A stretch of 64,000 nt of DNA, from positions 1,860,001-1,924,000 of the forward strand of contig NZ_CP032101.1 of assembly GCF_003544855.1 (NCBI RefSeq), written 5' to 3'. The DNA comes from Malaciobacter marinus (GTDB lineage Bacteria; Campylobacterota; Campylobacteria; Campylobacterales; Arcobacteraceae). The notes beneath the pieces are model-generated. The model was given only the letters and a program-made list of their open reading frames with translations, ran no database searches and was not told the DNA's origin. This document shows, piece by piece, positions 1 through 64,000 of this stretch. Made by a program: the position numbers and the translations under genes. Every line of letters starts with the position of its first letter. Position 1 is the first letter of the stretch.

Positions 1-130
1 CTTTCATAATCTCAATACTACACTTTAAATAATCAATAACTCTAACTTCCCAACCTCTTTGTTTACCAGCTTCTACAAGTCTTTTTGTTGAGTAAAGTTC
101 TTCGTTTCTTGATAGGATGTATAATCTCAT
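1..130 (-). CDS. rimK: Partial RimK-like ATP-grasp ligase (N-terminus only)
   Basis: Only the first 43 codons lie in the window; the gene runs off the left edge on the minus strand. The visible protein starts [20 protein letters not shown] and goes on to '..[18 protein letters not shown]'. This matches the start of RimK, the ATP-grasp enzyme that adds glutamate residues to the C-terminus of ribosomal protein S6 (E. coli begins '[21 protein letters not shown]'). The start is an ATG preceded by AAGGA at a normal distance. The ATP-grasp catalytic domain is outside the window, so a related ATP-grasp ligase of another specificity cannot be excluded. Confidence 0.75.
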
Positions 131-222
131 AAAATTTTTCCTTATTTAATCTAAAATGCAATTATATTCAAAAAAAATGGATTTGCAGAAAATAAATGCA
201 AATATTTTGAATAAAAAGAGAA

Positions 223-906
223 TTAATCGTAAAATTTATATTTTAATAAAATATCCCTTATTTCAATTTCTAAATTAATTTGATAAAAACCTTTTGTTAC
301 AAGCTCTTGAAAAGGAATAAGAGTTACTTCACCATTTCCTATTTTTCTATTCCAAAGTAAGTTTATTAAAATTGCAGTATACTTTTTTAATATTATATGT
401 ATAATATTTAAAGATGCTATACTATGTTTTTTAAGATCATTTATACTGCAATTTTTTATATTAATTAAAGATACCACATCAAAAATACTTCCTATATATT
501 CCCCCATATCAAACATTTCATTATTTTGAAGATTAAAGTTTATATATCGATATCCTCCTTTTACTGTTACTATTTTAGTTAAAATATCTAACGATTTTTC
601 AATATATATACTATCCTTTTTTTCAATATAGTTAACAAAAAATTTTTTATGAATATCTGATATATTATGTCCTAAACTATTTTTTAATTCTTTATCAGTT
701 ACTTGTTTTTTATTTTTATCATAAAAATCAACCATATATACAATTTTTTGTAACCTTTCTATTAAAGTAGCTTGAAGTAATAAATAAGCATAGATTGTAT
801 CAAAGTTTGATTTATCATCATTAAGTAATACCTCAGCACCTTTATAAAAAGCAAAAACTGAATCAATAACCTCATCATTTAGTTTAATTTTTTCTATAAT
901 TTCCAT
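223..906 (-). CDS. Unrecognised 227-aa protein, possibly HEPN-like
   Basis: I do not recognise this family. The product is soluble and mostly helical by composition, with no signal peptide or membrane segment. Around residues 47-95 there is a helix ending ERLQKIVYMVDF followed by 'SLGHNISDIHKKF', an arrangement that resembles the helix plus GH-x-L/I element of HEPN-type helical domains; this is only a suggestion. A clear AAAGGA ribosome binding site precedes the ATG. It lies 29 bases downstream of the 78-aa gene on the same strand, but a strong hairpin (924-952) separates them. Base composition is even more AT-rich than its neighbours, and the next 1.2 kb upstream is gene-poor, so horizontal origin is possible. 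Confidence 0.6.
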   Translation of the reverse strand: MEIIEKIKLNDEVIDSVFAFYKGAEVLLNDDKSNFDTIYAYLLLQATLIERLQKIVYMVDFYDKNKKQVTDKELKNSLGHNISDIHKKFFVNYIEKKDSIYIEKSLDILTKIVTVKGGYRYINFNLQNNEMFDMGEYIGSIFDVVSLINIKNCSINDLKKHSIASLNIIHIILKKYTAILINLLWNRKIGNGEVTLIPFQELVTKGFYQINLEIEIRDILLKYKFYD

Positions 907-923
907 TTTTTTCCTTTACTTAT

Positions 924-952
924 ATAAAGATAGGGCTAATCCCTATCTTTAT
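924..952 (-). terminator. Hairpin across the stop of the 78-aa gene
   Basis: A 12-bp perfect stem (ATAAAGATAGGG pairing with CCCTATCTTTAT) with a 5-base loop. The loop begins at the stop codon of the 78-aa gene on the minus strand. The T-run after it is poor, so it may act as a weak terminator or as mRNA end protection rather than a full stop before the downstream gene. Confidence 0.6.
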
Positions 953-1172
953 TTGTTAATCCACTATTATAATATGGACACCATTCGTGTATATCAGGTT
1001 CACAATAGAAAAATCTAGTTCTTTGTACTACCTCAGGATGTGTACATTTTTCTATTATAATAGGCATAGGTTTTATAAAACTATTTAACCCCATTAAATT
1101 TCTTTCTTTCTTTACCTCAGTATAATACTCACATTGTTTATTAAATACTTCATTTTTTTCTTGATTTTCCAT
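936..1172 (-). CDS. Unrecognised 78-aa cysteine-containing protein
   Basis: A short protein of unknown family with four cysteines (about C14, C43, C57 and C65) and histidines nearby in '..EKCTHPEVV..' and '..YCEPDIHEWCPYY'. The spacing could bind a metal, but I recognise no named motif. AAGGA lies eight bases before the ATG, which supports a real gene. It is followed by a hairpin spanning its stop and then by the 227-aa gene on the same strand. No signal peptide or membrane segment is visible. Confidence 0.55.
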   Translation of the reverse strand: MENQEKNEVFNKQCEYYTEVKKERNLMGLNSFIKPMPIIIEKCTHPEVVQRTRFFYCEPDIHEWCPYYNSGLTNKDRD

Positions 1173-2366
1173 TTATATCCTTATTTAAAATCATTTAATT
1201 ACTACTACAGTTTATAACTATATTAGTACCAATTAACTTATATTTTCAGGCAATACTAATGCCCTACTAACAACTGTTTTAACAATGATAAGACTTTTGA
1301 TTTTTTAAAGCCGTTCTACTGCACAAGTAGCATTAAAAAGAGTGGGTTTAAGAAAGTATTTAGAAGAATGTAAGTATCATTCTATTAACAATTTATTAAA
1401 CACTTTCAAAATCTTGACTCTTTTGTCAAGTTAAATTTTACATAATAATACCTCCTTTTTTTAGATATACTTTATTCTTGCAACTAGTGCAATAACACTT
1501 TTTCAAACATAGTTAAGCCTTGCCCTAAGACAATTTAAAAGCTTTGTTTGCTTGATTTTAACATTGTAATTTAAATGATTGATTTTTGAGAGAATTTCAA
1601 TAAGTAGATTTTGTATAAAGTATGTCTTTAATTACTTTTTTTCCAAACTCCTTTTAACAATACATTTTTTCATAATTTACCTTTCATACATATTAACATA
1701 AAATTATAACAAATATAATCTTAATCTTTGCTTTAATTTTTATATTATTTTTTAACATATCTATTAAACATATTTATTTTATATAAAACATCATCTTTTG
1801 TCAACTTCAACCTTACACATTATAAAACTTATAAATATAAATCAAATTTCCCTCTATTTATATATGGGACTAAATCGGCATTTTTATAGGTTTTATTTTT
1901 ACAAAGTTTGAAATTTCTTATTACATGAGTATTTTAGTAACACTTTAAGAAATTTATTATCTCAGTTTGAATGTTAGTAATATTTTCTTACTCACTTTAT
2001 TAAGATGATTTCTCAATTTTTTTACTTTAAAAAATACTCTCTTCATAAGTAATATTATAATTTGAGCACTCCAAAGCTAACTTAGCCAATTCATCTAAAT
2101 TCAATTTTTATGTCCTATAAACTTTTGACAAACCATCCCTCTTTTACTTATATATGTAGTTAAACTTTGTCTTGTTCCTACTCCTATTATATTCATCAAA
2201 TTTAGATTTAACTATTTGACCTTTTTTCAAGTTTTACAAAATAAAGAAATTTTTTGAAAAATGATTTTGTAATAAACTCTTTTTTATAATTATAATGTAA
2301 AAAAAGGTATTTGTAGTATATATTTGTAGATTATTTAATAAAAAGAAGAAAGAATAACTCTCTTCT
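1173..2366. other. 1.2 kb stretch without a convincing gene; possible decayed sequence
   Basis: All six frames are closed by frequent stops. Two details suggest decay rather than ordinary spacer. On the plus strand 1309-1437 is an open fragment without a start, reading '..RSTAQVALKRVGLRKYLEE..'. On the minus strand a textbook AAAGGAGG ribosome binding site precedes an ATG at 1443-1441 that is followed at once by TAA. A small inverted repeat (CTTGAC/GTCAAG) lies at 1413-1430. I recognise no transposase, tRNA or attachment site here. Confidence 0.5.
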
Positions 2367-2368
2367 TT
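2342..2368 (-). terminator. Probable terminator after trpC
   Basis: On the minus strand AAAGAAGA pairs with TCTTCTTT around an 11-base loop and is followed by TTATT. It overlaps the trpC stop and closes the trmN6-ykgJ-TPR-trpC operon. Confidence 0.5.
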
Positions 2369-3158
2369 ATTTAGTAGCATTTTTAAAAGTTTCAAGCTCA
2401 TCTTTAATAGATGGAACTTTCATAAAGTGTTCCCCAATTAAAAAAGCATCTGCTCCAATTGAGCTAAGTCTTTTGATAGTTTCAGTGTTACTTACTCCAC
2501 TTTCTGCAACTATAATTTTTCCATTTGGTATCATTGGAATTAATTTATCACAAAGTTGCATATCCATTTCAAAAGTATCTAAATTTCTATGATTAATTCC
2601 TACTATATTTGCACCACATTTCATAGCTTTTGTTAAATCTTCTTTATCATGAATTTCAACTAAAACCTCAAGTCCTATATATAAAGCATACTCATATAAC
2701 TCTTTAAGCTCTTTTGTACTTAAAGCTTTTGCTATAAGTAATATAAAATCAGCTCCATAAACTAAAGCTTCAACAATTTGATATTTATCTACAATAAAAT
2801 CTTTTCTTAAAAGTGGTGTTGAAACATATCTTCTTATTTGAGTTAAATACTCCAAATCACCTTTAAAATAGTGAGGTTCAGTCAAAACTGAAATTGCATT
2901 TGCACCATTTGCACTATACTCTTGTGCAATTGCAAGTGGATCAAAATCCTCTTTTATTATACCTTTACTAGGACTTGCTTTTTTAACTTCAGCTATTACT
3001 CTTATGGGTTCATCTTTTGTAGATGCAAGATACTTTTTTACATCTCTTGGGGCATAAGGATTTGAAGCTAAACTTCTACCAAGTAAATCAAGAGGAATTT
3101 CAACTTTTCTTCTTTCTAAATCCTCTTTTGTTTTTTCAATAATTTCATCTAAAATCAC
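2367..3158 (-). CDS. trpC: Indole-3-glycerol phosphate synthase
   Basis: TrpC converts 1-(2-carboxyphenylamino)-1-deoxyribulose 5-phosphate to indole-3-glycerol phosphate in tryptophan synthesis. The 263-aa length is normal for a single-domain TIM barrel. Family signatures seen are [14 protein letters not shown] at 53-66, [13 protein letters not shown] near 115-128, and [12 protein letters not shown] near 218. The start is GTG, placed directly after the TAA of the upstream TPR gene, and [10 protein letters not shown] is the usual N-terminus in this group. It is last in an operon with genes unrelated to tryptophan; trpF is elsewhere (10899-11489), so the trp genes are dispersed. Confidence 0.95.
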
Positions 3159-4436
3159 TTATTTACACTCCTTAATTTTATTCCAATGCATTTTAATTTC
3201 TGGTTCATCAAGTCCTATTGCATCTACTACTTTTTTCATTTGAATATAAGCTTCTTTGCATCTTTTTTCTTTATATAAACCCCATGCATATGAGTCAATA
3301 TATGCTACATTGTTAGGAGCTTTCTTTAATGCTTTTTCAATTAATAAAACACCTTTTTTTATATCAACTTCATAATCTATTAGTAAATAGCCTAAATAGT
3401 TTTGATAAATATGATTATCTAAAATCATTAATGCACTCTCAAAGTTTTCAATAACCTCTTTTAGTACTTTTCTTTTATCTTTTGCAACTTCAAATTCAAA
3501 AATAGCAATTTGTGCTAAAAGGTCTATATTTCCAGTGCTTTTATAAAGTTCCTTTAAAAGTTTAAGTGCATTTTTTTTATCATCTTTTTTTTGATATAAA
3601 GTTAATAGTTTAAAATCATCTACTCTATTCTCTTCTAAAAATCTTATTGCTTCATCAATATTTTTTTGTTCTAAATAAGCGATTAAATACTTATAAGTTC
3701 TATTCATAGAAAACAAATCACCTTTTGCTTTATTTTCAAAATATGATTTTTTAAGAACAGAAATAATTCCATCAATATTTTTTTGTTCTGAATAAAAAGA
3801 AAAAAGTTTTGTGCAAACTCCACCTTGGCAACCATAAAGCCTAATATGTGTTTCTAAATATGATATTGCTTTCTCTTTTTTATTTAAATATGAGTATAAA
3901 ACATCTACAAGATTTGTAAGTGTATCTCCACTAACATTTGAAATATAGGCACTTTCGAAATACTCTTCTGCTTGTTTATATTGTTCTTTTTCAAAATAGA
4001 CATTTGCAGTTAATTCATAATTATCAGAATTATTAAATTTTTCAAGAAGTTGTAGTGATACCTTTAAAGCTTCATCTAATTCACCTAATTTCAATAAAGA
4101 TATTGCATAAAATCTTAATACATCTTCATAATAAGGTGTATCTTCATCTAAGTATTTATAACTATACTCTTTTACATCTTCAAATCTTGAAAGTTGCATA
4201 CTTATAGTTAAAAATCTCAATAAATACTCATATCTATTTGTTTTATCAAATAGTTCAAAATATACTTGTCTTGCTTTATAAAAATCTCTATTTTTTTCAT
4301 ATTCTAATGCAAAAAGTATATACTGATCTTCTGCTTCAAATAGTTTGATATCTTTTCTTTGTAAATTATTATTTCCTACACAAGATACAAAAAACAGTGA
4401 TAAGATTATTATTACAAGGGTTTTATAGCTGGGCAC
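3159..4436 (-). CDS. TPR-repeat lipoprotein
   Basis: The 425-aa product has an N-terminal signal peptide with a lipobox ('LFFVSCVGNN', Cys about residue 19), so it is probably a membrane-anchored periplasmic protein. The rest is a series of helix pairs with TPR-like spacing (for example 'YKQAEEYFESAYISN', 'LEKALKKAPNNVAYIDSYAW' near the C-terminus). TPR lipoproteins usually scaffold envelope complexes; the partner here is unknown. The start is GTG and overlaps the end of the YkgJ-like gene by 25 bases, which implies translational coupling. Its stop touches the trpC start. Confidence 0.8.
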   Translation of the reverse strand: MPSYKTLVIIILSLFFVSCVGNNNLQRKDIKLFEAEDQYILFALEYEKNRDFYKARQVYFELFDKTNRYEYLLRFLTISMQLSRFEDVKEYSYKYLDEDTPYYEDVLRFYAISLLKLGELDEALKVSLQLLEKFNNSDNYELTANVYFEKEQYKQAEEYFESAYISNVSGDTLTNLVDVLYSYLNKKEKAISYLETHIRLYGCQGGVCTKLFSFYSEQKNIDGIISVLKKSYFENKAKGDLFSMNRTYKYLIAYLEQKNIDEAIRFLEENRVDDFKLLTLYQKKDDKKNALKLLKELYKSTGNIDLLAQIAIFEFEVAKDKRKVLKEVIENFESALMILDNHIYQNYLGYLLIDYEVDIKKGVLLIEKALKKAPNNVAYIDSYAWGLYKEKRCKEAYIQMKKVVDAIGLDEPEIKMHWNKIKECK

Positions 4437-4789
4437 TCTTCATACACCTCTTTTTCATTATTTTTAAAATAGTCCCAAAAAGGGAAAGTTCTACATTGTG
4501 TTGGTCTTGCTTCATAAATAGAACATTGTCTTTTTTCTAAATCAAAAAAAACACATGCATAATTATTCTCTTCTAGTTTTATCTCTTTTAAACTATATTT
4601 ATATGTTATTTTTTTTAAATACTTTAGTCTTAATTCTTCTAAGCTTATATCTAAATATTTACTTAGATTATCTATTTCTTCCTTAGTTATCCAAATATAA
4701 CCACTTTCACCAATACAGCAATTACCTTGACAACTTGAACAAACATTTGCGTCAAAGCAATAATTATAACCTTTTTCTTTTAATATCAT
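4412..4789 (-). CDS. YkgJ-family cysteine-cluster (zinc/iron-chelating) protein
   Basis: This 125-aa protein has the cysteine pattern of the YkgJ / UPF0153 family: C-x2-C-x3-CC near residues 17-25 ('CSSCQGNCC'), then 'ACVFFDLEKRQCSIYEARP' and 'QCRTFPFW'. The family is thought to bind zinc or an Fe-S cluster; its function is unknown. The gene overlaps the upstream methyltransferase by four bases and the downstream TPR gene by 25, so all are one transcript. Confidence 0.85.
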   Translation of the reverse strand: MILKEKGYNYCFDANVCSSCQGNCCIGESGYIWITKEEIDNLSKYLDISLEELRLKYLKKITYKYSLKEIKLEENNYACVFFDLEKRQCSIYEARPTQCRTFPFWDYFKNNEKEVYEECPAIKPL

Positions 4790-5496
4790 ATTTCTACTTT
4801 TATACTATGAGTTAAAGATTTTTCATAAATCTTTAAAACCTCTTTTGAAAACTCATCTTTTTCAAAAACAGTCATTGCAGATAAAACTTTTGTTAAAGAT
4901 TTTGAATCTTTTCTTGCATAAACCAAAACCAAAGTTGCGTCTTTGTCTTTTTTAGGATGAACAAACTGCATACTTTCAACATTGAATTTATATTTTTTTA
5001 AAAGTAACAATATCTCATTTATTTGTTTTACATCATAACAAAAGAAAAACTTCCCTTTTGGCTTTAAAACTCTGTTTGTTTTTGATATGAAATCTTCTAA
5101 AGGCATAGAATCATTATATCTTGCAATTTTCAAGTTTTCATTTTCGCTTTTTATTACATTACTATGATAAAAAGGCGGATTTGAAATACAAATATCAAAT
5201 TTTTTATCAAACTCTAACTGTAAAAATGAACCTTTATACATTTTAGCTTCTATTTTATTGCATTTGCTATTTATTTGACTTAAAAACTGAAACTCCTCTT
5301 GAATTTCAGACTGATTTAAACTAAGCTTTGGATTATCTCTTGCAACTAAAAGACCAAGTATCCCACTACCACTACCAATATCCAAAATTTCACCATTAAT
5401 ATTTTTAAATTGATTTAAATTTCTTATTATAAAGTCATATAAAAAATGAGTGTCACTATTGTAACAATAACCATCTTTTGGCTGATAAAGAAGCAA
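4786..5496 (-). CDS. TrmN6/YfiC-like SAM-dependent methyltransferase
   Basis: A 236-aa class I methyltransferase. Residues 40-50 give the SAM-binding loop 'ILDIGSGSGILGLL' and about 107-113 the 'ISNPPFYHS' motif, typical of N6-adenine methyltransferases. Overall it resembles TrmN6 (YfiC), which methylates A37 of tRNA-Val. The start is TTG, with AAAGG eight bases upstream. It is first in a four-gene minus-strand operon ending in trpC. The exact substrate is inferred from the family. Confidence 0.8.
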   Translation of the reverse strand: MLLYQPKDGYCYNSDTHFLYDFIIRNLNQFKNINGEILDIGSGSGILGLLVARDNPKLSLNQSEIQEEFQFLSQINSKCNKIEAKMYKGSFLQLEFDKKFDICISNPPFYHSNVIKSENENLKIARYNDSMPLEDFISKTNRVLKPKGKFFFCYDVKQINEILLLLKKYKFNVESMQFVHPKKDKDATLVLVYARKDSKSLTKVLSAMTVFEKDEFSKEVLKIYEKSLTHSIKVEI

Positions 5497-5573
5497 TATT
5501 TAACCTTTAAATTTTTTTGTATTATAGCAAATAAACCAAATAATAGATTTAAAGAACTAAAGAAGGATAAAAA

Positions 5574-5589
5574 AAGTAAATATTTACTT
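5574..5589. promoter_or_regulatory. 16-bp perfect palindrome upstream of oorDABC
   Basis: AAGTAAATATTTACTT is a perfect palindrome about 160 bases before oorD in a 253-bp spacer. Candidate -10 boxes TATAAT (5672-5677) and TATACT (5691-5696) lie further downstream. It could be an operator for oor or for the divergent trmN6 operon. No known regulator consensus is claimed. Confidence 0.35.
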
Positions 5590-5749
5590 AATCTTGAGTA
5601 AAACTATTGGCTAAAAATGGCTCTAGTAAAGTATCTTTTAAGTATGTATTGTCTAAAGTTTAATTATTATTTATAATTGGTTTAAGTTATTATACTTTTA
5701 TAAAATTTAGAAATAATTACAATTAATTATTACAAAAGAGGAAAATAAT

Positions 5750-6064
5750 ATGGAAACTATACAGGCGCCAGAAAATACACCTGTTTGGGTAGATGAAAGT
5801 AGATGCAAAGCATGTGATGTTTGTGTATCTGTTTGCCCTGCTGGAGTATTGGCAATGAGACTTGAGCCTGGCTCTACACTAGGCTCAATGGTTAGTGTTG
5901 AGAATAAAGATTCATGTATTGGATGTATGGACTGTGAATTGTCTTGTCCTGATTTTGCGATTTTTGTAGCAGATAAAAAAGAGTTTAAATTTGCAAAATT
6001 AACAGATGAAGCAAAACAAAGAAGTATTGCAATAAAAAATAACAACTATAGAATACTTAGCTAA
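5750..6064 (+). CDS. oorD: 2-oxoglutarate:acceptor oxidoreductase, delta (ferredoxin) subunit
   Basis: OorD is the ferredoxin-like subunit of the CoA-dependent 2-oxoglutarate oxidoreductase, which makes succinyl-CoA in the citric acid cycle of Campylobacterota. The 104 residues contain two 4Fe-4S motifs, 'CKACDVCVSVCP' near 19-30 and 'CIGCMDCELSCP' near 56-67. GAGGA lies about nine bases before the ATG. It is the first gene of oorDABC, the order known in Helicobacter and Campylobacter. Confidence 0.93.
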   Translation: METIQAPENTPVWVDESRCKACDVCVSVCPAGVLAMRLEPGSTLGSMVSVENKDSCIGCMDCELSCPDFAIFVADKKEFKFAKLTDEAKQRSIAIKNNNYRILS

Positions 6065-6080
6065 TACAAGGATTTATTAA

Positions 6081-7211
6081 ATGGCAAGAGAAATAATATC
6101 AACGGGAAATAATTTAGCTGCAATGGCAGCAGTTGATGCAAAATGTGAATTTTTTGCAGGTTATCCAATTACTCCATCAAGTGAAGTAATGCATACAATT
6201 TCAGATTTATTACCTGCAAATGGTGGAGCTGCTATCCAAATGGAAGATGAAATAGCAGGAGTATGTGCAGCACTAGGTGCAGCAATGAGTGGGAAAAGAG
6301 CACTTACAGCAACAAGTGGTCCAGGAATTTCACTAAAAGCTGAAAATATTGGATTAGGTTATATTGCTGAAGTTCCACTTGTAATTATAAATGTTATGAG
6401 AGGAGGCCCATCAACTGGTCTTCCAACAAGAGTTCAACAAGGTGATATTCTTCAAGCAAAAGCACCAACTCATGGAGATTATAACTCTATTACACTTTGT
6501 GCTTCTACACTTGAAGAGTGTTATACACAAACAATTAAAGCTTTTGATTTAGCAGATAGATTTATGCAACCTGTTTTTTTACTACTTGATGAAACTATTG
6601 GACATATGAGTGGAAAAGCTGTAATCCCAGATTTAGAAGAGATTCAAGCTTCAATTAAACCAAGAAGAGTTTATGAGGGTGATCCAAAAGAGTATAAACC
6701 TTATGATGTACCACATGATGAACCTGCTATATTAAATCCAATGTTTAAAGGATACAAATATCACTTTACAGGATTGCATCATGGACCAACAGGTCACCCA
6801 ACAGAAGATGGTGATACTTGTCAAAAACTAATAGATAGGCTTTTTGATAAAGTTAATTTACATTTAGATGAAGTTAATCAATATGAAGAGTATATGCTTG
6901 ATGATGCACAAATTATGATTATAGCATATGGTTCAGTGGCACTTTCTGCAAAAGAAGCTATAAAAAGGCTTAGAAAAGAAGGTATAAAAATAGGACTATT
7001 TAGACCAATTACTCTTTGGCCAAGTCCTGAAGAAAAAATATATGAGTATTGTCAAAAAATAGACAAAGTTTTAGTAACAGAGCTAAATAAAGGTCAATAT
7101 TTTCAAGAAATACAAAGAGCAAGTCAAAGAAAAGATTTTGCTACTTTATTTAAAGCAAATGGAAGACCAATAGCTCCAATTGAAATAATCGAAAAAATCA
7201 AAGGAATGTAA
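6081..7211 (+). CDS. oorA: 2-oxoglutarate:acceptor oxidoreductase, alpha subunit
   Basis: This 376-aa subunit carries the pyrimidine-binding and transketolase C-terminal-like domains of the heterotetrameric enzyme. Signatures include 'GYPITPSSEVMHTI' near 23-36, 'QMEDEIAGVCAALGAAMSG' near 53-71 and 'TATSGPGIS'. AAGGA precedes the ATG. It is separated from oorB by one base and from oorD by 16, so the four genes form one transcript. Length and motifs are as expected. Confidence 0.95.
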   Translation: MAREIISTGNNLAAMAAVDAKCEFFAGYPITPSSEVMHTISDLLPANGGAAIQMEDEIAGVCAALGAAMSGKRALTATSGPGISLKAENIGLGYIAEVPLVIINVMRGGPSTGLPTRVQQGDILQAKAPTHGDYNSITLCASTLEECYTQTIKAFDLADRFMQPVFLLLDETIGHMSGKAVIPDLEEIQASIKPRRVYEGDPKEYKPYDVPHDEPAILNPMFKGYKYHFTGLHHGPTGHPTEDGDTCQKLIDRLFDKVNLHLDEVNQYEEYMLDDAQIMIIAYGSVALSAKEAIKRLRKEGIKIGLFRPITLWPSPEEKIYEYCQKIDKVLVTELNKGQYFQEIQRASQRKDFATLFKANGRPIAPIEIIEKIKGM

Positions 7212-7212
7212 T

Positions 7213-8046
7213 ATGGCTTTTAATTATGATAAATACCTAAGAGTAGATAAAATGCCAACACTTTGGTGCTGGGGTTGTGGTGATGGTGTTATTTTAAAAG
7301 CACTAATTAGAGCCATTGAAAAAATTGGTTGGGATATGAATGATGTATGTGTTGTATCAGGAATTGGATGTTCTGGTAGATTTTCATCATATATAAACTG
7401 TAATACAGTTCATACCACACATGGAAGAACTATTGCTTATGCAACAGGAATAAAACTTGCAAACCCTGATAAACATGTAATTTGTGTTACTGGTGATGGA
7501 GATGGATTAGCAATTGGTGGGAATCATACTATTCATGGGTGTAGAAGAAATATTGATTTAAATCACATAGTTGTAAATAATTTTATTTATGGACTTACAA
7601 ATTCACAAACAAGCCCAACAACTCCACAAGGTATGTGGACAGTTACAGCAAAAAGAGGTAATATAGATCCTACTTTTGATGCATGTAATTTAGCAATTGG
7701 TGCAGGAGCTAGTTTTGTAGCAAGAGAAACAATGCTTGATCCAAAAAAACTTGAAAGAATTTTTGTAAAAGGTTTTCAACATAAAGGTTATTCATTTTTT
7801 GATATATTCTCTAATTGTCATATAAATTTAGGAAGAAAAAACAAAATGGGTACTGCAATGCAAAACTTGGAGTGGATTGATTCTATTTCTCTTGCAAAAA
7901 CAAAGTTTGATAAACTAGAAGATGAAGATAAAGTAGGAAAATTTCCAACAGGTGTGCTAAAACAAAATACAGAAGCTTTAGAGTATTGTGACTCTTATGA
8001 AAAAGTAAAACTAGCACATCAAAACAATACAAAAGTTGAGCTTTAG
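7213..8046 (+). CDS. oorB: 2-oxoglutarate:acceptor oxidoreductase, beta subunit
   Basis: The 277-aa beta subunit binds thiamine diphosphate. The signature 'TGDGDGLAIGGNH' near 93-105 and the following Asn-rich strand ('NNFIYGLTNSQTSPTTPQG') form the Mg/ThDP site. N-terminal 'WCWGCGDG' is the conserved cysteine motif of this group. It sits between oorA and oorC with one- and eight-base gaps. Confidence 0.95.
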   Translation: MAFNYDKYLRVDKMPTLWCWGCGDGVILKALIRAIEKIGWDMNDVCVVSGIGCSGRFSSYINCNTVHTTHGRTIAYATGIKLANPDKHVICVTGDGDGLAIGGNHTIHGCRRNIDLNHIVVNNFIYGLTNSQTSPTTPQGMWTVTAKRGNIDPTFDACNLAIGAGASFVARETMLDPKKLERIFVKGFQHKGYSFFDIFSNCHINLGRKNKMGTAMQNLEWIDSISLAKTKFDKLEDEDKVGKFPTGVLKQNTEALEYCDSYEKVKLAHQNNTKVEL

Positions 8047-8054
8047 GAGATAAA

Positions 8055-8618
8055 ATGGCTAGAACATTAATGAGATTTACAGGAGTTGGTGGGCAAGGCG
8101 TTTTACTAGCAGGAGAAATTTTTGCTGCTGCTAAAATTGAAGCTGGAGGCTATGGATTAAAAACAGCAACTTATACATCACAAGTAAGAGGTGGTCCAAC
8201 AGTTGTTGATATTACATTAGAAAATGAACCTATTTTATTTCCATATGCAAATGATGGTGAGATTGATTTTATGCTTTCAGTTGCACAAATCTCTTATGAT
8301 CAATTTAAAAATGGAGTAAAACCTGGTGGAATTATAGTAATTGAACCAAATCTTGTAAAACCAACACCAGAAGATAAAAAAATATTCAAAATATATGAAA
8401 TTCCAATTATTACAATTGCAAAAGAAGAAGTAGGCAATGTAATTACACAATCAGTAATAGCTTTATCAATTGCAAACTACATGACAAATAATACAGTTGA
8501 TAATGAAATATTAAGAAAAACAATGCTTTCTAAAGTTCCAGCAAAAGTACATGATATAAATAATAAAGCTTTTGATTTAGGCTTAAAATACGCAGAAGAA
8601 GCAATAAAAGATAGTTAA
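8055..8618 (+). CDS. oorC: 2-oxoglutarate:acceptor oxidoreductase, gamma subunit
   Basis: The 187-aa gamma subunit closes the oorDABC operon. 'TGVGGQGVLLAGEIFAAA' near 9-26 and 'ATYTSQVRGGPTVVDI' near 38-53 are standard for this family. AGGAG lies just upstream of the ATG. Its stop codon is part of a perfect hairpin shared with the convergent SMR exporter gene. Confidence 0.94.
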   Translation: MARTLMRFTGVGGQGVLLAGEIFAAAKIEAGGYGLKTATYTSQVRGGPTVVDITLENEPILFPYANDGEIDFMLSVAQISYDQFKNGVKPGGIIVIEPNLVKPTPEDKKIFKIYEIPIITIAKEEVGNVITQSVIALSIANYMTNNTVDNEILRKTMLSKVPAKVHDINNKAFDLGLKYAEEAIKDS

Positions 8619-8643
8619 TTTAGAAGCAATTAGCTTCTAAATT
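8617..8643. terminator. Bidirectional hairpin shared by oorC and the SMR gene
   Basis: AATTTAGAAGC pairs perfectly with GCTTCTAAATT (11 bp) around a five-base loop. It contains part of the stop codons of both convergent genes. T-richness on both sides suits a two-way terminator. Confidence 0.75.
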
Positions 8644-8962
8644 AATTTGTTACTAATTTTAAACCAATAATTGATGAAATAAGTGTAAATAAAAAAAATA
8701 GTCTCATCATACTAGCTGGTTCTTTATAAAATAAAATTCCTATTATAATAGTACCAAATGCACCTATTCCTGTCCAAATTGCATAAGCTGTTCCTATTGG
8801 AATAGACTCTAATGCTTTTGTTAGACTAATAAAACTTCCTAAGGCAAAGAGTACAAAAATCAAAGTTGGTATAAGTTTTGTAAAATTTTCTGTTAGTTTT
8901 AGCATTGAGGCAAAACCTATTTCTAAAACACCTGCTAAAATCAAATAAATCCATGCTGACAT
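8642..8962 (-). CDS. SMR-family exporter, SugE/Gdx-like
   Basis: A 106-aa small multidrug resistance protein with four membrane helices. Glu14 in helix 1 ('LAGVLEIGFAS') is the proton/substrate-coupling residue. 'PIGTAYAIWTGIGAFG' in helix 3 is the signature of the SugE/Gdx (guanidinium exporter) branch. The Trp normally found three residues after the Glu in that branch is Phe here, so substrate is uncertain (guanidinium or quaternary ammonium). AAGGAG precedes the ATG. It is divergent from a MarR gene with two matching palindromes between them, one overlapping this gene's TATAAT -10 box (9000-9005), which implies drug- or metabolite-responsive control. Confidence 0.85.
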   Translation of the reverse strand: MSAWIYLILAGVLEIGFASMLKLTENFTKLIPTLIFVLFALGSFISLTKALESIPIGTAYAIWTGIGAFGTIIIGILFYKEPASMMRLFFLFTLISSIIGLKLVTN

Positions 8963-8981
8963 AGATTCTCCTTTAAATATC

Positions 8982-9000
8982 TATCTTTCTTGGAAAGATA
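8982..9000. promoter_or_regulatory. Operator 1 in the SMR-MarR spacer
   Basis: TATCTTTC-TTG-GAAAGATA is a perfect 8-3-8 palindrome overlapping the end of the minus-strand -10 box TATAAT (9000-9005) and the expected start site of the SMR gene. This is the usual place for a MarR repressor site. Confidence 0.75.
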
Positions 9001-9019
9001 TTATATTTTTACTTAATTT

Positions 9020-9038
9020 TACCTTTCTAGGAAAGATA
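9020..9038. promoter_or_regulatory. Operator 2 in the SMR-MarR spacer
   Basis: TACCTTTC-TAG-GAAAGATA repeats the 8-3-8 design of the first palindrome with one mismatch between arms. Its centre is 38 bases from that of operator 1. It lies in the -35 region of the MarR promoter, so it could mediate autorepression. Confidence 0.7.
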
Positions 9039-9048
9039 AATTTATTTA

Positions 9049-9057
9049 TGTTATAAT
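9049..9057 (+). promoter_or_regulatory. Extended -10 promoter of marR, six bases before the ATG
   Basis: TGTTATAAT is an extended -10 box (TGn-TATAAT). Only six bases (CTCTTT) separate it from the ATG at 9064, and no ribosome binding site is present. Transcription should therefore start at or next to the ATG, giving a leaderless mRNA. Confidence 0.6.
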
Positions 9058-9063
9058 CTCTTT

Positions 9064-9549
9064 ATGAATTTAAAATCCTTTGAAACCAATCTTGAAAATG
9101 TAAAAAAATTAACACCAGAAGTTTATAAAGACAGTATGAATATTACTATTCCATTTTTTATTTTACATAGAAAAATATTTGAACATGGAGATAAGTTTTT
9201 AAAGAAAAACTTTTTATTAAATCAAAGTGAACTTGATATATTATCAACGCTTTATTATAAGGCTGAAAATAACTTTACTATGAGTCCTACAGATTTATAT
9301 GATGTAATGTTTTTTTCTTCAGGTGGAATGACAAAAGTACTAAAAAAACTTGAACAAAAAGAGTATATTAAAAGAATTGATAATATATTAGATAAAAGAA
9401 GTAAACTTGTACAACTAACAAATCTGGGTAAAGACATAACAAAAAAATCTTTAAAACAAATAGTAGAACTTGAAGATAAATATTTTGATAAATTAGACAA
9501 GGAAGAACAAAAGCTTTTAAATAAACTACTTTTAAAAGCTTTATCTTAA
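9064..9549 (+). CDS. MarR-family transcriptional regulator
   Basis: The 161-aa product has the winged-helix fold of MarR repressors: 'LNQSELDILSTLYY' at about 49-62, recognition region 'MFFSSGGMTKVLKKLEQKEYIKR' near 80-103, and the wing 'DNILDKRSKLVQLTNLGKDI'. It probably represses the divergent SMR exporter and itself through the two palindromes in the spacer. The ATG has no Shine-Dalgarno sequence and sits six bases after a perfect TATAAT. Its last codons contain a hairpin that can terminate the convergent gene. Confidence 0.88.
   Translation: MNLKSFETNLENVKKLTPEVYKDSMNITIPFFILHRKIFEHGDKFLKKNFLLNQSELDILSTLYYKAENNFTMSPTDLYDVMFFSSGGMTKVLKKLEQKEYIKRIDNILDKRSKLVQLTNLGKDITKKSLKQIVELEDKYFDKLDKEEQKLLNKLLLKALS
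9511..9541 (-). terminator. Terminator for the alarmone hydrolase gene, embedded in marR
   Basis: AAGCTTTTAAA pairs with TTTAAAAGCTT (11 bp, nine-base loop) inside the last codons of marR. Read on the minus strand it follows the stop of the HD gene by about ten bases and is followed by TTTTGTTC, as in an intrinsic terminator. Confidence 0.55.
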
Positions 9550-9552
9550 ATC

Positions 9553-10092
9553 TTAATCAATATATTGATTATAATCTTCTATTTTCTTTTCTAATCTTGC
9601 TGATAAATAAAGGTTTGAATTTTTTAAACATGAAAGAATAAATTTAGCCTCTTTTAAATAAGCTTTTTTCTTTTCATTATCCCAATGTTTTGGTGGCTTT
9701 TGTAAGTTTGTTATTCTATCTGCAAGTTTTACTAATTGTACTTCATATGGTTGTTCTAAAATTCTATTTAAACTATCTTGCATTTGCTCTTTTTTAGGTA
9801 AATCAGAGTTTTTACTTAAAGCTTCTACCCCCTCAGCTATATCTAAACCAAACTCATCAAAAATATCATCAAAAGTAAAAGATGTATCTTCAAGTACATC
9901 ATGTAAAAGTGCACATGATATTGCTTTATTTGCTTTATCATCATCAAGTTTTGACTCTATACTTGCATGAATCACTTCCATTGCTACACTTGTAACATGT
10001 GTTAAATACGGCAAATCATAAGGTGTTTTTTGCTCTTTATGTGCTTTTGCTGCAAATCTTAAAGCTTTTAAATACTCTTCTTGAGAAAACAT
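9553..10092 (-). CDS. Small HD-domain alarmone hydrolase (MESH1/SAH-like)
   Basis: The 179-aa protein matches stand-alone HD hydrolases related to SpoT (MESH1-like, (p)ppGpp 3'-pyrophosphohydrolases). Motifs are 'YLTHVTSVAMEVI' (first metal His, about residue 31), 'CALLHDVLEDTSF' (HD plus ED, about 60-72) and 'VKLADRITNL' (about 121-130). No synthetase or regulatory domain is present. It follows the DnaQ-like gene by one base. A role in clearing alarmones or other nucleotides is inferred from the family. Confidence 0.78.
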   Translation of the reverse strand: MFSQEEYLKALRFAAKAHKEQKTPYDLPYLTHVTSVAMEVIHASIESKLDDDKANKAISCALLHDVLEDTSFTFDDIFDEFGLDIAEGVEALSKNSDLPKKEQMQDSLNRILEQPYEVQLVKLADRITNLQKPPKHWDNEKKKAYLKEAKFILSCLKNSNLYLSARLEKKIEDYNQYID

Positions 10093-10093
10093 A

Positions 10094-10909
10094 TTATCTT
10101 CCTTTATTTATAATGTTATCAGATTTTGAAAAGTTTATTAACTCTTCTGTTGTCAAAACATTATTTGGTAAACTTTTTAAAGACTCTTTTAATATATATG
10201 TTGTACTTAAAGCATCACTGTAAGCTCTATGTAAATTATCTATTTTTATATGTAAAAGTTCCTTTAAAAAATCTAAACCATACCTTTGAGCATCAATTGT
10301 TCTTCGTGCAAGAGCAATAGTACAAAGCTTTCTATTTTCTAATTGACCCAAATGATATTTTTTTAAAGAATCAGATATAAAATTGTAATCAAATTTTATA
10401 TCATGAGCAACAAAAACATCATCTTCTAAAAAAAGTTTAAACTCTTTTAATACTTTTTCAACAACGGGTGCATTTTCTAACATTTTAGGTGTGATATTTG
10501 TAACTTCTTGAATATATCTTGGTATACTTTTTGCAAAAACCAAAGAATCAAAACTATCAATTATTTTTCCATTTTTATACTTAACAGCACCAAGTTCAAT
10601 TATTTGCCCTTTATTTACATCAGAACCATTTGTTTCTATATCAACTATACAAAAAGTCTGCTCTTTAAAAGGTGTTTTATTTGTCTTTAAAAAGATATTT
10701 TCACCCTCAAGTTCTATTGGTAAACCATTTGATAATAGTAATTCCATTTCTAATTCTGCATTTTCATAAAAAGTATCTTTAAAACTATCTAATGTAGCTA
10801 AAAACTCATCTAATGGCATATCTTTTTTATTTAATTTTGCTATTAATTTATCGATATTTGAAACGTGAGTACTTTTTCTATTTCTATTTTTTCTATTTTT
10901 AGATCTCAT
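10094..10909 (-). CDS. DnaQ-like 3'-5' exonuclease
   Basis: A 271-aa DEDDh exonuclease. Exo I 'FCIVDIETNG' is near residue 87, Exo II 'VFVAHDIKFDYNF' near 166, and Exo III 'HRAYSDALST' near 236. An ~80-residue N-terminal extension begins with a very basic stretch ('MRSKNRKNRNRKSTH'), perhaps for nucleic acid binding. It may serve as a polymerase III epsilon subunit or a related proofreading nuclease. It overlaps the end of trpF by 11 bases and is followed one base later by the HD gene. Confidence 0.85.
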   Translation of the reverse strand: MRSKNRKNRNRKSTHVSNIDKLIAKLNKKDMPLDEFLATLDSFKDTFYENAELEMELLLSNGLPIELEGENIFLKTNKTPFKEQTFCIVDIETNGSDVNKGQIIELGAVKYKNGKIIDSFDSLVFAKSIPRYIQEVTNITPKMLENAPVVEKVLKEFKLFLEDDVFVAHDIKFDYNFISDSLKKYHLGQLENRKLCTIALARRTIDAQRYGLDFLKELLHIKIDNLHRAYSDALSTTYILKESLKSLPNNVLTTEELINFSKSDNIINKGR

Positions 10910-11489
10910 GTGCTTTTTGTATAAACTCTTTCATTTTTTCTTTATCTTTTTTACCTTTTGATGATTCAACTCCACTACTAACATCAACAGCAAAAAAATT
11001 ATAGTTTTTTAACTCTTTTAAATTTGAAGCTTTTAATCCACCTGCTAAAATAATTTTTGAACAATCTATTTTGTCAAACCACTCTAAAGCGACCCTTTTA
11101 CCAGCCCCTCCAAACTCTTCAACAAAAGCATCAATTAAATAATAAGATTCTTCTAAATTTTCTAAATCTTCTTTTGATTTTGCTCTTATTACTTCAATAT
11201 ATTTAACATTTAAATTATCAAACTCAGTTTTATCTTCATCATCAATTATTTGAGCTAATTGCATTCCAGCAAGAAAACATATATCATTTATATGTTTTGA
11301 GGATTCATTTACAAAAAGACCTACAGTTTGTATAAAAGGAGGAAGTTTATCAACTATTTTCTTTGCTTCTAGTGCAGAGATATATCTTGGGCTTTTTTCA
11401 TAAAAAACAAATCCAAGTGCATTTGCACCTGCTTTGATAGCTTCTAAGGCATCTTCTAAGTTTGTTATACCACAAATTTTCACTCTCAT
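10899..11489 (-). CDS. trpF: Phosphoribosylanthranilate isomerase
   Basis: TrpF isomerises phosphoribosylanthranilate to the substrate of TrpC. The 196-aa TIM barrel starts with the conserved 'VKICGIT' at 3-9, has 'LGFVFYEKSPRYI' near 26-38 and ends with 'FFAVDVSSGVES'. It is separated from trpC by 7.7 kb and cotranscribed with an exonuclease gene, whose start lies within its last codons. Confidence 0.95.
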   Translation of the reverse strand: MRVKICGITNLEDALEAIKAGANALGFVFYEKSPRYISALEAKKIVDKLPPFIQTVGLFVNESSKHINDICFLAGMQLAQIIDDEDKTEFDNLNVKYIEVIRAKSKEDLENLEESYYLIDAFVEEFGGAGKRVALEWFDKIDCSKIILAGGLKASNLKELKNYNFFAVDVSSGVESSKGKKDKEKMKEFIQKAHEI

Positions 11490-11552
11490 GTTTCTAAACT
11501 CTCATTGATTTTTTTGGATTATATCATTTTTTATTTAATTTAAACTATCTTA

Positions 11553-12194
11553 CTAAATTTGTAAACTTTTTATAGCTTTTGAATAATCACCATTTCCAAA
11601 TACATAACTTCCAGCAACAACTACATCAACACCAGCATCTTTAAGTTCATGGATATTTTTATCATTTACTCCTCCATCAACTTGAATAAGACAGTTTGGA
11701 TTTCTTTTATTGATAAGTTGTTTTAACTTTTGTGTTTTTTCTATAACACTTGAAATAAATTTTTGTCCACCAAAACCTGGATTTACAGACATTAGTAAAA
11801 CCATATCTAAGTCTTCAAGCAAATACTCTATACTTTCAGGAGTTGAATGGGGATTTAAAACAATTGCCGGTTTTATACCATAGCTTCTAATTTTTTGAAT
11901 AAGTCTATGGGGATGCTTTTCACTTTCTATATGAAAAGATATATATTCTGGTTTTAATGGTGCAAATAAATCTACAAAAAATGTGTTATTTTCAACCATA
12001 AGATGAACATCAAGTGGTTTAGTAGCAACCTTTGCTACAGGAGTAACTACAACAGGGCCTATTGTCATATTTGGAACAAAATGTCCATCCATTACATCAA
12101 CATGAATCAAATCACATCCACCATCACAAATTGCTTTTATTTCTTCATCTAATTTCCCAAAATCTGCTGATAATATAGAGGGTGCAACAAGCAT
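11553..12194 (-). CDS. rpe: Ribulose-phosphate 3-epimerase
   Basis: Interconverts ribulose 5-phosphate and xylulose 5-phosphate in the pentose phosphate pathway. The 213-aa protein has 'APSILSADFG' at 4-13, 'HVDVMDGHFVPNMTIG' near 31-46, 'MSVNPGFGGQKF' near 135-146 and 'QVDGGVND' near 171. AAAGG precedes the ATG. It lies upstream of trpF on the same strand with a 63-base gap. Confidence 0.95.
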   Translation of the reverse strand: MLVAPSILSADFGKLDEEIKAICDGGCDLIHVDVMDGHFVPNMTIGPVVVTPVAKVATKPLDVHLMVENNTFFVDLFAPLKPEYISFHIESEKHPHRLIQKIRSYGIKPAIVLNPHSTPESIEYLLEDLDMVLLMSVNPGFGGQKFISSVIEKTQKLKQLINKRNPNCLIQVDGGVNDKNIHELKDAGVDVVVAGSYVFGNGDYSKAIKSLQI

Positions 12195-12243
12195 AAATAA
12201 TACCTTTAATAAAATTTTTAAGGAAATTATACCATTGTTTTTC

Positions 12244-12278
12244 TTGAAAAGCTATTTTAATCTTTTATAGCTTTTCAA
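12244..12278 (-). terminator. Terminator after the MCE gene
   Basis: TTGAAAAGCTAT pairs with ATAGCTTTTCAA (12 bp) around an 11-base loop, overlapping the stop codon of the MCE gene. It separates the PqiA/PqiB-like operon from rpe. Confidence 0.65.
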
Positions 12279-14610
12279 ACTTAGGATTCCACTCTAACCA
12301 CTCATTTTTTACATCATCATACAAAATAAACTCTTGTAAATTTTGTGCTTTTTTCTCATATTTTGTAGGTGTTACAAGAGAGATTCCTCCTGAAATTAAA
12401 GTTTCTAAAGTTTCAGTTGTAACTTTTACTCCAAACAGACTAATATCCATACCAAAAGCTGTTGCATTATAAAAAATAGAGTTTTCTCTAACTAGATGTT
12501 TAAACTTTTTATTTATATAAAGTTGAAGTTTCACATGTGTTCCATCATTTGAAAGTTCAAACTTTTCAACAAGCCCTATTTTAAATTGTCTATAATAAAC
12601 AGGAGAATTAACTTTTAAAGAACTTTTTCTTTTTGCTTTTACAATAACTCTTAAACCATCATTATTAAAGTTTTGTTCTTTATAAATATCTTTTAAACTA
12701 TCATAAAAACTAAAATTAAAATACCTATTTACACTTTTTGCTTTTTCATTTAAAGTCACAAAAGATACTCCACCTTTTATTAAAGTATTTAAAGAAGTTG
12801 TCTTTATATCTATTTTTTTCAATGAAAAATCAACATCAATTCCTCCAATTGAATAAAACTTAGTAGACTCATTTATATGTTTTGCAAATTTATCAAATAT
12901 AAAAACCTCAACATCTACACTATTACTTTTTTCATTATATTTTTTATCAATTATTTTTCCAGCTTCTACACCCTTATAGTAAACACTACTTTTTTGAGAT
13001 ATTTTTGAAGCATCATCTATATTTATTGTAAATCTTTCACCTTTTTGTTGAAGATATTTATCTTTTAACATCTTGTCATAACTTTCAAATAAATAAAATC
13101 TATTTGAAAGTTTTTTAGCTTTTACATCACTAGTTTCAAAGGCAATAGATGAGTTAATAAAACCACTTAAAGGAGCTGTTTTAAAACTAATATTTTCTAG
13201 TGAAGCCTTAAACTCAACTGGTGATTGCATATAAAAATTTGTAGTTTGATTTACTAAATATTGATACTTTTTAAAAATCTCTACTTCAAGTCTTAATTCA
13301 TCTGAATTTTTATGAAGTTTTTTACTTTTAACTCTTCCAACTTTTATATCTTTAAAATAAACAGGTGCATTTTTTGATACTTTTATTCCTTCATCACTTT
13401 TTAAAACAATAGTATAAACCTCTTTTGCCATTGGCAATGAATGTAAGCTATAAATCTCTTTTTTATTTTGTTTTTTACTTGAAGTTTTAAAAACTTTTAT
13501 ATGATTTCCTTTTATCAAAGAAGAGATATTTTCTAACTTTTCAAGGGAAATTTCTGGTGAGATTAATTGAAAGTATGGATTATGTTCCAATAAAGAAGCA
13601 AACTGTTTTTTGAATTTTATAAATAAATAGCCTTTATTATCATTTAACATATAGCTCATATCATCTACATAAGCTACTTCTATGCCATTATAATAAACTT
13701 TACTAAACTCTTTTTGTAAGCCATGCTCTTTTTTAGTCTCTAAAATCACATAATCTTTTAAGTATTCTATTTCTTCTTTATTATCATATAAATTAAACAC
13801 TTTTGTTTTATCTTTTAAAGTAGGACTAAAGTCATCTGAATCAAACTCTATTCCGCCTGCAACTAGTGAGGCTAATGTATCTATTTTAAATTTTATACCA
13901 CTTAATGAAGCTTTTAATTCAACACCACTAATATTCCAAAAGTTACTATCTTCTTTTACTAAATCCTTATAATCATTTTCTATAAATATTGTATAGAATA
14001 TATCATTTTTAATAAGGTTTTTCTTTACTATTTTACCTACAATAAAACTTTTGTATAAGACTGAAGAACCAACTTCTAAAGTTCCTTTTTCAGACTTCAA
14101 TGTCAAAAATACTCCATCATCAAAATAGTTTATTGGTTTTTCACTAACAGCTTCAAAGGTATATTGGGATTTTAATTTTTTTATCTCTTGTATATTTTGA
14201 ACCATTGGCATTGCTTCTATATATACTCCACTAAGAATTGTATCAAGTCCTGAAATTTCTGTAATTGTAGCTTTTGGTTCAACTTTCCAAAACTTAGCTC
14301 CTTTTGTAGCAACTAAAGGTAAGGCTTTTTTATGTACTTCTATTTTTACTAAAAATCTATTTATATTTTTTTCATCAACTTCAATACTTGAAATAATACC
14401 TATTTTTATGCCTTTATATTTCAAAGGTGTTTTTCCAGCTACAAAACCCTCTGCATTATTGAAATAAACACTAATCTTTTCTCCTTGGTCATCAAAATGT
14501 TTATATAACATCCAAGATGAAATAAGCAAGGCAATAAAAGGCAAAAGCCAAATAATAAATACAAACTTACTACTTTTTTTAACACTATTGTGTTCTACTT
14601 GTTCAATCAT
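12265..14610 (-). CDS. PqiB/LetB-like protein with six MCE domains
   Basis: A 781-aa membrane-anchored periplasmic protein. After one N-terminal helix ('FVFIIWLLPFIALLISSWML') six MCE domains follow, each marked by a strand pair like 'VYFNNAEGF..PLKYKGIKIG' at about residues 40, 165, 290, 405, 530 and 645. MCE proteins form stacked hexameric rings that carry phospholipids across the periplasm. E. coli PqiB has three domains and LetB/YebT seven; six is between them. The chosen ATG follows the upstream PqiA-like stop by one base, with AAGGA in place; an earlier in-frame start at 14643 would run into that gene. No PqiC lipoprotein gene follows. Confidence 0.85.
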   Translation of the reverse strand: MIEQVEHNSVKKSSKFVFIIWLLPFIALLISSWMLYKHFDDQGEKISVYFNNAEGFVAGKTPLKYKGIKIGIISSIEVDEKNINRFLVKIEVHKKALPLVATKGAKFWKVEPKATITEISGLDTILSGVYIEAMPMVQNIQEIKKLKSQYTFEAVSEKPINYFDDGVFLTLKSEKGTLEVGSSVLYKSFIVGKIVKKNLIKNDIFYTIFIENDYKDLVKEDSNFWNISGVELKASLSGIKFKIDTLASLVAGGIEFDSDDFSPTLKDKTKVFNLYDNKEEIEYLKDYVILETKKEHGLQKEFSKVYYNGIEVAYVDDMSYMLNDNKGYLFIKFKKQFASLLEHNPYFQLISPEISLEKLENISSLIKGNHIKVFKTSSKKQNKKEIYSLHSLPMAKEVYTIVLKSDEGIKVSKNAPVYFKDIKVGRVKSKKLHKNSDELRLEVEIFKKYQYLVNQTTNFYMQSPVEFKASLENISFKTAPLSGFINSSIAFETSDVKAKKLSNRFYLFESYDKMLKDKYLQQKGERFTINIDDASKISQKSSVYYKGVEAGKIIDKKYNEKSNSVDVEVFIFDKFAKHINESTKFYSIGGIDVDFSLKKIDIKTTSLNTLIKGGVSFVTLNEKAKSVNRYFNFSFYDSLKDIYKEQNFNNDGLRVIVKAKRKSSLKVNSPVYYRQFKIGLVEKFELSNDGTHVKLQLYINKKFKHLVRENSIFYNATAFGMDISLFGVKVTTETLETLISGGISLVTPTKYEKKAQNLQEFILYDDVKNEWLEWNPKFEKL

Positions 14611-14611
14611 A

Positions 14612-15211
14612 TTAATCCTTATCCCATAATAATCTAGTATCAAAACTTTGTGTTGCTAACATAGTTGAAATTACAACAACAGTAAATGCAATTGCTGCTA
14701 AACCTGCACTTATATTAGTAAGATTTCCAAACTGCACCATTACAATCATTAAAGCCACTACAAAAATATCAAGCATTGACCATTTTCCTATAAATTTTAT
14801 AATTCGATAATATTTTGTAGCATTTTTAGCAAGTGAAATTTTATTATATCTTGTAACATACAAAAGATATAAAAGTACAGCAAGCTTAAATATAGGAACT
14901 GCAATACTAGCTATAAAAATGACTATTGCAATAAAATAAGATTTTGTTTGAAAAAAATATAAAATCCCATCAAAAATAGTACTTTTTTCCACTACACCCA
15001 AGGTTGTAACTTCCATCATTGGCAATAAATTTGCAGGAAAAAGAAATATGATAGCAACAAGGCTAAAACTAAGTGTTTTTAAATATGAATACTCATCTCT
15101 TTGCTTTAATTTACTATTACATTTAGGACATACTTTTTGCTTACTTTCTAAAACCTTCATACAATGCATACAAAGAACTAAGCCTAAATCTTTATCATTT
15201 TTATATTTCAT
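14612..15211 (-). CDS. PqiA/LetA-like half protein, second copy
   Basis: A 199-aa integral membrane protein with an N-terminal zinc ribbon (C14, C17, C28, C31; 'LCMHCMKVL..VCPKCNSKL') and four membrane helices of the PqiA domain. E. coli PqiA and LetA (YebS) fuse two such units; here they are separate genes. It overlaps the first half by four bases (ATGA) and is followed by the MCE gene. The pair probably forms the inner membrane part of a lipid transporter. Confidence 0.82.
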   Translation of the reverse strand: MKYKNDKDLGLVLCMHCMKVLESKQKVCPKCNSKLKQRDEYSYLKTLSFSLVAIIFLFPANLLPMMEVTTLGVVEKSTIFDGILYFFQTKSYFIAIVIFIASIAVPIFKLAVLLYLLYVTRYNKISLAKNATKYYRIIKFIGKWSMLDIFVVALMIVMVQFGNLTNISAGLAAIAFTVVVISTMLATQSFDTRLLWDKD

Positions 15212-15807
15212 TCTTCATTCCAAATATCTTGTGGATTAAATAAAGACATTGTTAAAAACATCATAATTAAAAATCCGAAGAAAAAATACAATCCCAAACC
15301 AATATGTAAAGTTGCCATTTTTTGAAGTTTGATAATAGCCACAACAATACTTATCATATAAACTTCAGCCATTTGCCACTCTAATAAGTGTTCATATAAT
15401 TTCAAAAATTTTGATACATACTTTGAATTTTTTCCAAATTTCAAAGGAGTTAAAATAGATAAAATAAGCAAAAGCATAAAAAAAGGCACGACTATACCAA
15501 TAAATGTGATAAAAATAGAAATAGCCACATATCCACTTTTAAAAAAAATCAATAAAGTTTCAACTAATGTTGTTGTTTGTTTTAAATCTAAAACTTCAAG
15601 TGTAAGTATTGGTAAAAGTATTGCAGGGAAAAATAGTATAATAGAAGTAATTGCAAGTAATAGTACAGTTTGATAATCTTGACCAAACTTATAAATGAGT
15701 GCGTTACATCTTGGGCAATGAAACTGATGTTTGTAATCTGTTTGTGGTTTATTTAAAACTAAGGCACAATCTTTACAAACTACTATATTCTTCAATTTAT
15801 TTTGCAA
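15208..15807 (-). CDS. PqiA/LetA-like half protein, first copy
   Basis: A 199-aa partner of the next gene, with the same layout: zinc ribbon (C11, C14, C31, C34) and a four-helix PqiA domain ('LLPILTLEVLDLKQTTTLV' near 65-83). The start is TTG, with AAGGA eight bases upstream. It is first in the minus-strand operon and divergent from the RND efflux operon across a 77-base spacer. Confidence 0.82.
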   Translation of the reverse strand: MQNKLKNIVVCKDCALVLNKPQTDYKHQFHCPRCNALIYKFGQDYQTVLLLAITSIILFFPAILLPILTLEVLDLKQTTTLVETLLIFFKSGYVAISIFITFIGIVVPFFMLLLILSILTPLKFGKNSKYVSKFLKLYEHLLEWQMAEVYMISIVVAIIKLQKMATLHIGLGLYFFFGFLIMMFLTMSLFNPQDIWNEE

Positions 15808-15840
15808 TATTTATTTCCTTTTTCAACAAAACTATACTAT

Positions 15841-15846
15841 TATAAT
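15841..15846 (+). promoter_or_regulatory. -10 box of the RND efflux operon
   Basis: TATAAT lies 38 bases before the adaptor ATG in the spacer between the divergent PqiA-like and RND operons. No conserved -35 is visible, as is usual in Campylobacterota. Confidence 0.5.
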
Positions 15847-15884
15847 ATACAAATAATAATTAAAAATATAAAAAAGGTTTATTT

Positions 15885-17021
15885 ATGTATTTATCAAAAA
15901 GAATCACTGTGCTTATTTTTACTTTTATCTTAGCTATATTTACTACAGCATGCCAAGATAAAAAACAAAATGAAAATACTGAAGAAAAAGTAAAAACAGT
16001 AAAAGTTGATGTTCATACATTAAAAAAACAAACTTATCCTATTTGGGTTAATTTTTCAGGGAAAACACAAGCTTACAAAAATGTAGCTATTACTTCAAGA
16101 GTAACAGGTGAACTTGAAAATAGGCATTTTGAAGCAGGAGATTTTGTAAAAAAAGATCAACTATTATTTAAAATAGATGATACCAAATACAAAAATATTG
16201 TAGAACAAAAACAAGCTACTTTAGAAAAAGATAAAGCAAGTTTAAATCTAGCAATAGCAAATGTAAAAAGATATACACCCTTAGTAAAAAAAGGTCTTGC
16301 ACCAAAAGAAAAATTGGACCAACTAATAGCAGAACAAAAACAGTTAAAAGCAGTAGTTGATGCAGATTTTGCAGCACTTAAACAAGCAAAACTTGATGTG
16401 GAATATACCCTAATAAAAGCTACAATTGATGGAGTTATAGGAAAACCTTTAGTTGATATTGGAAATATGATAAATGCCTCTTCTACAAAATTAGCTAAAA
16501 TAGTTCAATCAAACCCTTTATATGTAAACTTTAATCCAAGTACAGATGAAGTTTCACTAATTAAGAAGTATAAATCAGAAAATAAACCAAAAGTTGAAGT
16601 AATACAATCACAAAATGAGTACAATACAGTAAAAACAACAGGACATGTTGATTTTATTGATAATGTGACAAGTGAAACAACAGGTACAGTTGCAATGAGA
16701 GCTATAATAAACAATGATGAGAATCTTTTACTTCCTGGAACTTTTGTTGAAATAAATCTATTTATTACTGATGAAATACCAGTAATTGCAGTAAGCCCAA
16801 ATAATATTGGTCAAAACCAATTAGGTTCATATGTACTAGTTGTAAATGAAAACAATAAAATAGAGACAAGACAACTTAAACTAAATTATAGTAATAAAGA
16901 TTTAATAATCATCTCAAAAGGCTTAAAAGAAGGTGATAAGGTAATTGTAAGTGATATAACTAAACTTAAAAATGGTGTAACGGCTGAAACTACAGAAGTT
17001 GCAAACCCAATAAAATTATAG
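15885..17021 (+). CDS. RND efflux periplasmic adaptor lipoprotein
   Basis: The 378-aa membrane fusion protein has a lipoprotein signal (Cys about residue 23, 'FTTACQDKK'), paired lipoyl half-motifs and an alpha-helical hairpin around 95-160, then beta-barrel and membrane-proximal domains. It links the inner membrane pump to TolC. It is cotranscribed with the pump (eight-base gap) and TolC. No regulator gene of the TetR type is adjacent. Substrates cannot be told from sequence. Confidence 0.9.
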   Translation: MYLSKRITVLIFTFILAIFTTACQDKKQNENTEEKVKTVKVDVHTLKKQTYPIWVNFSGKTQAYKNVAITSRVTGELENRHFEAGDFVKKDQLLFKIDDTKYKNIVEQKQATLEKDKASLNLAIANVKRYTPLVKKGLAPKEKLDQLIAEQKQLKAVVDADFAALKQAKLDVEYTLIKATIDGVIGKPLVDIGNMINASSTKLAKIVQSNPLYVNFNPSTDEVSLIKKYKSENKPKVEVIQSQNEYNTVKTTGHVDFIDNVTSETTGTVAMRAIINNDENLLLPGTFVEINLFITDEIPVIAVSPNNIGQNQLGSYVLVVNENNKIETRQLKLNYSNKDLIIISKGLKEGDKVIVSDITKLKNGVTAETTEVANPIKL

Positions 17022-17029
17022 GATTTTTT

Positions 17030-20000
17030 ATGTTTTCAATATTTTTTATAAACCGTCCTATTTTTGCAAAAGTTATTTCTATTTTTATAGTAATAGTTGG
17101 AGTTATTGCTCTTTATTTACTTCCTATTGCTCAATTTCCACAAATCACACCTCCAACAATTCAAGTAAGTGCTACATATACAGGAGGAAGTGCACAAGTT
17201 GTTGAAACTTCTGTTACTACACCTATTGAAGAGCAGTTAAATGGTATTGAGGGTATGATTTATATGGATTCAACTTCCTCATCAGATGGAAAATCTACTA
17301 TAAATTTGTATTTTGAGTCAGGATATGATTTAGATGTTGCAGCTATTGATGTTCAAAATAGAGTATCTCTTGCAACACCTATTTTACCTGATAGTGTAAA
17401 ACAAATTGGAGTAACAACAAAGAAAAAATCTACTTCAATGGTACAAATCTTAACAGTTGAATCAACAAATCCACAACATGATGCTTTATTTTTGTCAAAC
17501 TTTGCAAGCATAAATATTGCAGAAGAGTTAAAAAGAATTGATGGAGTGGGAGATGTTCAAAACTTAGGAGAGAGAAAATACTCTATGAGAATTTGGATAA
17601 ACCCAGATAAACTATCAAACTTAAATCTAAGTATCAATGAAATAATAGCAGCAATTAAAGAGCAAAATACTCAAGCAGCTCTTGGTTCTATTGGTTCAAG
17701 TCCAAACTCTTCATCAAATAAATTCCAATATACTCTTACATCGAAAACAAAACTAGAATCAGCAAAAGAGTTTGAAGATATTATTATAAAACAAAATAGT
17801 GATGGAAGCAAAGTAAGAATCAAAGACATAGCAAGAGTTGAATTAGGAGCTGAAAACTATAGTTGGTCAGCAAAACTAAACAATCAAGCAACTGCACTTT
17901 TAGGTATTTATCAACTTCCAGGTGCAAATGCACTTGAAGTAGCCCAAGAAGTTGCTAAAAAAATAGATGAGTTAAAACAAAGATTCCCAGATGGAGTTGA
18001 AGTAAATCAAACATATGATACAACTAAATTTGTGGAAATTTCTATTAAAGAAGTTATTGTAACACTATTTGAAGCTTTACTTTTAGTACTATTTGTAGTT
18101 TATTTTTTCTTACAATCATTTAGAACAACAATTATTCCAGCAATTGCTATTCCTGTATCTTTAATAGGTACATTTGCCCTACTTTTAGCAATGGACTTTT
18201 CAATTAATACTTTAACTTTATTTGGTCTTATACTTGCTATTGGAATTGTTGTTGATGATGCTATTATTGTTGTTGAAAATGTAGAAAGTAATTTGGAAAA
18301 GAATCCTGATTTAAGTGTAAAAGAAGCAACAAAAATAGCGATGAAAGAGGTTTTTGCACCTGTTATTTCAACAACCTTGGTTCTATTAGCTGTATTTGTA
18401 CCAGTTACATTTATTCCTGGAATTTCTGGTGCTTTATATCAACAATTTGCAACAACAATTGCTTTTGCAGTTATTATATCTTCAATAAATGCACTTACAC
18501 TTTCACCAGCACTTTGTGCAACACTTTTAAAAAGGAAACAAAAAAATAAACAAGAAGATAAAAAAGGCATTATTTTTGAAAAATTTGACAATGCCCTAGA
18601 GAGTTTTAAAAAAGTCTATAAAAAAACTTTAGAAAAACTTATCAAATTTTGGTATATAGCAGCACTTGTGTATGCTTTACTTTTAGGAGCAACTTATTAT
18701 GCATTTCAGACTCTTCCAACTGGTTTTATACCAAATGAAGACCAAGGTACCCTTGTAGCTTCTGTATCATTACAAGCTGGAACAACTCTAAATAAAACAG
18801 AAGATACAACAGAAAAAATTGTGCAACTTATAAAAGAGACAAAAGGTGTAAGAGATGTTATTTCAGTTGCTGGATTTGATTTAATTAGTGGTGCTTTAGA
18901 CTCTTCTCGTGCTACAGTTTTTTTAGTTTTAGAAGATTGGGAAAAAAGAACAACAAAAGATACATCTATTGATGCAATAACTAATATAGTAAATCAAAAA
19001 GCAAATGAGCAAATTAAAACTGCAAGTGTTAGAGTATTTAATATGCCATCAATTCCTGGAATTTCAGCTGTTGGTGGATTTGAAGTAAAACTTCAAAATC
19101 TTCAAGCAATAAATATAAAAGATTTTGAGAAAAAAGCAAAAGATTTTATTCAAAAATTAAATGAACACGAAGCTATTATGATGGCATATACTAGTTTTAA
19201 TAGTAGTTATCCTCAATACTATATTGATATAAATAGAGATAAAGTCGCAACCTTAGACCTAAAACTAAATGAAGTATTTTCAGTACTTCAAACATATCTT
19301 GGTTCACTTTATGTAAATGATTTTAATAAATATGGAAAAACATACAGAGTGTTTTTACAAGCAGATCAAGACTATAGAACTGAAAAAAACTCTATCAATA
19401 ACTTTTTTGTAAAAAGCACAAAAGGAGATATTGTTCCATTAAGTGCAATAGTTGATATAAAAAGAACAAGTGGAGTAAGTACTATTACACACTTTAACTC
19501 ATATCAAAGTATTGCAATAAATGGTGTTCATAATGTAAAAGGTGGATATAGTTCAGGTGATGCTATAAGTGCAATTGAACAAATTGCAAAAGAGACTTTA
19601 GGTAGTGAAGTAGGCTATGAATTTGCAGGTATGAGTTTACAAGAAAAAGAAGCAGGAAATGCAGCAATGTATATTTTCCTTTTATCTATTTTGATGGTAT
19701 TTTTATTTCTATCAGCTCAATATGAATCTTGGATGATGCCTTTTATGATTATGCTTCCAATTCCAACTGTTATGTTTGGAGCTTTAGGAGCAAATATGCT
19801 TGCAGGGCTTTTAAATAATACTTATACCCAAATAGGACTTGTACTTTTAATTGGAATGAGTTCAAAAAATGCAATCTTAATTGTAGAGTTTGCAAAAGAT
19901 TTAAGAGAACAAGGACAAAGTATAGTAGAAGCTGCTATAAATGCTTCACTATTAAGACTAAGAGCTATATTAATGACTATTTTCTCATTTTTACTTGGTA

Positions 20001-20170
20001 TATTACCTTTAGTTTTTGCAAGTGGCGCAGGTGCAGTTTCAAGACAATCTTTAGGTACAGCAGTATTTGGAGGAATGGTAATGTCAACATTTTTAACACT
20101 TCTTTTAACACCTGTACTTTTTGTAGTACTTCAAAGATTAAGAGAGAAAAAAGGAAAAATCAATGAATAA
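17030..20170 (+). CDS. RND (HAE1/AcrB-type) efflux pump
   Basis: A 1046-aa proton-driven drug exporter of the inner membrane, the normal length for AcrB/MexB. The N-terminus 'FFINRPIFAKVISIFIV' is typical. The proton relay Asp pair lies in 'LAIGIVVDDAIIVVENVE' near residue 405, and the second half begins near 535. It overlaps the TolC gene by eight bases. The transporter probably exports hydrophobic compounds, solvents or bile-like substances; the actual substrate range is unknown. Confidence 0.95.
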   Translation: MFSIFFINRPIFAKVISIFIVIVGVIALYLLPIAQFPQITPPTIQVSATYTGGSAQVVETSVTTPIEEQLNGIEGMIYMDSTSSSDGKSTINLYFESGYDLDVAAIDVQNRVSLATPILPDSVKQIGVTTKKKSTSMVQILTVESTNPQHDALFLSNFASINIAEELKRIDGVGDVQNLGERKYSMRIWINPDKLSNLNLSINEIIAAIKEQNTQAALGSIGSSPNSSSNKFQYTLTSKTKLESAKEFEDIIIKQNSDGSKVRIKDIARVELGAENYSWSAKLNNQATALLGIYQLPGANALEVAQEVAKKIDELKQRFPDGVEVNQTYDTTKFVEISIKEVIVTLFEALLLVLFVVYFFLQSFRTTIIPAIAIPVSLIGTFALLLAMDFSINTLTLFGLILAIGIVVDDAIIVVENVESNLEKNPDLSVKEATKIAMKEVFAPVISTTLVLLAVFVPVTFIPGISGALYQQFATTIAFAVIISSINALTLSPALCATLLKRKQKNKQEDKKGIIFEKFDNALESFKKVYKKTLEKLIKFWYIAALVYALLLGATYYAFQTLPTGFIPNEDQGTLVASVSLQAGTTLNKTEDTTEKIVQLIKETKGVRDVISVAGFDLISGALDSSRATVFLVLEDWEKRTTKDTSIDAITNIVNQKANEQIKTASVRVFNMPSIPGISAVGGFEVKLQNLQAINIKDFEKKAKDFIQKLNEHEAIMMAYTSFNSSYPQYYIDINRDKVATLDLKLNEVFSVLQTYLGSLYVNDFNKYGKTYRVFLQADQDYRTEKNSINNFFVKSTKGDIVPLSAIVDIKRTSGVSTITHFNSYQSIAINGVHNVKGGYSSGDAISAIEQIAKETLGSEVGYEFAGMSLQEKEAGNAAMYIFLLSILMVFLFLSAQYESWMMPFMIMLPIPTVMFGALGANMLAGLLNNTYTQIGLVLLIGMSSKNAILIVEFAKDLREQGQSIVEAAINASLLRLRAILMTIFSFLLGILPLVFASGAGAVSRQSLGTAVFGGMVMSTFLTLLLTPVLFVVLQRLREKKGKINE

Positions 20171-21467
20171 TAGATTATTAAAAAAACTATCAATTATTGC
20201 TTCTTTTAGCCTAGTTGTTTCATCAAGTTTTGCAAATGATTTAAACCTTGAAGATTTAATAATAATTGCTTTAAAAAACAATACAAATATTGAATTATCA
20301 AAAGAACAATCAAATATAAAAAAAGAGCAAATAAACAAAGCTACTTCAACTTATTTACCAAACTTATCACTAAATGCTTCAACAGCAAGGAAAGATATAG
20401 AACAACAAGGAAATAAAATAGATGATGATGTGAATAGTGTGGCAGTTAATGCAAATCAATTAATCTATGATTTTGGAAAAACTACAAGTAACATTGACTC
20501 ATCAAAATATAGTTATGATGAATCAAAAAGTGATGTAAAAGCAACTATTTCAAAAACTATTTTTCAAGTTACCTCTACATATTATGATATTTTAAATAAG
20601 TATCAACAAATAGAAGTTGCAAAAGAGTCTGTAAAACTTGATGAGCTACAATTAAATCAAGCAAATGAGTACTTTAAAGCAGGTGTTAGAACAAAAATTG
20701 ATGTAACAAATGCAAAGCTTAGATTATCAAACTCAAAATTAAAACTTATACAAGCAAAGTACAATTTAAAAACAACAGAAACAAAACTTGTATCACTTTT
20801 AGGTAAAGATTTAGGAAGTAGCATAAATATCAAATTTCACAACAAAGATATCACAACACTTGTAAGAAATACAGAATATAAAAACTACTCTTTAGAAAAA
20901 CTAATAACATTAGGCTTAGAAAAAAGAGATGAAATAAAAAAATACAAAGCAAAAATCCAAACAGCAAAAGAACAAAAAAATGTAGCAAGTGCTGATTATC
21001 TTCCAAGAATAGATGTAGATGCTTCATATACAAATAGCCAATCAGATAAAATAGCAACACAAGATATAGAACAATCATCAGTTGCATTAAATCTAAAATG
21101 GAACTTCTTTACAGGTCTTTCAACAGTTGCAGATAATAAAATAGCCCTTTCAAATTTAAGTAGCGCAAAAAAACAACTTCAACAACAAATCCTTGATATA
21201 AAACAAGAAGTGACATCTGCTTATTTAAATGTAAAAGAGAGCATTGATAGTTTAAATATTGGACTTTTAAATGTAAAACTAGCAACAGAAAATCTAAGCT
21301 TAGCTGATGAAAGATATAAAGCAGGATTAAATGACTTAATTGAGTTAAATGATGCAAAACTTGAATACACACAAGCAAAAAGTTCACTTGTAAATATCTA
21401 CTATGCATACTTAACAAACTTGGCAAACTTAAACTATACAATTGGAACTATACATGAAAAAATATAG
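20163..21467 (+). CDS. TolC-family outer membrane efflux protein
   Basis: The 434-aa protein has a cleavable signal peptide (to about residue 25, 'VSSSFANDL') and two repeats of the long helical coiled-coil and strand pattern of TolC ('LIYDFGKTTSNIDSSKYSYDE' region and 'FFTGLSTVADNKIALSNL' region). It forms the outer membrane channel for the upstream RND pump. AAGGA precedes the ATG. Its end overlaps the start of the phospholipase gene. Confidence 0.92.
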   Translation: MNNRLLKKLSIIASFSLVVSSSFANDLNLEDLIIIALKNNTNIELSKEQSNIKKEQINKATSTYLPNLSLNASTARKDIEQQGNKIDDDVNSVAVNANQLIYDFGKTTSNIDSSKYSYDESKSDVKATISKTIFQVTSTYYDILNKYQQIEVAKESVKLDELQLNQANEYFKAGVRTKIDVTNAKLRLSNSKLKLIQAKYNLKTTETKLVSLLGKDLGSSINIKFHNKDITTLVRNTEYKNYSLEKLITLGLEKRDEIKKYKAKIQTAKEQKNVASADYLPRIDVDASYTNSQSDKIATQDIEQSSVALNLKWNFFTGLSTVADNKIALSNLSSAKKQLQQQILDIKQEVTSAYLNVKESIDSLNIGLLNVKLATENLSLADERYKAGLNDLIELNDAKLEYTQAKSSLVNIYYAYLTNLANLNYTIGTIHEKI

Positions 21468-22497
21468 TTTTTTTGTAATTACATTTTTTGTAACTACACT
21501 TTATGGCAATAACATACAAGAACTTTATAAAAAAGCTTCTATTTATGAAAAAAATGGTGAGTTTAAAAAAGCTATGCAAATCTATAAACAACTTGCAAAA
21601 AAGAATTTAAAAGATGAAAATTCAAACACTGAAAAAACTTCATTAGAAGAAACATTGGTGAAAAAAGAGCTTTTACAAAAAGAAGAAAAATTCAAAGCTT
21701 TAAGAGGTAATTTTTTCAAAAGAAATATTGATAAGATAAAGGATAAAGAGACAGCAAATACAATAGAACAGTTGATTGTCAAAGACTTTGGTCTATATAC
21801 ATATAAAACAAACTATCTACTTCCTGTAACTTATGATACAAAAAATAAAGATGGAAGAAATCAATATGAAACAAAATTTCAATTAAGTTTTGAAAAACCA
21901 CTAACTTATAATATATTTGGTTTAGATGAAACACTATCTTTTGCATATACACAAAAATCTTATTGGCAAACCTCAAGAGAATCTGCACCCTTTAGAGAAT
22001 CAAACTATCAACCAGAAGTATTTTTAACATTTCCCTATAAAGAAGAAAACTCATCTTTAAAAGCATATAAAATATCTTTACTTCATGAATCAAATGGGCA
22101 AGATGGTGAAAAATCAAGGTCATGGAATAGATTGTATTTAGAGAGTTTCTTTCAGTTTTCCAATCTCTTTGTAATTCCAAGAGTTTGGTATAGAATACCA
22201 GAACAAGAAAGAAATGATGACAATAAAGATATTCAAAAATATCTAGGATATGGAGATTTAACCCTATTTTTTCCATACAAAAAACACACATTTGAATTAA
22301 AACTAAGAAACAACCTAAGACTTAGTGAAGATAATAAAGGCGCAGTAGAGTTCAACTGGACTTTCCCACTACCAAGCTTTTTAAATCTACCAAATAGCTT
22401 TGGATACTTTCAAGTATTTAGTGGATACGCAGATAGCTTGATTGATTATGATGAAGATATAAATAAAATAGGTATAGGTATCGCCTTTTCAAGATAG
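21454..22497 (+). CDS. pldA: Outer membrane phospholipase A
   Basis: A 347-aa OMPLA homologue. The barrel begins with 'LSFAYTQKSYWQTS', and the catalytic region reads 'LLHESNGQDGEKSRSWNRLY', in which His and Ser of 'HESNG' correspond to H142 and S144 of E. coli PldA, with the N156 counterpart in 'SWNRLY'. A signal peptide (MKKYSFFVITFF..) is followed by about 90 residues of helical, TPR-like and lysine-rich sequence absent from E. coli OMPLA. I chose ATG 21454 rather than TTG 21442 because it gives a normal signal peptide and has GGAA upstream. It overlaps tolC, so it is the last gene of the efflux operon. Confidence 0.88.
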   Translation: MKKYSFFVITFFVTTLYGNNIQELYKKASIYEKNGEFKKAMQIYKQLAKKNLKDENSNTEKTSLEETLVKKELLQKEEKFKALRGNFFKRNIDKIKDKETANTIEQLIVKDFGLYTYKTNYLLPVTYDTKNKDGRNQYETKFQLSFEKPLTYNIFGLDETLSFAYTQKSYWQTSRESAPFRESNYQPEVFLTFPYKEENSSLKAYKISLLHESNGQDGEKSRSWNRLYLESFFQFSNLFVIPRVWYRIPEQERNDDNKDIQKYLGYGDLTLFFPYKKHTFELKLRNNLRLSEDNKGAVEFNWTFPLPSFLNLPNSFGYFQVFSGYADSLIDYDEDINKIGIGIAFSR

Positions 22498-22506
22498 GTT
22501 TTAAGA

Positions 22507-22527
22507 GGGTCAGGTGATAACGATAAC
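22507..22527 (+). repeat. REP-like end, copy 1
   Basis: Left end of the RAYT unit, 21 bases starting GGGTCAGGTGATAAC and ending GATAAC. Identical to the reverse complements at 23405, 24423 and 24793. Confidence 0.85.
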
Positions 22528-22531
22528 TTTA

Positions 22532-23299
22532 TCAACTACTTCTCTTAATTATTTTATTGACTGCGGGTTGAGATATACCAATTATTTTAGCAATTATATA
22601 TTGGGAATACCCTTGCTCATATGCTTTTACTATATATTTATTTCTTGTTTGCTTATCTTTAATTCCGTCAAAAAATTTTATTAATTTGCCTCTATTGACT
22701 TTTTTATCAATATCTGGTGCATCTACTAAACTTGAAGCTTTTATTAATTCTTTTAAATCTGCACTATCTATTTCTAAAGTAAAAAAGTCTTTTATCTCTT
22801 TAATATTTTTTCCATATGTTTTTATTATCCATGAATTTTGCAAACATACAGGAACTTTTTCTTCTTTATAAAAATAGTAACTTGAACTATATGGATAATA
22901 TTCTATTTTTTCAACTATTTTTGCTTTTAATGGGTTTTGTTCAATATATCTCATCAGGATATAAAGGTAAGCTTCATTTGCCACATACCATGATTTAAAT
23001 CTTCCTTGCCACAAATGCCCACTTCTTTTATACTTTTTATTAAAGTATATTGCATATATAGAATTTAGATATCTCATGAATTTTGAAAGGTTTCCTTCTT
23101 TTACTTCAATAAGTAGATGGTAATGATTATTCATTAGACAGTAGTTATGCAAAGTTATATTAAACTTTTCGCAACAATCTGATAATAAACTTAGAAAATA
23201 TTCAAAGTCATCTTTATCATAAAAAACAACTCTTCTTTCTACTCCTCTATTTACTATATGATAATATCCTGATATTTCTATTCTAGGTCTTCTTGCCAT
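22532..23299 (-). CDS. REP-associated tyrosine transposase (RAYT, Y1/HUH family)
   Basis: A 255-aa IS200-like single-strand transposase. The N-terminus 'MARRPRIEISGYYHIVNRG' and the HUH motif in 'CLMNNHYHLLIEV' (about 56-68) are standard, and the catalytic Tyr is expected in 'ILMRYIEQNPLKAKIV' (about 115-130). The C-terminus carries a helix-turn-helix ('GYSQYIIAKIIGISQPAVNK'). I chose ATG 23299 because GAGGT is correctly spaced from it; GTG 23305 is too close. RAYTs are thought to mobilise REP sequences; the flanking 21-bp repeats are the likely substrate. Confidence 0.9.
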   Translation of the reverse strand: MARRPRIEISGYYHIVNRGVERRVVFYDKDDFEYFLSLLSDCCEKFNITLHNYCLMNNHYHLLIEVKEGNLSKFMRYLNSIYAIYFNKKYKRSGHLWQGRFKSWYVANEAYLYILMRYIEQNPLKAKIVEKIEYYPYSSSYYFYKEEKVPVCLQNSWIIKTYGKNIKEIKDFFTLEIDSADLKELIKASSLVDAPDIDKKVNRGKLIKFFDGIKDKQTRNKYIVKAYEQGYSQYIIAKIIGISQPAVNKIIKRSS

Positions 23300-23404
23300 A
23301 CTCACACCTCTTACAATAAGATAAGAGTATTTTAACCCAATTATTTCTTTATAATTAAATTAATTACATTTTGCAATATTATTAATAACTCTTTTAGTTA
23401 TCTA

Positions 23405-23425
23405 GTTATCGTTATCACCTGACCC
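23405..23425 (-). repeat. REP-like end, copy 2
   Basis: Right end of the RAYT unit, inverted relative to copy 1 and identical to it. It is preceded by a further GTTATC (23397-23402), so the box is partly triplicated here. Confidence 0.85.
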
Positions 23426-23511
23426 TTATTTTCTTATTTTTAGAGGACTTAGTAAATCAACATATTATTATTATGATATAATTTATATAATTATAATATT
23501 GAGGAGATTAT

Positions 23512-24168
23512 ATGAAAAATAAAATTATTTTGTTTGTGTTAGGTTTTAGTTTAACAGCATCCCTTTATGCAAAAGATTCTGGGTTCTACATAGGTGGTTT
23601 GATTGGTAAATCTAAAACAAAAGATTATGGAAAAGAGACTTTTACTGCTACAAATATAGATAGTGGTTATAGCCAAAGCATTGAGGAAATTGATTTGATT
23701 TATGGTGGATTACTTGGATATGATCATTATTTTGATAATTTCTTAATTGGATTAGAATTTGATGGTTATAAAGTTGATTCAGATGAAAAAAGAGATATTC
23801 AAGCAGGAGGTGCAAATCCTTGGCACTACACATCAGAAATTAATAAAGTTACTTCTTTAAAGTTACGGCTGGGGTATTTAATAAATGAAGAAAATTTATT
23901 TTATATTTCTATTGGTAAAGCAAAAGCAGATATCACAAGAAAAATGTATAATACTAATGGTACAACATTACTCAAAGAATTAAATGACAATGTAGATGGA
24001 AATTTATATGGTCTTGGTCTTGAACATTTTCTAGAGAATAATCTTTCAATTCAAATAGATTTTAGATACATAAAGTATGATGAGGTATCATTTATAGTGG
24101 AAGATAAAACAGAATATGAAGATTTAACTGAAAAAGCTTTCACTTTGTCTTTTAAGTATAAATTCTAA
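23512..24168 (+). CDS. Outer membrane beta-barrel protein (OmpA/opacity-like)
   Basis: The 218-aa product has a signal peptide ('MKNKIILFVLGFSLTASLYA') and then alternating strands typical of an eight-stranded barrel: 'SGFYIGGLIGKS', 'DLIYGGLLGYDHYF', 'KLRLGYLINEENLFY', ending in 'KAFTLSFKYKF' with the usual terminal Phe. No periplasmic domain follows. Function is unknown, perhaps a small porin or surface protein. It lies alone between the RAYT unit and the first short element. GAGGAG precedes the ATG. Confidence 0.8.
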   Translation: MKNKIILFVLGFSLTASLYAKDSGFYIGGLIGKSKTKDYGKETFTATNIDSGYSQSIEEIDLIYGGLLGYDHYFDNFLIGLEFDGYKVDSDEKRDIQAGGANPWHYTSEINKVTSLKLRLGYLINEENLFYISIGKAKADITRKMYNTNGTTLLKELNDNVDGNLYGLGLEHFLENNLSIQIDFRYIKYDEVSFIVEDKTEYEDLTEKAFTLSFKYKF

Positions 24169-24199
24169 TTTATAGAATTACTTTTTATATTGCTTAGTT

Positions 24200-24231
24200 A
24201 AGATAAATATTATTTACATAATATTTATCTT
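24200..24231 (+). terminator. Hairpin after the outer membrane protein gene
   Basis: AAGATAAATATTAT pairs perfectly with ATAATATTTATCTT (14 bp, loop TTAC) 32 bases after the stop. The trailing sequence is only moderately T-rich. Confidence 0.6.
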
Positions 24232-24259
24232 TGCAATAGATGCAATAGATGGAATTTAA

Positions 24260-24443
24260 GAGTCAGAATTTAAGTAACAATAACCCTAAACCTAATTTGG
24301 CAACTGAGCCCTATTCCCAAATGATTATAGCAAGAGTATTATTTTAAGAAACTTTCTTATTAATAATTACCTTAATTATATTTTATAACGCTATTATAAA
24401 AAAATTTCTCTTCTACATTTTAGTTATCGTTATCACCTGACCC
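24260..24443. mobile_element. MITE-like short element A
   Basis: A non-coding unit related to element B. The right end (24423-24443) is an exact copy of the RAYT-unit end. The left end is decayed (AGTCAG..GTAACAATAAC). By hand alignment A and B differ at about 13 bases and one single-base gap over some 165 bases. The right ~110 bases also resemble the leader of the RAYT gene. Confidence 0.7.
24423..24443 (-). repeat. REP-like end, copy 3
   Basis: Right end of short element A, identical to the RAYT-unit ends and in the same orientation as copy 2. Confidence 0.85.
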
Positions 24444-24634
24444 TAATTTTTATTATAATAGAAATTATATATTTTAATTTTAATTTCCTAAATAAAAATC
24501 TCATCTACTTTAACCTTGTTAATTTATCTGTCGTTATATTATTTGTCATTCTCATCTTCCCTCATAAGTTATTAAAAAGTCACAATAAAGATAATTATAT
24601 ATTTGATAACAATTATCAAAGTAAAAAAGTAAAA

Positions 24635-24655
24635 GGGTCAGGTGATAACAATAAC
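24635..24655 (+). repeat. REP-like end, copy 4
   Basis: Left end of short element B; differs from the other copies only at base 16 (A for G). Confidence 0.85.
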
Positions 24656-24792
24656 CCTAAACCTAATTTGGCAACTGAGCCCTATTTTCAAATAATTATA
24701 GCAAGAGTATTATTTTAATGAACTTTCTTATTAATAATTATCTTGATTATATTTTGTAATGCTATTATAAAAAATTTCTATTCTACTTTCAA

Positions 24793-24813
24793 GTTATCGT
24801 TATCACCTGACCC
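24793..24813 (-). repeat. REP-like end, copy 5
   Basis: Right end of short element B, identical to copies 1 to 3. Confidence 0.85.
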
Positions 24814-24823
24814 TAATTTTCCA

Positions 24824-25480
24824 TCACTCATTTTCTTCTCCTTGTTCAGATGGAAGCATTAAAAATCCTTTTTCTAAATTTTTTATATTAAAATATTTAG
24901 AAAAATACTCTTCAATAAATTTCTTCTCTTCATTATTTAAAAATCCATATGAAAGATTAATTAACTTTTCATCATTAAATACAACTACTAATGAATATTG
25001 ATTTGCTAAAAACCTTTTTGAATATATCATTGTTCCTATCCATTTTGTTATAACTAAAAACATAATAAAAATTTGTCCTGGTATTGCTATTATTAAAAAA
25101 ATAACTTTAAAAGGATTCCAATATGCCGTTTTATCTGTTGCAATTTGCCAAAAAACATTATAAGCATTTTTAAAGTTATCTAAATCTCTTATCTCATTTG
25201 TTTTTGTCCTTTTTATTCTATTTTGATAAAATATTATTTTATAGTTTTTAGATACAAAAGCTAAATAAGAGATACTCAATCCTCTTAAAATCAAATAAGC
25301 AAATACAAACTGTCCAAATGGAGTTAAACTTGAATATGCTTCATGAATTGATCCATTATATATACATATAACAATAGCTGAAAATATCCCCACACTAAAA
25401 AGTCCTAATTCTGTAAAAATATAACTATAGTCAAGTATTTCAAAAACTACTTCATCTTTATTATCTATTGCTTTTTCCAT
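24824..25480 (-). CDS. Unrecognised 218-aa membrane protein
   Basis: Family not recognised. Helices are likely at about 22-45 ('GLFSVGIFSAIVICIYN'), 50-75 ('GQFVFAYLILRGLSISYLAF') and 124-150 ('VIFLIIAIPGQIFIMFLVI'); the C-terminal ~60 residues look soluble ('YSLVVVFNDEKLINLSYGFL'). It follows the 137-aa gene with no gap and is probably cotranscribed. Short element B ends ten bases beyond its stop codon. Confidence 0.6.
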   Translation of the reverse strand: MEKAIDNKDEVVFEILDYSYIFTELGLFSVGIFSAIVICIYNGSIHEAYSSLTPFGQFVFAYLILRGLSISYLAFVSKNYKIIFYQNRIKRTKTNEIRDLDNFKNAYNVFWQIATDKTAYWNPFKVIFLIIAIPGQIFIMFLVITKWIGTMIYSKRFLANQYSLVVVFNDEKLINLSYGFLNNEEKKFIEEYFSKYFNIKNLEKGFLMLPSEQGEENE

Positions 25481-25894
25481 TTATGCAACTCTCCGTTCAA
25501 TTCTTTCATAAAATCTATTATTAAGTATTTTATTTTTTTCTAATTCAAGGCTTGAAGATAAAATCTTGTGGGAGCTTAATAAACTAAGTGAGTAAAGATT
25601 TTCTCTTTGTAATAAAGAAGTTGGACAAAAAAGAGTACTTAATAATAGATTTTCATCTGTATTTGTAAAAGCAACATTCATAGAATCATTTGAATTTTTC
25701 TCATAATATGCTTGATTTTTATTTCCATCATTTGTAGTAAAGTGTGTTATATCATAATATCCGTCTTGGATATCTGATTCTTTTGATGCAAGTAAAGCAA
25801 TGTTTGTATTTAAATCTACTGTATCAATATCTATTAAGTTAAATATCAAACTCATATAATCAATTTTAATTTTATCTTTTAATTCTCTTATCAT
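25481..25894 (-). CDS. Unrecognised 137-aa protein
   Basis: Family not recognised. The product is soluble and polar, with no signal peptide; 'HFTTNDGNKNQAYYEKN' in the middle is Asn-rich. It directly abuts the membrane protein gene downstream, which suggests one functional unit. The ATG is preceded by GAAG rather than a strong ribosome binding site. Existence as a gene is supported mainly by the length of the frame and the abutting partner. Confidence 0.5.
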   Translation of the reverse strand: MIRELKDKIKIDYMSLIFNLIDIDTVDLNTNIALLASKESDIQDGYYDITHFTTNDGNKNQAYYEKNSNDSMNVAFTNTDENLLLSTLFCPTSLLQRENLYSLSLLSSHKILSSSLELEKNKILNNRFYERIERRVA

Positions 25895-26217
25895 CTTACT
25901 TCTTTTACATAAACTCTACTAAAACCTAACCTTCCCACAAATCATCTATTAGAAAAAATAATTCTATAAGATAAACTCTTTTATTATTCATTATAAATAA
26001 TAATTTTATAAGAAATCTGAATTTTTATATAAAATTAAAGTGTTTTTTGTCTTTAAGTAGTCTTAATTTTACTCTAAATTAGATTTATTTTTTAAGTTTT
26101 ATTTCAAAAGTAACAGTTTAATCTAAAATTATTTTCTATACAAATATATTTTTACTAGAAGCAATTTATACTTATTTTAATATAATGCATAAAATAAAAT
26201 AACCAAGAAAGAGAATA
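25895..26217. other. 323-bp spacer between divergent genes
   Basis: Contains the pncB -10 box TATAAT (26181-26186) near its right end. Otherwise very AT-rich, with no open frame, RNA-like fold or repeat that I can support. Confidence 0.6.
26181..26186 (+). promoter_or_regulatory. -10 box of pncB
   Basis: TATAAT 31 bases before the ATG, leaving room for a short leader with GAAAGAGA. Confidence 0.5.
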
Positions 26218-27669
26218 ATGAATAACAAAAATGAAACAATGTTAATAGATTTTTATGAGTTTACAATGGCAAATGGGTATTTTAATTCAGAACTAAAAGA
26301 TAAAATTGTCTATTTTGATTTATCCTTTAGAAGAGTACCTGACAATGGTGGTTATGCTATATTTGCAGGACTTGAAAGTATTATAAATTATATTGAGAAT
26401 ATAAAATTTTCACAAGAGGATTTAGAGTATTTAAAAAGCTACAATCTTTTTAGTGATGAATTTATCAACTACTTAGAAGATTTTAAATTTACAGGAGATA
26501 TTTATAGTGTAAAAGAAGGTACTGTAATTTTTCCAAATGAACCTGTTTTAACTGTACGGGCAAATATTGTCCAAGCACAAATATTAGAGACTTTTTTACT
26601 TCTTAGCTTTAATCACCAATCTTTAATTGCAACAAAGGCTAGTAGAATTAAAAATGCAGCAAAAGGTAGAACTGTACTAGAGATGGGAGCAAGAAGAGCC
26701 CATGGAATTAGTAGTGCAAATAGTGGCTCAAGGGCAGCATATATTGCAGGGATTGATGCTACAAGTAATACTTTGGCTAGTTGTTTATATGGTATTCCAT
26801 GTAGTGGAACTATGGCTCACTCTTGGATTCAAATGTTTGAAAGTGAAGAAGAAGCTTTTAGAGTTTATGCTAAAACTTATCCAAATAATACAACTTTACT
26901 AGTTGACACATATGATACTTTAAGAAGTGGAATACCAAATGCAATAAAAGTAATCAAAGAGGAGTTATTGCCAAAGGGTATCAAAGATTTTGCAGTTCGT
27001 ATAGACTCAGGAGATTTAACATACTTATCAAAAGAGTCAAGAAAAATGCTAGATGAAGCAGGACTTGAAAACTGTAAGATTGTTGTAAGTAATGCACTTG
27101 ATGAGATTTTAATTGAAACATTACTAAATCAAGGTGCTCCAATAGATATCTTTGGAGTAGGAGAAAGACTTGTAACAGCAAAAAGCAATCCAGTTTTTGG
27201 AGGTGTTTATAAACTTGCTGCAATAGAAGAGAATGAAAAGATTATTCCTAAAATAAAAATAAGTGATAATCCAGTAAAAATAACAACTCCACACTTTAAA
27301 AAACTATATAGAATCTATGACAAAGAAACAAACAAAGCAAAAGCTGATTTAATTACTGTGCATGATGAAGTATATGATGAAAAAGAGCCATTGACTATTT
27401 TTGATCCTGTGCATACTTGGAAAACAAAAACTTTTGAAAACTATATTTTAAAAGATTTAAAACTACCTATTTATAAAAATGGAGAGTTAGTATATAAAAT
27501 ACCTTCAATAGAAGAAATAAAAGAACATACAAAAAATGAGTTAAATCACTTATGGGATGAGATGTTAAGATTTGAGAATCCTCACAAATATTATGTTGAT
27601 TTATCCCAAAAACTTTGGACGACAAAGTTAAACTTACTAAAAAAAATAAAACAAAGCTCTTCTAACTAG
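26218..27669 (+). CDS. pncB: Nicotinate phosphoribosyltransferase
   Basis: Makes nicotinate mononucleotide from nicotinate and PRPP for NAD salvage. The 483-aa protein has 'LIDFYEFTMANGYF' at 9-22, 'GARRAHGISSANSGSRAAYI' near 157-176, a substrate/phosphate region 'GTMAHSWIQMF' near 197-207 and 'VRIDSGDLTYLS' near 260. It is monocistronic, and its stop overlaps the stop of the convergent DUF2062 gene within a hairpin. Confidence 0.93.
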   Translation: MNNKNETMLIDFYEFTMANGYFNSELKDKIVYFDLSFRRVPDNGGYAIFAGLESIINYIENIKFSQEDLEYLKSYNLFSDEFINYLEDFKFTGDIYSVKEGTVIFPNEPVLTVRANIVQAQILETFLLLSFNHQSLIATKASRIKNAAKGRTVLEMGARRAHGISSANSGSRAAYIAGIDATSNTLASCLYGIPCSGTMAHSWIQMFESEEEAFRVYAKTYPNNTTLLVDTYDTLRSGIPNAIKVIKEELLPKGIKDFAVRIDSGDLTYLSKESRKMLDEAGLENCKIVVSNALDEILIETLLNQGAPIDIFGVGERLVTAKSNPVFGGVYKLAAIEENEKIIPKIKISDNPVKITTPHFKKLYRIYDKETNKAKADLITVHDEVYDEKEPLTIFDPVHTWKTKTFENYILKDLKLPIYKNGELVYKIPSIEEIKEHTKNELNHLWDEMLRFENPHKYYVDLSQKLWTTKLNLLKKIKQSSSN

Positions 27670-27685
27670 AAGAGCCTTTATTTTT
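27653..27685. terminator. Bidirectional terminator at pncB / DUF2062
   Basis: GCTCTTCT-AACT-AGAAGAGC is a perfect 8-bp stem (27656-27675) covering both stop codons, followed on the plus strand by CTTTATTTTTT and preceded by AAA. Confidence 0.8.
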
Positions 27686-28165
27686 TCTATTTTTTCTAAC
27701 TGTTTTAATCCATATAAAACTAATTAAGTACATTGATATAGAAGCACTTATTACTCCTAATATTATTGCTCCACTCCATAAACACAAAGCTATTTGCTCA
27801 AAATTGTCGTACATAGAATCAAAGTTAAACTCAACAGGATTTTCAGGCTGGAAGATTAGTTTTCCTATTTGATACTCAAAATAAAAAAGTGGTGGCATTG
27901 TAATAGGATTACTTATAAATATTAAAGCAAAACTTATGGGTAAATTTGCATTTAACACAATTGCTAAAAGACAAGCTAAAATCATTTGAAAAGGCATGGG
28001 TAAACAAGCTACAAAAACACCAATAAAAACACCAGTTGATACTTTTCTTCTTGATAATCCCCAAATTTCAGTTTTATGCAAAAGTTTTCCAAAAACTTTT
28101 AAGTATTTTTGTTGTTTTACTTTTTCATGTGATGGTAGTAATTTTTTCAACTTTTTTCTTGGCAA
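27662..28165 (-). CDS. DUF2062 membrane protein
   Basis: A 167-aa protein with the DUF2062 core: 'SRRKVSTGVFIGVFVACLPM', 'LPISFALIFISNPITMPPLF' and a final helix near 140-160. The N-terminus is rich in lysine. The family often sits near polysaccharide or lipid genes, but its function is unknown. It overlaps the convergent pncB by eight bases. Confidence 0.85.
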   Translation of the reverse strand: MPRKKLKKLLPSHEKVKQQKYLKVFGKLLHKTEIWGLSRRKVSTGVFIGVFVACLPMPFQMILACLLAIVLNANLPISFALIFISNPITMPPLFYFEYQIGKLIFQPENPVEFNFDSMYDNFEQIALCLWSGAIILGVISASISMYLISFIWIKTVRKNRKNKGSSS

Positions 28166-28295
28166 AGTTACCCTTTTTTTAAGATTGAATATTTTAGCAA
28201 ATTTAACACTATTTTTTTATTACATGAAAAATTAGTTTTCTATCTTTATTTTCTTTATATTTTTATTGTCTTAATATTAAACTAAAGGATTTAAA

Positions 28296-28445
28296 ATGAA
28301 GAAGTTATGCAAGATAAAAAAAGCAGAACTTGAGTCTTTAAAAAAACAAATTTTAAAAGAGATAAAAAAACCCAAGTTTTACTGCACTAAGTGTTTTAGA
28401 GTAGCTAAGCACGAACAGTTTTTATGTAATTATAAAAGTCTATAA
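28296..28445 (+). CDS. 49-aa protein with a possible zinc-binding knot
   Basis: A short frame beginning MKKLCKIKKAELESLKK and continuing with a basic helix, then 'FYCTKCFRVAKHEQFLC' and ending KSL. The C-x2-C .. H .. C spacing could bind zinc. AAAGGAT lies seven bases before the ATG, a strong support for translation. It is convergent with the diguanylate cyclase gene; its stop is seven bases from that gene's stop. Function unknown. Confidence 0.65.
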   Translation: MKKLCKIKKAELESLKKQILKEIKKPKFYCTKCFRVAKHEQFLCNYKSL

Positions 28446-28451
28446 AATATA

Positions 28452-31400
28452 TCAAGTATTAAAAGAAACTCTATTTCTTCCTTCTTTTTTTGATTTATAA
28501 AGTAAATCATCAGTAGTTTTATACAAATTATCTACATTACTTATACTTGATGCTTCTTGACAAGATACACCCATAGAGACAGTAATATAGTCACTTACAC
28601 TGTTATATTTATGTTTAATTTTCATTTTTTCAATACCATTTAAGATTTTTAGTGCAAACTCTTTTGATTTTGAAATATCATTTGACTTATACAATAATCC
28701 AAACTCTTCTCCACCTAGTCTAAAACAATAATCATCTGCTCTTTTCATATACTCTGTTAATACTTTTGCAACATCAATAAGAACTTCATCTCCTTTTTGA
28801 TGCCCATAATTATCATTGTACTGTTTAAAGTGATCAATATCCATCATCACAAAAGTTATAATCTCATTATTTCTTTTTGCATTATTTATATAATCTGGCA
28901 ATATCTTATCAAAGTGTCGTCTATTGTAAATATCTGTCAAACCATCAGTAATAGATATCTCTTCGATTATTTTTTTATCTGTTATATCTTCTCTTATTGC
29001 TGTATAAGATACAAGTTTACCCTTATTAAACTCAGGAGTAATTACAGTATTTGTCCAAAAATATCCACCATCTTTTTTCTTATTTTTGATTTCACCTTTC
29101 CACTCTTTCCCTGATTCAATTGTATCCCATAAATCTTTGAAAACTATATTGTTCATATCTTTATGTCTTACTATATTGTGATTTTTACCAATAAGTTCTT
29201 CTTTTTTAAATTGACTTATATTTAAGAATGCTTTTGAAACATATGTTATATTTCCTTTTGTATCTGTACTTGTTGTCAAAACATTTTTATCTATAATATC
29301 TAGATACTTTCTCATTTTTCTATTTATACTGTTAATTGTTCTATTTTTGTATAAAATTATAAATATAATCAACATTAAAAAACTACTTATTGCAATTATT
29401 TTTCTATAATCAATATTCTCTTCATATTTTACAGCTACCCAATTTTCATAAATCTTTTTATGCTCTTGAACAGTTATAGTTTCAAGAACTTTATTCATTA
29501 TTGAATTTAAATCAGTTTCATCATTTCTACTTCCAACAGAAAAACTCCAGTCATCATCAAACTTACCAGAAACTTTCAAATCTCCAAAATAGTCTTTTTG
29601 TACATAGTAACCAATACTAGGAAGAATCCCTACTAAACCAAAAAGCTCTTTATTTTTTACTTTTTCTAATCCAACTTTCATTGACTCAACTTCAACAAGT
29701 TGAATTTTTGGATATTTTTTTTCTAGTATACTTACATATGCATAATCTTTAATATATCCTAGCTTTTCTCCATAAGTGTCAGATACATTACTTATAAACG
29801 GCTCTTCTAACCTTGTAGCTAATACCAAAGGAAAGCTTAAATATGCTTTCGAAAAATCTAAATATTGTTTTCTTTTTTCTTCTTCAGAAATCATTGGAAT
29901 TAAATCACAACTTCTATTTTCTAGATTATTTAGTGTTTTTGTCCAACTTTTTGTAGAAACCAAAGTAAAAGGTATATCTAATTTATTTTCAAAGATTTTA
30001 AGATAATCAGAAGACATACCAAGTAGTTTATTATCTTTAATTTTTTCAAAAGGCATCCATTCAGGATCAACACATACTTTTATTTCTTTTTTGTTATCCA
30101 AATAGTTTTTTTCTTTTTCAGTTAAAACTAAGTTATTTTTCTCTATTTCAAGTTTAGACCATTTGTCTTGTATTTTATCAATTGTTGAAATAGAAATTGT
30201 ACTATTTATTTTTTCAAATATTGATTTTAATAAAATATTATCTTTTAAATATCCCATATGTAAATTTACTTTTGTAGGAATAATATTAGATGAAAGTTTC
30301 AAGGTTTTAAGATTCGTGTACCAATTTTTTTGAACAATATATTGTAATGTAGATAAATTACCTAAAGCTAAATCAGCCTTATTTTCTAAAACCATTTCGA
30401 CTGCCTTACTTGATGAAGGTACAGCTAGTAAAGTTAAATTTGGATAATTTTTCTTAATAAGATTATGTAAAAATGAGTTATTTAAAACAGCTATGATTTT
30501 ATCTTCTAAATCTTCAAGTTTATTATTAAAATTTATATTTTTATCTCCAACTATTGCAGGTGAATAAGAAATGTAATTAAAATTGCTATATAAAACATAT
30601 TTTTTTCTATTTTCAGTTATTGCAATATTTGGGATTATATCAATTTCTTTATTCTTAAGCATCTTTTCATAACTACTCCAAGATGAACTATTTACAAATT
30701 GAAACTTCATATTAGTTAAACTACTTATATAGTTTAAATAATCCACAATAAAACCTTTGGGTTTGCCATTTTCAACAAAATTGTAAGGAGGGAAAAAGCT
30801 AAGATTTTGAACTTTTAAAACTGGATTATTTTTTATAAATTCTAACTCTTCTTTAGTAAAATTAAATTTATCAAAATCTTTTTCAAATACAAAACTTTCA
30901 AAGTCTAAATCATTTATTTTTTCTTTTGAATACTCTTTAAAAATATCATTTATATATTTTAATCGGCCCTTATCTAAGCTACCCAAAGGAATAATATCTT
31001 TTGAAATCAACCTATCAATGGCAGCTGCTTCTAATCTTAAATGCTCTACACTTTTTCTTTTTGAATACTTTTGAATTATTAGTTTTATAACCTCTTCTTT
31101 ATTCTCTAAAGCATATTTCCAACCCCTTAAAGTTGCTTCTTTGAACTTTTCTACACGAGATGGATTATTTTGCACCTCTTTTTTACTTGTAAAAATCATA
31201 TCTCCATAAAAATCAAAACCATAGTTTGCAGGGTTTATAATATTTATATCTAAATTTTTCTTTTTAAAATAATAAGGTTCATTTGAAATATATGCAGGCA
31301 TAACATCTACTTTACCATCAATTATTTTTTTATAATCATCTTTTTCTCTTTTTCTAATTAAATTTGGTTTTACATTAAGTTTTTTTAACAATGCTAAAAG

Positions 31401-31817
31401 AGTAAAACCATCTGTATCATTTTCATAAAAGAGCATATCTTTATTATCAAGTTTATAAGGAGAATCTATTTTATTATTTTTTAAAGATAGTAAAACACTA
31501 GCAGAGTGCTGAAAAATAGGACTTACTAATACTACTGATTTTTTTCTTGATTTGTATAATAAAAGTATTGAATCTGCAATTCCATAATATGAATCATTAT
31601 TTAATACTTCTTCAATGTAATTTTTGCTTAAATCTCTTTGTTTTATCTCTACATCTAAACCGACTTCTTTATAAAAGCCTTTCTCTTTTGCAGCATAATA
31701 TCCAGCAAATTGAAACTGATGAAACCACTTTAACTGTAAGGTTATTTTTTCTTGTGCAAATAAACTAATACTAAAAAATAGTGTAAGTATTAATACTTTA
31801 ATAATATTATTTTTCAC
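28452..31817 (-). CDS. Diguanylate cyclase with three periplasmic substrate-binding domains and PAS
   Basis: A 1121-aa transmembrane sensor. After a signal peptide (1-21) comes an NMT1/THI5-like domain ('LQLKWFHQFQFAGYYAAKEK' at about 25-44), then two SBP_bac_3 domains (about 335-555, 'PPYNFVENGKPKGFIVDYL', and 570-790, 'EWMPFEKIKDNKLLGMSSDY'), a membrane helix near 805-822, a PAS domain (about 840-950) and a GGDEF domain. The active site is GGEEF, with an RxxD inhibitory site (RADD) five residues before it, so it should make c-di-GMP with feedback control. Start GTG with GGAG upstream. Confidence 0.9.
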   Translation of the reverse strand: MKNNIIKVLILTLFFSISLFAQEKITLQLKWFHQFQFAGYYAAKEKGFYKEVGLDVEIKQRDLSKNYIEEVLNNDSYYGIADSILLLYKSRKKSVVLVSPIFQHSASVLLSLKNNKIDSPYKLDNKDMLFYENDTDGFTLLALLKKLNVKPNLIRKREKDDYKKIIDGKVDVMPAYISNEPYYFKKKNLDINIINPANYGFDFYGDMIFTSKKEVQNNPSRVEKFKEATLRGWKYALENKEEVIKLIIQKYSKRKSVEHLRLEAAAIDRLISKDIIPLGSLDKGRLKYINDIFKEYSKEKINDLDFESFVFEKDFDKFNFTKEELEFIKNNPVLKVQNLSFFPPYNFVENGKPKGFIVDYLNYISSLTNMKFQFVNSSSWSSYEKMLKNKEIDIIPNIAITENRKKYVLYSNFNYISYSPAIVGDKNINFNNKLEDLEDKIIAVLNNSFLHNLIKKNYPNLTLLAVPSSSKAVEMVLENKADLALGNLSTLQYIVQKNWYTNLKTLKLSSNIIPTKVNLHMGYLKDNILLKSIFEKINSTISISTIDKIQDKWSKLEIEKNNLVLTEKEKNYLDNKKEIKVCVDPEWMPFEKIKDNKLLGMSSDYLKIFENKLDIPFTLVSTKSWTKTLNNLENRSCDLIPMISEEEKRKQYLDFSKAYLSFPLVLATRLEEPFISNVSDTYGEKLGYIKDYAYVSILEKKYPKIQLVEVESMKVGLEKVKNKELFGLVGILPSIGYYVQKDYFGDLKVSGKFDDDWSFSVGSRNDETDLNSIMNKVLETITVQEHKKIYENWVAVKYEENIDYRKIIAISSFLMLIIFIILYKNRTINSINRKMRKYLDIIDKNVLTTSTDTKGNITYVSKAFLNISQFKKEELIGKNHNIVRHKDMNNIVFKDLWDTIESGKEWKGEIKNKKKDGGYFWTNTVITPEFNKGKLVSYTAIREDITDKKIIEEISITDGLTDIYNRRHFDKILPDYINNAKRNNEIITFVMMDIDHFKQYNDNYGHQKGDEVLIDVAKVLTEYMKRADDYCFRLGGEEFGLLYKSNDISKSKEFALKILNGIEKMKIKHKYNSVSDYITVSMGVSCQEASSISNVDNLYKTTDDLLYKSKKEGRNRVSFNT

Positions 31818-31878
31818 ATTTTCTCCATCAAAAATAAAAGATAAATTATTTTAACATAATTAAAGTATCAAATACAAA

Positions 31879-31903
31879 TTGTGTTGGTTACAAACCAACA
31901 CAA
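31879..31903 (-). terminator. Terminator after the ankyrin gene pair
   Basis: TTGTGTTGGTT pairs perfectly with AACCAACACAA (11 bp, three-base loop), six bases beyond the stop of the second ankyrin gene, followed on the minus strand by TTTG. Confidence 0.7.
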
Positions 31904-31909
31904 AAAGTT

Positions 31910-34900
31910 TTATAAGTTTATTAAAGTTTGCAAGTAGTTTATTATATCATCTGATTCATTTTGCTTGTTTGCAATATCAATACAAAGTTGAACATCTGCT
32001 TTATATTTTACAAATAGTTTTGCTATTTTATCTTCGTTCTCTTTTGGTTTTTTTTCACTTTTTACAAAACCAACACTACGTTGACTTACAAAATTCATAG
32101 TTTTTACATACATCAAAAGAGCTGGTTCAATACCTTGATGATAGTTTATATCAAAATCCATATTAATCAAAGTTTCTAAAATCTCTTCAAAAATTTTATT
32201 ATGAAAATCTAAAACTAGAAGTTGATGTAAGACTGTATAGTTAAATTTATTTGCTTTATTTACCTCAAGTTTTTTAGTTTTATAAAGCATATTTATAAAG
32301 TATAAGTCTTTAATTAAAAGTGCATAATATAAAGGTAAAGTATCAGTATAATCAAAAGTATTTATATCTACATTTAGATTAAGTAAAGTATCAAATATCT
32401 CTTTACAATTTGATTTTATTGCATAAATAAGTGGTGTAGCACCAGCATATTCACAAAGATTTATATTTGCACCAGCTTTTGCTAAGTCAATTATGATTTT
32501 ACTTTTATTAGTCTCAAATCTAAAAGAAAAATCATAGCTATCTTGACCAATTACTGCATGATGTACTGCATTTTGATTACTATCATTTATAGCATTTACA
32601 TTTGCACCTAAAAGAATCAACTCTTTTACAACTTCCCTTGCACCTACATTACAAGCTGCCATTAATGCAGTTTTTTGTTCTGCACTAAATTTCTCAATAT
32701 CTAAACCAAGTTTTACTAAAGTAACAACTGCTTTTGCTCTTTGAAGAGTTGCAACATGAGGATAAGTTACAATAGCTTTATGTAAAGCATCTAAATTATC
32801 AACTCCACCAGTTATTTTTATATTTGCACCTTTATTTGCCAAATATGTTAATGTTTTAGGCAAACAAGACATTGAAGCTGATAAGAAAATAGTTGTATCA
32901 TGACTATTTTTATGTTCTAAATCAAAAGTATCTTTATTAAAACAATATTCTAAATACTCAAAAGCTAAATCATCATTTGTAATGTATCTTTGAATAAGTG
33001 ATTGAATAGGCATCTCATTTAGGCTTTCTTTTATAGGAGTAGCTAAACTAGCACCATACTCATAAAGTAAATCTAAAAGATGTTTATTAAACTTTTCTTT
33101 ATTAAAAGCTTCAATAAAAATAGATATATTTTTAATAGAGTTAATATTATTTGCACAAATTGTATGACAATTTACATCTGCACCATTTTTTAAAAGTAGT
33201 TCAACTACTTTAAAACTTTTATGTTCACTATTTGCAGTTGCAGCTTTTTTTACTATATAAGATAATATTGTTTGCTTTTGTAAATTGCCATATTCATCTT
33301 TAAAAGTATAGTATCTATTTATATTAGAATCTTTTTTTATCATTTTTTCAATAAACTCTAAAGTAAAAAATCTATGCTCATAAAACTCTAAAATAATTGG
33401 TTTTATTTCACTATAAGCTTTTAAATTGCTATATGTATCCACAAGGTATTCAAGGGATTTTAAAGATAAATATATTGAACCTAAAAGTATTATATTTGCA
33501 TCTTCTGTTTTTTCTTCATATTTATAAAAATCTTTTTTTATATAGTATGGATTTATTTTTATGATTTTTTTTAATATTTCATCTTTTCTTAGATAAACAA
33601 TTGCATAAAATATAGAATCATCATCTGTTATTTCTAATCTTAAATCATCTAAAATATACTCCAATACTTTATGCTCATTGTGTATTATAAAAAGAGTAAA
33701 AAAAGAGATAAAATCCTCTTTATACTCTTCCTCTTCTTTTTTTGTTTCTTTAAAAAAATCTTCACAAGAACACTTTGTATTGATATTTAAACCATAATCA
33801 ACTAAAAGCTTTAAAACTTCTCTTTTTTTACTAATACTATTTACAACACTATTTTCTTTATAAAAATATTTTATTACTCCTTCATTATTCTTATCTATAA
33901 AGTTTACATTAGCTTTAAACTCTAAAAGAAGGTTTATTAAAGGTAGATGATAATTATAGACTGCATAAAAAAGAGCACTATGTTCACTAGTTTCTATTTT
34001 TGCACCTTTTTCAAGTAAAAACCTAGCAACACAAATATCTTTTGAAATATCTAAACTTTTACAAACTTCATAAAGTACATTTGTATCTTTTTTTTCAGTC
34101 AATTCTATACTTGCATTTTTACTTACTGCTTTTTGTAAAAGGTAGAGTTTTTCAACTTCAGTTAATCTTGCATTTGTAACTATTTGATAAACAGTTGTTT
34201 TATTACTTAAATCTTTAGTTTTATCAATATAGTTTTCCACACTTGATTTTGGTAATAAAGATAAAAACTCTTCAATGCTTTGTGCTTTTTTCTCAAACTC
34301 TATGGCTATGTCTTCTAAATCTTTCACACAAAGCATTCTTTTTATTTCATGGTGAAAATCTTTATAATCAGCTCCTAAAAGAATCAACTCTTTTAAAGAT
34401 CTAGTATCTCCACTTCGTATAGCAAGTTTTAATAAGCTATTGTTGTCTTTATCTACTTGGTTTAAATCAAGTTTATTTAGATTATGAAGTAGATGTAAAA
34501 CTTTTGCTTTTGTATTTGGCTCAAGAGTTGAATATATTAATTGACATACAAAAGAGGTGTTATCTTCTTCATTTAAAGGGCATCCAGCTTGTATAAGCGC
34601 TTCAAAAATATGATACTCTCTTTTATTCATCAAAGCACACTCTAAAGGAGTAAATTTATCAAAACCATCTTCATAACTAATCATAGGAACATCAAGTTTT
34701 ATTAAAAACTTGATAAATTCTAAAGGTGCCAGTTTTGAAGCAATTGCTAAAACACTTAAAGATTCTACTTCTATTTTATATCCATAGTTTATAAATGTAC
34801 TTAAAACATCAATACTTTTTGATTGGATAATAGTACTTATTGCACTACTACCTTTAGTTTCCTTTGCATCTTGGAAATCACTTCCAAGTTCAAATAAGTA

Positions 34901-35131
34901 GTTTAATACATCAACTCTTTTGTGTATTGTTGCATAATATAATGCTTTTTTATTATCTTCATCTTCTTTTGCAAAGTTTGAACTATCTATTTTTGTTTTT
35001 ATAAAATCAATACTCTTATTTTTTATGATATCTTCTAAACTATCTTCATGTAAAAAAGAAGATGAATCATCAAAAAAAGAAGATTCCTCTTCTTTTTTAT
35101 TGTCATTAAACAGCTTATCTAAAAATGACAT
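31910..35131 (-). CDS. Large ankyrin-repeat protein, second of a tandem pair
   Basis: A 1073-aa soluble protein with no signal peptide, made largely of ankyrin repeats. Good repeats include 'SALFYAVYNYHLPLINLLLE', 'KTALMAACNVGAREVVKELI' and 'ATPLIYAIKSNCKEIFDTLL', with more divergent ones between. The N-terminal ~45 residues are acidic and Ser-rich. A block near residue 740 ('HKNSHDTTIFLSASM..', '..GGVDNLDALHKAI') is shared with the upstream gene, showing they are paralogs. Its ATG overlaps the upstream stop by one base (TAATG). Such proteins bind other proteins; the partner is unknown. Confidence 0.85.
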   Translation of the reverse strand: MSFLDKLFNDNKKEEESSFFDDSSSFLHEDSLEDIIKNKSIDFIKTKIDSSNFAKEDEDNKKALYYATIHKRVDVLNYLFELGSDFQDAKETKGSSAISTIIQSKSIDVLSTFINYGYKIEVESLSVLAIASKLAPLEFIKFLIKLDVPMISYEDGFDKFTPLECALMNKREYHIFEALIQAGCPLNEEDNTSFVCQLIYSTLEPNTKAKVLHLLHNLNKLDLNQVDKDNNSLLKLAIRSGDTRSLKELILLGADYKDFHHEIKRMLCVKDLEDIAIEFEKKAQSIEEFLSLLPKSSVENYIDKTKDLSNKTTVYQIVTNARLTEVEKLYLLQKAVSKNASIELTEKKDTNVLYEVCKSLDISKDICVARFLLEKGAKIETSEHSALFYAVYNYHLPLINLLLEFKANVNFIDKNNEGVIKYFYKENSVVNSISKKREVLKLLVDYGLNINTKCSCEDFFKETKKEEEEYKEDFISFFTLFIIHNEHKVLEYILDDLRLEITDDDSIFYAIVYLRKDEILKKIIKINPYYIKKDFYKYEEKTEDANIILLGSIYLSLKSLEYLVDTYSNLKAYSEIKPIILEFYEHRFFTLEFIEKMIKKDSNINRYYTFKDEYGNLQKQTILSYIVKKAATANSEHKSFKVVELLLKNGADVNCHTICANNINSIKNISIFIEAFNKEKFNKHLLDLLYEYGASLATPIKESLNEMPIQSLIQRYITNDDLAFEYLEYCFNKDTFDLEHKNSHDTTIFLSASMSCLPKTLTYLANKGANIKITGGVDNLDALHKAIVTYPHVATLQRAKAVVTLVKLGLDIEKFSAEQKTALMAACNVGAREVVKELILLGANVNAINDSNQNAVHHAVIGQDSYDFSFRFETNKSKIIIDLAKAGANINLCEYAGATPLIYAIKSNCKEIFDTLLNLNVDINTFDYTDTLPLYYALLIKDLYFINMLYKTKKLEVNKANKFNYTVLHQLLVLDFHNKIFEEILETLINMDFDINYHQGIEPALLMYVKTMNFVSQRSVGFVKSEKKPKENEDKIAKLFVKYKADVQLCIDIANKQNESDDIINYLQTLINL

Positions 35132-38100
35132 TATAATCTACTTTTTAAATACTCTAAAGCGTCTGTTGGAACTTCTTCTATTTGATTTAAACTATTTAAA
35201 GCAACTTGAATATCACAACCTTGTGATATAAGTTCATCTGTTACATCAACAAAACCAGCTAAAACACTTAATGCTAAAGCATTCATTCCATTATCTAATC
35301 TTTCATTTATATTTGCACCATTTTCTAAGAACTGCTTAATAACCTCAACTCTTTTATCTTGTTCAATATCTAAGTTACTATAAGAAGCCCACATTAAAGG
35401 TGTAAAACCTTGTGAATCTTTAATATTCATATCTTCAAAAAACTCTTTTACAATATCTAAAACATACTCATTTGCATAGTATCCAACTACATGAAGTAGT
35501 GATAATCCATCTCTTCCACTTGTAATTTCAATACCTTGCTGTAAGAAGAATTTCAACATTTTTGCACTAGTTTTATCAGATCGCATAACAGCACTAAAGT
35601 GAATAGATTCATTATTAAAATCAATAACTTTAAAATCTATTTCTTTATTATTCATAAGTCTATTTACATAATACATATCACCATAAGCAATTGCTATCAT
35701 AATAGGTGTTCTTCCATTCATATCTTGTGCATTTAAATCTAGTTCTAGTTTTAATAAAGTATTAAATATTTGTTGTTTATTTTCTAAAATACTCATATGT
35801 AAAACAGGTACTATATTTTTTGAACCTTTATCTAAGTTTGCACCTGCATCTTTTAATGCAGCTAACATTTTTGCTCTTATTAATTCAGGGTTTTCTTCAT
35901 CCTCATATGTTTCATTTCCTAAAATTGCTCTATGAGCTGCACTTTGCCCCTCTTCATTGAAAAAGTCTGCATTTGCATTTAACTCAAGTAAAACTCGTAA
36001 AGCTTCAAAACATCCATAATTTGCAGCACTCATTAAAGGAGTAAATTGTTCAACATCAATTTGCTCTATATCACAACCTGCTTCAACTAATACTCTTACA
36101 CTCTCTGCTCTTGCAATATTATCATTGTCATTGTAGTTTGATATAGCTTTATGTAATGCAGGTGAATTATCAAAACCTCCAATTACATGTATATTTGCAC
36201 CTTTGTTTATTAGCCATTTTAAAACTTTTGGTCTATTCATCATACAAGCACCAAGGAAAATATCTGTATCAAAGCTATTTTTATGTTCTAAATCTACTTT
36301 ATAACCTTTGCTTTCAAAATATTCCAAATGTTGTAAACAAAGCTCATCAGAAGCTAATCTAAATCTATTAACTATTGAATGCATTTGAGACTCATTTAAG
36401 TTAGCTACTGGTTTATATGGGTCAACTCCATTATCTAAAAGAAAGTCTAAAACTTTTGGTTCAAATTTTAATCTATTTACAACTTGGTTTATTAATATTC
36501 CAACACTATCAAGATGTGTTTTAGTTTTATTAATACGCTCAAGATAAGTATCAATAATTGCACCATTATCTTTTAAACATTGTAAAATCTCAACTTTAAA
36601 ATCTTCATCAATTTCAAAATTATCATAACCTCGTATTAAACTTGAAACAACTGTTTGTGTTTCTGGTTCATCTGGAAAGATATAATATACTCTATTTAAA
36701 TCAGGGTCTGCTTTTATAAGTTTTTTAATTGTTTGAATATCAAATTGATAATAAACAGCTTTCATAATATAAGAGTTTGCTTCTGAGTAAGCTTTTATAT
36801 CAATATATGTATCTAATATATAATTTACAAGCTCTTCATCTTTTTCAAAAAGAGCCATACCTAAAATATTTGAAGCAAAACTTTCACTTCTAACTTTACA
36901 ATACTCTTCATTTTCAAATACTACATAAGGATTTTTTGCAATTACTCTTTTTTTTACTTCTAAAGGTATATCTTTTCTTTTTATTACATATTCCATTGTC
37001 AAAGAATTAACTTCCAATGAAGAGAATTTATCAATAATATGTTCAAGAAGTTCACTAGGTGCTACATCAGCAACAGCTTCTAAAATTGGTGTAGTATTAC
37101 TACTTGAATCTTGATAGTGAGATATTGGTAAATTTATATCTAAACCATTTTCAAGCAATAAATCAAACATTTGCACTCTTTCTTGTGCATTTTTAAAATT
37201 AGCTTTTGGATGAATAATAAAATTCATAACTGTATTATCAAAATAGTTAACAAAGTTTATATTTGCACCTTTACTTATAAGATACTTAGTACATTTTATA
37301 TCATTGTCATTTACTACATTAAAAAATGCAGAGTGTCCATTGCACTCTATTTGTGCACCATTTTCCAATAAAAAATCTATAAAAGTTGTATTTGATTGCA
37401 CTGAAAAATAAGCTGTATATGTATATAAAGCATTGACTCTGTGTCCATCATTATTTAACTCATTTATATTTGCACCCTTTTGTAATGCAAGTTGAGCTAA
37501 TTTAACTTTTTCTTTATCATGAAGCATCATACTTTTACTAATATTTATTAATAACTCTTTATCTTTTACATCTTCTAAAAGCTCTATATACTCTTTAAAT
37601 GAATCAAAATCCAATAAGCCTAAAATATACTCAGGTTTGTTAAGTTTATTTTTCAAAACATAAGGACTTAATTTTTTTATCTCTTTTTGTTCTAAAAAGC
37701 TAGAAAGCTGTTTTGCTATAGCGTTTATACACACACCTAATTTTATTAATTCTTTTAAAAGCTCCATATCTCTTTGGTTAAAAACTCTAGAAGAAGCAGG
37801 AAGTTCATTTTGGCTATGATTTATATCAAAATCATACTCTTCAATTAGTAGTTTTAAAAGTTTAACTTTTAAATTTAAATCAAACTTTTTAGAATCAACA
37901 ATATCATGAATAAGATATCTTTTACCCTCTTCTCTTTCTACACCAAAGTTTTCAAAAATAAATTTAAAAGTATCGAAACTATTTGTATTATTTAAAGCAA
38001 GTTCTATCAAAACTTTTCCATTAACAGTACTATCACTACTATTTATACTATGCATATATTCAAGCATTTCCAAAGATGCATCTTTTTTTATAAGATAAGA

Positions 38101-38349
38101 CATGATATTATCACCTTGGATAGTATCTTCTAAGATAGCATTATTTTCAATCAAATATTTCATAACTTTTACACTTGAATACTCCAATGCAAAATCAATT
38201 GGTCTTTTAAAGTCCTCATCTTCTTTGTTTATATCCTCAATATCAAGTAGCTTTTCAACTTTTTTTACATTATCTTGTTTTATCGCTTCAACTAATTCAT
38301 TATCAGTGGGATTTGAATTCATGTTTAAAAACTTTTTAAAAAATGACAT
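35131..38349 (-). CDS. Large ankyrin-repeat protein, first of a tandem pair
   Basis: A 1072-aa soluble protein nearly equal in length to its downstream paralog. Repeats include 'RPIDFALEYSSVKVMKYLIE' near 48-67, 'FTPLMSAANYGCFEALRVLL' and 'FTPLMWASYSNLDIEQDKRV' near the C-terminus. The shared block lies near residue 688 ('HKNSFDTDIFLGACM..', '..GGFDNSPALHKAI'). Both proteins end in a short helix after the last repeat ('..TDALEYLKSRL' here). AAAGGA precedes the ATG. No secretion signal or toxin domain is evident. Confidence 0.85.
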   Translation of the reverse strand: MSFFKKFLNMNSNPTDNELVEAIKQDNVKKVEKLLDIEDINKEDEDFKRPIDFALEYSSVKVMKYLIENNAILEDTIQGDNIMSYLIKKDASLEMLEYMHSINSSDSTVNGKVLIELALNNTNSFDTFKFIFENFGVEREEGKRYLIHDIVDSKKFDLNLKVKLLKLLIEEYDFDINHSQNELPASSRVFNQRDMELLKELIKLGVCINAIAKQLSSFLEQKEIKKLSPYVLKNKLNKPEYILGLLDFDSFKEYIELLEDVKDKELLINISKSMMLHDKEKVKLAQLALQKGANINELNNDGHRVNALYTYTAYFSVQSNTTFIDFLLENGAQIECNGHSAFFNVVNDNDIKCTKYLISKGANINFVNYFDNTVMNFIIHPKANFKNAQERVQMFDLLLENGLDINLPISHYQDSSSNTTPILEAVADVAPSELLEHIIDKFSSLEVNSLTMEYVIKRKDIPLEVKKRVIAKNPYVVFENEEYCKVRSESFASNILGMALFEKDEELVNYILDTYIDIKAYSEANSYIMKAVYYQFDIQTIKKLIKADPDLNRVYYIFPDEPETQTVVSSLIRGYDNFEIDEDFKVEILQCLKDNGAIIDTYLERINKTKTHLDSVGILINQVVNRLKFEPKVLDFLLDNGVDPYKPVANLNESQMHSIVNRFRLASDELCLQHLEYFESKGYKVDLEHKNSFDTDIFLGACMMNRPKVLKWLINKGANIHVIGGFDNSPALHKAISNYNDNDNIARAESVRVLVEAGCDIEQIDVEQFTPLMSAANYGCFEALRVLLELNANADFFNEEGQSAAHRAILGNETYEDEENPELIRAKMLAALKDAGANLDKGSKNIVPVLHMSILENKQQIFNTLLKLELDLNAQDMNGRTPIMIAIAYGDMYYVNRLMNNKEIDFKVIDFNNESIHFSAVMRSDKTSAKMLKFFLQQGIEITSGRDGLSLLHVVGYYANEYVLDIVKEFFEDMNIKDSQGFTPLMWASYSNLDIEQDKRVEVIKQFLENGANINERLDNGMNALALSVLAGFVDVTDELISQGCDIQVALNSLNQIEEVPTDALEYLKSRL

Positions 38350-38548
38350 AAAATTTCCTTTCCATATCTTTATTATTTGTAGGTATTATTTATTATTATT
38401 TTATAAGAAATAAATTATTATTATCTTAATATTTTATTAATTTATTTCTGATAAAAGTTATCAATTTTTTTCTGAAATTTTACAAATTTTAGATACAAAA
38501 AGTTCAAATTTTACAGTATTAGAGTAATTTTTAACTTTATTATTTTTA

Positions 38549-39133
38549 TTAAGTAGTAATTTTTGATATTTTCGTATCTAAAAACCAATAATAAGAAAAC
38601 ATCAATCCTGGAGTTTTTGCTTTTGATTCATCGTAAATAAAATCTTTAAAATCATCAAATGGTATAAAAATAAGTTCAATTTGTTCATCATTTATTCCTC
38701 CACCACCATGAACTTTCATAGATTCATTAATTTCTGCAAAATATAAGTTTTGGCAACCTCCACTTATACCAACATTTGTATAAAAAGAAGTGACTTTTTC
38801 TATATTTTTCAAAGGTACATCATATCCACACTCTTCATCTATTTCTTCTTTTACTATTTGATTTAAATCTTTATTTTTATCAACTAAGCCAGCACAAAGT
38901 TCATATGTAAAAGTTTTTGATTTATCATTTAAATACACAGGAGGTCTAAACTGTTTTACAAGTAAAAAAGCATGTTTTTCTTCATGATATAGTAAAATAG
39001 CAACAGAGTCAAAGCATTTTACGGCTTCCCAACTTCTACTTTTTCCATCTTGTTCAAAGGTTATCTTTACAGGATGTACAAATTTTGTCTCATTTAATAT
39101 TTGAGTTTTAAAGTTGGTGATTTTTGTATTCAT
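38549..39133 (-). CDS. NUDIX hydrolase, NUDT14-like (UDP-sugar or ADP-ribose pyrophosphatase)
   Basis: A 194-aa NUDIX enzyme. The box reads 'GLVDKNKDL' then 'EEIDEECGY': the catalytic/metal glutamates are kept, but the first Glu and the Arg of the consensus are replaced. Flanking sequence 'SWEAVKCFDSVAILLYH' and 'LLVKQFRPPVY', plus 'ELCAGLVDK', match the NUDT14 UDP-glucose pyrophosphatase group better than bacterial NudF. It probably hydrolyses UDP-glucose or ADP-ribose. It is monocistronic. Confidence 0.85.
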   Translation of the reverse strand: MNTKITNFKTQILNETKFVHPVKITFEQDGKSRSWEAVKCFDSVAILLYHEEKHAFLLVKQFRPPVYLNDKSKTFTYELCAGLVDKNKDLNQIVKEEIDEECGYDVPLKNIEKVTSFYTNVGISGGCQNLYFAEINESMKVHGGGGINDEQIELIFIPFDDFKDFIYDESKAKTPGLMFSYYWFLDTKISKITT

Positions 39134-39243
39134 GTCTCTTCTTTTTAGGGTTTTATCTATTTTATATACTTTTTTCTAAAAAACATTTTAAAATAAAAAT
39201 AGATATGTTACAATTAATCATACCATAAAAGGAGACACTAGTT

Positions 39244-39837
39244 ATGAAACTAGAGTATGCAGGTTTAAAACCTATGATAAATGAGCATGGAGTATGTTTT
39301 AAAGATGGCAAAGAAGATAAATTTGCTTACTTAGAATATGCAATTGATATTTTATTAGCAATTGACCATGAACATGAAAAAAAAAGAAAGTACTCCCATG
39401 AATTAAAAGAACAAAGAATCTCTCCTCAAGAAATCATAGATATTTTAATAAAGTATCATCCAGATTTAGAAGAAACAATGAACAAAGAGATAAATAACTA
39501 TTTAATTCACTTAGACAATGAAGAAGATAGTATAGAACATAATCTTGTATTAAGCAATATAGAAAGAGAAACATTTATTAATAATCTTAAAATAATGAGA
39601 GAATACAAAATCCAAAGGGCAAAAAATAAGATTTTTTATTTTCATTGTATTGAAACAATTGTAGAAGTTATACTAAAAAGAGAAATAAAAGAGATAGATG
39701 CACCTTTTAATGAAAGATTTTGGCATATTTTTCAAACTTTAGAAGGAGCTTTAAATAAACATAAAATCAGAAGTGACTTAAAAATAAGTAGGAGTAATGA
39801 ACAATTAAAAGCAATGCTTTTAATTGATTTATACTAA
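39244..39837 (+). CDS. Unrecognised 197-aa protein
   Basis: I do not recognise a named domain. The product is soluble, helical and rich in charged residues ('AIDHEHEKKRKYSHELKEQR' near 39-58), with no signal peptide. AAAGGAG precedes the ATG. It is convergent with the sensor kinase gene, overlapping it by nine bases, and a 15-bp hairpin for terminating it lies inside that kinase gene. Confidence 0.65.
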   Translation: MKLEYAGLKPMINEHGVCFKDGKEDKFAYLEYAIDILLAIDHEHEKKRKYSHELKEQRISPQEIIDILIKYHPDLEETMNKEINNYLIHLDNEEDSIEHNLVLSNIERETFINNLKIMREYKIQRAKNKIFYFHCIETIVEVILKREIKEIDAPFNERFWHIFQTLEGALNKHKIRSDLKISRSNEQLKAMLLIDLY

Positions 39838-40995
39838 AACCTTAGTAAAATCTATAGAAAATAATGAACCTTCGTTTTCTATAGATTTTAAACTCAAGTT
39901 TAAATTGTACTCTTTTACAATTCCTTTTACGATATCAAGTCCTATTCCAAAACCACCTTCATTATTATTACCTCTTTTATATCTTTTAAAAATTTGAGCC
40001 TGTTCTTCTTTACTTATTCCTATTCCAAAATCTTGAACAGTTAAAACTGCATCTTTTAATGTAACAATTATATTAGAGTTATTATGACTATATTTAATTG
40101 CATTTGAAATTAGATTATTCACTACTTTTTGCATTTTATTTTTATCTACTTTTATTTTACAAGGCTCAACACTTGCTTTTATAGTAATATTTTTTGTGAT
40201 AGATATATCATTAAAATACTCAACACTATGACTTATAAGTTCACTTAAACAAAACTCTTCTTCTAAACTTTCATCATTTTTTTCAAAAGTTGAAAAATGT
40301 ATATCATTATAAAGCTGTGAGATTTGTTTTGAACTACTTATTATATATTTCATCATTTTTTCAGGATTTTTACCTTTTTTAAGCATAGAAACAGAAGTCA
40401 TAAGCACTAAAATAGGTGTGTTTAGTTCATGCGCTGAATCTTTTATAAATTTATCCATAGATTCAACTTTTTCACGTACTGGCTTTAAAAGAAGTTTTGC
40501 TAATAAATAAGCTATACAACCTACAAATATAGAACTAAAAATAAGTATTAAACCCATAATAATTTTTAATTTATTTTTATCTTGTACTCCTGTACAAGTT
40601 TGTATTGCAATATATCTAATAGGAATATTCTTTTCATAAAGATATGTCACATAATATGTATACTCTTGAGTTTCATATAAATCTTTTTTCAAAGTAAGCT
40701 CTTGTTCTTTGTGCATATTTGAAAAAATTAATTTTTTATTTTCATCAAAAAGTGCATATTGTATATCTTTATGTTTTAATTTTATTGGTTTTAGCTTTTC
40801 TTTATTCATGTATGAGTTTAATATTTGTGATTTTATTTCATTTGCTGCATTTGACATTTGCATATTACAATGTTCTGCAACTGATTTTAATTCATTTTTA
40901 TAATAAAAATACAATAATAATCCAACAAGAAGTATTACAGAACCCACGTAAATAGATAAAAAACTAATAAGTGCTTTTCTTTCATCTTTATTCAA
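39829..40995 (-). CDS. Two-component sensor histidine kinase
   Basis: A 388-aa inner membrane kinase. Helices lie near 8-30 and 145-167, flanking a small periplasmic domain. The H-box is 'DSAHELNTPILVLM' near residue 188, the N-box 'NNLISNAIKYSHNN' near 291, and G-boxes 'VQDFGIGIS' and 'GGFGIGLDIVK' near 320-355. The start is TTG with AGGA upstream, overlapping the response regulator gene by eight bases. The signal is unknown. Confidence 0.9.
   Translation of the reverse strand: MNKDERKALISFLSIYVGSVILLVGLLLYFYYKNELKSVAEHCNMQMSNAANEIKSQILNSYMNKEKLKPIKLKHKDIQYALFDENKKLIFSNMHKEQELTLKKDLYETQEYTYYVTYLYEKNIPIRYIAIQTCTGVQDKNKLKIIMGLILIFSSIFVGCIAYLLAKLLLKPVREKVESMDKFIKDSAHELNTPILVLMTSVSMLKKGKNPEKMMKYIISSSKQISQLYNDIHFSTFEKNDESLEEEFCLSELISHSVEYFNDISITKNITIKASVEPCKIKVDKNKMQKVVNNLISNAIKYSHNNSNIIVTLKDAVLTVQDFGIGISKEEQAQIFKRYKRGNNNEGGFGIGLDIVKGIVKEYNLNLSLKSIENEGSLFSIDFTKVLV
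39847..39889 (+). terminator. Terminator for the 197-aa gene, embedded in the kinase gene
   Basis: AAAATCTATAGAAAA pairs perfectly with TTTTCTATAGATTTT (15 bp, 13-base loop), ten bases after the stop of 39244-39837 but inside the C-terminal codons of the convergent kinase gene. Confidence 0.6.
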
Positions 40996-41647
40996 ATTTA
41001 TATCCTACTGCTCTAATTGTTTTTATTCTATCTTTTCCAAGCAACTCTCTTAAGTTTTTTATATAAACTCTTATTGTTGCATCTGTTGGCATATCTTCAT
41101 AAGTCCAAACATTTTGAAGCAACTCTTCACTTGAAATAACTCTATTTTTATGTGCACAAAAATATTTTAAAATATCTCTTTCTTTTAAGGCTATTTTTTT
41201 TATACTATTATCAATTTTAAGTTCACAAGAATTAGGGAAAAAACTTATATTTTCACAAAGTTTTAACTCTTCATCTTGATTAATAAAAAATACCTTGCAA
41301 AGTTTCATAATTCTTTGGTCAAGCTCTTCTAAATCAAAAGGCTTTTTAATATAATCATCAACTCCATTTTCAAAAGACTCTTTTAAATGCTTAGTATCTT
41401 GATATGCAGTTAATACAATTATTGGTGTTCTATTTTTGTAATCTTCTCTTAATGCTTTTAAAACTTCTAAACCTGACATTAAAGGAGTATTTATATCAAA
41501 AAGTGCAAAATCTACTTTATTATCAATTAAATATTCCAAAGCATCTTGCCCATTTGTTTTTGCAATAACTTCATAGCCTTTATCTTCAAGATGAAAACTA
41601 AGTAAATCACTTAAAGCACTATCATCTTCTAATAATAAAACTTTCAT
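40988..41647 (-). CDS. OmpR-family response regulator
   Basis: A 219-aa regulator with a receiver domain (acid pair 'LLLEDDSAL', phospho-acceptor Asp in 'DFALFDINTPLMSG' near 52, Lys in 'YIKKPFD') and a winged-helix DNA-binding domain ('LKERDILKYFCAHKNRVISS', 'TIRVYIKNLRELLG'). I chose ATG 41647 because GGAAGAGG is correctly placed and the receiver starts at once; a start at 41671 would add eight residues. It precedes and overlaps its kinase. It lies downstream of the YeiH-like exporter on the same strand. Confidence 0.9.
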   Translation of the reverse strand: MKVLLLEDDSALSDLLSFHLEDKGYEVIAKTNGQDALEYLIDNKVDFALFDINTPLMSGLEVLKALREDYKNRTPIIVLTAYQDTKHLKESFENGVDDYIKKPFDLEELDQRIMKLCKVFFINQDEELKLCENISFFPNSCELKIDNSIKKIALKERDILKYFCAHKNRVISSEELLQNVWTYEDMPTDATIRVYIKNLRELLGKDRIKTIRAVGYKFE

Positions 41648-41703
41648 AACGCCTCTTCCTTTAAAAAACATATTTTATACAAATTTTGTTTATAATATGT
41701 GTA

Positions 41704-42726
41704 TTAAAGTGTTATAACAAAATTTACTATAAAATATCCACCTACACTTAACCAAATAAATAGTATAGAAGCTAAAATAACAGGTTTTAATCCCACTTTA
41801 AAAAAAGACTTAAAGTCTGTATTTATTCCCAATGCCATCATAGCCATTGCTAAACAAAAAGTATCAATATAGTTTATTTTATTTATGATTGAACTATCAA
41901 TAAAATTAAATGAATTAAATAATGCAACTAATATAAAAAATATGGCAAACCAAGGAATTGTAATTTTTGTTTTTTCTTTTGATGTTGATGTTTTTGCTAA
42001 AAAAAACATTAATATAATCAAAAAAGGAGCTATTAACATAACTCTTATCATCTTAACAACAACAGCATCTTTTGCAATAATATCATTTGAAATACTATTT
42101 GCTGCACCAACTACATGAGCAACTTCATGTAAAGTTCCTCCTATATACATAGCCATACTTTTTGGTAAAAAGTTTATAAAATCAATACTATACAAATATG
42201 GATATAAAAACATTGCAACTGTTCCAAATAAAACTACAGTTGAAACTGCAATTGAACTTTTATAAGCTTTGTTTTTTAAAACAGCTTCTGTTGCTAAAAC
42301 TGCTGCTGCTCCACAAATAGCACTTCCTGCACTTGTCAAAATTGTTATTTCTTTATCTAGTTTTAATATCTTTATTCCAATAAAATATCCCAATACAAAA
42401 GTTGAAAATACTACTATAACTGCAACAATAATTGCTTGAAATCCAACATCATATATTTCTGTAAATGTTAATCTAAATCCATAAAAAACAATTGCTGTAC
42501 GAAGTAATGTCTTTGTAGCAAATGAAAATGAATTTTCAAATTTTGGACTAATTTTTACTTTAAAGATATTTGTAAAAATCATTCCAATCAATATTGCAAC
42601 AATCAAAAAAGAAAATCCCAAATTTTGAACTATTTGTAAACTTGAAATATATTTTGCCAAAGTAGTAAGCAGTGCTAAAAAAGCAAGTCCAATATAGAAA
42701 TTTTTATTATTAAAATTATTTTTCAT
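41704..42726 (-). CDS. YeiH-family putative sulfate/organosulfur exporter
   Basis: A 340-aa membrane protein of about ten helices in the YeiH (UPF0324) family. Signatures are 'SAGSAICGAAAVLATEAVLK' near 132-151 and 'GGTLHEVAHVVGAANSIS' near 191-208. Characterised relatives are linked to export of sulfite-type or other sulfur compounds, but this is family-level inference. It is divergent from a LysR regulator, the usual arrangement for this family. The two-component genes follow 56 bases later. Confidence 0.85.
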   Translation of the reverse strand: MKNNFNNKNFYIGLAFLALLTTLAKYISSLQIVQNLGFSFLIVAILIGMIFTNIFKVKISPKFENSFSFATKTLLRTAIVFYGFRLTFTEIYDVGFQAIIVAVIVVFSTFVLGYFIGIKILKLDKEITILTSAGSAICGAAAVLATEAVLKNKAYKSSIAVSTVVLFGTVAMFLYPYLYSIDFINFLPKSMAMYIGGTLHEVAHVVGAANSISNDIIAKDAVVVKMIRVMLIAPFLIILMFFLAKTSTSKEKTKITIPWFAIFFILVALFNSFNFIDSSIINKINYIDTFCLAMAMMALGINTDFKSFFKVGLKPVILASILFIWLSVGGYFIVNFVITL

Positions 42727-42792
42727 TATAAGTTTCCTTAATATTTGTGAAAGTATATAATTTATTTTTTAATTTGTAAAATTAATTATTTT

Positions 42793-42801
42793 TGTTATAA
42801 T
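42793..42801 (+). promoter_or_regulatory. Extended -10 promoter of the LysR gene
   Basis: TGTTATAAT lies 26 bases before the ATG, leaving a short leader with AAGGA. This is a conventional contrast to the two leaderless regulators. Confidence 0.5.
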
Positions 42802-42827
42802 CATAAATATTTTTAATAAGGAATATT

Positions 42828-43706
42828 ATGTTTACTTTAAAAGAGTTAGATATATTTTTTAAACTTTGTGAAAACTCTCATATTTCAAATCTTGCAAAAC
42901 AAGTCAACTTAACACAATCAGCAATCTCAATTTCATTAAATAGCTTAGAAAAAAAAATTGGAGAAAATCTTTTTGATAGAGTAGGAAAGAAGTTAGTATT
43001 AAATGAAAGAGGAAGATTTTTTAAAAATAAGGCTATAAAGCCTTATTTAGAACTTAAAAATTTAAAAGATAGTTTTAGTGATGATTTATTAAAAGGTGAG
43101 TTAAAAATTGCTTCAAGCAAAACATTTAATAGTATTAATTTATCTTCATATATTTTTGATTTTATTTCAAACCATGAAGTAAGTATTACAAAATATTCTC
43201 AAAATACAAAAGAGATAATTGATGAAGTTTTAGATTCAACTATTGATTTAGGTTTTATTGAAAAAGAGTTTGATGATTCAAATATCATAAAAGAAAGAAT
43301 TGCAAGTGATTCTTTAATAATAGTAACAAGTGATGAAACTCTTTCAAAAAAAGAGTACTATATAGACCAATTATATAGTAAAAAATGGATTTTAAGAGAA
43401 AAAGGTTCTGGCACAAGAGAAGTGTTTTTAAGTAAATTGAAATATCTTGATGAATTTAAAATCACAATGGAAATATCAAATTTTGAAGAGATAAAAGATA
43501 TATTACTTCAACACAAAGATACACTTACATGTATTTCAAAACTAGCAGTAAAAAAAGAGTTAGAAAAAAAACAACTTTTTGAAATAAAAACAAAAAATCT
43601 AAAATTTGATAGAGAGCTTTATATGATTTATCATAAAAATAAATATAAAAGTAAACTCTTTTTAGAGTTTACTTCATACATCAAAAAATGTTTTAAGAAG
43701 TTTTAA
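42828..43706 (+). CDS. LysR-family transcriptional regulator
   Basis: A 292-aa regulator. The winged helix is at 1-60 ('NLAKQVNLTQSAISISLNSL', 'LFDRVGKKLVLNERG'), followed by a periplasmic-binding-like effector domain ('LLKGELKIASSKTFNS' near 88). It resembles the YeiE/CysB-like regulators that control divergent YeiH genes and probably controls 41704-42726. Its last codons overlap the convergent membrane protein gene by 14 bases and contain a hairpin that suits that gene's termination. Confidence 0.88.
   Translation: MFTLKELDIFFKLCENSHISNLAKQVNLTQSAISISLNSLEKKIGENLFDRVGKKLVLNERGRFFKNKAIKPYLELKNLKDSFSDDLLKGELKIASSKTFNSINLSSYIFDFISNHEVSITKYSQNTKEIIDEVLDSTIDLGFIEKEFDDSNIIKERIASDSLIIVTSDETLSKKEYYIDQLYSKKWILREKGSGTREVFLSKLKYLDEFKITMEISNFEEIKDILLQHKDTLTCISKLAVKKELEKKQLFEIKTKNLKFDRELYMIYHKNKYKSKLFLEFTSYIKKCFKKF
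43650..43673 (-). terminator. Terminator embedded in the LysR gene
   Basis: AGTAAACTCT pairs perfectly with AGAGTTTACT (10 bp, loop TTTT). On the minus strand it lies 20 bases beyond the stop of 43693-44517 and is followed by TTTATATTT. It is coding sequence for LysR residues near 275-282. Confidence 0.65.
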
Positions 43707-44517
43707 AATCACTCTTTTTTTGTTTTGCATTTACATTAACTCCAAAATAATCAAGAAGTTTTAACTGAATTACAATATAAATAATACAAGTTATAAAAGA
43801 GACAAGTGTACCTAAAAATACTCCAAGCATTGGATATGTAAAATGTACACTTACACAAAATATAACTATACTACTTAAACCAGATGGTGTATTTTTAAGT
43901 ATTGTTCTTGCTTGATTACCACTATGGTTAAAATGAACTATTAAAAGTAAAGGAAACATCATACTTGGAAATGCTGAAAAAATACCTGCAATATTAACAG
44001 GAGCAATTTTTGGTATTGATGTTACAAGTAAAAATATAACAACTGTTAAAATAGTTCTTAAAACCAAATCTTTAAATGTGATTTTTGTATTTATTTTTTT
44101 TGCATTATCAGGTATTTTTGCAAAATAAATTGTTACTAATGTAATTATTGTAATTACTGCAATTGGTGTAAAAACAACATGAATTGGCACATGAGCTAGG
44201 ATAAATGCAGCTACTAAATAAAAAACAAAAGATACAATAATACTTACAAATATATCAAATTTTCTTTTATAAAAGGTACTAATATAATATCCTATTATAA
44301 AAGACAATAAAGCAAGTAAGCCATGAATATTGTATAAAGATGCTTCAACAGAATAGTTTATTCCATGTTCAATTGCAAAAAAAATCAAAACTACCATTGT
44401 TCCTAAAGGAAGTCCTGATAAAATTCCAGATAATTTTGCGCTAACTTTTTCAGCGATAATTGAAAGTGTTATTACGATTACTACAGCAGTTACTGCTTTT
44501 ATAATTAGAAGTTCCAT
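43693..44517 (-). CDS. Integral membrane protein with an internal duplication
   Basis: A 274-aa protein of about eight or nine helices. I do not recognise a named function. Two parts look alike: 'KLSGILSGLPLGTMVVLIFF' near 28-47 and 'NIAGIFSAFPSMMFPLLLIV' near 173-192, each with a G-x-(F/L)-S-x-(L/F)-P turn followed by a helix. This suggests an inverted or tandem repeat transporter-like fold. It is monocistronic and convergent with LysR. Confidence 0.7.
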   Translation of the reverse strand: MELLIIKAVTAVVIVITLSIIAEKVSAKLSGILSGLPLGTMVVLIFFAIEHGINYSVEASLYNIHGLLALLSFIIGYYISTFYKRKFDIFVSIIVSFVFYLVAAFILAHVPIHVVFTPIAVITIITLVTIYFAKIPDNAKKINTKITFKDLVLRTILTVVIFLLVTSIPKIAPVNIAGIFSAFPSMMFPLLLIVHFNHSGNQARTILKNTPSGLSSIVIFCVSVHFTYPMLGVFLGTLVSFITCIIYIVIQLKLLDYFGVNVNAKQKKSDFKTS

Positions 44518-44590
44518 TGTCTCTACTTGTAAGAAAATAAGCAGATATCATACCACTTAAAAGTTAATTTAAATTAAAGTTTATATAAAT

Positions 44591-44610
44591 AGTAGAAAAA
44601 ACTTTCTACT
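44591..44610 (-). terminator. Terminator after the YajQ gene
   Basis: AGTAGAAA pairs with TTTCTACT (8 bp) around a four-base loop, overlapping the stop codon. Confidence 0.6.
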
Positions 44611-45112
44611 ATCTAAAGTTATCAAATACTAAAGGTGCTTTAAGTTCTAAGCTTTTTAAGTGTTTCATTATTGTTTGTAAATCATCGATACTTTTTCCAG
44701 TTACTCTTATCTCTTCGCCTTGATTAACTGCTGTTACTTTTAATTTCAGTTTTTTTATTTCAGTTTGAATTGTTTTTGCTTCTTCTTTTTCTATTGTATC
44801 AATAATTTTAAATGTAATTTTTCTATTTCCACCACTTGCATCTTCTGCTTTTAACTCTTCAAGAGAATTAATAGAAATATCTCTTTTATTCATTTTTGAA
44901 ATTAATATATCTTTAATTGCATCAACTTTATTATCACTTGCACTTACTAATGATAGAGTTTTTGTAGTTTGATTTAAATCTATCTCTTTTTTTAAACCTT
45001 TAAAATCATATCTATTATCAACCTCTTTTTGAGCTTGAATAACTGCATTTTTCATCTCTTGCATATCAAGTTTTGCTGAAATATCAAAATGATGTTCTTT
45101 TGCTTTTGCCAT
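44609..45112 (-). CDS. YajQ-family nucleotide-binding protein
   Basis: The 167-aa protein matches YajQ along its length: 'HHFDISAKLDMQEMKNAVIQ' at 7-26, 'RYDFKGL' near 35, and 'GEEIRVTGKSIDDLQTIMK' near 135-153. YajQ relatives bind c-di-GMP and act with transcription factors; others bind RNA. It is monocistronic. Its presence fits the c-di-GMP enzymes at 28452 and 57126. Confidence 0.92.
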   Translation of the reverse strand: MAKAKEHHFDISAKLDMQEMKNAVIQAQKEVDNRYDFKGLKKEIDLNQTTKTLSLVSASDNKVDAIKDILISKMNKRDISINSLEELKAEDASGGNRKITFKIIDTIEKEEAKTIQTEIKKLKLKVTAVNQGEEIRVTGKSIDDLQTIMKHLKSLELKAPLVFDNFR

Positions 45113-45178
45113 TATTGTCCTTTTTAAAGTTTATTAGATATTTTAACAATTTAAGTAAAAAAATCTCTTAATTATATT

Positions 45179-47827
45179 CTAACCTTTATAATTTTGTATA
45201 ATTATTTTGAAATTTGCTCCAAAATACTCTTTATCATCAAAAGTTTCTGAAAAATTTTCTACATTTATTTCTGCATTAACTTTATTTAAAATAGATTTAC
45301 ACATATAAAGTCCAAGACCTGTACCTTTTTCATCAGATTTTGTTGTAAAGTATGGTTCAAAAATATTCTCAATTATAGTTTTTGGAATTCCACCTGCATA
45401 ATCTTTTACTTGTATTATTATATCATCACCCATAGATATAATTTCAATATCTATTCTTTTTATTTCACAATTTTTTTCTTTTATTATATCTCTTGCATTA
45501 TTTAATACATTTAACAATACTTGAATAAGTTCATTTTCATATCCAACTGTTTTTAACTCTTTATTTGTAGTATTATAATTAATTTTAACTCCAAGAGATC
45601 TATATATATCATTTATTAGATTAATAGTTTTATGAATCACTTCATCAAGTTTATAAATAGTTTTATCTTTTTGTTTAAAGAAATCTCTAAAATCATTCAT
45701 AGTATTGGACATAAGATTTATTTGTTTTTTAATTGATTGATTATCTTTACTTAATGATTCATCATCATTTTGTTTTAAATTCAACCTCAATTCAATTCCA
45801 GAATTTATCATGCTAATAGCATTTAAAGGTTGCTTCCATTGATGAATAATCATAGATACCATCTCACCAATATTTGCCATTTTACTTTGTTGTACTAAAT
45901 GCATATCTTTTTGTCTATTGTTTGAAACTTCTTGTTTTACTCTATTTTCAAGCTCAGCATTTATAATAGTAAGTTCTTTTGTTTTTTCTTTTACTTTTTC
46001 TTCAAGATGTTCATTTAATTCATTTTGCTCAACAATTAGATTTTTGATTTTTGAAGCCATCTTATTAAATGATTTTTCTAATTTTCCTATTTCATCACTT
46101 GATGTCTCTTTAATCCTATAATCTAACTCATTATTTGCAAATTTCTTAGTTCCTGTTAATAGTTTCTCAATTTTTGAAAGAATGTAATTTGACATCCAAA
46201 TTGCTATTGCTATAACTAAAACTACCATTATAAAAGTAATAACTGTAAGTTCATTTATAAGTGATTTAATAAAAGATTTTATTTCAAAATTATTCTCATC
46301 TACAATCTCTTTCATATTAATTGTTTGTTCTTGCAGTATTTTTCGAACATCTCTTTTTGTTTTATTTGCAGCTGCATGAAATTCATTAACATTTGCACCA
46401 ATACTTACAAAACCAAATCCTCTTTTACTATTGGCATACTTACCTGTATAGTAAGGTATTGTTGCTGCTGTTGATAGTTTCCATATATTACTCCAATGTA
46501 TTATAAATGATCCATATCCTCCATTTTGTGTTAACTGCATCCAACCTTGACATTGTGGTGCAAAATTTAAGTATTTACAATCTAATCCTACATTACCATC
46601 TTTTATTAACTGCTTCATATTTGGTTTTTTATTTAAACTTTGTTCTTCAAACTTTGGATAATCTTTTAAAAATTCATTTATATCTTTTTTTGATGCATAA
46701 TATTTCTTTGCCACATCTTCACTTAACCATGGCATTGTTCTTTGTCCTGTCCTTGGATTATATCCTACTATTGAATAATCCCTTGGATGAGAAATATTTT
46801 TCCCCTCATAATCCCACATGAATGCATAATTCCCTACACTTGCATCTGCTATATCTTGTATTGGATTTTTATCCACTGGATTTACTGTATCTGTAAATTG
46901 CATTATATGTTCATGATCTAATGCTAAACTTACATATCCTACTTTTTTATCTTTTTTATATACTGGTGTTACAAACCTTATTATTCCCTCAAACTTCTTC
47001 CCTTTTGGATTCTCTTTCCCTGCATATCCATGATTTTGAGGTTCAAATGATATATTTGCATCTTTTGCTTTCTTTTTTGTAAAGGTTCCTATTATATTTG
47101 TTTTTACACTTTGCCCTATTACATCACTTACATATATTTGCCCTTTTTTTAACTCTTCTATTTTTTTAAAATACTCTTCTGAGTTTACATATGTATTTTT
47201 CTTTTTTGATATATCTAACAACTGTTTATTTATTTGTGATATTTTATATATCTCTTTTCCATTTATATCAAAGTAGCTAACTTCTTTATAGATTGGTATT
47301 TTTACTCTTTTTAACTCTTTTGGGTCTGTATAATTAAACTCTTTTTCATTATCTTTTAATTGGGCTTTTCTTTGCTGTCTTTTTATACTTTTTATTCTCT
47401 TACTTGATTTCCATCTTTTACTTTTCTCATCATAATAGTATTCTCCATGTACTATTATCTCTCTTTGTTTACTTTTATAAAACTCTTTTAAAATATTTTT
47501 ATTTAAAGGTATATTTGATAAAAAAAGTATATCTTTATCTCTTTCATATAAAAAATTAGCTACATTCTTTGCAATTTCAAAAGACAATCGTTCTATTGCT
47601 AATTGGGATTTTTTATCAAGATTTTTAACACTATCATCTATTGAAGCATTTGCAGTATTTAATATAATTTCTTTACTTTGATTAAAAAGGTATTTTGTAC
47701 TATTTCTTAAATACTCATCTAATTTTATTACACCTTCATATGCAATATAAGCAAGTAATAAAAGAGGTATTACTTTAATAAGAATAAAAAGAAGAATTAG
47801 TTTAGCTTTAATAGTTATATTTTTCAT
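45179..47827 (-). CDS. Large periplasmic-sensing histidine kinase
   Basis: An 882-aa kinase. A helix at about 8-30 is followed by ~500 residues of extracytoplasmic sensor with Cache-like elements ('FVTPVYKKDKKVGYVSLALD', 'GYNPRTGQRTMPWLS'), a helix near 535-558, HAMP-like linker, coiled coil, then the H-box 'MIIHQWKQPLNAISM' near 670, N-box 'LLNVLNNARDIIKE' and G-boxes 'VKDYAGGIP', 'GTGLGLYMCKSI'. There is no receiver. I chose ATG 47827 (GGGA upstream) over TTG 47839. No partner regulator is adjacent. Confidence 0.88.
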   Translation of the reverse strand: MKNITIKAKLILLFILIKVIPLLLLAYIAYEGVIKLDEYLRNSTKYLFNQSKEIILNTANASIDDSVKNLDKKSQLAIERLSFEIAKNVANFLYERDKDILFLSNIPLNKNILKEFYKSKQREIIVHGEYYYDEKSKRWKSSKRIKSIKRQQRKAQLKDNEKEFNYTDPKELKRVKIPIYKEVSYFDINGKEIYKISQINKQLLDISKKKNTYVNSEEYFKKIEELKKGQIYVSDVIGQSVKTNIIGTFTKKKAKDANISFEPQNHGYAGKENPKGKKFEGIIRFVTPVYKKDKKVGYVSLALDHEHIMQFTDTVNPVDKNPIQDIADASVGNYAFMWDYEGKNISHPRDYSIVGYNPRTGQRTMPWLSEDVAKKYYASKKDINEFLKDYPKFEEQSLNKKPNMKQLIKDGNVGLDCKYLNFAPQCQGWMQLTQNGGYGSFIIHWSNIWKLSTAATIPYYTGKYANSKRGFGFVSIGANVNEFHAAANKTKRDVRKILQEQTINMKEIVDENNFEIKSFIKSLINELTVITFIMVVLVIAIAIWMSNYILSKIEKLLTGTKKFANNELDYRIKETSSDEIGKLEKSFNKMASKIKNLIVEQNELNEHLEEKVKEKTKELTIINAELENRVKQEVSNNRQKDMHLVQQSKMANIGEMVSMIIHQWKQPLNAISMINSGIELRLNLKQNDDESLSKDNQSIKKQINLMSNTMNDFRDFFKQKDKTIYKLDEVIHKTINLINDIYRSLGVKINYNTTNKELKTVGYENELIQVLLNVLNNARDIIKEKNCEIKRIDIEIISMGDDIIIQVKDYAGGIPKTIIENIFEPYFTTKSDEKGTGLGLYMCKSILNKVNAEINVENFSETFDDKEYFGANFKIIIQNYKG

Positions 47828-47854
47828 AGTAATTCCCAATGATAAATTGGGTAA

Positions 47855-48640
47855 TTATACTAAAAAGTAAGTAAATGGATTATCAAATTTGTATTTAAAG
47901 TTTAGCTTATTTGTTATTTTGTTACCTAAAATTATACGATTATTATAATTTTCAGTATATTCAAAGTTTAAAATCTTTATTTGTTTATTTTTTGCTTGAA
48001 ATGAGTATAACTCTTTTTTATTGGGATGCTCCTTTGAACATAAATTAAAAGTGTCATAGCTTTTAAATTTAATAACTTCATTTATTGCATTAATTACATC
48101 ATCTCTATGTACAAAATTTACTTTTTTATTTGCATCTTTTACTGTTTTGTTTTCAAAATATTTTGCTGCAAATCTATCATATCCCATAAGCCCTGCACAT
48201 CTTAAAATAGTCAGTTTAGAGAACTTATCTTTACAAGATTGTTCTATTAAATAAACATTTTTTTTACCACAATTTTTTTCATTAAGTTTATATGATTCAT
48301 CAAAGCTATTATTTTCATTTGGATAAATAGAACTTGAACTTATAAGGATAACATGTGTATTTGCTAAATCTATTTTTGTATAAATTGTTTCTAAAAAATT
48401 CAGAAAATTATCTACACTAGAAGGAATTGATATAAGTAAAATATCGCATTTAAAAAAGCTTTCTAAATTGTTATTTGAATAGTTTGTATCAATTAAAAAA
48501 GAAGAGAAACCTTCTTTTTTTAAACTATCTATTTTAGAACTATTTGTAGTTGAAGCATTGACTTTAAAACCCTCTTTTAAAAAAGTTCTTGCAACTTCTA
48601 AACCTAACCAACCACAACCTAAAATAGAAATAGTTTTCAA
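47855..48640 (-). CDS. NAD(P)-binding Rossmann protein, YeeZ-like
   Basis: A 261-aa protein with an N-terminal dinucleotide fold ('ISILGCGWLGLEVARTFLKE' at 4-23) and an extended-SDR-like strand order ('VILISSSSIYPNE' near 95). The usual YxxxK is not clear ('GKKNVYLIEQSCKD'), as in the atypical SDR group of YeeZ. Function is unknown, perhaps a nucleoside-sugar epimerase relative. The start is TTG, two bases after the stop of the uracil permease gene upstream. Confidence 0.75.
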   Translation of the reverse strand: MKTISILGCGWLGLEVARTFLKEGFKVNASTTNSSKIDSLKKEGFSSFLIDTNYSNNNLESFFKCDILLISIPSSVDNFLNFLETIYTKIDLANTHVILISSSSIYPNENNSFDESYKLNEKNCGKKNVYLIEQSCKDKFSKLTILRCAGLMGYDRFAAKYFENKTVKDANKKVNFVHRDDVINAINEVIKFKSYDTFNLCSKEHPNKKELYSFQAKNKQIKILNFEYTENYNNRIILGNKITNKLNFKYKFDNPFTYFLV

Positions 48641-48642
48641 GA

Positions 48643-49884
48643 TTAACTTTCTCTTGGTTGTGGTAAAATTAGATTTAAGAAAATTCCTACAATTGCACCA
48701 AGACCTATTCCAGAAAAAGCAACTCCTCCAAAATTAAATGTCATTCCACCAATTGAAAAAACTAAAATCATAGCAACAATTGCCATATTTCTAGGGCAAG
48801 ATAAATCTGTATTTGCTTTAATTAGTGTAGAAATACCAATTGATGCAATAATACCAAATAATAAAAGCATAATACCACCCATAACAGGAAGTGGAATCGT
48901 TGCAAGTAATCCACCAAGTTTTCCAACAAAAGCTAAAATAATTGCAGCAATGGCAGTCCAAGTCATAATAGCAGGATTATATGCTTTTGTAACAGTTACA
49001 GCACCTGTAACCTCTGAATAAGTTGTATTTGGTGGTCCTCCAAAAAGTGATGCAACAGAAGTTGCTAAACCATCTCCTAAAAGAGTATTCTTAAGTCCTG
49101 GCTTTTTTAAATAATCTTCTTTTGTTACCTTTGAAATTGCTAACATATCTCCAATATGCTCAATTGCAGGAGCAATAGCTATTGGTAAAATAAATAAAAT
49201 TGCTTGCCAATTAAACTCAGGTGCTGTGAATTCTGGAATAATAAACCATGCAGCTTGCTTAACTGGTGAAAAATCAACAATTCCATAATATAAAGAAACA
49301 GCATAACCTATAATAATTCCACCTAAAATAGGTATTAATTTAAAAATACCTTTTCCAAGTAATGAAATAAAAACTGTCACAAGTAATGCTATCATAGATA
49401 TTATCATTGCTTGTTCAACAGGTATAACTTGAACAGCCCCATCACCTGTTCTTCCCATTGCCATATGTACAGCAGCAGGAGATAAAATCAAACCAATTGC
49501 CATAATAACAGGTCCAACAACAATAGGAGGTAAAAGTTTATGTAAAAAATTATCACCTTTTAATCTAACCAAAAAACTCAATAGCACATATAAAAGTCCA
49601 GCTGCAAAAAGCCCAGACATAGTTGCAGCAATTCCCCATGTTTTAACCCCATGAGAAATAGGAGCAATAAAAGCAAATGAAGATGCAAGAAAGATTGGAG
49701 GAATATTTCCTTTTGTAATAAATTGGAAAACTAAAGTTCCAACACCTGCAGTAAAAAATGCAACATTTGGATTAAGACCTGTTAAAATAGGAACTAAAAC
49801 CAATGCACCAAATGCAACAAATAAAAATTGCACACCTAAAATTGAATCTTTAACTCTAAACTTATAATCTGTAGGTTTGTTCAT
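48643..49884 (-). CDS. uraA: Uracil permease, NCS2 family
   Basis: A 413-aa transporter of about 12-14 helices that imports uracil with protons. Seen are 'FGALVLVPILTGLNP' near 24-38, 'AIAPAIEHIGDMLAISKVT' (substrate-site Glu) near 238-256 and 'GGPPNTTYSEVTGAVTVTK' near 280-298. I chose ATG 49884, preceded by AGAGG; an in-frame start at 49929 adds 15 residues without a good site. Divergent from upp, which uses imported uracil. Confidence 0.9.
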   Translation of the reverse strand: MNKPTDYKFRVKDSILGVQFLFVAFGALVLVPILTGLNPNVAFFTAGVGTLVFQFITKGNIPPIFLASSFAFIAPISHGVKTWGIAATMSGLFAAGLLYVLLSFLVRLKGDNFLHKLLPPIVVGPVIMAIGLILSPAAVHMAMGRTGDGAVQVIPVEQAMIISMIALLVTVFISLLGKGIFKLIPILGGIIIGYAVSLYYGIVDFSPVKQAAWFIIPEFTAPEFNWQAILFILPIAIAPAIEHIGDMLAISKVTKEDYLKKPGLKNTLLGDGLATSVASLFGGPPNTTYSEVTGAVTVTKAYNPAIMTWTAIAAIILAFVGKLGGLLATIPLPVMGGIMLLLFGIIASIGISTLIKANTDLSCPRNMAIVAMILVFSIGGMTFNFGGVAFSGIGLGAIVGIFLNLILPQPRES

Positions 49885-50002
49885 GTAGCCTCTTGCATGT
49901 AAAATTTGAAAATAGTAGCAAAATTTCAATTAATAATTAGTAAATTATATAAGTTTTTTTTAGATACAATTAAGCTTTTAAATAAAATTTTAGGACATAT
50001 TA

Positions 50003-50626
50003 ATGTATAAAGAGAGTACAAACGCTGTTGTAAAACATCTTATAAATAGACTAAGAGATGTAAGAACAGCTTCAAATGAATTTAGACTTACAATTGAAGA
50101 AATTTCAAGAATGATAGTTGCTGAGGCTTTAGCAGATTTTCCAACAATAACAACAAATATTAATACATGGCAAGGACCTCTTGATGTAGAAATGTTAGAG
50201 GTTCAAAAAATAGTTTTAGTTCCAATTTTAAGAGCTGGGGAACCAATGCTTACAGGAATTTTACAAACTTTACCATATGCAAGAAGTGGTTTTTTAGCTA
50301 TGAAAAGAGATGAAGAGACTTCATTAAGTAAACTATTTTATGAAAATATCCCAGATAACTTAGAAGATAAAACTGTTTTATTACTTGACCCAATGATTGC
50401 AACAGGTGGTTCATTAATTGATGGCATTGACTATTTAAAAGGTATAGGCGCAAAAAGAATCATTAGTTTAAATATTTTAGGTTCACCATATGGAATACAA
50501 AAAGTTCAAGAAGTACATCCTGATGTAGATATTTATATTGCTCAAATTGATGAAAGATTAGATGAAAACAACTATATTAGACCTGGTCTTGGAGATGCAG
50601 GGGATAGAGCTTTTAATACAAAGTAA
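50003..50626 (+). CDS. upp: Uracil phosphoribosyltransferase
   Basis: Converts uracil and PRPP to UMP. The 207-aa protein has the PRPP loop 'LLLDPMIATGGSLIDGIDYL' near 124-143, 'LVPILRAGEPM' near 72-82 and the uracil-site ending 'YIRPGLGDAGDRAFNT'. Divergent from uraA, forming a pyrimidine salvage pair. Its stop is part of a two-way terminator shared with the ion channel gene. Confidence 0.95.
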   Translation: MYKESTNAVVKHLINRLRDVRTASNEFRLTIEEISRMIVAEALADFPTITTNINTWQGPLDVEMLEVQKIVLVPILRAGEPMLTGILQTLPYARSGFLAMKRDEETSLSKLFYENIPDNLEDKTVLLLDPMIATGGSLIDGIDYLKGIGAKRIISLNILGSPYGIQKVQEVHPDVDIYIAQIDERLDENNYIRPGLGDAGDRAFNTK

Positions 50627-50643
50627 GGAGTTAATCCTTACTT
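50621..50643. terminator. Bidirectional terminator at upp / ion channel
   Basis: AAGTAAGGA pairs with TCCTTACTT (9 bp, five-base loop) covering both stop codons, followed on the plus strand by a T-run. Confidence 0.8.
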
Positions 50644-51428
50644 TTTTTTATTTGGTTTAATTCTTGTCTTAAATATTTTACTTCACTTAATAAAATATCT
50701 AACTTTTTACTATCTTCATGTATTTCTTGTTTCATATCAGCTTCATTTAATTTTTGCATTTCTCCAATAATAACAGCCACAAATAAATTAAAAAATACAA
50801 ATGCTGCAATAATTACAAAAGATACAAAATATGCCCAAGCCCAAGGATAAACTTCCATTGCTTCATACATTACATCCGTCCAATCTTCAAATGTAAGTAC
50901 TCTAAATAGAGTCAACATTGAAACTAAGAAATCAGACCATAAACCTGATGGAAGTTTTTCAAAGAAAAAGTTTCCAACAATTGCATAAATATAAAAAATA
51001 ATAAACATTAATATAACAATATCAATTATTGCAGGTATTGCTTTTATTAACATATCTATTATTGCTTTTAATTCTGGTCGTGCAGTAAATAATCGAAGAA
51101 CTCTAAATATTCTTAAAAGTCTTGCAACTGCTGCGTATCCACTTGATTCTAAAGGTAATAAAGTAATAACTACAATTGTAAAATCAAACAGATTCCATCC
51201 ACTTTTGAAAAAATTAACAAATTTCTTTTCTGCAACCATTTTAATAGCTATTTCAAAAACAAAATAAATAGTTACAAAAGCATCAGCAAACTGCAAAAAC
51301 AAAGAATAGTTTGTTTCTACATCACCAATTGTTTTAAAGCCTAAAACAGAAGCATAAGCTATAATAATAAAAGTTGTAAGGTTTGAAAACCACCTTGCAT
51401 CTCTTATTTGTTCAATCTTTTCGATCAA
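50631..51428 (-). CDS. BacNav-type voltage-gated cation channel
   Basis: A 265-aa six-helix channel subunit, the size of NavAb (267 aa) of Arcobacter butzleri. S4 has four arginines at three-residue spacing (R103, R106, R109, R112). The selectivity filter is TFEDWTD at 179-185, where NavAb has TLESWSM; the Asp residues at the fourth and seventh places resemble the engineered Ca-selective CavAb (TLDDWSD). S6 ends near 222 and a C-terminal coiled coil spans about 233-262. The start is TTG, with AGGAGAG well placed. It is followed on the minus strand by no further gene. Confidence 0.88.
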   Translation of the reverse strand: MIEKIEQIRDARWFSNLTTFIIIAYASVLGFKTIGDVETNYSLFLQFADAFVTIYFVFEIAIKMVAEKKFVNFFKSGWNLFDFTIVVITLLPLESSGYAAVARLLRIFRVLRLFTARPELKAIIDMLIKAIPAIIDIVILMFIIFYIYAIVGNFFFEKLPSGLWSDFLVSMLTLFRVLTFEDWTDVMYEAMEVYPWAWAYFVSFVIIAAFVFFNLFVAVIIGEMQKLNEADMKQEIHEDSKKLDILLSEVKYLRQELNQIKKSKD

Positions 51429-51438
51429 TTAAACTCTC

Positions 51439-51825
51439 CTAATTTTTATATATACTATAAGATGTCAGTAACCAAGCTATAATTAATAATGTTCCACCAA
51501 TTGGTGTAATAGCACCTAAAAATGGCATATTTAACACAACTAAAAAATATAATGAAAAACTAAAAATTAAAGTTCCAATTAACACTAGCCATGCAGAAAG
51601 AATAAGTTTTTTACAATTTGGTTTAAGATATATTATAAAAGAAATAACAAATAATCCAAGAGTATTATAAAAATGATACTCAACTCCTGTATTATAAGTA
51701 GCAAGCATAGAAGGTTCAACTATTGCTTTTAATCCATGTGCTCCAAAAGCACCTATTGCAACAGCTAAGGCCATCATAAAAGAAGCAATAGCTAAGAATA
51801 GCTTTACATTATCATCAATTTTCAT
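51439..51825 (-). CDS. DUF423 membrane protein
   Basis: A 128-aa protein of four helices with the family signature 'GAFGAHGLKAIVEPSMLATY' near 26-45 and 'LGAITPIGGTLLIIAWL' near 103-119. Function unknown. It precedes the ion channel gene by ten bases on the same strand. Confidence 0.88.
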   Translation of the reverse strand: MKIDDNVKLFLAIASFMMALAVAIGAFGAHGLKAIVEPSMLATYNTGVEYHFYNTLGLFVISFIIYLKPNCKKLILSAWLVLIGTLIFSFSLYFLVVLNMPFLGAITPIGGTLLIIAWLLTSYSIYKN

Positions 51826-51904
51826 ATTTTAGTCCCTATTTTTTTTGGGAAGTTTAGCAAAAAATTGTTAATAACTGTTTAAGTAAAAGTCTTAATTAAC
51901 TTTT

Positions 51905-52168
51905 TTATTTTTCTTCTTTTTTCTTAGAAAAGCCTGCACCTTTTTTCTCTTTTTTCTTTAAATCCAAATCATTGATTAAATTTCTAAAATCAATTCCTTC
52001 TTGGTTCATTTTTGCAAAACAAGCAGCAACAGTTGCAATTGCATTTGGTACTTCTTTTTTCTTTTTGTAAGCTTGAATATTTTTTTCACTTACTTTGATT
52101 AGTGCTGTAAATTTTGGAATTGTTAGTTCTGCATCAAGTAGTAATTTTTTGAATTCTATAAATGTCAT
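51905..52168 (-). CDS. Small helix-turn-helix-like protein with a lysine-rich tail
   Basis: An 87-aa protein. Residues 1-45 look like an XRE-type helix-turn-helix ('MTFIEFKKLLLDAELTIPKF', 'VSEKNIQAYKKKKEVPNAIA'). Residues 70-87 are mostly lysine and glutamate ('LKKKEKKGAGFSKKKEEK'), suiting non-specific nucleic acid binding. AGGGA precedes the ATG. Function unknown; it is monocistronic. Confidence 0.65.
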   Translation of the reverse strand: MTFIEFKKLLLDAELTIPKFTALIKVSEKNIQAYKKKKEVPNAIATVAACFAKMNQEGIDFRNLINDLDLKKKEKKGAGFSKKKEEK

Positions 52169-52312
52169 TCTTATTCCCTGTTTTAATTTAAAAGTATTAT
52201 ACTAAGAATAAATTAAAACTAAAGTAAAAGATAATTATTTATATATAAAAGTTATAAAATATAGATTAAAAAATGCTTTATATTTTAGGGTAAAATACCC
52301 TAAAATATGGAG

Positions 52313-52759
52313 TTATATTACATCAACTTCCCAAAAAAAGTCAATCCATTCTTTTGCTTCTCTTACTGTATAATCAGGTTGTAATACAGCAGATTTTTTA
52401 TAAAAAATTGTTGCTAATTTAAATTCAACATTAGGAAACTTCTCTTTTAAAACTTTTAGAATCTCTTCCATTGTTTCCCCAGAATCAACAATATCATCAA
52501 CAACTAAAACTCTTTTTGCATGTGATACATCTGGAATATTAAAAATATTAAATGTATCTAATTTCAATTCACCTTCATAATGAATTGAGTTTAATGCATA
52601 CAAATTTCTCATATCCATAGCTTGTGCCATAAGATGAGATAATGTTAAACCACCCCTTGCAACTGCTAATAAAATATCAGGTTCATACTCCCTACAACTA
52701 TTTACTAGCTTTTGAGTATCCTTTTTAAATTCTTCGTAACTGTAATAAAATTTTTCCAA
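52313..52759 (-). CDS. Purine phosphoribosyltransferase (Gpt/Hpt-like)
   Basis: A 148-aa type I phosphoribosyltransferase with the PRPP loop 'VLVVDDIVDSGETM' near 86-99 and 'LLAVARGGLTLSHLMAQ' near 30-46. The short length and 'WIDFFWEVD' C-terminus match xanthine-guanine phosphoribosyltransferases. The start is TTG with AAGG upstream, immediately after the purine permease gene with which it is cotranscribed, so it likely salvages guanine, xanthine or hypoxanthine. Confidence 0.85.
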   Translation of the reverse strand: MEKFYYSYEEFKKDTQKLVNSCREYEPDILLAVARGGLTLSHLMAQAMDMRNLYALNSIHYEGELKLDTFNIFNIPDVSHAKRVLVVDDIVDSGETMEEILKVLKEKFPNVEFKLATIFYKKSAVLQPDYTVREAKEWIDFFWEVDVI

Positions 52760-52762
52760 AAT

Positions 52763-54061
52763 TTAACCTTGTAATATAAATACTAATAGACTTATTAATG
52801 TAATTGTTAAGATTCCAATATTTAAATCACTAAACTCTCTTTTTGTAAGTTTAATAATCGTATATGCTAAAAAACCTGCTGCGATACCATTTGTAATAGA
52901 AAAAGTTAAAGGCATTAAAGTAACAATAAAAAATGCCCCTGCACTTGTAGCTAAATCAACTTGTTCAAAGTTTATTTTACCAAGTTCAGTAAACATTAGC
53001 ACTCCAACAACAACTAATACAGGATAAATTGCATTTGATGGAATTGATTTAAAAAGTGGTAACATAAATAGTGTTGTTATAAAAAACATTGCTGTAAATA
53101 TTGCTGTAAGACCTGTTCTTCCACCCTCTTCTACTCCAGTTGAACTTTCAACAAAAGCAGTTGTAGTAGAAACACCTATCATACTTCCAGCAGCTGTTGA
53201 TATAGCATCTGCTTCTAAAGTTTTTTGTAAAGACTTATCATCTTTATTTCCACTTTGAAACATATTTGCTCTAGCTCCAATTCCTGTTAGTGTTCCAAGT
53301 GTATCAAACATATCAGTAATTAAAAAAGTAATAATAACAGGCAATAAAGATAAAGATAAAGCACTTACAACGTCAAGTTGCATAAATATTGGAGAAATAG
53401 ACGCAGGAGCAGATAAAAAGCTTGTAGGCATTGGATTTATTTCTAAAAACCATGCAACAATTGAAGTAATACCAATAGAAAAGATAAAGGCACCTTTTAA
53501 TCTATATGCGTAGAAAATAAAAGCAAGAATCAAACCAAGAGCACCGATTAAAACATTTGGTTCAGAAAAATCACCAAGTTTTACATAAGTAACTTTATCA
53601 GGAACAATCATTGCCATTTGTTTTAAACCAATAAAAGCAATAAAAGTACCAATACCAGCAGATATTGCTCGTCTTAAATTCATAGGAATTGAGGTCATAA
53701 TCCAAACTCTAAAGTTTGTAAATGACAAAAGTACAAAAAGTACACCTGATAAAAATACGATACCTAGTGCAGTTTGCCAAGGAATATTCATCCCTAAAAC
53801 AAGTCCATAAGAAAAATACGCATTTAATCCCATACCAACACTCATTGCAATTGGAGTGTTAGCCCAAAGACCAGAAAAAATTGTAGCTAAAATAGTAATA
53901 AGAGCAGTAGCAGTAACAACTGCGTCCATAGGTAAACCTGCATCAGCAAGAATAAAACCATTTACAGGAACTATATACATCATTGTCAAAAAAGTAGTAA
54001 ATCCAGCAGTAAACTCTGTTTTGACATTTGTGTTATGCTCTTTGAGTTTGAAGAGGTTCAT
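52763..54061 (-). CDS. AzgA-family purine (adenine/guanine/hypoxanthine) permease
   Basis: A 432-aa NCS2-superfamily transporter of about 12 helices. Typical sequence is 'TEFTAGFTTFLTMMYIVPVN' near 17-36, 'TDMFDTLGTLTGIGARANM' near 250 and 'GSMIGVSTTTAFVESSTGVEEGGRTG' within the next 60 residues. ATG 54061 is chosen because AGGA is seven bases upstream; TTG 54067 is less likely. It feeds the phosphoribosyltransferase encoded next. Confidence 0.9.
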   Translation of the reverse strand: MNLFKLKEHNTNVKTEFTAGFTTFLTMMYIVPVNGFILADAGLPMDAVVTATALITILATIFSGLWANTPIAMSVGMGLNAYFSYGLVLGMNIPWQTALGIVFLSGVLFVLLSFTNFRVWIMTSIPMNLRRAISAGIGTFIAFIGLKQMAMIVPDKVTYVKLGDFSEPNVLIGALGLILAFIFYAYRLKGAFIFSIGITSIVAWFLEINPMPTSFLSAPASISPIFMQLDVVSALSLSLLPVIITFLITDMFDTLGTLTGIGARANMFQSGNKDDKSLQKTLEADAISTAAGSMIGVSTTTAFVESSTGVEEGGRTGLTAIFTAMFFITTLFMLPLFKSIPSNAIYPVLVVVGVLMFTELGKINFEQVDLATSAGAFFIVTLMPLTFSITNGIAAGFLAYTIIKLTKREFSDLNIGILTITLISLLVFILQG

Positions 54062-54208
54062 AACCAAATCCTTAAGTTTTAAAATAAAGGCGAAATTATA
54101 CTAAAGTTTTCGTAAATAGTATATAAACTAAAGTAAAAATTAAGCTAATAATAACTAAAAAAATAGTAAAACACCCTAACATACAACTTTACAGAGGTAA
54201 AAAAAATT

Positions 54209-55066
54209 ATGAATATAACAAATACATGTGTTGAATGCATTATAAATCAAATACAAAAAGCTACAAAATTGTTAGATTTTGATGATAAATCAAGCAAAGA
54301 ACTTATGGATGAAGTAAATAAAAAAGCAAAAAAATTCGATTTTTCAAGAACTCCACCTTTTGTTGCAAAAGAAGTATATGAACTACTTTCAATAAAAAGT
54401 AATTTAAAAGACCCTTTATATTTGTTAAAACAAAATTCAATAAAAAATGCAATATCTTATCTTCCGATTATAAAAAAGCAAATACAAAATAGTGAGGATA
54501 AACTTTTTACAGCAATAAAAGCAGCAGTTGCAGGAAATGTAATAGATTTTGCTGTAACAAAAGAGTTTAGCTTAGAAGATGAGATAAAAACAGTTTTTCA
54601 TACACCTTTTTCAATTAATCACTACAAAATATTTAAAGAAGAGTTAGAAAAACACAATGAACTTCTTATTTTGTCTGATAATGCAGGTGAGAATGTATTT
54701 GATAAAGAGTTAATAAAAGTATTAAACTTACTATATCCAAATTTACAAATTACATATGCAACAAGAGGTAAACCTATTATAAATGATATTACTACAAAAG
54801 AAGCTATTCAAATAGGTATTCATAAGCATTGTAAAGTAATAAGCACAGGTGTTGACACTCCAGGGATGGAAAAGTCACAAGCATCAAAAGAGTTTTTACA
54901 AATATTTGAAAATGCACCATTAATTTTAGCAAAAGGAATGGGTAATTTTGAGTGTTTAGAAAGTTATAATGATAATAGAATATTCTTTTTATTTAAAGTT
55001 AAATGTGAAGTTGTAGCAAACAAAGTTTCAAAAAATTTAGCAGATTTAATACTAAAAAGGGGCTAA
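54209..55066 (+). CDS. DUF89 / ARMT1-like metal-dependent phosphatase
   Basis: A 285-aa protein of the DUF89 family, proposed damage-control phosphatases. 'LLILSDNAGENVFDKELIKV' near 150-169 contains the metal-binding Asp/Asn, and 'CVECIINQIQKA' near 8-19 is a cysteine-bearing N-terminal element typical of prokaryotic members. The substrate is unknown. It is monocistronic and convergent with an aminotransferase gene. Confidence 0.82.
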   Translation: MNITNTCVECIINQIQKATKLLDFDDKSSKELMDEVNKKAKKFDFSRTPPFVAKEVYELLSIKSNLKDPLYLLKQNSIKNAISYLPIIKKQIQNSEDKLFTAIKAAVAGNVIDFAVTKEFSLEDEIKTVFHTPFSINHYKIFKEELEKHNELLILSDNAGENVFDKELIKVLNLLYPNLQITYATRGKPIINDITTKEAIQIGIHKHCKVISTGVDTPGMEKSQASKEFLQIFENAPLILAKGMGNFECLESYNDNRIFFLFKVKCEVVANKVSKNLADLILKRG

Positions 55067-55111
55067 GACTTACTTTGTAAGCTCAGCTAAGATTTTTATT
55101 CCCTTTTTAGT
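55051..55111. terminator. Long inverted repeat across the DUF89 / aminotransferase stops
   Basis: ACTAAAAAGGG (55051-55061) is perfectly complementary to CCCTTTTTAGT (55101-55111). The 39-base loop contains both stop codons and a smaller hairpin CTTAC-TTT-GTAAG. Confidence 0.45.
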
Positions 55112-56164
55112 CTCTTTGAAGTTGCAATTTGTAAAATTAAATCTTGCTTCATTACTTTTTTGTTCATCAAAATAAAAAACTTGTGCTGGAACAAATGCAA
55201 CTTTTTTTTCCAAGGCTTTTGTTGCTAAGTCCATACTATCATTTATATTATTGAATTTTCCATAAATAAACATTCCACCTTTTGGTCTTTTAAACTCAAA
55301 GTTTGGAAGATATTTCTCCATGCAATCAGCCATATAATTCATTCTTTTTTTATAATTCTTTGCATTTTTTTCAATATGTTTAAAAATATTATTATCTTCT
55401 AAATATTTATCTAAAATCATTTGATTAAAAGTTGATGTATGCAAATCTAAAGACTCTTTTACCACAATTATCTTTTCAATTAATTCTTTATTTGCTCTAA
55501 TCCACCCAACTCTAAGTCCTGGCGCAACAATTTTTGAAAAAGTACCTAAATGATAAGACTTATCTTTGTAAAATGTACAGATTGGCTTTTTTATTTTACC
55601 CTCAAAGTTAAGCAAGCTATATGCTGCATCTTCTATCAAATAGGCATCTTTTTCTTTTAATATATTTGCTACTTCTTTTCTTTGCTTTTTAGTATATGTA
55701 TAAGTTGATGGATTTTGATAATCACTTATACTATATAAAACCTCATCTTTTTTTAATATATTATTTAATTGTTCAAATGTTTTAAAATCTTTTATATTTT
55801 TTTTCAATATTCTAAATGCAGATAATGCTCCAATATAAGAAGGGCTCTCCACAATTAAATTATTTACACTTAAACTTTTTAATATAATATCAAAAGCTTG
55901 TTGGCTTCCAGTTGTTATTAAAATCTCATCTTTTGTCGTCTTTAGATTATAAACCTTAGTATAAAAGTTGGCTATCTTTTCTCTTAGGCTATCAATTCCT
56001 TGAGACTTACTATACTGCAAAGAACTTTTGTCTTTAAGAACTTTTTTAGAGGCTTTACTAATTTGTTTTAAAGGGAACAAATCCTCATTTGGTAATCCCC
56101 CTGCAAATGAGATTGTATCTTTATCTATTGCATCTAAAATTTTTCTAATATAAGACCTTTTCAT
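55070..56164 (-). CDS. PLP-dependent aminotransferase (class I/II)
   Basis: A 364-aa fold-type I aminotransferase. 'SFAGGLPNEDLFP' near 18-30, 'TTGSQQAFDIILKSL' near 83-97 and the PLP-lysine region 'SYHLGTFSKIVAPGLRVGWI' near 203-222 are seen. It resembles the 2-aminoadipate/aromatic aminotransferases related to MocR, without a DNA-binding domain. The substrate cannot be fixed from sequence. Start ATG with GAGGG upstream; monocistronic. Confidence 0.85.
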   Translation of the reverse strand: MKRSYIRKILDAIDKDTISFAGGLPNEDLFPLKQISKASKKVLKDKSSLQYSKSQGIDSLREKIANFYTKVYNLKTTKDEILITTGSQQAFDIILKSLSVNNLIVESPSYIGALSAFRILKKNIKDFKTFEQLNNILKKDEVLYSISDYQNPSTYTYTKKQRKEVANILKEKDAYLIEDAAYSLLNFEGKIKKPICTFYKDKSYHLGTFSKIVAPGLRVGWIRANKELIEKIIVVKESLDLHTSTFNQMILDKYLEDNNIFKHIEKNAKNYKKRMNYMADCMEKYLPNFEFKRPKGGMFIYGKFNNINDSMDLATKALEKKVAFVPAQVFYFDEQKSNEARFNFTNCNFKETKKGIKILAELTK

Positions 56165-56262
56165 TTTTTTCCCTCAATTTTTATTACGATGAAATTATAT
56201 ATAATTTTTGATTCCATTTCTTTATCTTAAATTGCAATTTTTTTGTTCTATATTGCTTTTTT

Positions 56263-56271
56263 TGATATAAT
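56263..56271 (+). promoter_or_regulatory. Extended -10 promoter of the AraC gene, six bases before the ATG
   Basis: TGATATAAT (TGn-TATAAT) is followed by six bases (AGCTTT) and the ATG at 56278. No ribosome binding site is present, so a leaderless mRNA is likely, as for the MarR gene. Confidence 0.6.
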
Positions 56272-56277
56272 AGCTTT

Positions 56278-57129
56278 ATGAAAAAAGATACGAAAATACA
56301 AAGAGCAAATATAGTAAACAAAACGCTATTTTATATTTATAAAAATATTGATTCAAATATAACACTAGATGATTTAGCAAAACTAAATAGTGTTTCAAAA
56401 TACCATTTTCATAGAATCTTCAAAGAAGAAACAAATCAAAATCTATTTGATTTTATAACATCAACAAGATTACAAAAAGCGGCAAATTTACTTATTACAA
56501 ATACCCATTCAACTATTAGTGAAATTGCAAATACATGTGGATACTCTTCACACTCTTCATTTATAAAAGCCTTTAAACATAAATTTTCATATACTCCTAC
56601 TTCATGGAGAAAATCAGGGCATATTGAATACTCAAAATTTTTAATCAAAGAGAATAAAACTTTTAAAGATATTAATATGCAAATTGAATTAGTTCCAAAA
56701 AGATATTGTGTATACATAAGACATAAAGGTTATGATAAATCAATTAGTAAAATATGGCAAAAGTTAAAAGCACTAGCATATGAATATAAACTTACAAACT
56801 ATGCACAACTTGCACTGTTACATGATAATCCTACAATAACACCTTTAAATGAGTGCAGTTATGTTGCAGCAATTGAAGTTCCAAAAGAGTTAAGCTTTGA
56901 AATTTCAACTATGCAAATACCCCAAACCTTATGTGCATCTTTTCATTTAAAAGGAGTATATGGAGATGTATTAGTCTTTTTGAGATATGTTTATCACTTT
57001 TGGCTTCCAAAGTCTGGATATGAGGCTACAACTTTGCCATCATTTGTGCATTATCATAAAAATCATTTTCTAAATGAAAATGAAAATTTTGATTTAACTT
57101 TTTATCTTCCCATAAAAGTAGTATATTAA
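56278..57129 (+). CDS. AraC-family regulator with GyrI-like effector domain
   Basis: A 283-aa regulator. The AraC DNA-binding domain is N-terminal (two helix-turn-helices, 'ITLDDLAKLNSVSKYHFHRI' near 28-47 and 'TISEIANTCGYSSHSSFIKA' near 79-98). The C-terminal half (about 135-283) is a GyrI/Rob-type ligand-binding domain ('VPKRYCVYIRHKGYDKSISK'). It may respond to small amphipathic compounds. The last codons overlap the convergent HD-GYP gene by four bases and contain a hairpin that could terminate it. Confidence 0.88.
   Translation: MKKDTKIQRANIVNKTLFYIYKNIDSNITLDDLAKLNSVSKYHFHRIFKEETNQNLFDFITSTRLQKAANLLITNTHSTISEIANTCGYSSHSSFIKAFKHKFSYTPTSWRKSGHIEYSKFLIKENKTFKDINMQIELVPKRYCVYIRHKGYDKSISKIWQKLKALAYEYKLTNYAQLALLHDNPTITPLNECSYVAAIEVPKELSFEISTMQIPQTLCASFHLKGVYGDVLVFLRYVYHFWLPKSGYEATTLPSFVHYHKNHFLNENENFDLTFYLPIKVVY
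57056..57083 (-). terminator. Terminator for the HD-GYP gene, embedded in the AraC gene
   Basis: TCATTTTC pairs with GAAAATGA (8 bp, five-base loop) at 57063-57083, about 40 bases beyond the HD-GYP stop on the minus strand, followed there by TTTTTATG. Confidence 0.55.
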
Positions 57130-58934
57130 AACTCATCTTCATAATTTTTTTGAATAATTAAAAATTCATCTAAATTATTAAGAAAAATATCTACTAAATT
57201 TGGATCAAACTGTTTTGCTCTTTCTTCTTTAAAAAGTTTAAGTATCTTTTCTAATGGCCAAGCTTCTTTATAGCATCTTTTACTAGCTAATGCATCAAAA
57301 ACATCACAAATTGCTGTTATTCTTCCATAAATATGTGTTTCATCTTTTTTTAAACCTCTTGGATAACCTTTACCATCCCATCTTTCATGGTGTTCATAAG
57401 CAATTGTTGCAGCTGCTTTAAGTATTTCTCTATTTGAATTTTTTAGCATTTCATAACCTAGTCTAGCATGCTCTTTCATTTTTGTGTACTCTTCATCAGT
57501 TAGTTTTGCAGGCTTTTTTAAAATTCCATCTTCAATAGCTATTTTTCCAATATCATGCACAGGAGAAGCAAGCTTTAAAAGTTCACACTCTTTTCTTGGT
57601 AAGCCACACTTTTTAGCCATCAAAAATGAGTATTCTGCAACTCTTTTTACATGATTTCCAGTTTCATTTGATCTGCCCTCACAAATAGTTCCCATAGTAT
57701 AAAGAACCTCTTTTTGTGTATCAATAATCTCTTTATTTAAATATATAATCTCACTAACATTGTGTTTTATACTTATATACTCAATAATCTCATCATTTAT
57801 ATTTACTATTGGGATAATAGTAGTATCCATATAGTAAGCTTTCTTATCTTTTGTTCTATTTTTAAGTATGCCTCTCCAAATATTTTTTGAATTTAATTGT
57901 TCCCACATATTTTTATAAACTCTTGTAGAAACTTCATCATCTCTTACACATTTAAAAGTACTTCCTAATAACTCATCTTCACTAAAACCTGACACTTCAC
58001 AAAACTTGTCATTTACATAAGTTATCACACCTTTTGTATCTGTTCTTGTAAAAGAAGTACTAACATCAATTGCTTTTTCAAACTCTTTTATTAAATGTAC
58101 CTTTTCACTTAAACCTTTTGAAGTTGTATCAAGCTTATCTTTTAATAAATTTTTATAACTTTCTATTTCTGTAATATCATGCCTAATTCCTAAATACTCC
58201 ACAACTTCATCGTCTTGATTTAAAACAGGAATAATAGTAGCATCTACGATATAAAAGCTTCCATCTTTTGCTTTATTTTTTACAATACCTTTCCATGTCT
58301 TTTTTTCTTGCTTAATTGTTTCCCACATTTGTCTAAAAGTCTCTTTTGGCATATCTTCATGCCTTAAGATATTATGTTGTTTTCCAAGTAGTTCATTTAA
58401 GTTATATTTTGAGATTCTGCAAAACTCCTCGTTTGCATATGTAATTCTTCCTTTTTTATCAGCTTTTGAAAGAATAGTAGAGTTATCAACCGCTAGTTTA
58501 TAATGTTGTAAAATAGAATTAACATATTTTATTTCATATCTATGAGAGAGTCTTTTAATACAAGAATCAAAAACCTCTTTTAACTCTTTTTTCTTTATTG
58601 GGTATTGAATATAGTATCTAATACGAAGTTTTATAGCTTTTATTAAATCTTTTTTCTTGTTAAATTTTGAGATTAATATAAAAATTTGGTCTTCATTAAT
58701 TTTTCTTATTTTTTTTACCATCTTTTTTCCATCTTCATCAGAGAGTAAAAAGTTAGTTAAAACAATGTCAAAGTTACCTTGTAAATATAAAGTATAAGCC
58801 TCTTCTTTTGATTTACAAATAACAATATCATCCATATCATATTCTTGTTTTAAAAACTTCAATGATTGAGAAATACAATCATCATCATTGCAAACAAAAA
58901 GAATTGATAATTTAATATTTTTATTATTTTTCAT
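57126..58934 (-). CDS. HD-GYP phosphodiesterase with degenerate receiver and two PAS domains
   Basis: A 602-aa protein. The N-terminal receiver-like domain (about 8-125) has Asn61 in place of the phospho-acceptor Asp ('DIVLTNFLLSDEDG') and Tyr111 where the conserved Lys precedes Pro ('YIQYPIKK'). Two PAS/PAC units follow (about 145-260 and 280-400), then an intact HD-GYP domain with 'HDIGKIAIEDGIL' and 'HHERWDGKGYPRGL'. It should degrade c-di-GMP, controlled by PAS ligands rather than phosphorylation. ATG 58934 is preferred over GTG 58946; the ribosome binding site is weak. Confidence 0.88.
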   Translation of the reverse strand: MKNNKNIKLSILFVCNDDDCISQSLKFLKQEYDMDDIVICKSKEEAYTLYLQGNFDIVLTNFLLSDEDGKKMVKKIRKINEDQIFILISKFNKKKDLIKAIKLRIRYYIQYPIKKKELKEVFDSCIKRLSHRYEIKYVNSILQHYKLAVDNSTILSKADKKGRITYANEEFCRISKYNLNELLGKQHNILRHEDMPKETFRQMWETIKQEKKTWKGIVKNKAKDGSFYIVDATIIPVLNQDDEVVEYLGIRHDITEIESYKNLLKDKLDTTSKGLSEKVHLIKEFEKAIDVSTSFTRTDTKGVITYVNDKFCEVSGFSEDELLGSTFKCVRDDEVSTRVYKNMWEQLNSKNIWRGILKNRTKDKKAYYMDTTIIPIVNINDEIIEYISIKHNVSEIIYLNKEIIDTQKEVLYTMGTICEGRSNETGNHVKRVAEYSFLMAKKCGLPRKECELLKLASPVHDIGKIAIEDGILKKPAKLTDEEYTKMKEHARLGYEMLKNSNREILKAAATIAYEHHERWDGKGYPRGLKKDETHIYGRITAICDVFDALASKRCYKEAWPLEKILKLFKEERAKQFDPNLVDIFLNNLDEFLIIQKNYEDEF

Positions 58935-59052
58935 AAAATAGACCACTTTATTAATATAATTTAATTATTTCATATGATTAAAAGATAAATAATTATATTT
59001 GATTTTACTTAATTTGATTTTAAAAATCTAATCTATTTTTAAGAATCGTTAT

Positions 59053-59081
59053 CATATGATTACATATTCATATGTACATAT
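59053..59081. promoter_or_regulatory. Probable ArsR-type operator region
   Basis: CATATG..CATATG spaced 11 bases (59053-59074) and the 12-base palindrome ATATGTACATAT (59070-59081) lie just before the ArsR gene. Repeated ATATG/CATAT boxes are typical of SmtB/CzrA-type sites. Confidence 0.45.
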
Positions 59082-59096
59082 AATAAAAGGAATGAA

Positions 59097-59438
59097 ATGT
59101 CAACAGAATGTTGTGATCACTCAAAGGAAGTAGAAAAAGTAAAAAAAGTTTTAATATGTGATGAAACTTTATATGATGTTGCAGAGTTATTTAAAGCTTT
59201 TGCTGATACAACTAGAATAAAAATAATTGCTATTTTAAAAGAAGAAGAGTTATGTGTTGGAGCAATAAGTGAACTTATAAATGTAAGTCAATCTGCTGTT
59301 TCACATCAATTAAGAGTATTGAAAAACTCAAAAATTGTAAAACCAAGAAGAGTTGGAAAGCAAATGTTTTATTCACTAGATGATGAACATATTAAAAAAA
59401 TATACGATATGGGATTAGAGCATATAATAAAAGGATAA
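59097..59438 (+). CDS. ArsR/SmtB-family metal-responsive repressor
   Basis: A 113-aa winged-helix repressor: 'ELFKAFADTTRIKIIAIL' near 28-45, recognition helix 'INVSQSAVSHQLRVLKN' near 60-76. Candidate metal ligands are C5-C6 near the N-terminus, Cys in 'EEELCVGAI' near 52 and D/H in 'DDEHIKKIYDMGLEH' at the C-terminus, so it has elements of both CadC and SmtB sites. AAGGA precedes the ATG. It is two bases from the heavy-metal ATPase gene, which it surely controls. Confidence 0.88.
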   Translation: MSTECCDHSKEVEKVKKVLICDETLYDVAELFKAFADTTRIKIIAILKEEELCVGAISELINVSQSAVSHQLRVLKNSKIVKPRRVGKQMFYSLDDEHIKKIYDMGLEHIIKG

Positions 59439-59440
59439 TT

Positions 59441-61651
59441 ATGCAAAAAGTTAAATTACAAAATCTTGATTGTGCAAACTGCGCAGGAAAAATTGAAAAA
59501 CGATTAAATGAATTAGATGAACTAAATAATGTTAAATTAAACTTTTCAACTTCAACATTAAGTTTTGAACAAACAGTAGAAGAAAATTTACTTGAAAAAA
59601 TTGAAAAAGAGATTCAAAAAATTGAAAGAGAAGTAGTTATTGTAAAAGATAATATTAAACAACAACAAAGAAGTTTTTGGCAACTTCTTGATAAAAAACT
59701 TTTAGGTATAACTATTGTTTCACTTGTTTTAACATATATTTCATATAATTATATACAAAATGAAACACTTCAACTTGCAATATATTTATTAGCATACTTT
59801 TTAGTTGGTTGGGATGTTTTATATAAAGCTGTTAAAAACTTAACAAATGGAAAACTTTTTGATGAGCATTTTTTGATGGGAATAGCAACAATTGGTGCTT
59901 TTGCCTTGGGTGAGTATGTTGAGGGTATTGCTGTTATGATATTTTATCAAGTGGGTGAAATGTTCCAAGCAGTTGCTGTTAATAACTCAAGGGATAGTAT
60001 TAATTCCTTACTTGATATAAAACCTGAATTTGCAAATGTAAAAGATGGTGAAGAGATTGTTCAAAAAGCACCTGAAGAGGTTAAAATTGGTGATACTATT
60101 TTAGTTAAAGTAGGAGAAAAAGTTCCTGTTGATGGAGTATTATTATCAAATAATAACTCTTTTGATACAAGTGCAATAACAGGAGAGTTTAAACCTAAAA
60201 ATATCAAAGAAGAACAAGAAGTTTTAAGTGGATTTATAAATACTTCAAAAGCTTGCTATATAAAAGTAACTTCACTATACAAAGATTCAACTGTTGCTAA
60301 AATCATAGAACTTATAGAAAATGCTTCATCAAAAAAAGCAAAAGCAGAAAAATTTATAACAAAATTTGCAACTATTTATACTCCAATAGTTGTTGTATTA
60401 GCTGCACTTTTAGCAATACTGCCTCCACTATTAATTGAAGATGCACAGTTTGCAGATTGGGTAGAAAGAGCTCTTATTTTCTTGGTTATTTCTTGTCCTT
60501 GTGCCTTAGTTGTATCTATTCCATTATCATTTTTTAGTGCAATTGGTGCAGTATCAAAAAGAGGAGTACTTGTAAAAGGTGCTAATTATATAGAAAAATT
60601 AACTGAGATTCAAAATATAATTTTTGATAAAACAGGTACACTAACACATGGTGTATTTGAAGTTACAAATATTGATAGTAAAAATATTTCAAAAGATGAA
60701 CTTTTAAAATTTGCTGCTTATGCAGAGAGTTTTTCAACTCATCCAATAGCAAAATCAATTGTAAAAGCTTTTGATAAAACAGTAGATTCTAAACTAATAA
60801 CTGAACATGAAGAGTTAAGTGGTCTTGGAGTAAAAGCAACAATTGACAATAAAGAAATTTTAGTAGGAAATAAAAAACTTCTAGATAATTTTAAAGTTGC
60901 TTATGATGAAATAAAAGAAGATTTAAATGTTGTATTTATAGCTATAGATTCTAAATTTGCCGGGTATATTGTAGTAAGTGATATTATAAAAGTAGAAGCA
61001 AAAGAAGTAATTAGTGAGCTAAAAAGTTTAAATATTCATAAAACATATATGTTAACAGGTGATAAAAAAGAGGTTGCTTTAAATGTTGCAAATCAATTGG
61101 GAATTGATGAAGTAAAATATGAACTTTTACCACAAGAAAAGTTAACAAATTTCCAAGCCATAAAAAAACAAACAAATAAAATTACAGCTTTTGTGGGGGA
61201 TGGAATAAACGACGCACCAACACTAGCAAATTCAGATGTAGGATTTGCAATGGGTGGTGTTGGAAGTGATTTAGCAGTTAAATCTGCTGATGTTGTTATT
61301 TTAAATGATAATATTAAATCAATAAGTGATGCTATTAAAATTGCTAAAAAAACAAAAGTTATTGTATATCAAAATATTATTTTTATTATGGCAATTAAAG
61401 TTGCATTTCTTGCTTTAGGTGCTGGTGCTATGATTAGTATGAAAGAAGCAATTTTTGCTGATGTTGGAGTAGCTTTACTTGCTATATTTAACTCTATGAG
61501 AATTTTAAAAACAATAAAAGATAAACCAAAACAATCAACTTGTCAAGATGATAGTTGTGATATGGAAAAAAAACAAAAAATAACAAACTTTAGTGCTACA
61601 CAAAAAGATGCTTGTTGCTCAGACACAAATTGTTGCTCAACAAAAAACTAA
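59441..61651 (+). CDS. P1B heavy-metal ATPase (Zn/Cd/Pb exporter)
   Basis: A 736-aa metal pump. The N-terminal metal-binding domain has CANC at 11-14. The membrane CPC motif is in 'VISCPCALVVSIPLSFF' near 349-365, the phosphorylation site 'DKTGTLTHG' near 396 and the hinge 'VGDGINDAPTLANSD' near 586. CPC with this context favours the ZntA/CadA group. The extreme C-terminus has six cysteines, including two CC pairs ('CCSDTNCCS'), probably another metal site. Cotranscribed with the ArsR gene and followed by a strong terminator. Confidence 0.92.
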   Translation: MQKVKLQNLDCANCAGKIEKRLNELDELNNVKLNFSTSTLSFEQTVEENLLEKIEKEIQKIEREVVIVKDNIKQQQRSFWQLLDKKLLGITIVSLVLTYISYNYIQNETLQLAIYLLAYFLVGWDVLYKAVKNLTNGKLFDEHFLMGIATIGAFALGEYVEGIAVMIFYQVGEMFQAVAVNNSRDSINSLLDIKPEFANVKDGEEIVQKAPEEVKIGDTILVKVGEKVPVDGVLLSNNNSFDTSAITGEFKPKNIKEEQEVLSGFINTSKACYIKVTSLYKDSTVAKIIELIENASSKKAKAEKFITKFATIYTPIVVVLAALLAILPPLLIEDAQFADWVERALIFLVISCPCALVVSIPLSFFSAIGAVSKRGVLVKGANYIEKLTEIQNIIFDKTGTLTHGVFEVTNIDSKNISKDELLKFAAYAESFSTHPIAKSIVKAFDKTVDSKLITEHEELSGLGVKATIDNKEILVGNKKLLDNFKVAYDEIKEDLNVVFIAIDSKFAGYIVVSDIIKVEAKEVISELKSLNIHKTYMLTGDKKEVALNVANQLGIDEVKYELLPQEKLTNFQAIKKQTNKITAFVGDGINDAPTLANSDVGFAMGGVGSDLAVKSADVVILNDNIKSISDAIKIAKKTKVIVYQNIIFIMAIKVAFLALGAGAMISMKEAIFADVGVALLAIFNSMRILKTIKDKPKQSTCQDDSCDMEKKQKITNFSATQKDACCSDTNCCSTKN

Positions 61652-61671
61652 AGGGATACACCCTTTAGTTT
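61645..61671 (+). terminator. Terminator of the arsR-ATPase operon
   Basis: AAACTAAAGGG pairs perfectly with CCCTTTAGTTT (11 bp, loop ATACA), then TTATATTTC. It overlaps the stop codon. Confidence 0.85.
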
Positions 61672-61765
61672 TTATATTTCTTTAACTCTTCTCAATATTT
61701 AAATAATTTTAAAGTGTATTAGAATTTTTTAAGCTTTCCTATGTAATAATCCGCGCCCTAAAATA

Positions 61766-61790
61766 TTATTGATAATTATTATTAATATTA
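61766..61790. promoter_or_regulatory. Probable Fur box upstream of the siderophore receptor
   Basis: TATTGATAATTATTATTAAT approximates the GATAAT-type hexamer repeats of a Fur site, 23-47 bases before the receptor ATG. Iron-repressed expression is expected for this gene type. Confidence 0.5.
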
Positions 61791-61812
61791 TATACATACA
61801 CAAAGGAAATTT

Positions 61813-63951
61813 ATGAAAAAATTAGTTACTTCATCTTTTGTAGTAATGCTAAGCTTAACAACTGCACAAAGCTTACTTAATGCAAAATCCCTTGAAAACA
61901 AAAAAAGTAACAATGAAAAAAAAGAGAAGTTTAACGCAGTCCTTCCAACTGTTTATATTGAAGCTATGAAAGAAGACGATATAACAAAAGGATATGTAAA
62001 TTACGAAAATGCTTCAGTTACAAGAAATAAGATGAGTATTAAACAAACTCCTATGACTATTGATACTTTAAATATTCAAAAAAACAAAAACTATGGAACA
62101 AATGACTTAAGTTCAATATTAGAAGGAAATGCTGGTATTGATACTACATATGATATGAGAAGTGATAATATTTTTATTAGAGGTTTTAGAGCTGATACAA
62201 ATGATATTTATAGAGATGGTATTAGAGAAAGTGGACAAGTAAGAAGAAGCACTGCTAATATTGAAAGGGTTGAGATACTAAAAGGACCTGCTTCATTGCT
62301 TTATGGAAGAAGTAATGGTGGAGGAGTTATTAATATGGTAAGTAAATATGCAAACTTTGATAATTCTAGTAATGTTGGTGTTTCAATAGGTTCTTGGAAA
62401 AATAAAGGAGCAAACCTAGATGTAAATCAAGTAGTAAATGAAAATGTTGCAATTAGAATTGTAAGTGATGTGACAAAAGGTGAAACATTTAGAAATAGTA
62501 TTCAAAAAGATATTGAAAATGAAAGTAAAATGTTCTCTCCAAGTATTACTATTTCAAACAATGATAATTTGAAATGGACAGCTCAATATACTTATGATTA
62601 TGCAAAAAGAACACCTGATAGAGGTCCTAATAAAGCACAATATGACTTAATGGATATCTCTTATGATAAAGCTTTTGCTCATGATGGAGATTATGTAAAA
62701 GATAGATTACAAATATTAAGATCAAGTTTAGATTATCAAATAAATGATAAATGGAGTTTAAACTGGGCAGCTGCATATAGAAAAGCAGAACAAAATTTTG
62801 ACCATTACTATTTAGGTAGCTATGACCCTTCTACTAAACTTTTAAATCAAAGCTATGCATGGCAAAACACAGAAAACAAAACTATTTCAAATACATTAAC
62901 ACTTAATGGTGAAGTAAGAACAGGTAATATTTTACATAACCTAACTTTTGGAGTTGATTATAGTAAAGAAAAAAGAAACCCAGAGTTATACTATACAAGA
63001 AACCAATTTTTTGATCCTTTTGACTCTTCTTCATGGACAAGAACTCAAAAAAAAGATGCACTTATAAAAAATGAGCATGAGGGAATTTCAAAAGGTATTT
63101 TCTTAGAAGATGTTATCTCTTTAACTGCTTCTTTAAAACTAGTTTTAGGTGGAAGGTTTGATAAATACTCTTTTAATTCTTCTGATATTTCAAATAATAA
63201 TAGTTCATATGATGGTGATTCATTTAGTCCAAGAGTAGGAGTTGTTTATGATATTAATCAAAATCACACTATTTATACTTCATATAATAAAAGCTTTTCA
63301 CCATATGGAGGAAATAACTATTTAGGAGTAAGTGCAAGTAAAGATTCTAGTACTTTTAATGATGAACCAGAATATAATGAACAGTATGAAGTAGGAATTA
63401 AAAGTGATTGGTTTGATAACAAACTAAGTAGTACTTTTTCTTTATATCAAATTGAACATTTTAATATTAGATATAGACCTGATTGGGAAACTGATTTAAC
63501 AAAATGGTACCAAAGAGGGAAAGAGAGATCAAGAGGAGCAGAACTAAGTATAATTGGTCAAGTTTATGAAGACTTTTATCTAAGAGCTTCTATAGGGGCA
63601 ATGCAAGCAAAAGTTATAAAAGATAAATCAAATCCTGATAATGAAGGTAATTACTTAAGTAATACTGCAAATATCAATGGAAATATTTTTGTAAGATATG
63701 CACCTTCATCAAAAAACTTCTATACAGAACTTGGAGTTACACATGTAGGAAAAAGATACTTCTATGATAGAAGTGGAAATGAAAGTACTTTAGATAGTTT
63801 CAATAGAGTAGATTCATTACTAGGGTGGAAATATAAAGATGTAAATATTACACTTGGTATTTTAAATCTATTTGATAAAGATTATTGGAGATCAAGTACA
63901 ATGCCAGGAGCATCAAGATCAGCAACTTTAAGACTTAATTATAAGTTTTAA
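61813..63951 (+). CDS. TonB-dependent siderophore receptor (Fiu-like)
   Basis: A 712-aa outer membrane receptor. After a signal peptide (to about residue 25, 'QSLLNAKS') comes the plug domain ('NIFIRGFRADTNDIYRDGIR' near 116-135, 'VEILKGPASLLYGRSNGGGV' near 154-173) and a 22-strand barrel ending 'SRSATLRLNYKF'. The plug sequence resembles Fiu-type catecholate receptors, but the ligand is uncertain. AAAGGA precedes the ATG, and a Fur-like box lies upstream. Confidence 0.92.
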   Translation: MKKLVTSSFVVMLSLTTAQSLLNAKSLENKKSNNEKKEKFNAVLPTVYIEAMKEDDITKGYVNYENASVTRNKMSIKQTPMTIDTLNIQKNKNYGTNDLSSILEGNAGIDTTYDMRSDNIFIRGFRADTNDIYRDGIRESGQVRRSTANIERVEILKGPASLLYGRSNGGGVINMVSKYANFDNSSNVGVSIGSWKNKGANLDVNQVVNENVAIRIVSDVTKGETFRNSIQKDIENESKMFSPSITISNNDNLKWTAQYTYDYAKRTPDRGPNKAQYDLMDISYDKAFAHDGDYVKDRLQILRSSLDYQINDKWSLNWAAAYRKAEQNFDHYYLGSYDPSTKLLNQSYAWQNTENKTISNTLTLNGEVRTGNILHNLTFGVDYSKEKRNPELYYTRNQFFDPFDSSSWTRTQKKDALIKNEHEGISKGIFLEDVISLTASLKLVLGGRFDKYSFNSSDISNNNSSYDGDSFSPRVGVVYDINQNHTIYTSYNKSFSPYGGNNYLGVSASKDSSTFNDEPEYNEQYEVGIKSDWFDNKLSSTFSLYQIEHFNIRYRPDWETDLTKWYQRGKERSRGAELSIIGQVYEDFYLRASIGAMQAKVIKDKSNPDNEGNYLSNTANINGNIFVRYAPSSKNFYTELGVTHVGKRYFYDRSGNESTLDSFNRVDSLLGWKYKDVNITLGILNLFDKDYWRSSTMPGASRSATLRLNYKF

Positions 63952-63959
63952 TAACTCTT

Positions 63960-63989
63960 AACTTAGTATATTTTCTAATATACTAAGTT
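63960..63989 (+). terminator. Terminator after the siderophore receptor gene
   Basis: AACTTAGTATATT pairs perfectly with AATATACTAAGTT (13 bp, loop TTCT), followed by ATTTT. Confidence 0.8.
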
Positions 63990-64000
63990 ATTTTAAAAAA

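Follow-up and report, generated by a model that had tools for sequence, protein, structure and literature searches.

The locus examined here raises a simple question: does a RAYT-type transposase gene of Malaciobacter marinus form one unit with the inverted repeats that frame it and, if so, how would such a unit use its ends? The window, by which we mean the whole stretch of 64,000 nucleotides that was analysed (contig NZ_CP032101.1, positions 1,860,001 to 1,924,000), had been described in an earlier note as carrying such a gene between perfect inverted 21-mers, an arrangement presented there as unexpected, together with a C-terminal helix-turn-helix of the enzyme that could read the ends. Neither is new. 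Di Nocera in 2013 named RAYT-like genes with terminal inverted repeats (TIRs) TIRYT and their structures TIRtrons; in the available excerpts of that account, the TIRs are long, carry a GGGGWSAS-type motif, and belong to families found as single, dimeric, and grouped copies (PMC3733652). Quentin in 2018 placed 20 of the 26 Di Nocera examples in TnpA-Y1 subclass 2.1, for which the available excerpts give the motifs NH[YF]H, WQ, and Y---NP, a C-terminal HTH-like extension, no REPs nearby, a prevalence in epsilon, beta, and delta proteobacteria, and equivalence with Bertels group 1 in Table 1; that this subclass and the TIRYTs are the same needs, according to the same source, further analyses for confirmation (PMC6006769). 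Our literature search found the term TIRYT in these two papers only, and the word Arcobacter is absent from the text of the first. The chemistry of TnpA-REP, as excerpted from PMC8266576, comprises single-strand cleavage, a tyrosine-5′-phosphate link, and strand transfer, the biochemical work described there being concerned with groups 2 and 3.

The unit and its inverted ends

The gene is framed by an inverted repeat of 23 nt without mismatch, 22506-22528 and 23404-23426, whose arms are separated by 875 nt; the description in the earlier note is thereby borne out, with a repeat slightly longer than the 21-mers reported and coordinates right within a base or two. This is the longest perfect inverted pair of the window among those with arms at most 1.5 kb apart, the longest found in 40 order-3 Markov sequences of window length being 19 nt. 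Only 3 bases lie between the stop codon (22532-22534) and the 3′-side repeat, which ends at 22528; at the other extremity of the gene, we kept the ATG used by relatives as the start, the mechanically called ORF beginning with a GTG at 23305. The ends read AGGGTCAG and match GGGGWSAS at 7 of 8 positions. Features are listed in Table 1.

Table 1. Features of the transposase unit and of the MITE-like copies next to it (window positions)
Feature	Positions	Strand	Basis
Left terminal inverted repeat (gene 3′ side)	22506..22528	+	23-nt perfect partner of 23404-23426; exact 22-mer match
Y1 (HUH) transposase gene, TIRYT / TnpA-Y1 subclass 2.1 type, ~255 aa	22532..23299	-	Pfam Y1_Tnp, motifs, AlphaFold2 model
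Right-end internal region, upstream of gene	23300..23403	-	Partly common to neighbouring MITE-like copies, 75-76% identity
Right terminal inverted repeat (gene 5′ side)	23404..23426	-	Perfect partner of left repeat
Tip ladder, right end: CTTATTTT x2 (AAAATAAG from outward to inward)	23425..23440	-	Sequence
Older MITE-like copy, left end decayed, right end intact at 24422-24443	24262..24444	.	End sites, alignment
MITE-like unit, 181 bp, both ends	24634..24814	.	End sites, alignment, fold

No REP hairpin with a GTAG or GTGG foot was found at the unit ends; two hairpins with arms of at least 7 nt lie within 22440-23500, one inside the gene and the other beyond the right end. The inverted ends take the place of REP hairpins in this unit. 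An Rfam scan of 21000-27000 gave no match at the gathering score. As for a target duplication, the two flanks share no sequence by eye, and an empty site with two clean sides is lacking.

The transposase

The product matches Pfam Y1_Tnp with an E-value of 4.2e-20 and carries the motifs NHYH and YIEQNP; the second HUH histidine and the Y-motif tyrosine (that of YIEQNP in the window) are the same in all 22 proteins that we aligned. Against NCBIfam NF047646 (REP-associated tyrosine transposase), it scores 76.0 bits, under the curated cut-off of 80. Searching the PDB by sequence returned nothing at E ≤ 0.1; searched by its AlphaFold2 model (mean pLDDT 84.0), the protein has TnpA-REP 4ER8 as its best PDB match (E 7e-6), followed by the IS608 and ISDra2 transposases. 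The model shows extra helices at residues 202-253, and residues 222-252 give a weak match to HTH_23 (20.8 bits, the Pfam cut-off being 24.6).

Pfam match, motifs, and 4ER8 fold thus identify a Y1 transposase with the HUH and catalytic-tyrosine motifs of a TIRYT, and the 23-bp perfect repeats are the long TIRs, unrelated to REPs, that characterize TIRtrons. The traits of subclass 2.1 are present as well, motifs and length being judged by alignment against the published table and the C-terminal HTH-like domain by the model helices and the sub-threshold Pfam match. The window unit is a further TIRtron, of a kind already known since 2013. With the TIRtrons excerpted from PMC3733652, it has in common a RAYT-like tyrosine transposase and long TIRs with a GGGGWSAS-type motif, whereas that account, as far as the excerpts go, does not contain the tip ladders, tip breaks, cargo between MITE ends, or codon-keeping MITEs described below. 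All the traits quoted above from the excerpts of PMC6006769 for subclass 2.1 (the three motifs, the HTH-like extension, and no REPs nearby) are common to the window unit, whose ends are studied further here than in that source. The REPtrons with TnpA-REP of E. coli, Stenotrophomonas, and Marinomonas (PMC8266576, in excerpts) resemble it in the Y1 fold (4ER8), in presumed single-strand nicking and rejoining, and in stem-forming ends, but their REPs are short GTAG-tagged hairpins, whereas the ends here are long inverted repeats with no such hairpin found nearby.

A single weak relative turned up among phage records, and none was confirmed among viral contigs. Two relatives (L028 and L029, in G091 and G095) have lost the first HUH histidine and show no inverted repeat above control; these transposases are probably inactive or repurposed.

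Ends and gene across relatives

With at most one mismatch, GGGTCAGGTGATAAC occurs at 49 sites in 15 of the 104 family genomes and at none in the reversed control. Of these sites, 29 are in the four genomes that encode a transposase at least 78% identical, each of which has some, and the other 20 in 11 of the 100 remaining genomes (Fisher p 3e-4, the family being represented by one genome per species and the site counts not being phylogenetically independent). Around the gene itself, a flanking inverted repeat exceeds the 95th percentile of shuffles at 16 of 25 relative loci and, in a second set of 64 loci overlapping the first in part, all 100 shuffles at 40, with a GGGTCA/G-like motif in both arms at 35 of these 40. 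The 24 relatives of the second set without an inverted repeat above all shuffles count against the TIRtron explanation. The sequence GGGGTCAG is present in the TIRs of many relatives, in line with the GGGGWSAS motif known from the TIRs of some TIRYTs. On plasmids, repeats exceed all 200 shuffles at four of the eight loci read.

That the inverted pair arose by chance and has nothing to do with the gene can be rejected, and we give this idea practically no credence: no point in its support was found, the repeat is longer than any in the 40 random sequences, the reversed control is empty in 104 genomes, and repeats recur around relatives.

Other end types exist. L302 4285-7534 (G403) contains a repeated stretch of 1228 bp (99.8% identity) that carries a related transposase, and the end motif of this stretch, GGGGTGTCAGGCACC, which recurs outside in ladder fashion, represents another TIR type; the repeated stretches of G403 and G429 have such other end types and were left out of the copy count.

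Copies of the ends in Malaciobacter marinus

Searching the 2.917 Mb genome for the 22-mer end with up to 3 mismatches gave 7 sites, and none with the reversed pattern. The 21-mers proposed earlier are therefore not random genome-wide, neither here nor in the family. Five of the seven fall inside 2.3 kb (the two of the unit, the two of the 181-bp unit, and one of the older copy), and the others are right ends at ~1757.5 kb and ~2150.0 kb of the chromosome; the copies thus come as singles, dimers, or groups, as the TIRs of TIRtrons do. The right end at 1757.4 kb is preceded by a fragment of an antitoxin found in the toxin-antitoxin pair of G078 described below.

Both neighbouring MITE-like copies match about 110 bp of the right end of the unit at 75-76% identity. 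As single-stranded DNA, the 181-bp unit is predicted to pair its ends in one stem (fold z -4.51). Between its left end and the transposase gene there is no homology, and a derivation of this end from the transposase 3′ end thus found no support; the older copy gave one 10-residue transposase match (E 0.005), in the opposite orientation.

Evidence for mobility

The sister species G078 is 92% identical in DNA over the left flank and lacks 22505-26178. Homology ends at 22504, 2 nt outside GGGTC, and restarts at 26179 after 24 bp; as this right edge is not a TIR, the evidence is one-sided. At an E-value of 1e-20 or better, none of five other genomes of the genus has the transposase gene. The search for empty sites suggested in the earlier note yielded no site clean on both sides at the unit, the G078 MITE, the 2150-kb solo end, or the G032 MITE: comparisons gave one-sided breaks or nothing, sister species offering only short matches at the 2150-kb solo end, and the comparison for the G057 solo end being dominated by other repeats. 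The interval between the genes for phospholipase A1 (PLA1) and nicotinate phosphoribosyltransferase (window 22498-26217; Pfam) is a variable spot in the genus: it is almost empty in G078, holds two other ORFs in G079 and longer stretches in G081 and G082, and in G080 its second flank was not found nearby.

Homology breaks at or near tips were seen between M. marinus and G078, twice in the Sulfurovum pair L046/L055, and in paralogous flanks of G032; in the Sulfurovum pair, ~0.54 kb is missing beside a solo end and ~0.1 kb beside a unit.

Shortened copies are also found elsewhere. G078 has a copy of the 181-bp unit at another locus (87%), and in the same genome (C50, L123 3525-4465), left and right MITE ends enclose genes for a ParE-type toxin and a Phd/YefM-type antitoxin; by eye, this MITE adjoins a CRISPR-like array. 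The last transposase codons are kept in 7 of the 14 end copies tested, among them a 122-bp MITE (G060) and a ~174-bp MITE (G032), and since they keep these codons, such copies derive from whole units.

As to whole-unit copies elsewhere, which the earlier note proposed to look for, M. marinus has none, the unit being single-copy, and they were met in G317, where two 861-bp units, 100% identical, lie 3 kb apart in unrelated surroundings. On the 3′ side, identity stops 6 nt outside the GGGTC position; on the other side, it starts right after GGGTC, one copy being devoid of the rest of the tip. An integron integrase ORF (TIGR02249, 362.9 bits, profile 1-279 of 315) is cut short here, its last part being provided by the tip of this copy; the identical units are further accompanied by an IS110-type transposase and by two attC-like repeats of 160 bp (L301 3079-7201). 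Two identical units could also go back to the duplication of a larger segment whose flanks were later lost, but the edges of identity coincide with the unit ends. Because the ends are kept in many relatives and the G317 units are identical, such units appear to move. That gene and ends form one unit, as proposed earlier, is supported by the non-random ends, the absence of the unit at this spot in G078, the MITE-like derivatives, and the identical G317 copies.

One may see in the gene, on the contrary, a resident domesticated transposase, inherited vertically, with repeats conserved as binding or control sites and scattered copies left as old debris. The genus g41 (L274-L295), whose transposase gene has long, well kept inverted repeats in the 14 loci examined, speaks for this: the gene sits at 0.31-0.39 Mb in eight of the nine listed one- or two-contig genomes (a matter of genome position only), and its loci have no ladders by the count given below. 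In g41, the gene is likely inherited vertically and perhaps domesticated. The single copy in M. marinus also favours domestication, but the lack of the gene in the five congeners, the identical G317 units, and the MITEs keeping gene 3′ ends go against it, and we judge it unlikely.

Repeated tips outside the ends

Immediately outside GGGTC, the sequence of many ends is AAATAG, AAATTAG, or close to these, and this tip can be repeated further out, forming what we call a tip ladder. Of 83 sites, we set aside those that have a further site on the same strand no more than 70 nt outside; 79 outermost sites remained, some of them from loci that are nearly identical and hence not independent. At 20 of the 79, the 7 bases of the site's tip are repeated within 60 nt outside, the expectation from the tips of other sites being 2.07 and the highest of 500 shuffles 4. 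In the second set without the loci seen earlier (12 tips repeating earlier loci and 7 arms without GG[GA][TA]C were left out), the tip recurs at 6 of 61, with an expectation of 0.41 and a shuffle maximum of 3, this count having been made after the contexts had been displayed. When split along a line of our own choosing, genus g41 has 0 of 28 tips (14 loci) and the rest 6 of 33, for an expectation of 0.10; one g41 tip (L291) is ladder-like by eye and fails the 7-base count. Also by eye, ladder-like recurrences accompany plasmid-borne relatives in Pseudomonas aeruginosa (ends GGGGACAG) and in Legionella adelaidensis.

In 33 of 36 pairs, the start of the repeat unit lies 5-9 nt outside GGGTC (5 being the minimum by construction); the units extend 1-25 nt into the TIR, where 22 of the 36 end within the first 1-2 nt and 8 at exactly 6 nt. 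Taken together with the breaks in the G032 flanks and the edges of the G317 units, this suggests that the functional tip probably reaches ~6-8 nt past the 21-mer. In L120 and L046, variant TIR bases are common to the ladder copies and the adjacent TIR; the ladder units are therefore copies of that TIR.

As the main alternative for the ladders, one has to consider that both they and the tip-edge breaks could be due to slippage of replication and to ordinary recombination in DNA rich in A, in which case they would say nothing about the enzyme, and the TIRtron would move, if at all, in some other way. Some ladders are indeed 7-8-bp microsatellite-like runs, the flanks are A+T-rich, and control A-rich positions ending in TAG also recur, at 206 of 6602. 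That control rate is 3.1%, however, to be compared with 20 of 79 tips, and slippage accounts poorly for the common start (with the reserve on its 5-nt minimum), the eight stops at exactly 6 nt, and the variant TIR bases carried by the ladder copies of L120 and L046. We regard this explanation as possible, if rather doubtful. No description of tip ladders was found in the accessible TIRYT and RAYT literature by a search that was not aimed at ladders and that covered neither preprints nor most subscription papers.

Genes near the ends

A toxin-antitoxin module is adjacent in four of the eight plasmid loci, two of them homologous; the relatives on plasmids of Rhodospirillum, Iodobacter, and two Skermanella (L230, L232, L235, and L236) lie beside toxin-antitoxin genes of the Doc, HipA, or PemK type. 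In the window, a small ORF at 25481-25894, followed by a membrane-protein-like ORF (24824-25894 region), has a C-terminal part with relatives near TIR sites in G057 and G079. In the former, four TIR sites of the same orientation punctuate a tandem array of genes related to the 25481-25894 ORF (L112 2673-5211); in the latter, a T6SS Tle1-like fragment adjoins a relative of it (L125 1151-3948). The link of TIR sites with toxin-antitoxin and effector-immunity genes is anecdotal.

Proposed mechanism

We think it probable that the window unit is a TIRtron, i.e., a mobile Y1 HUH transposase of the TIRYT kind with its own inverted ends, which acts by tip nicking, works on one end at a time, and gives rise to MITEs. 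In single-stranded DNA, the two ends would pair into a stem, near the foot of which the transposase tyrosine would nick a single strand ~6-8 nt outside GGGTC, as the Y1/HUH fold and the chemistry of TnpA-REP lead us to suppose. The strands would then be rejoined to various partners, often at one end at a time: a ladder would be built when a nick is followed by a short stretch of copying and by rejoining, so that the tip is doubled; a tip joined to a distant point would leave a deletion or an insertion bounded on one side by the tip; strands joined in other ways would produce copies of the unit; and shortened copies would be MITEs, presumably moved in trans. The junction at 22504, only 2 nt outside GGGTC, fits a nick at 6-8 nt less well, and further points count against this explanation: the single copy in M. 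marinus, the failure of the comparisons to show a target duplication or an empty site clean on both sides, the edge at 26179 that is not a TIR, the MITE left end of M. marinus without homology to the transposase gene, and the g41 tips, none of the 28 having a ladder by the count.

A broader proposal, which we put forward tentatively and consider rather improbable as a whole, is that TIR-type Y1 transposases act on single ends by nicking a fixed tip ~6-8 nt outside GGG[TA]C, leaving ladders with a fixed start and a variable end, tip-anchored deletions, and truncated copies, and that small cassettes of toxin-antitoxin and effector-immunity genes may thereby be taken up and rearranged by these units, in a bacterial, Y1-based parallel to the one-ended capture of genes by rolling-circle elements. 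IS91/ISCR elements and Helitrons are one-ended rolling-circle elements with other, larger HUH enzymes. Their resemblance to the units studied here is confined to one-ended events, one fixed edge, and adjacent DNA lost or captured; homology is not claimed.

TIRYTs make up a large and little-studied share of the RAYTs. Concrete predictions on the position of the nick, the strand, and the activity of one end follow from the recurring tip and its ladders, from the junctions of the identical copies, and from the codon-keeping MITEs. If the enzyme does make the ladders, the Y1 activity that each end has undergone can be read from the genome.
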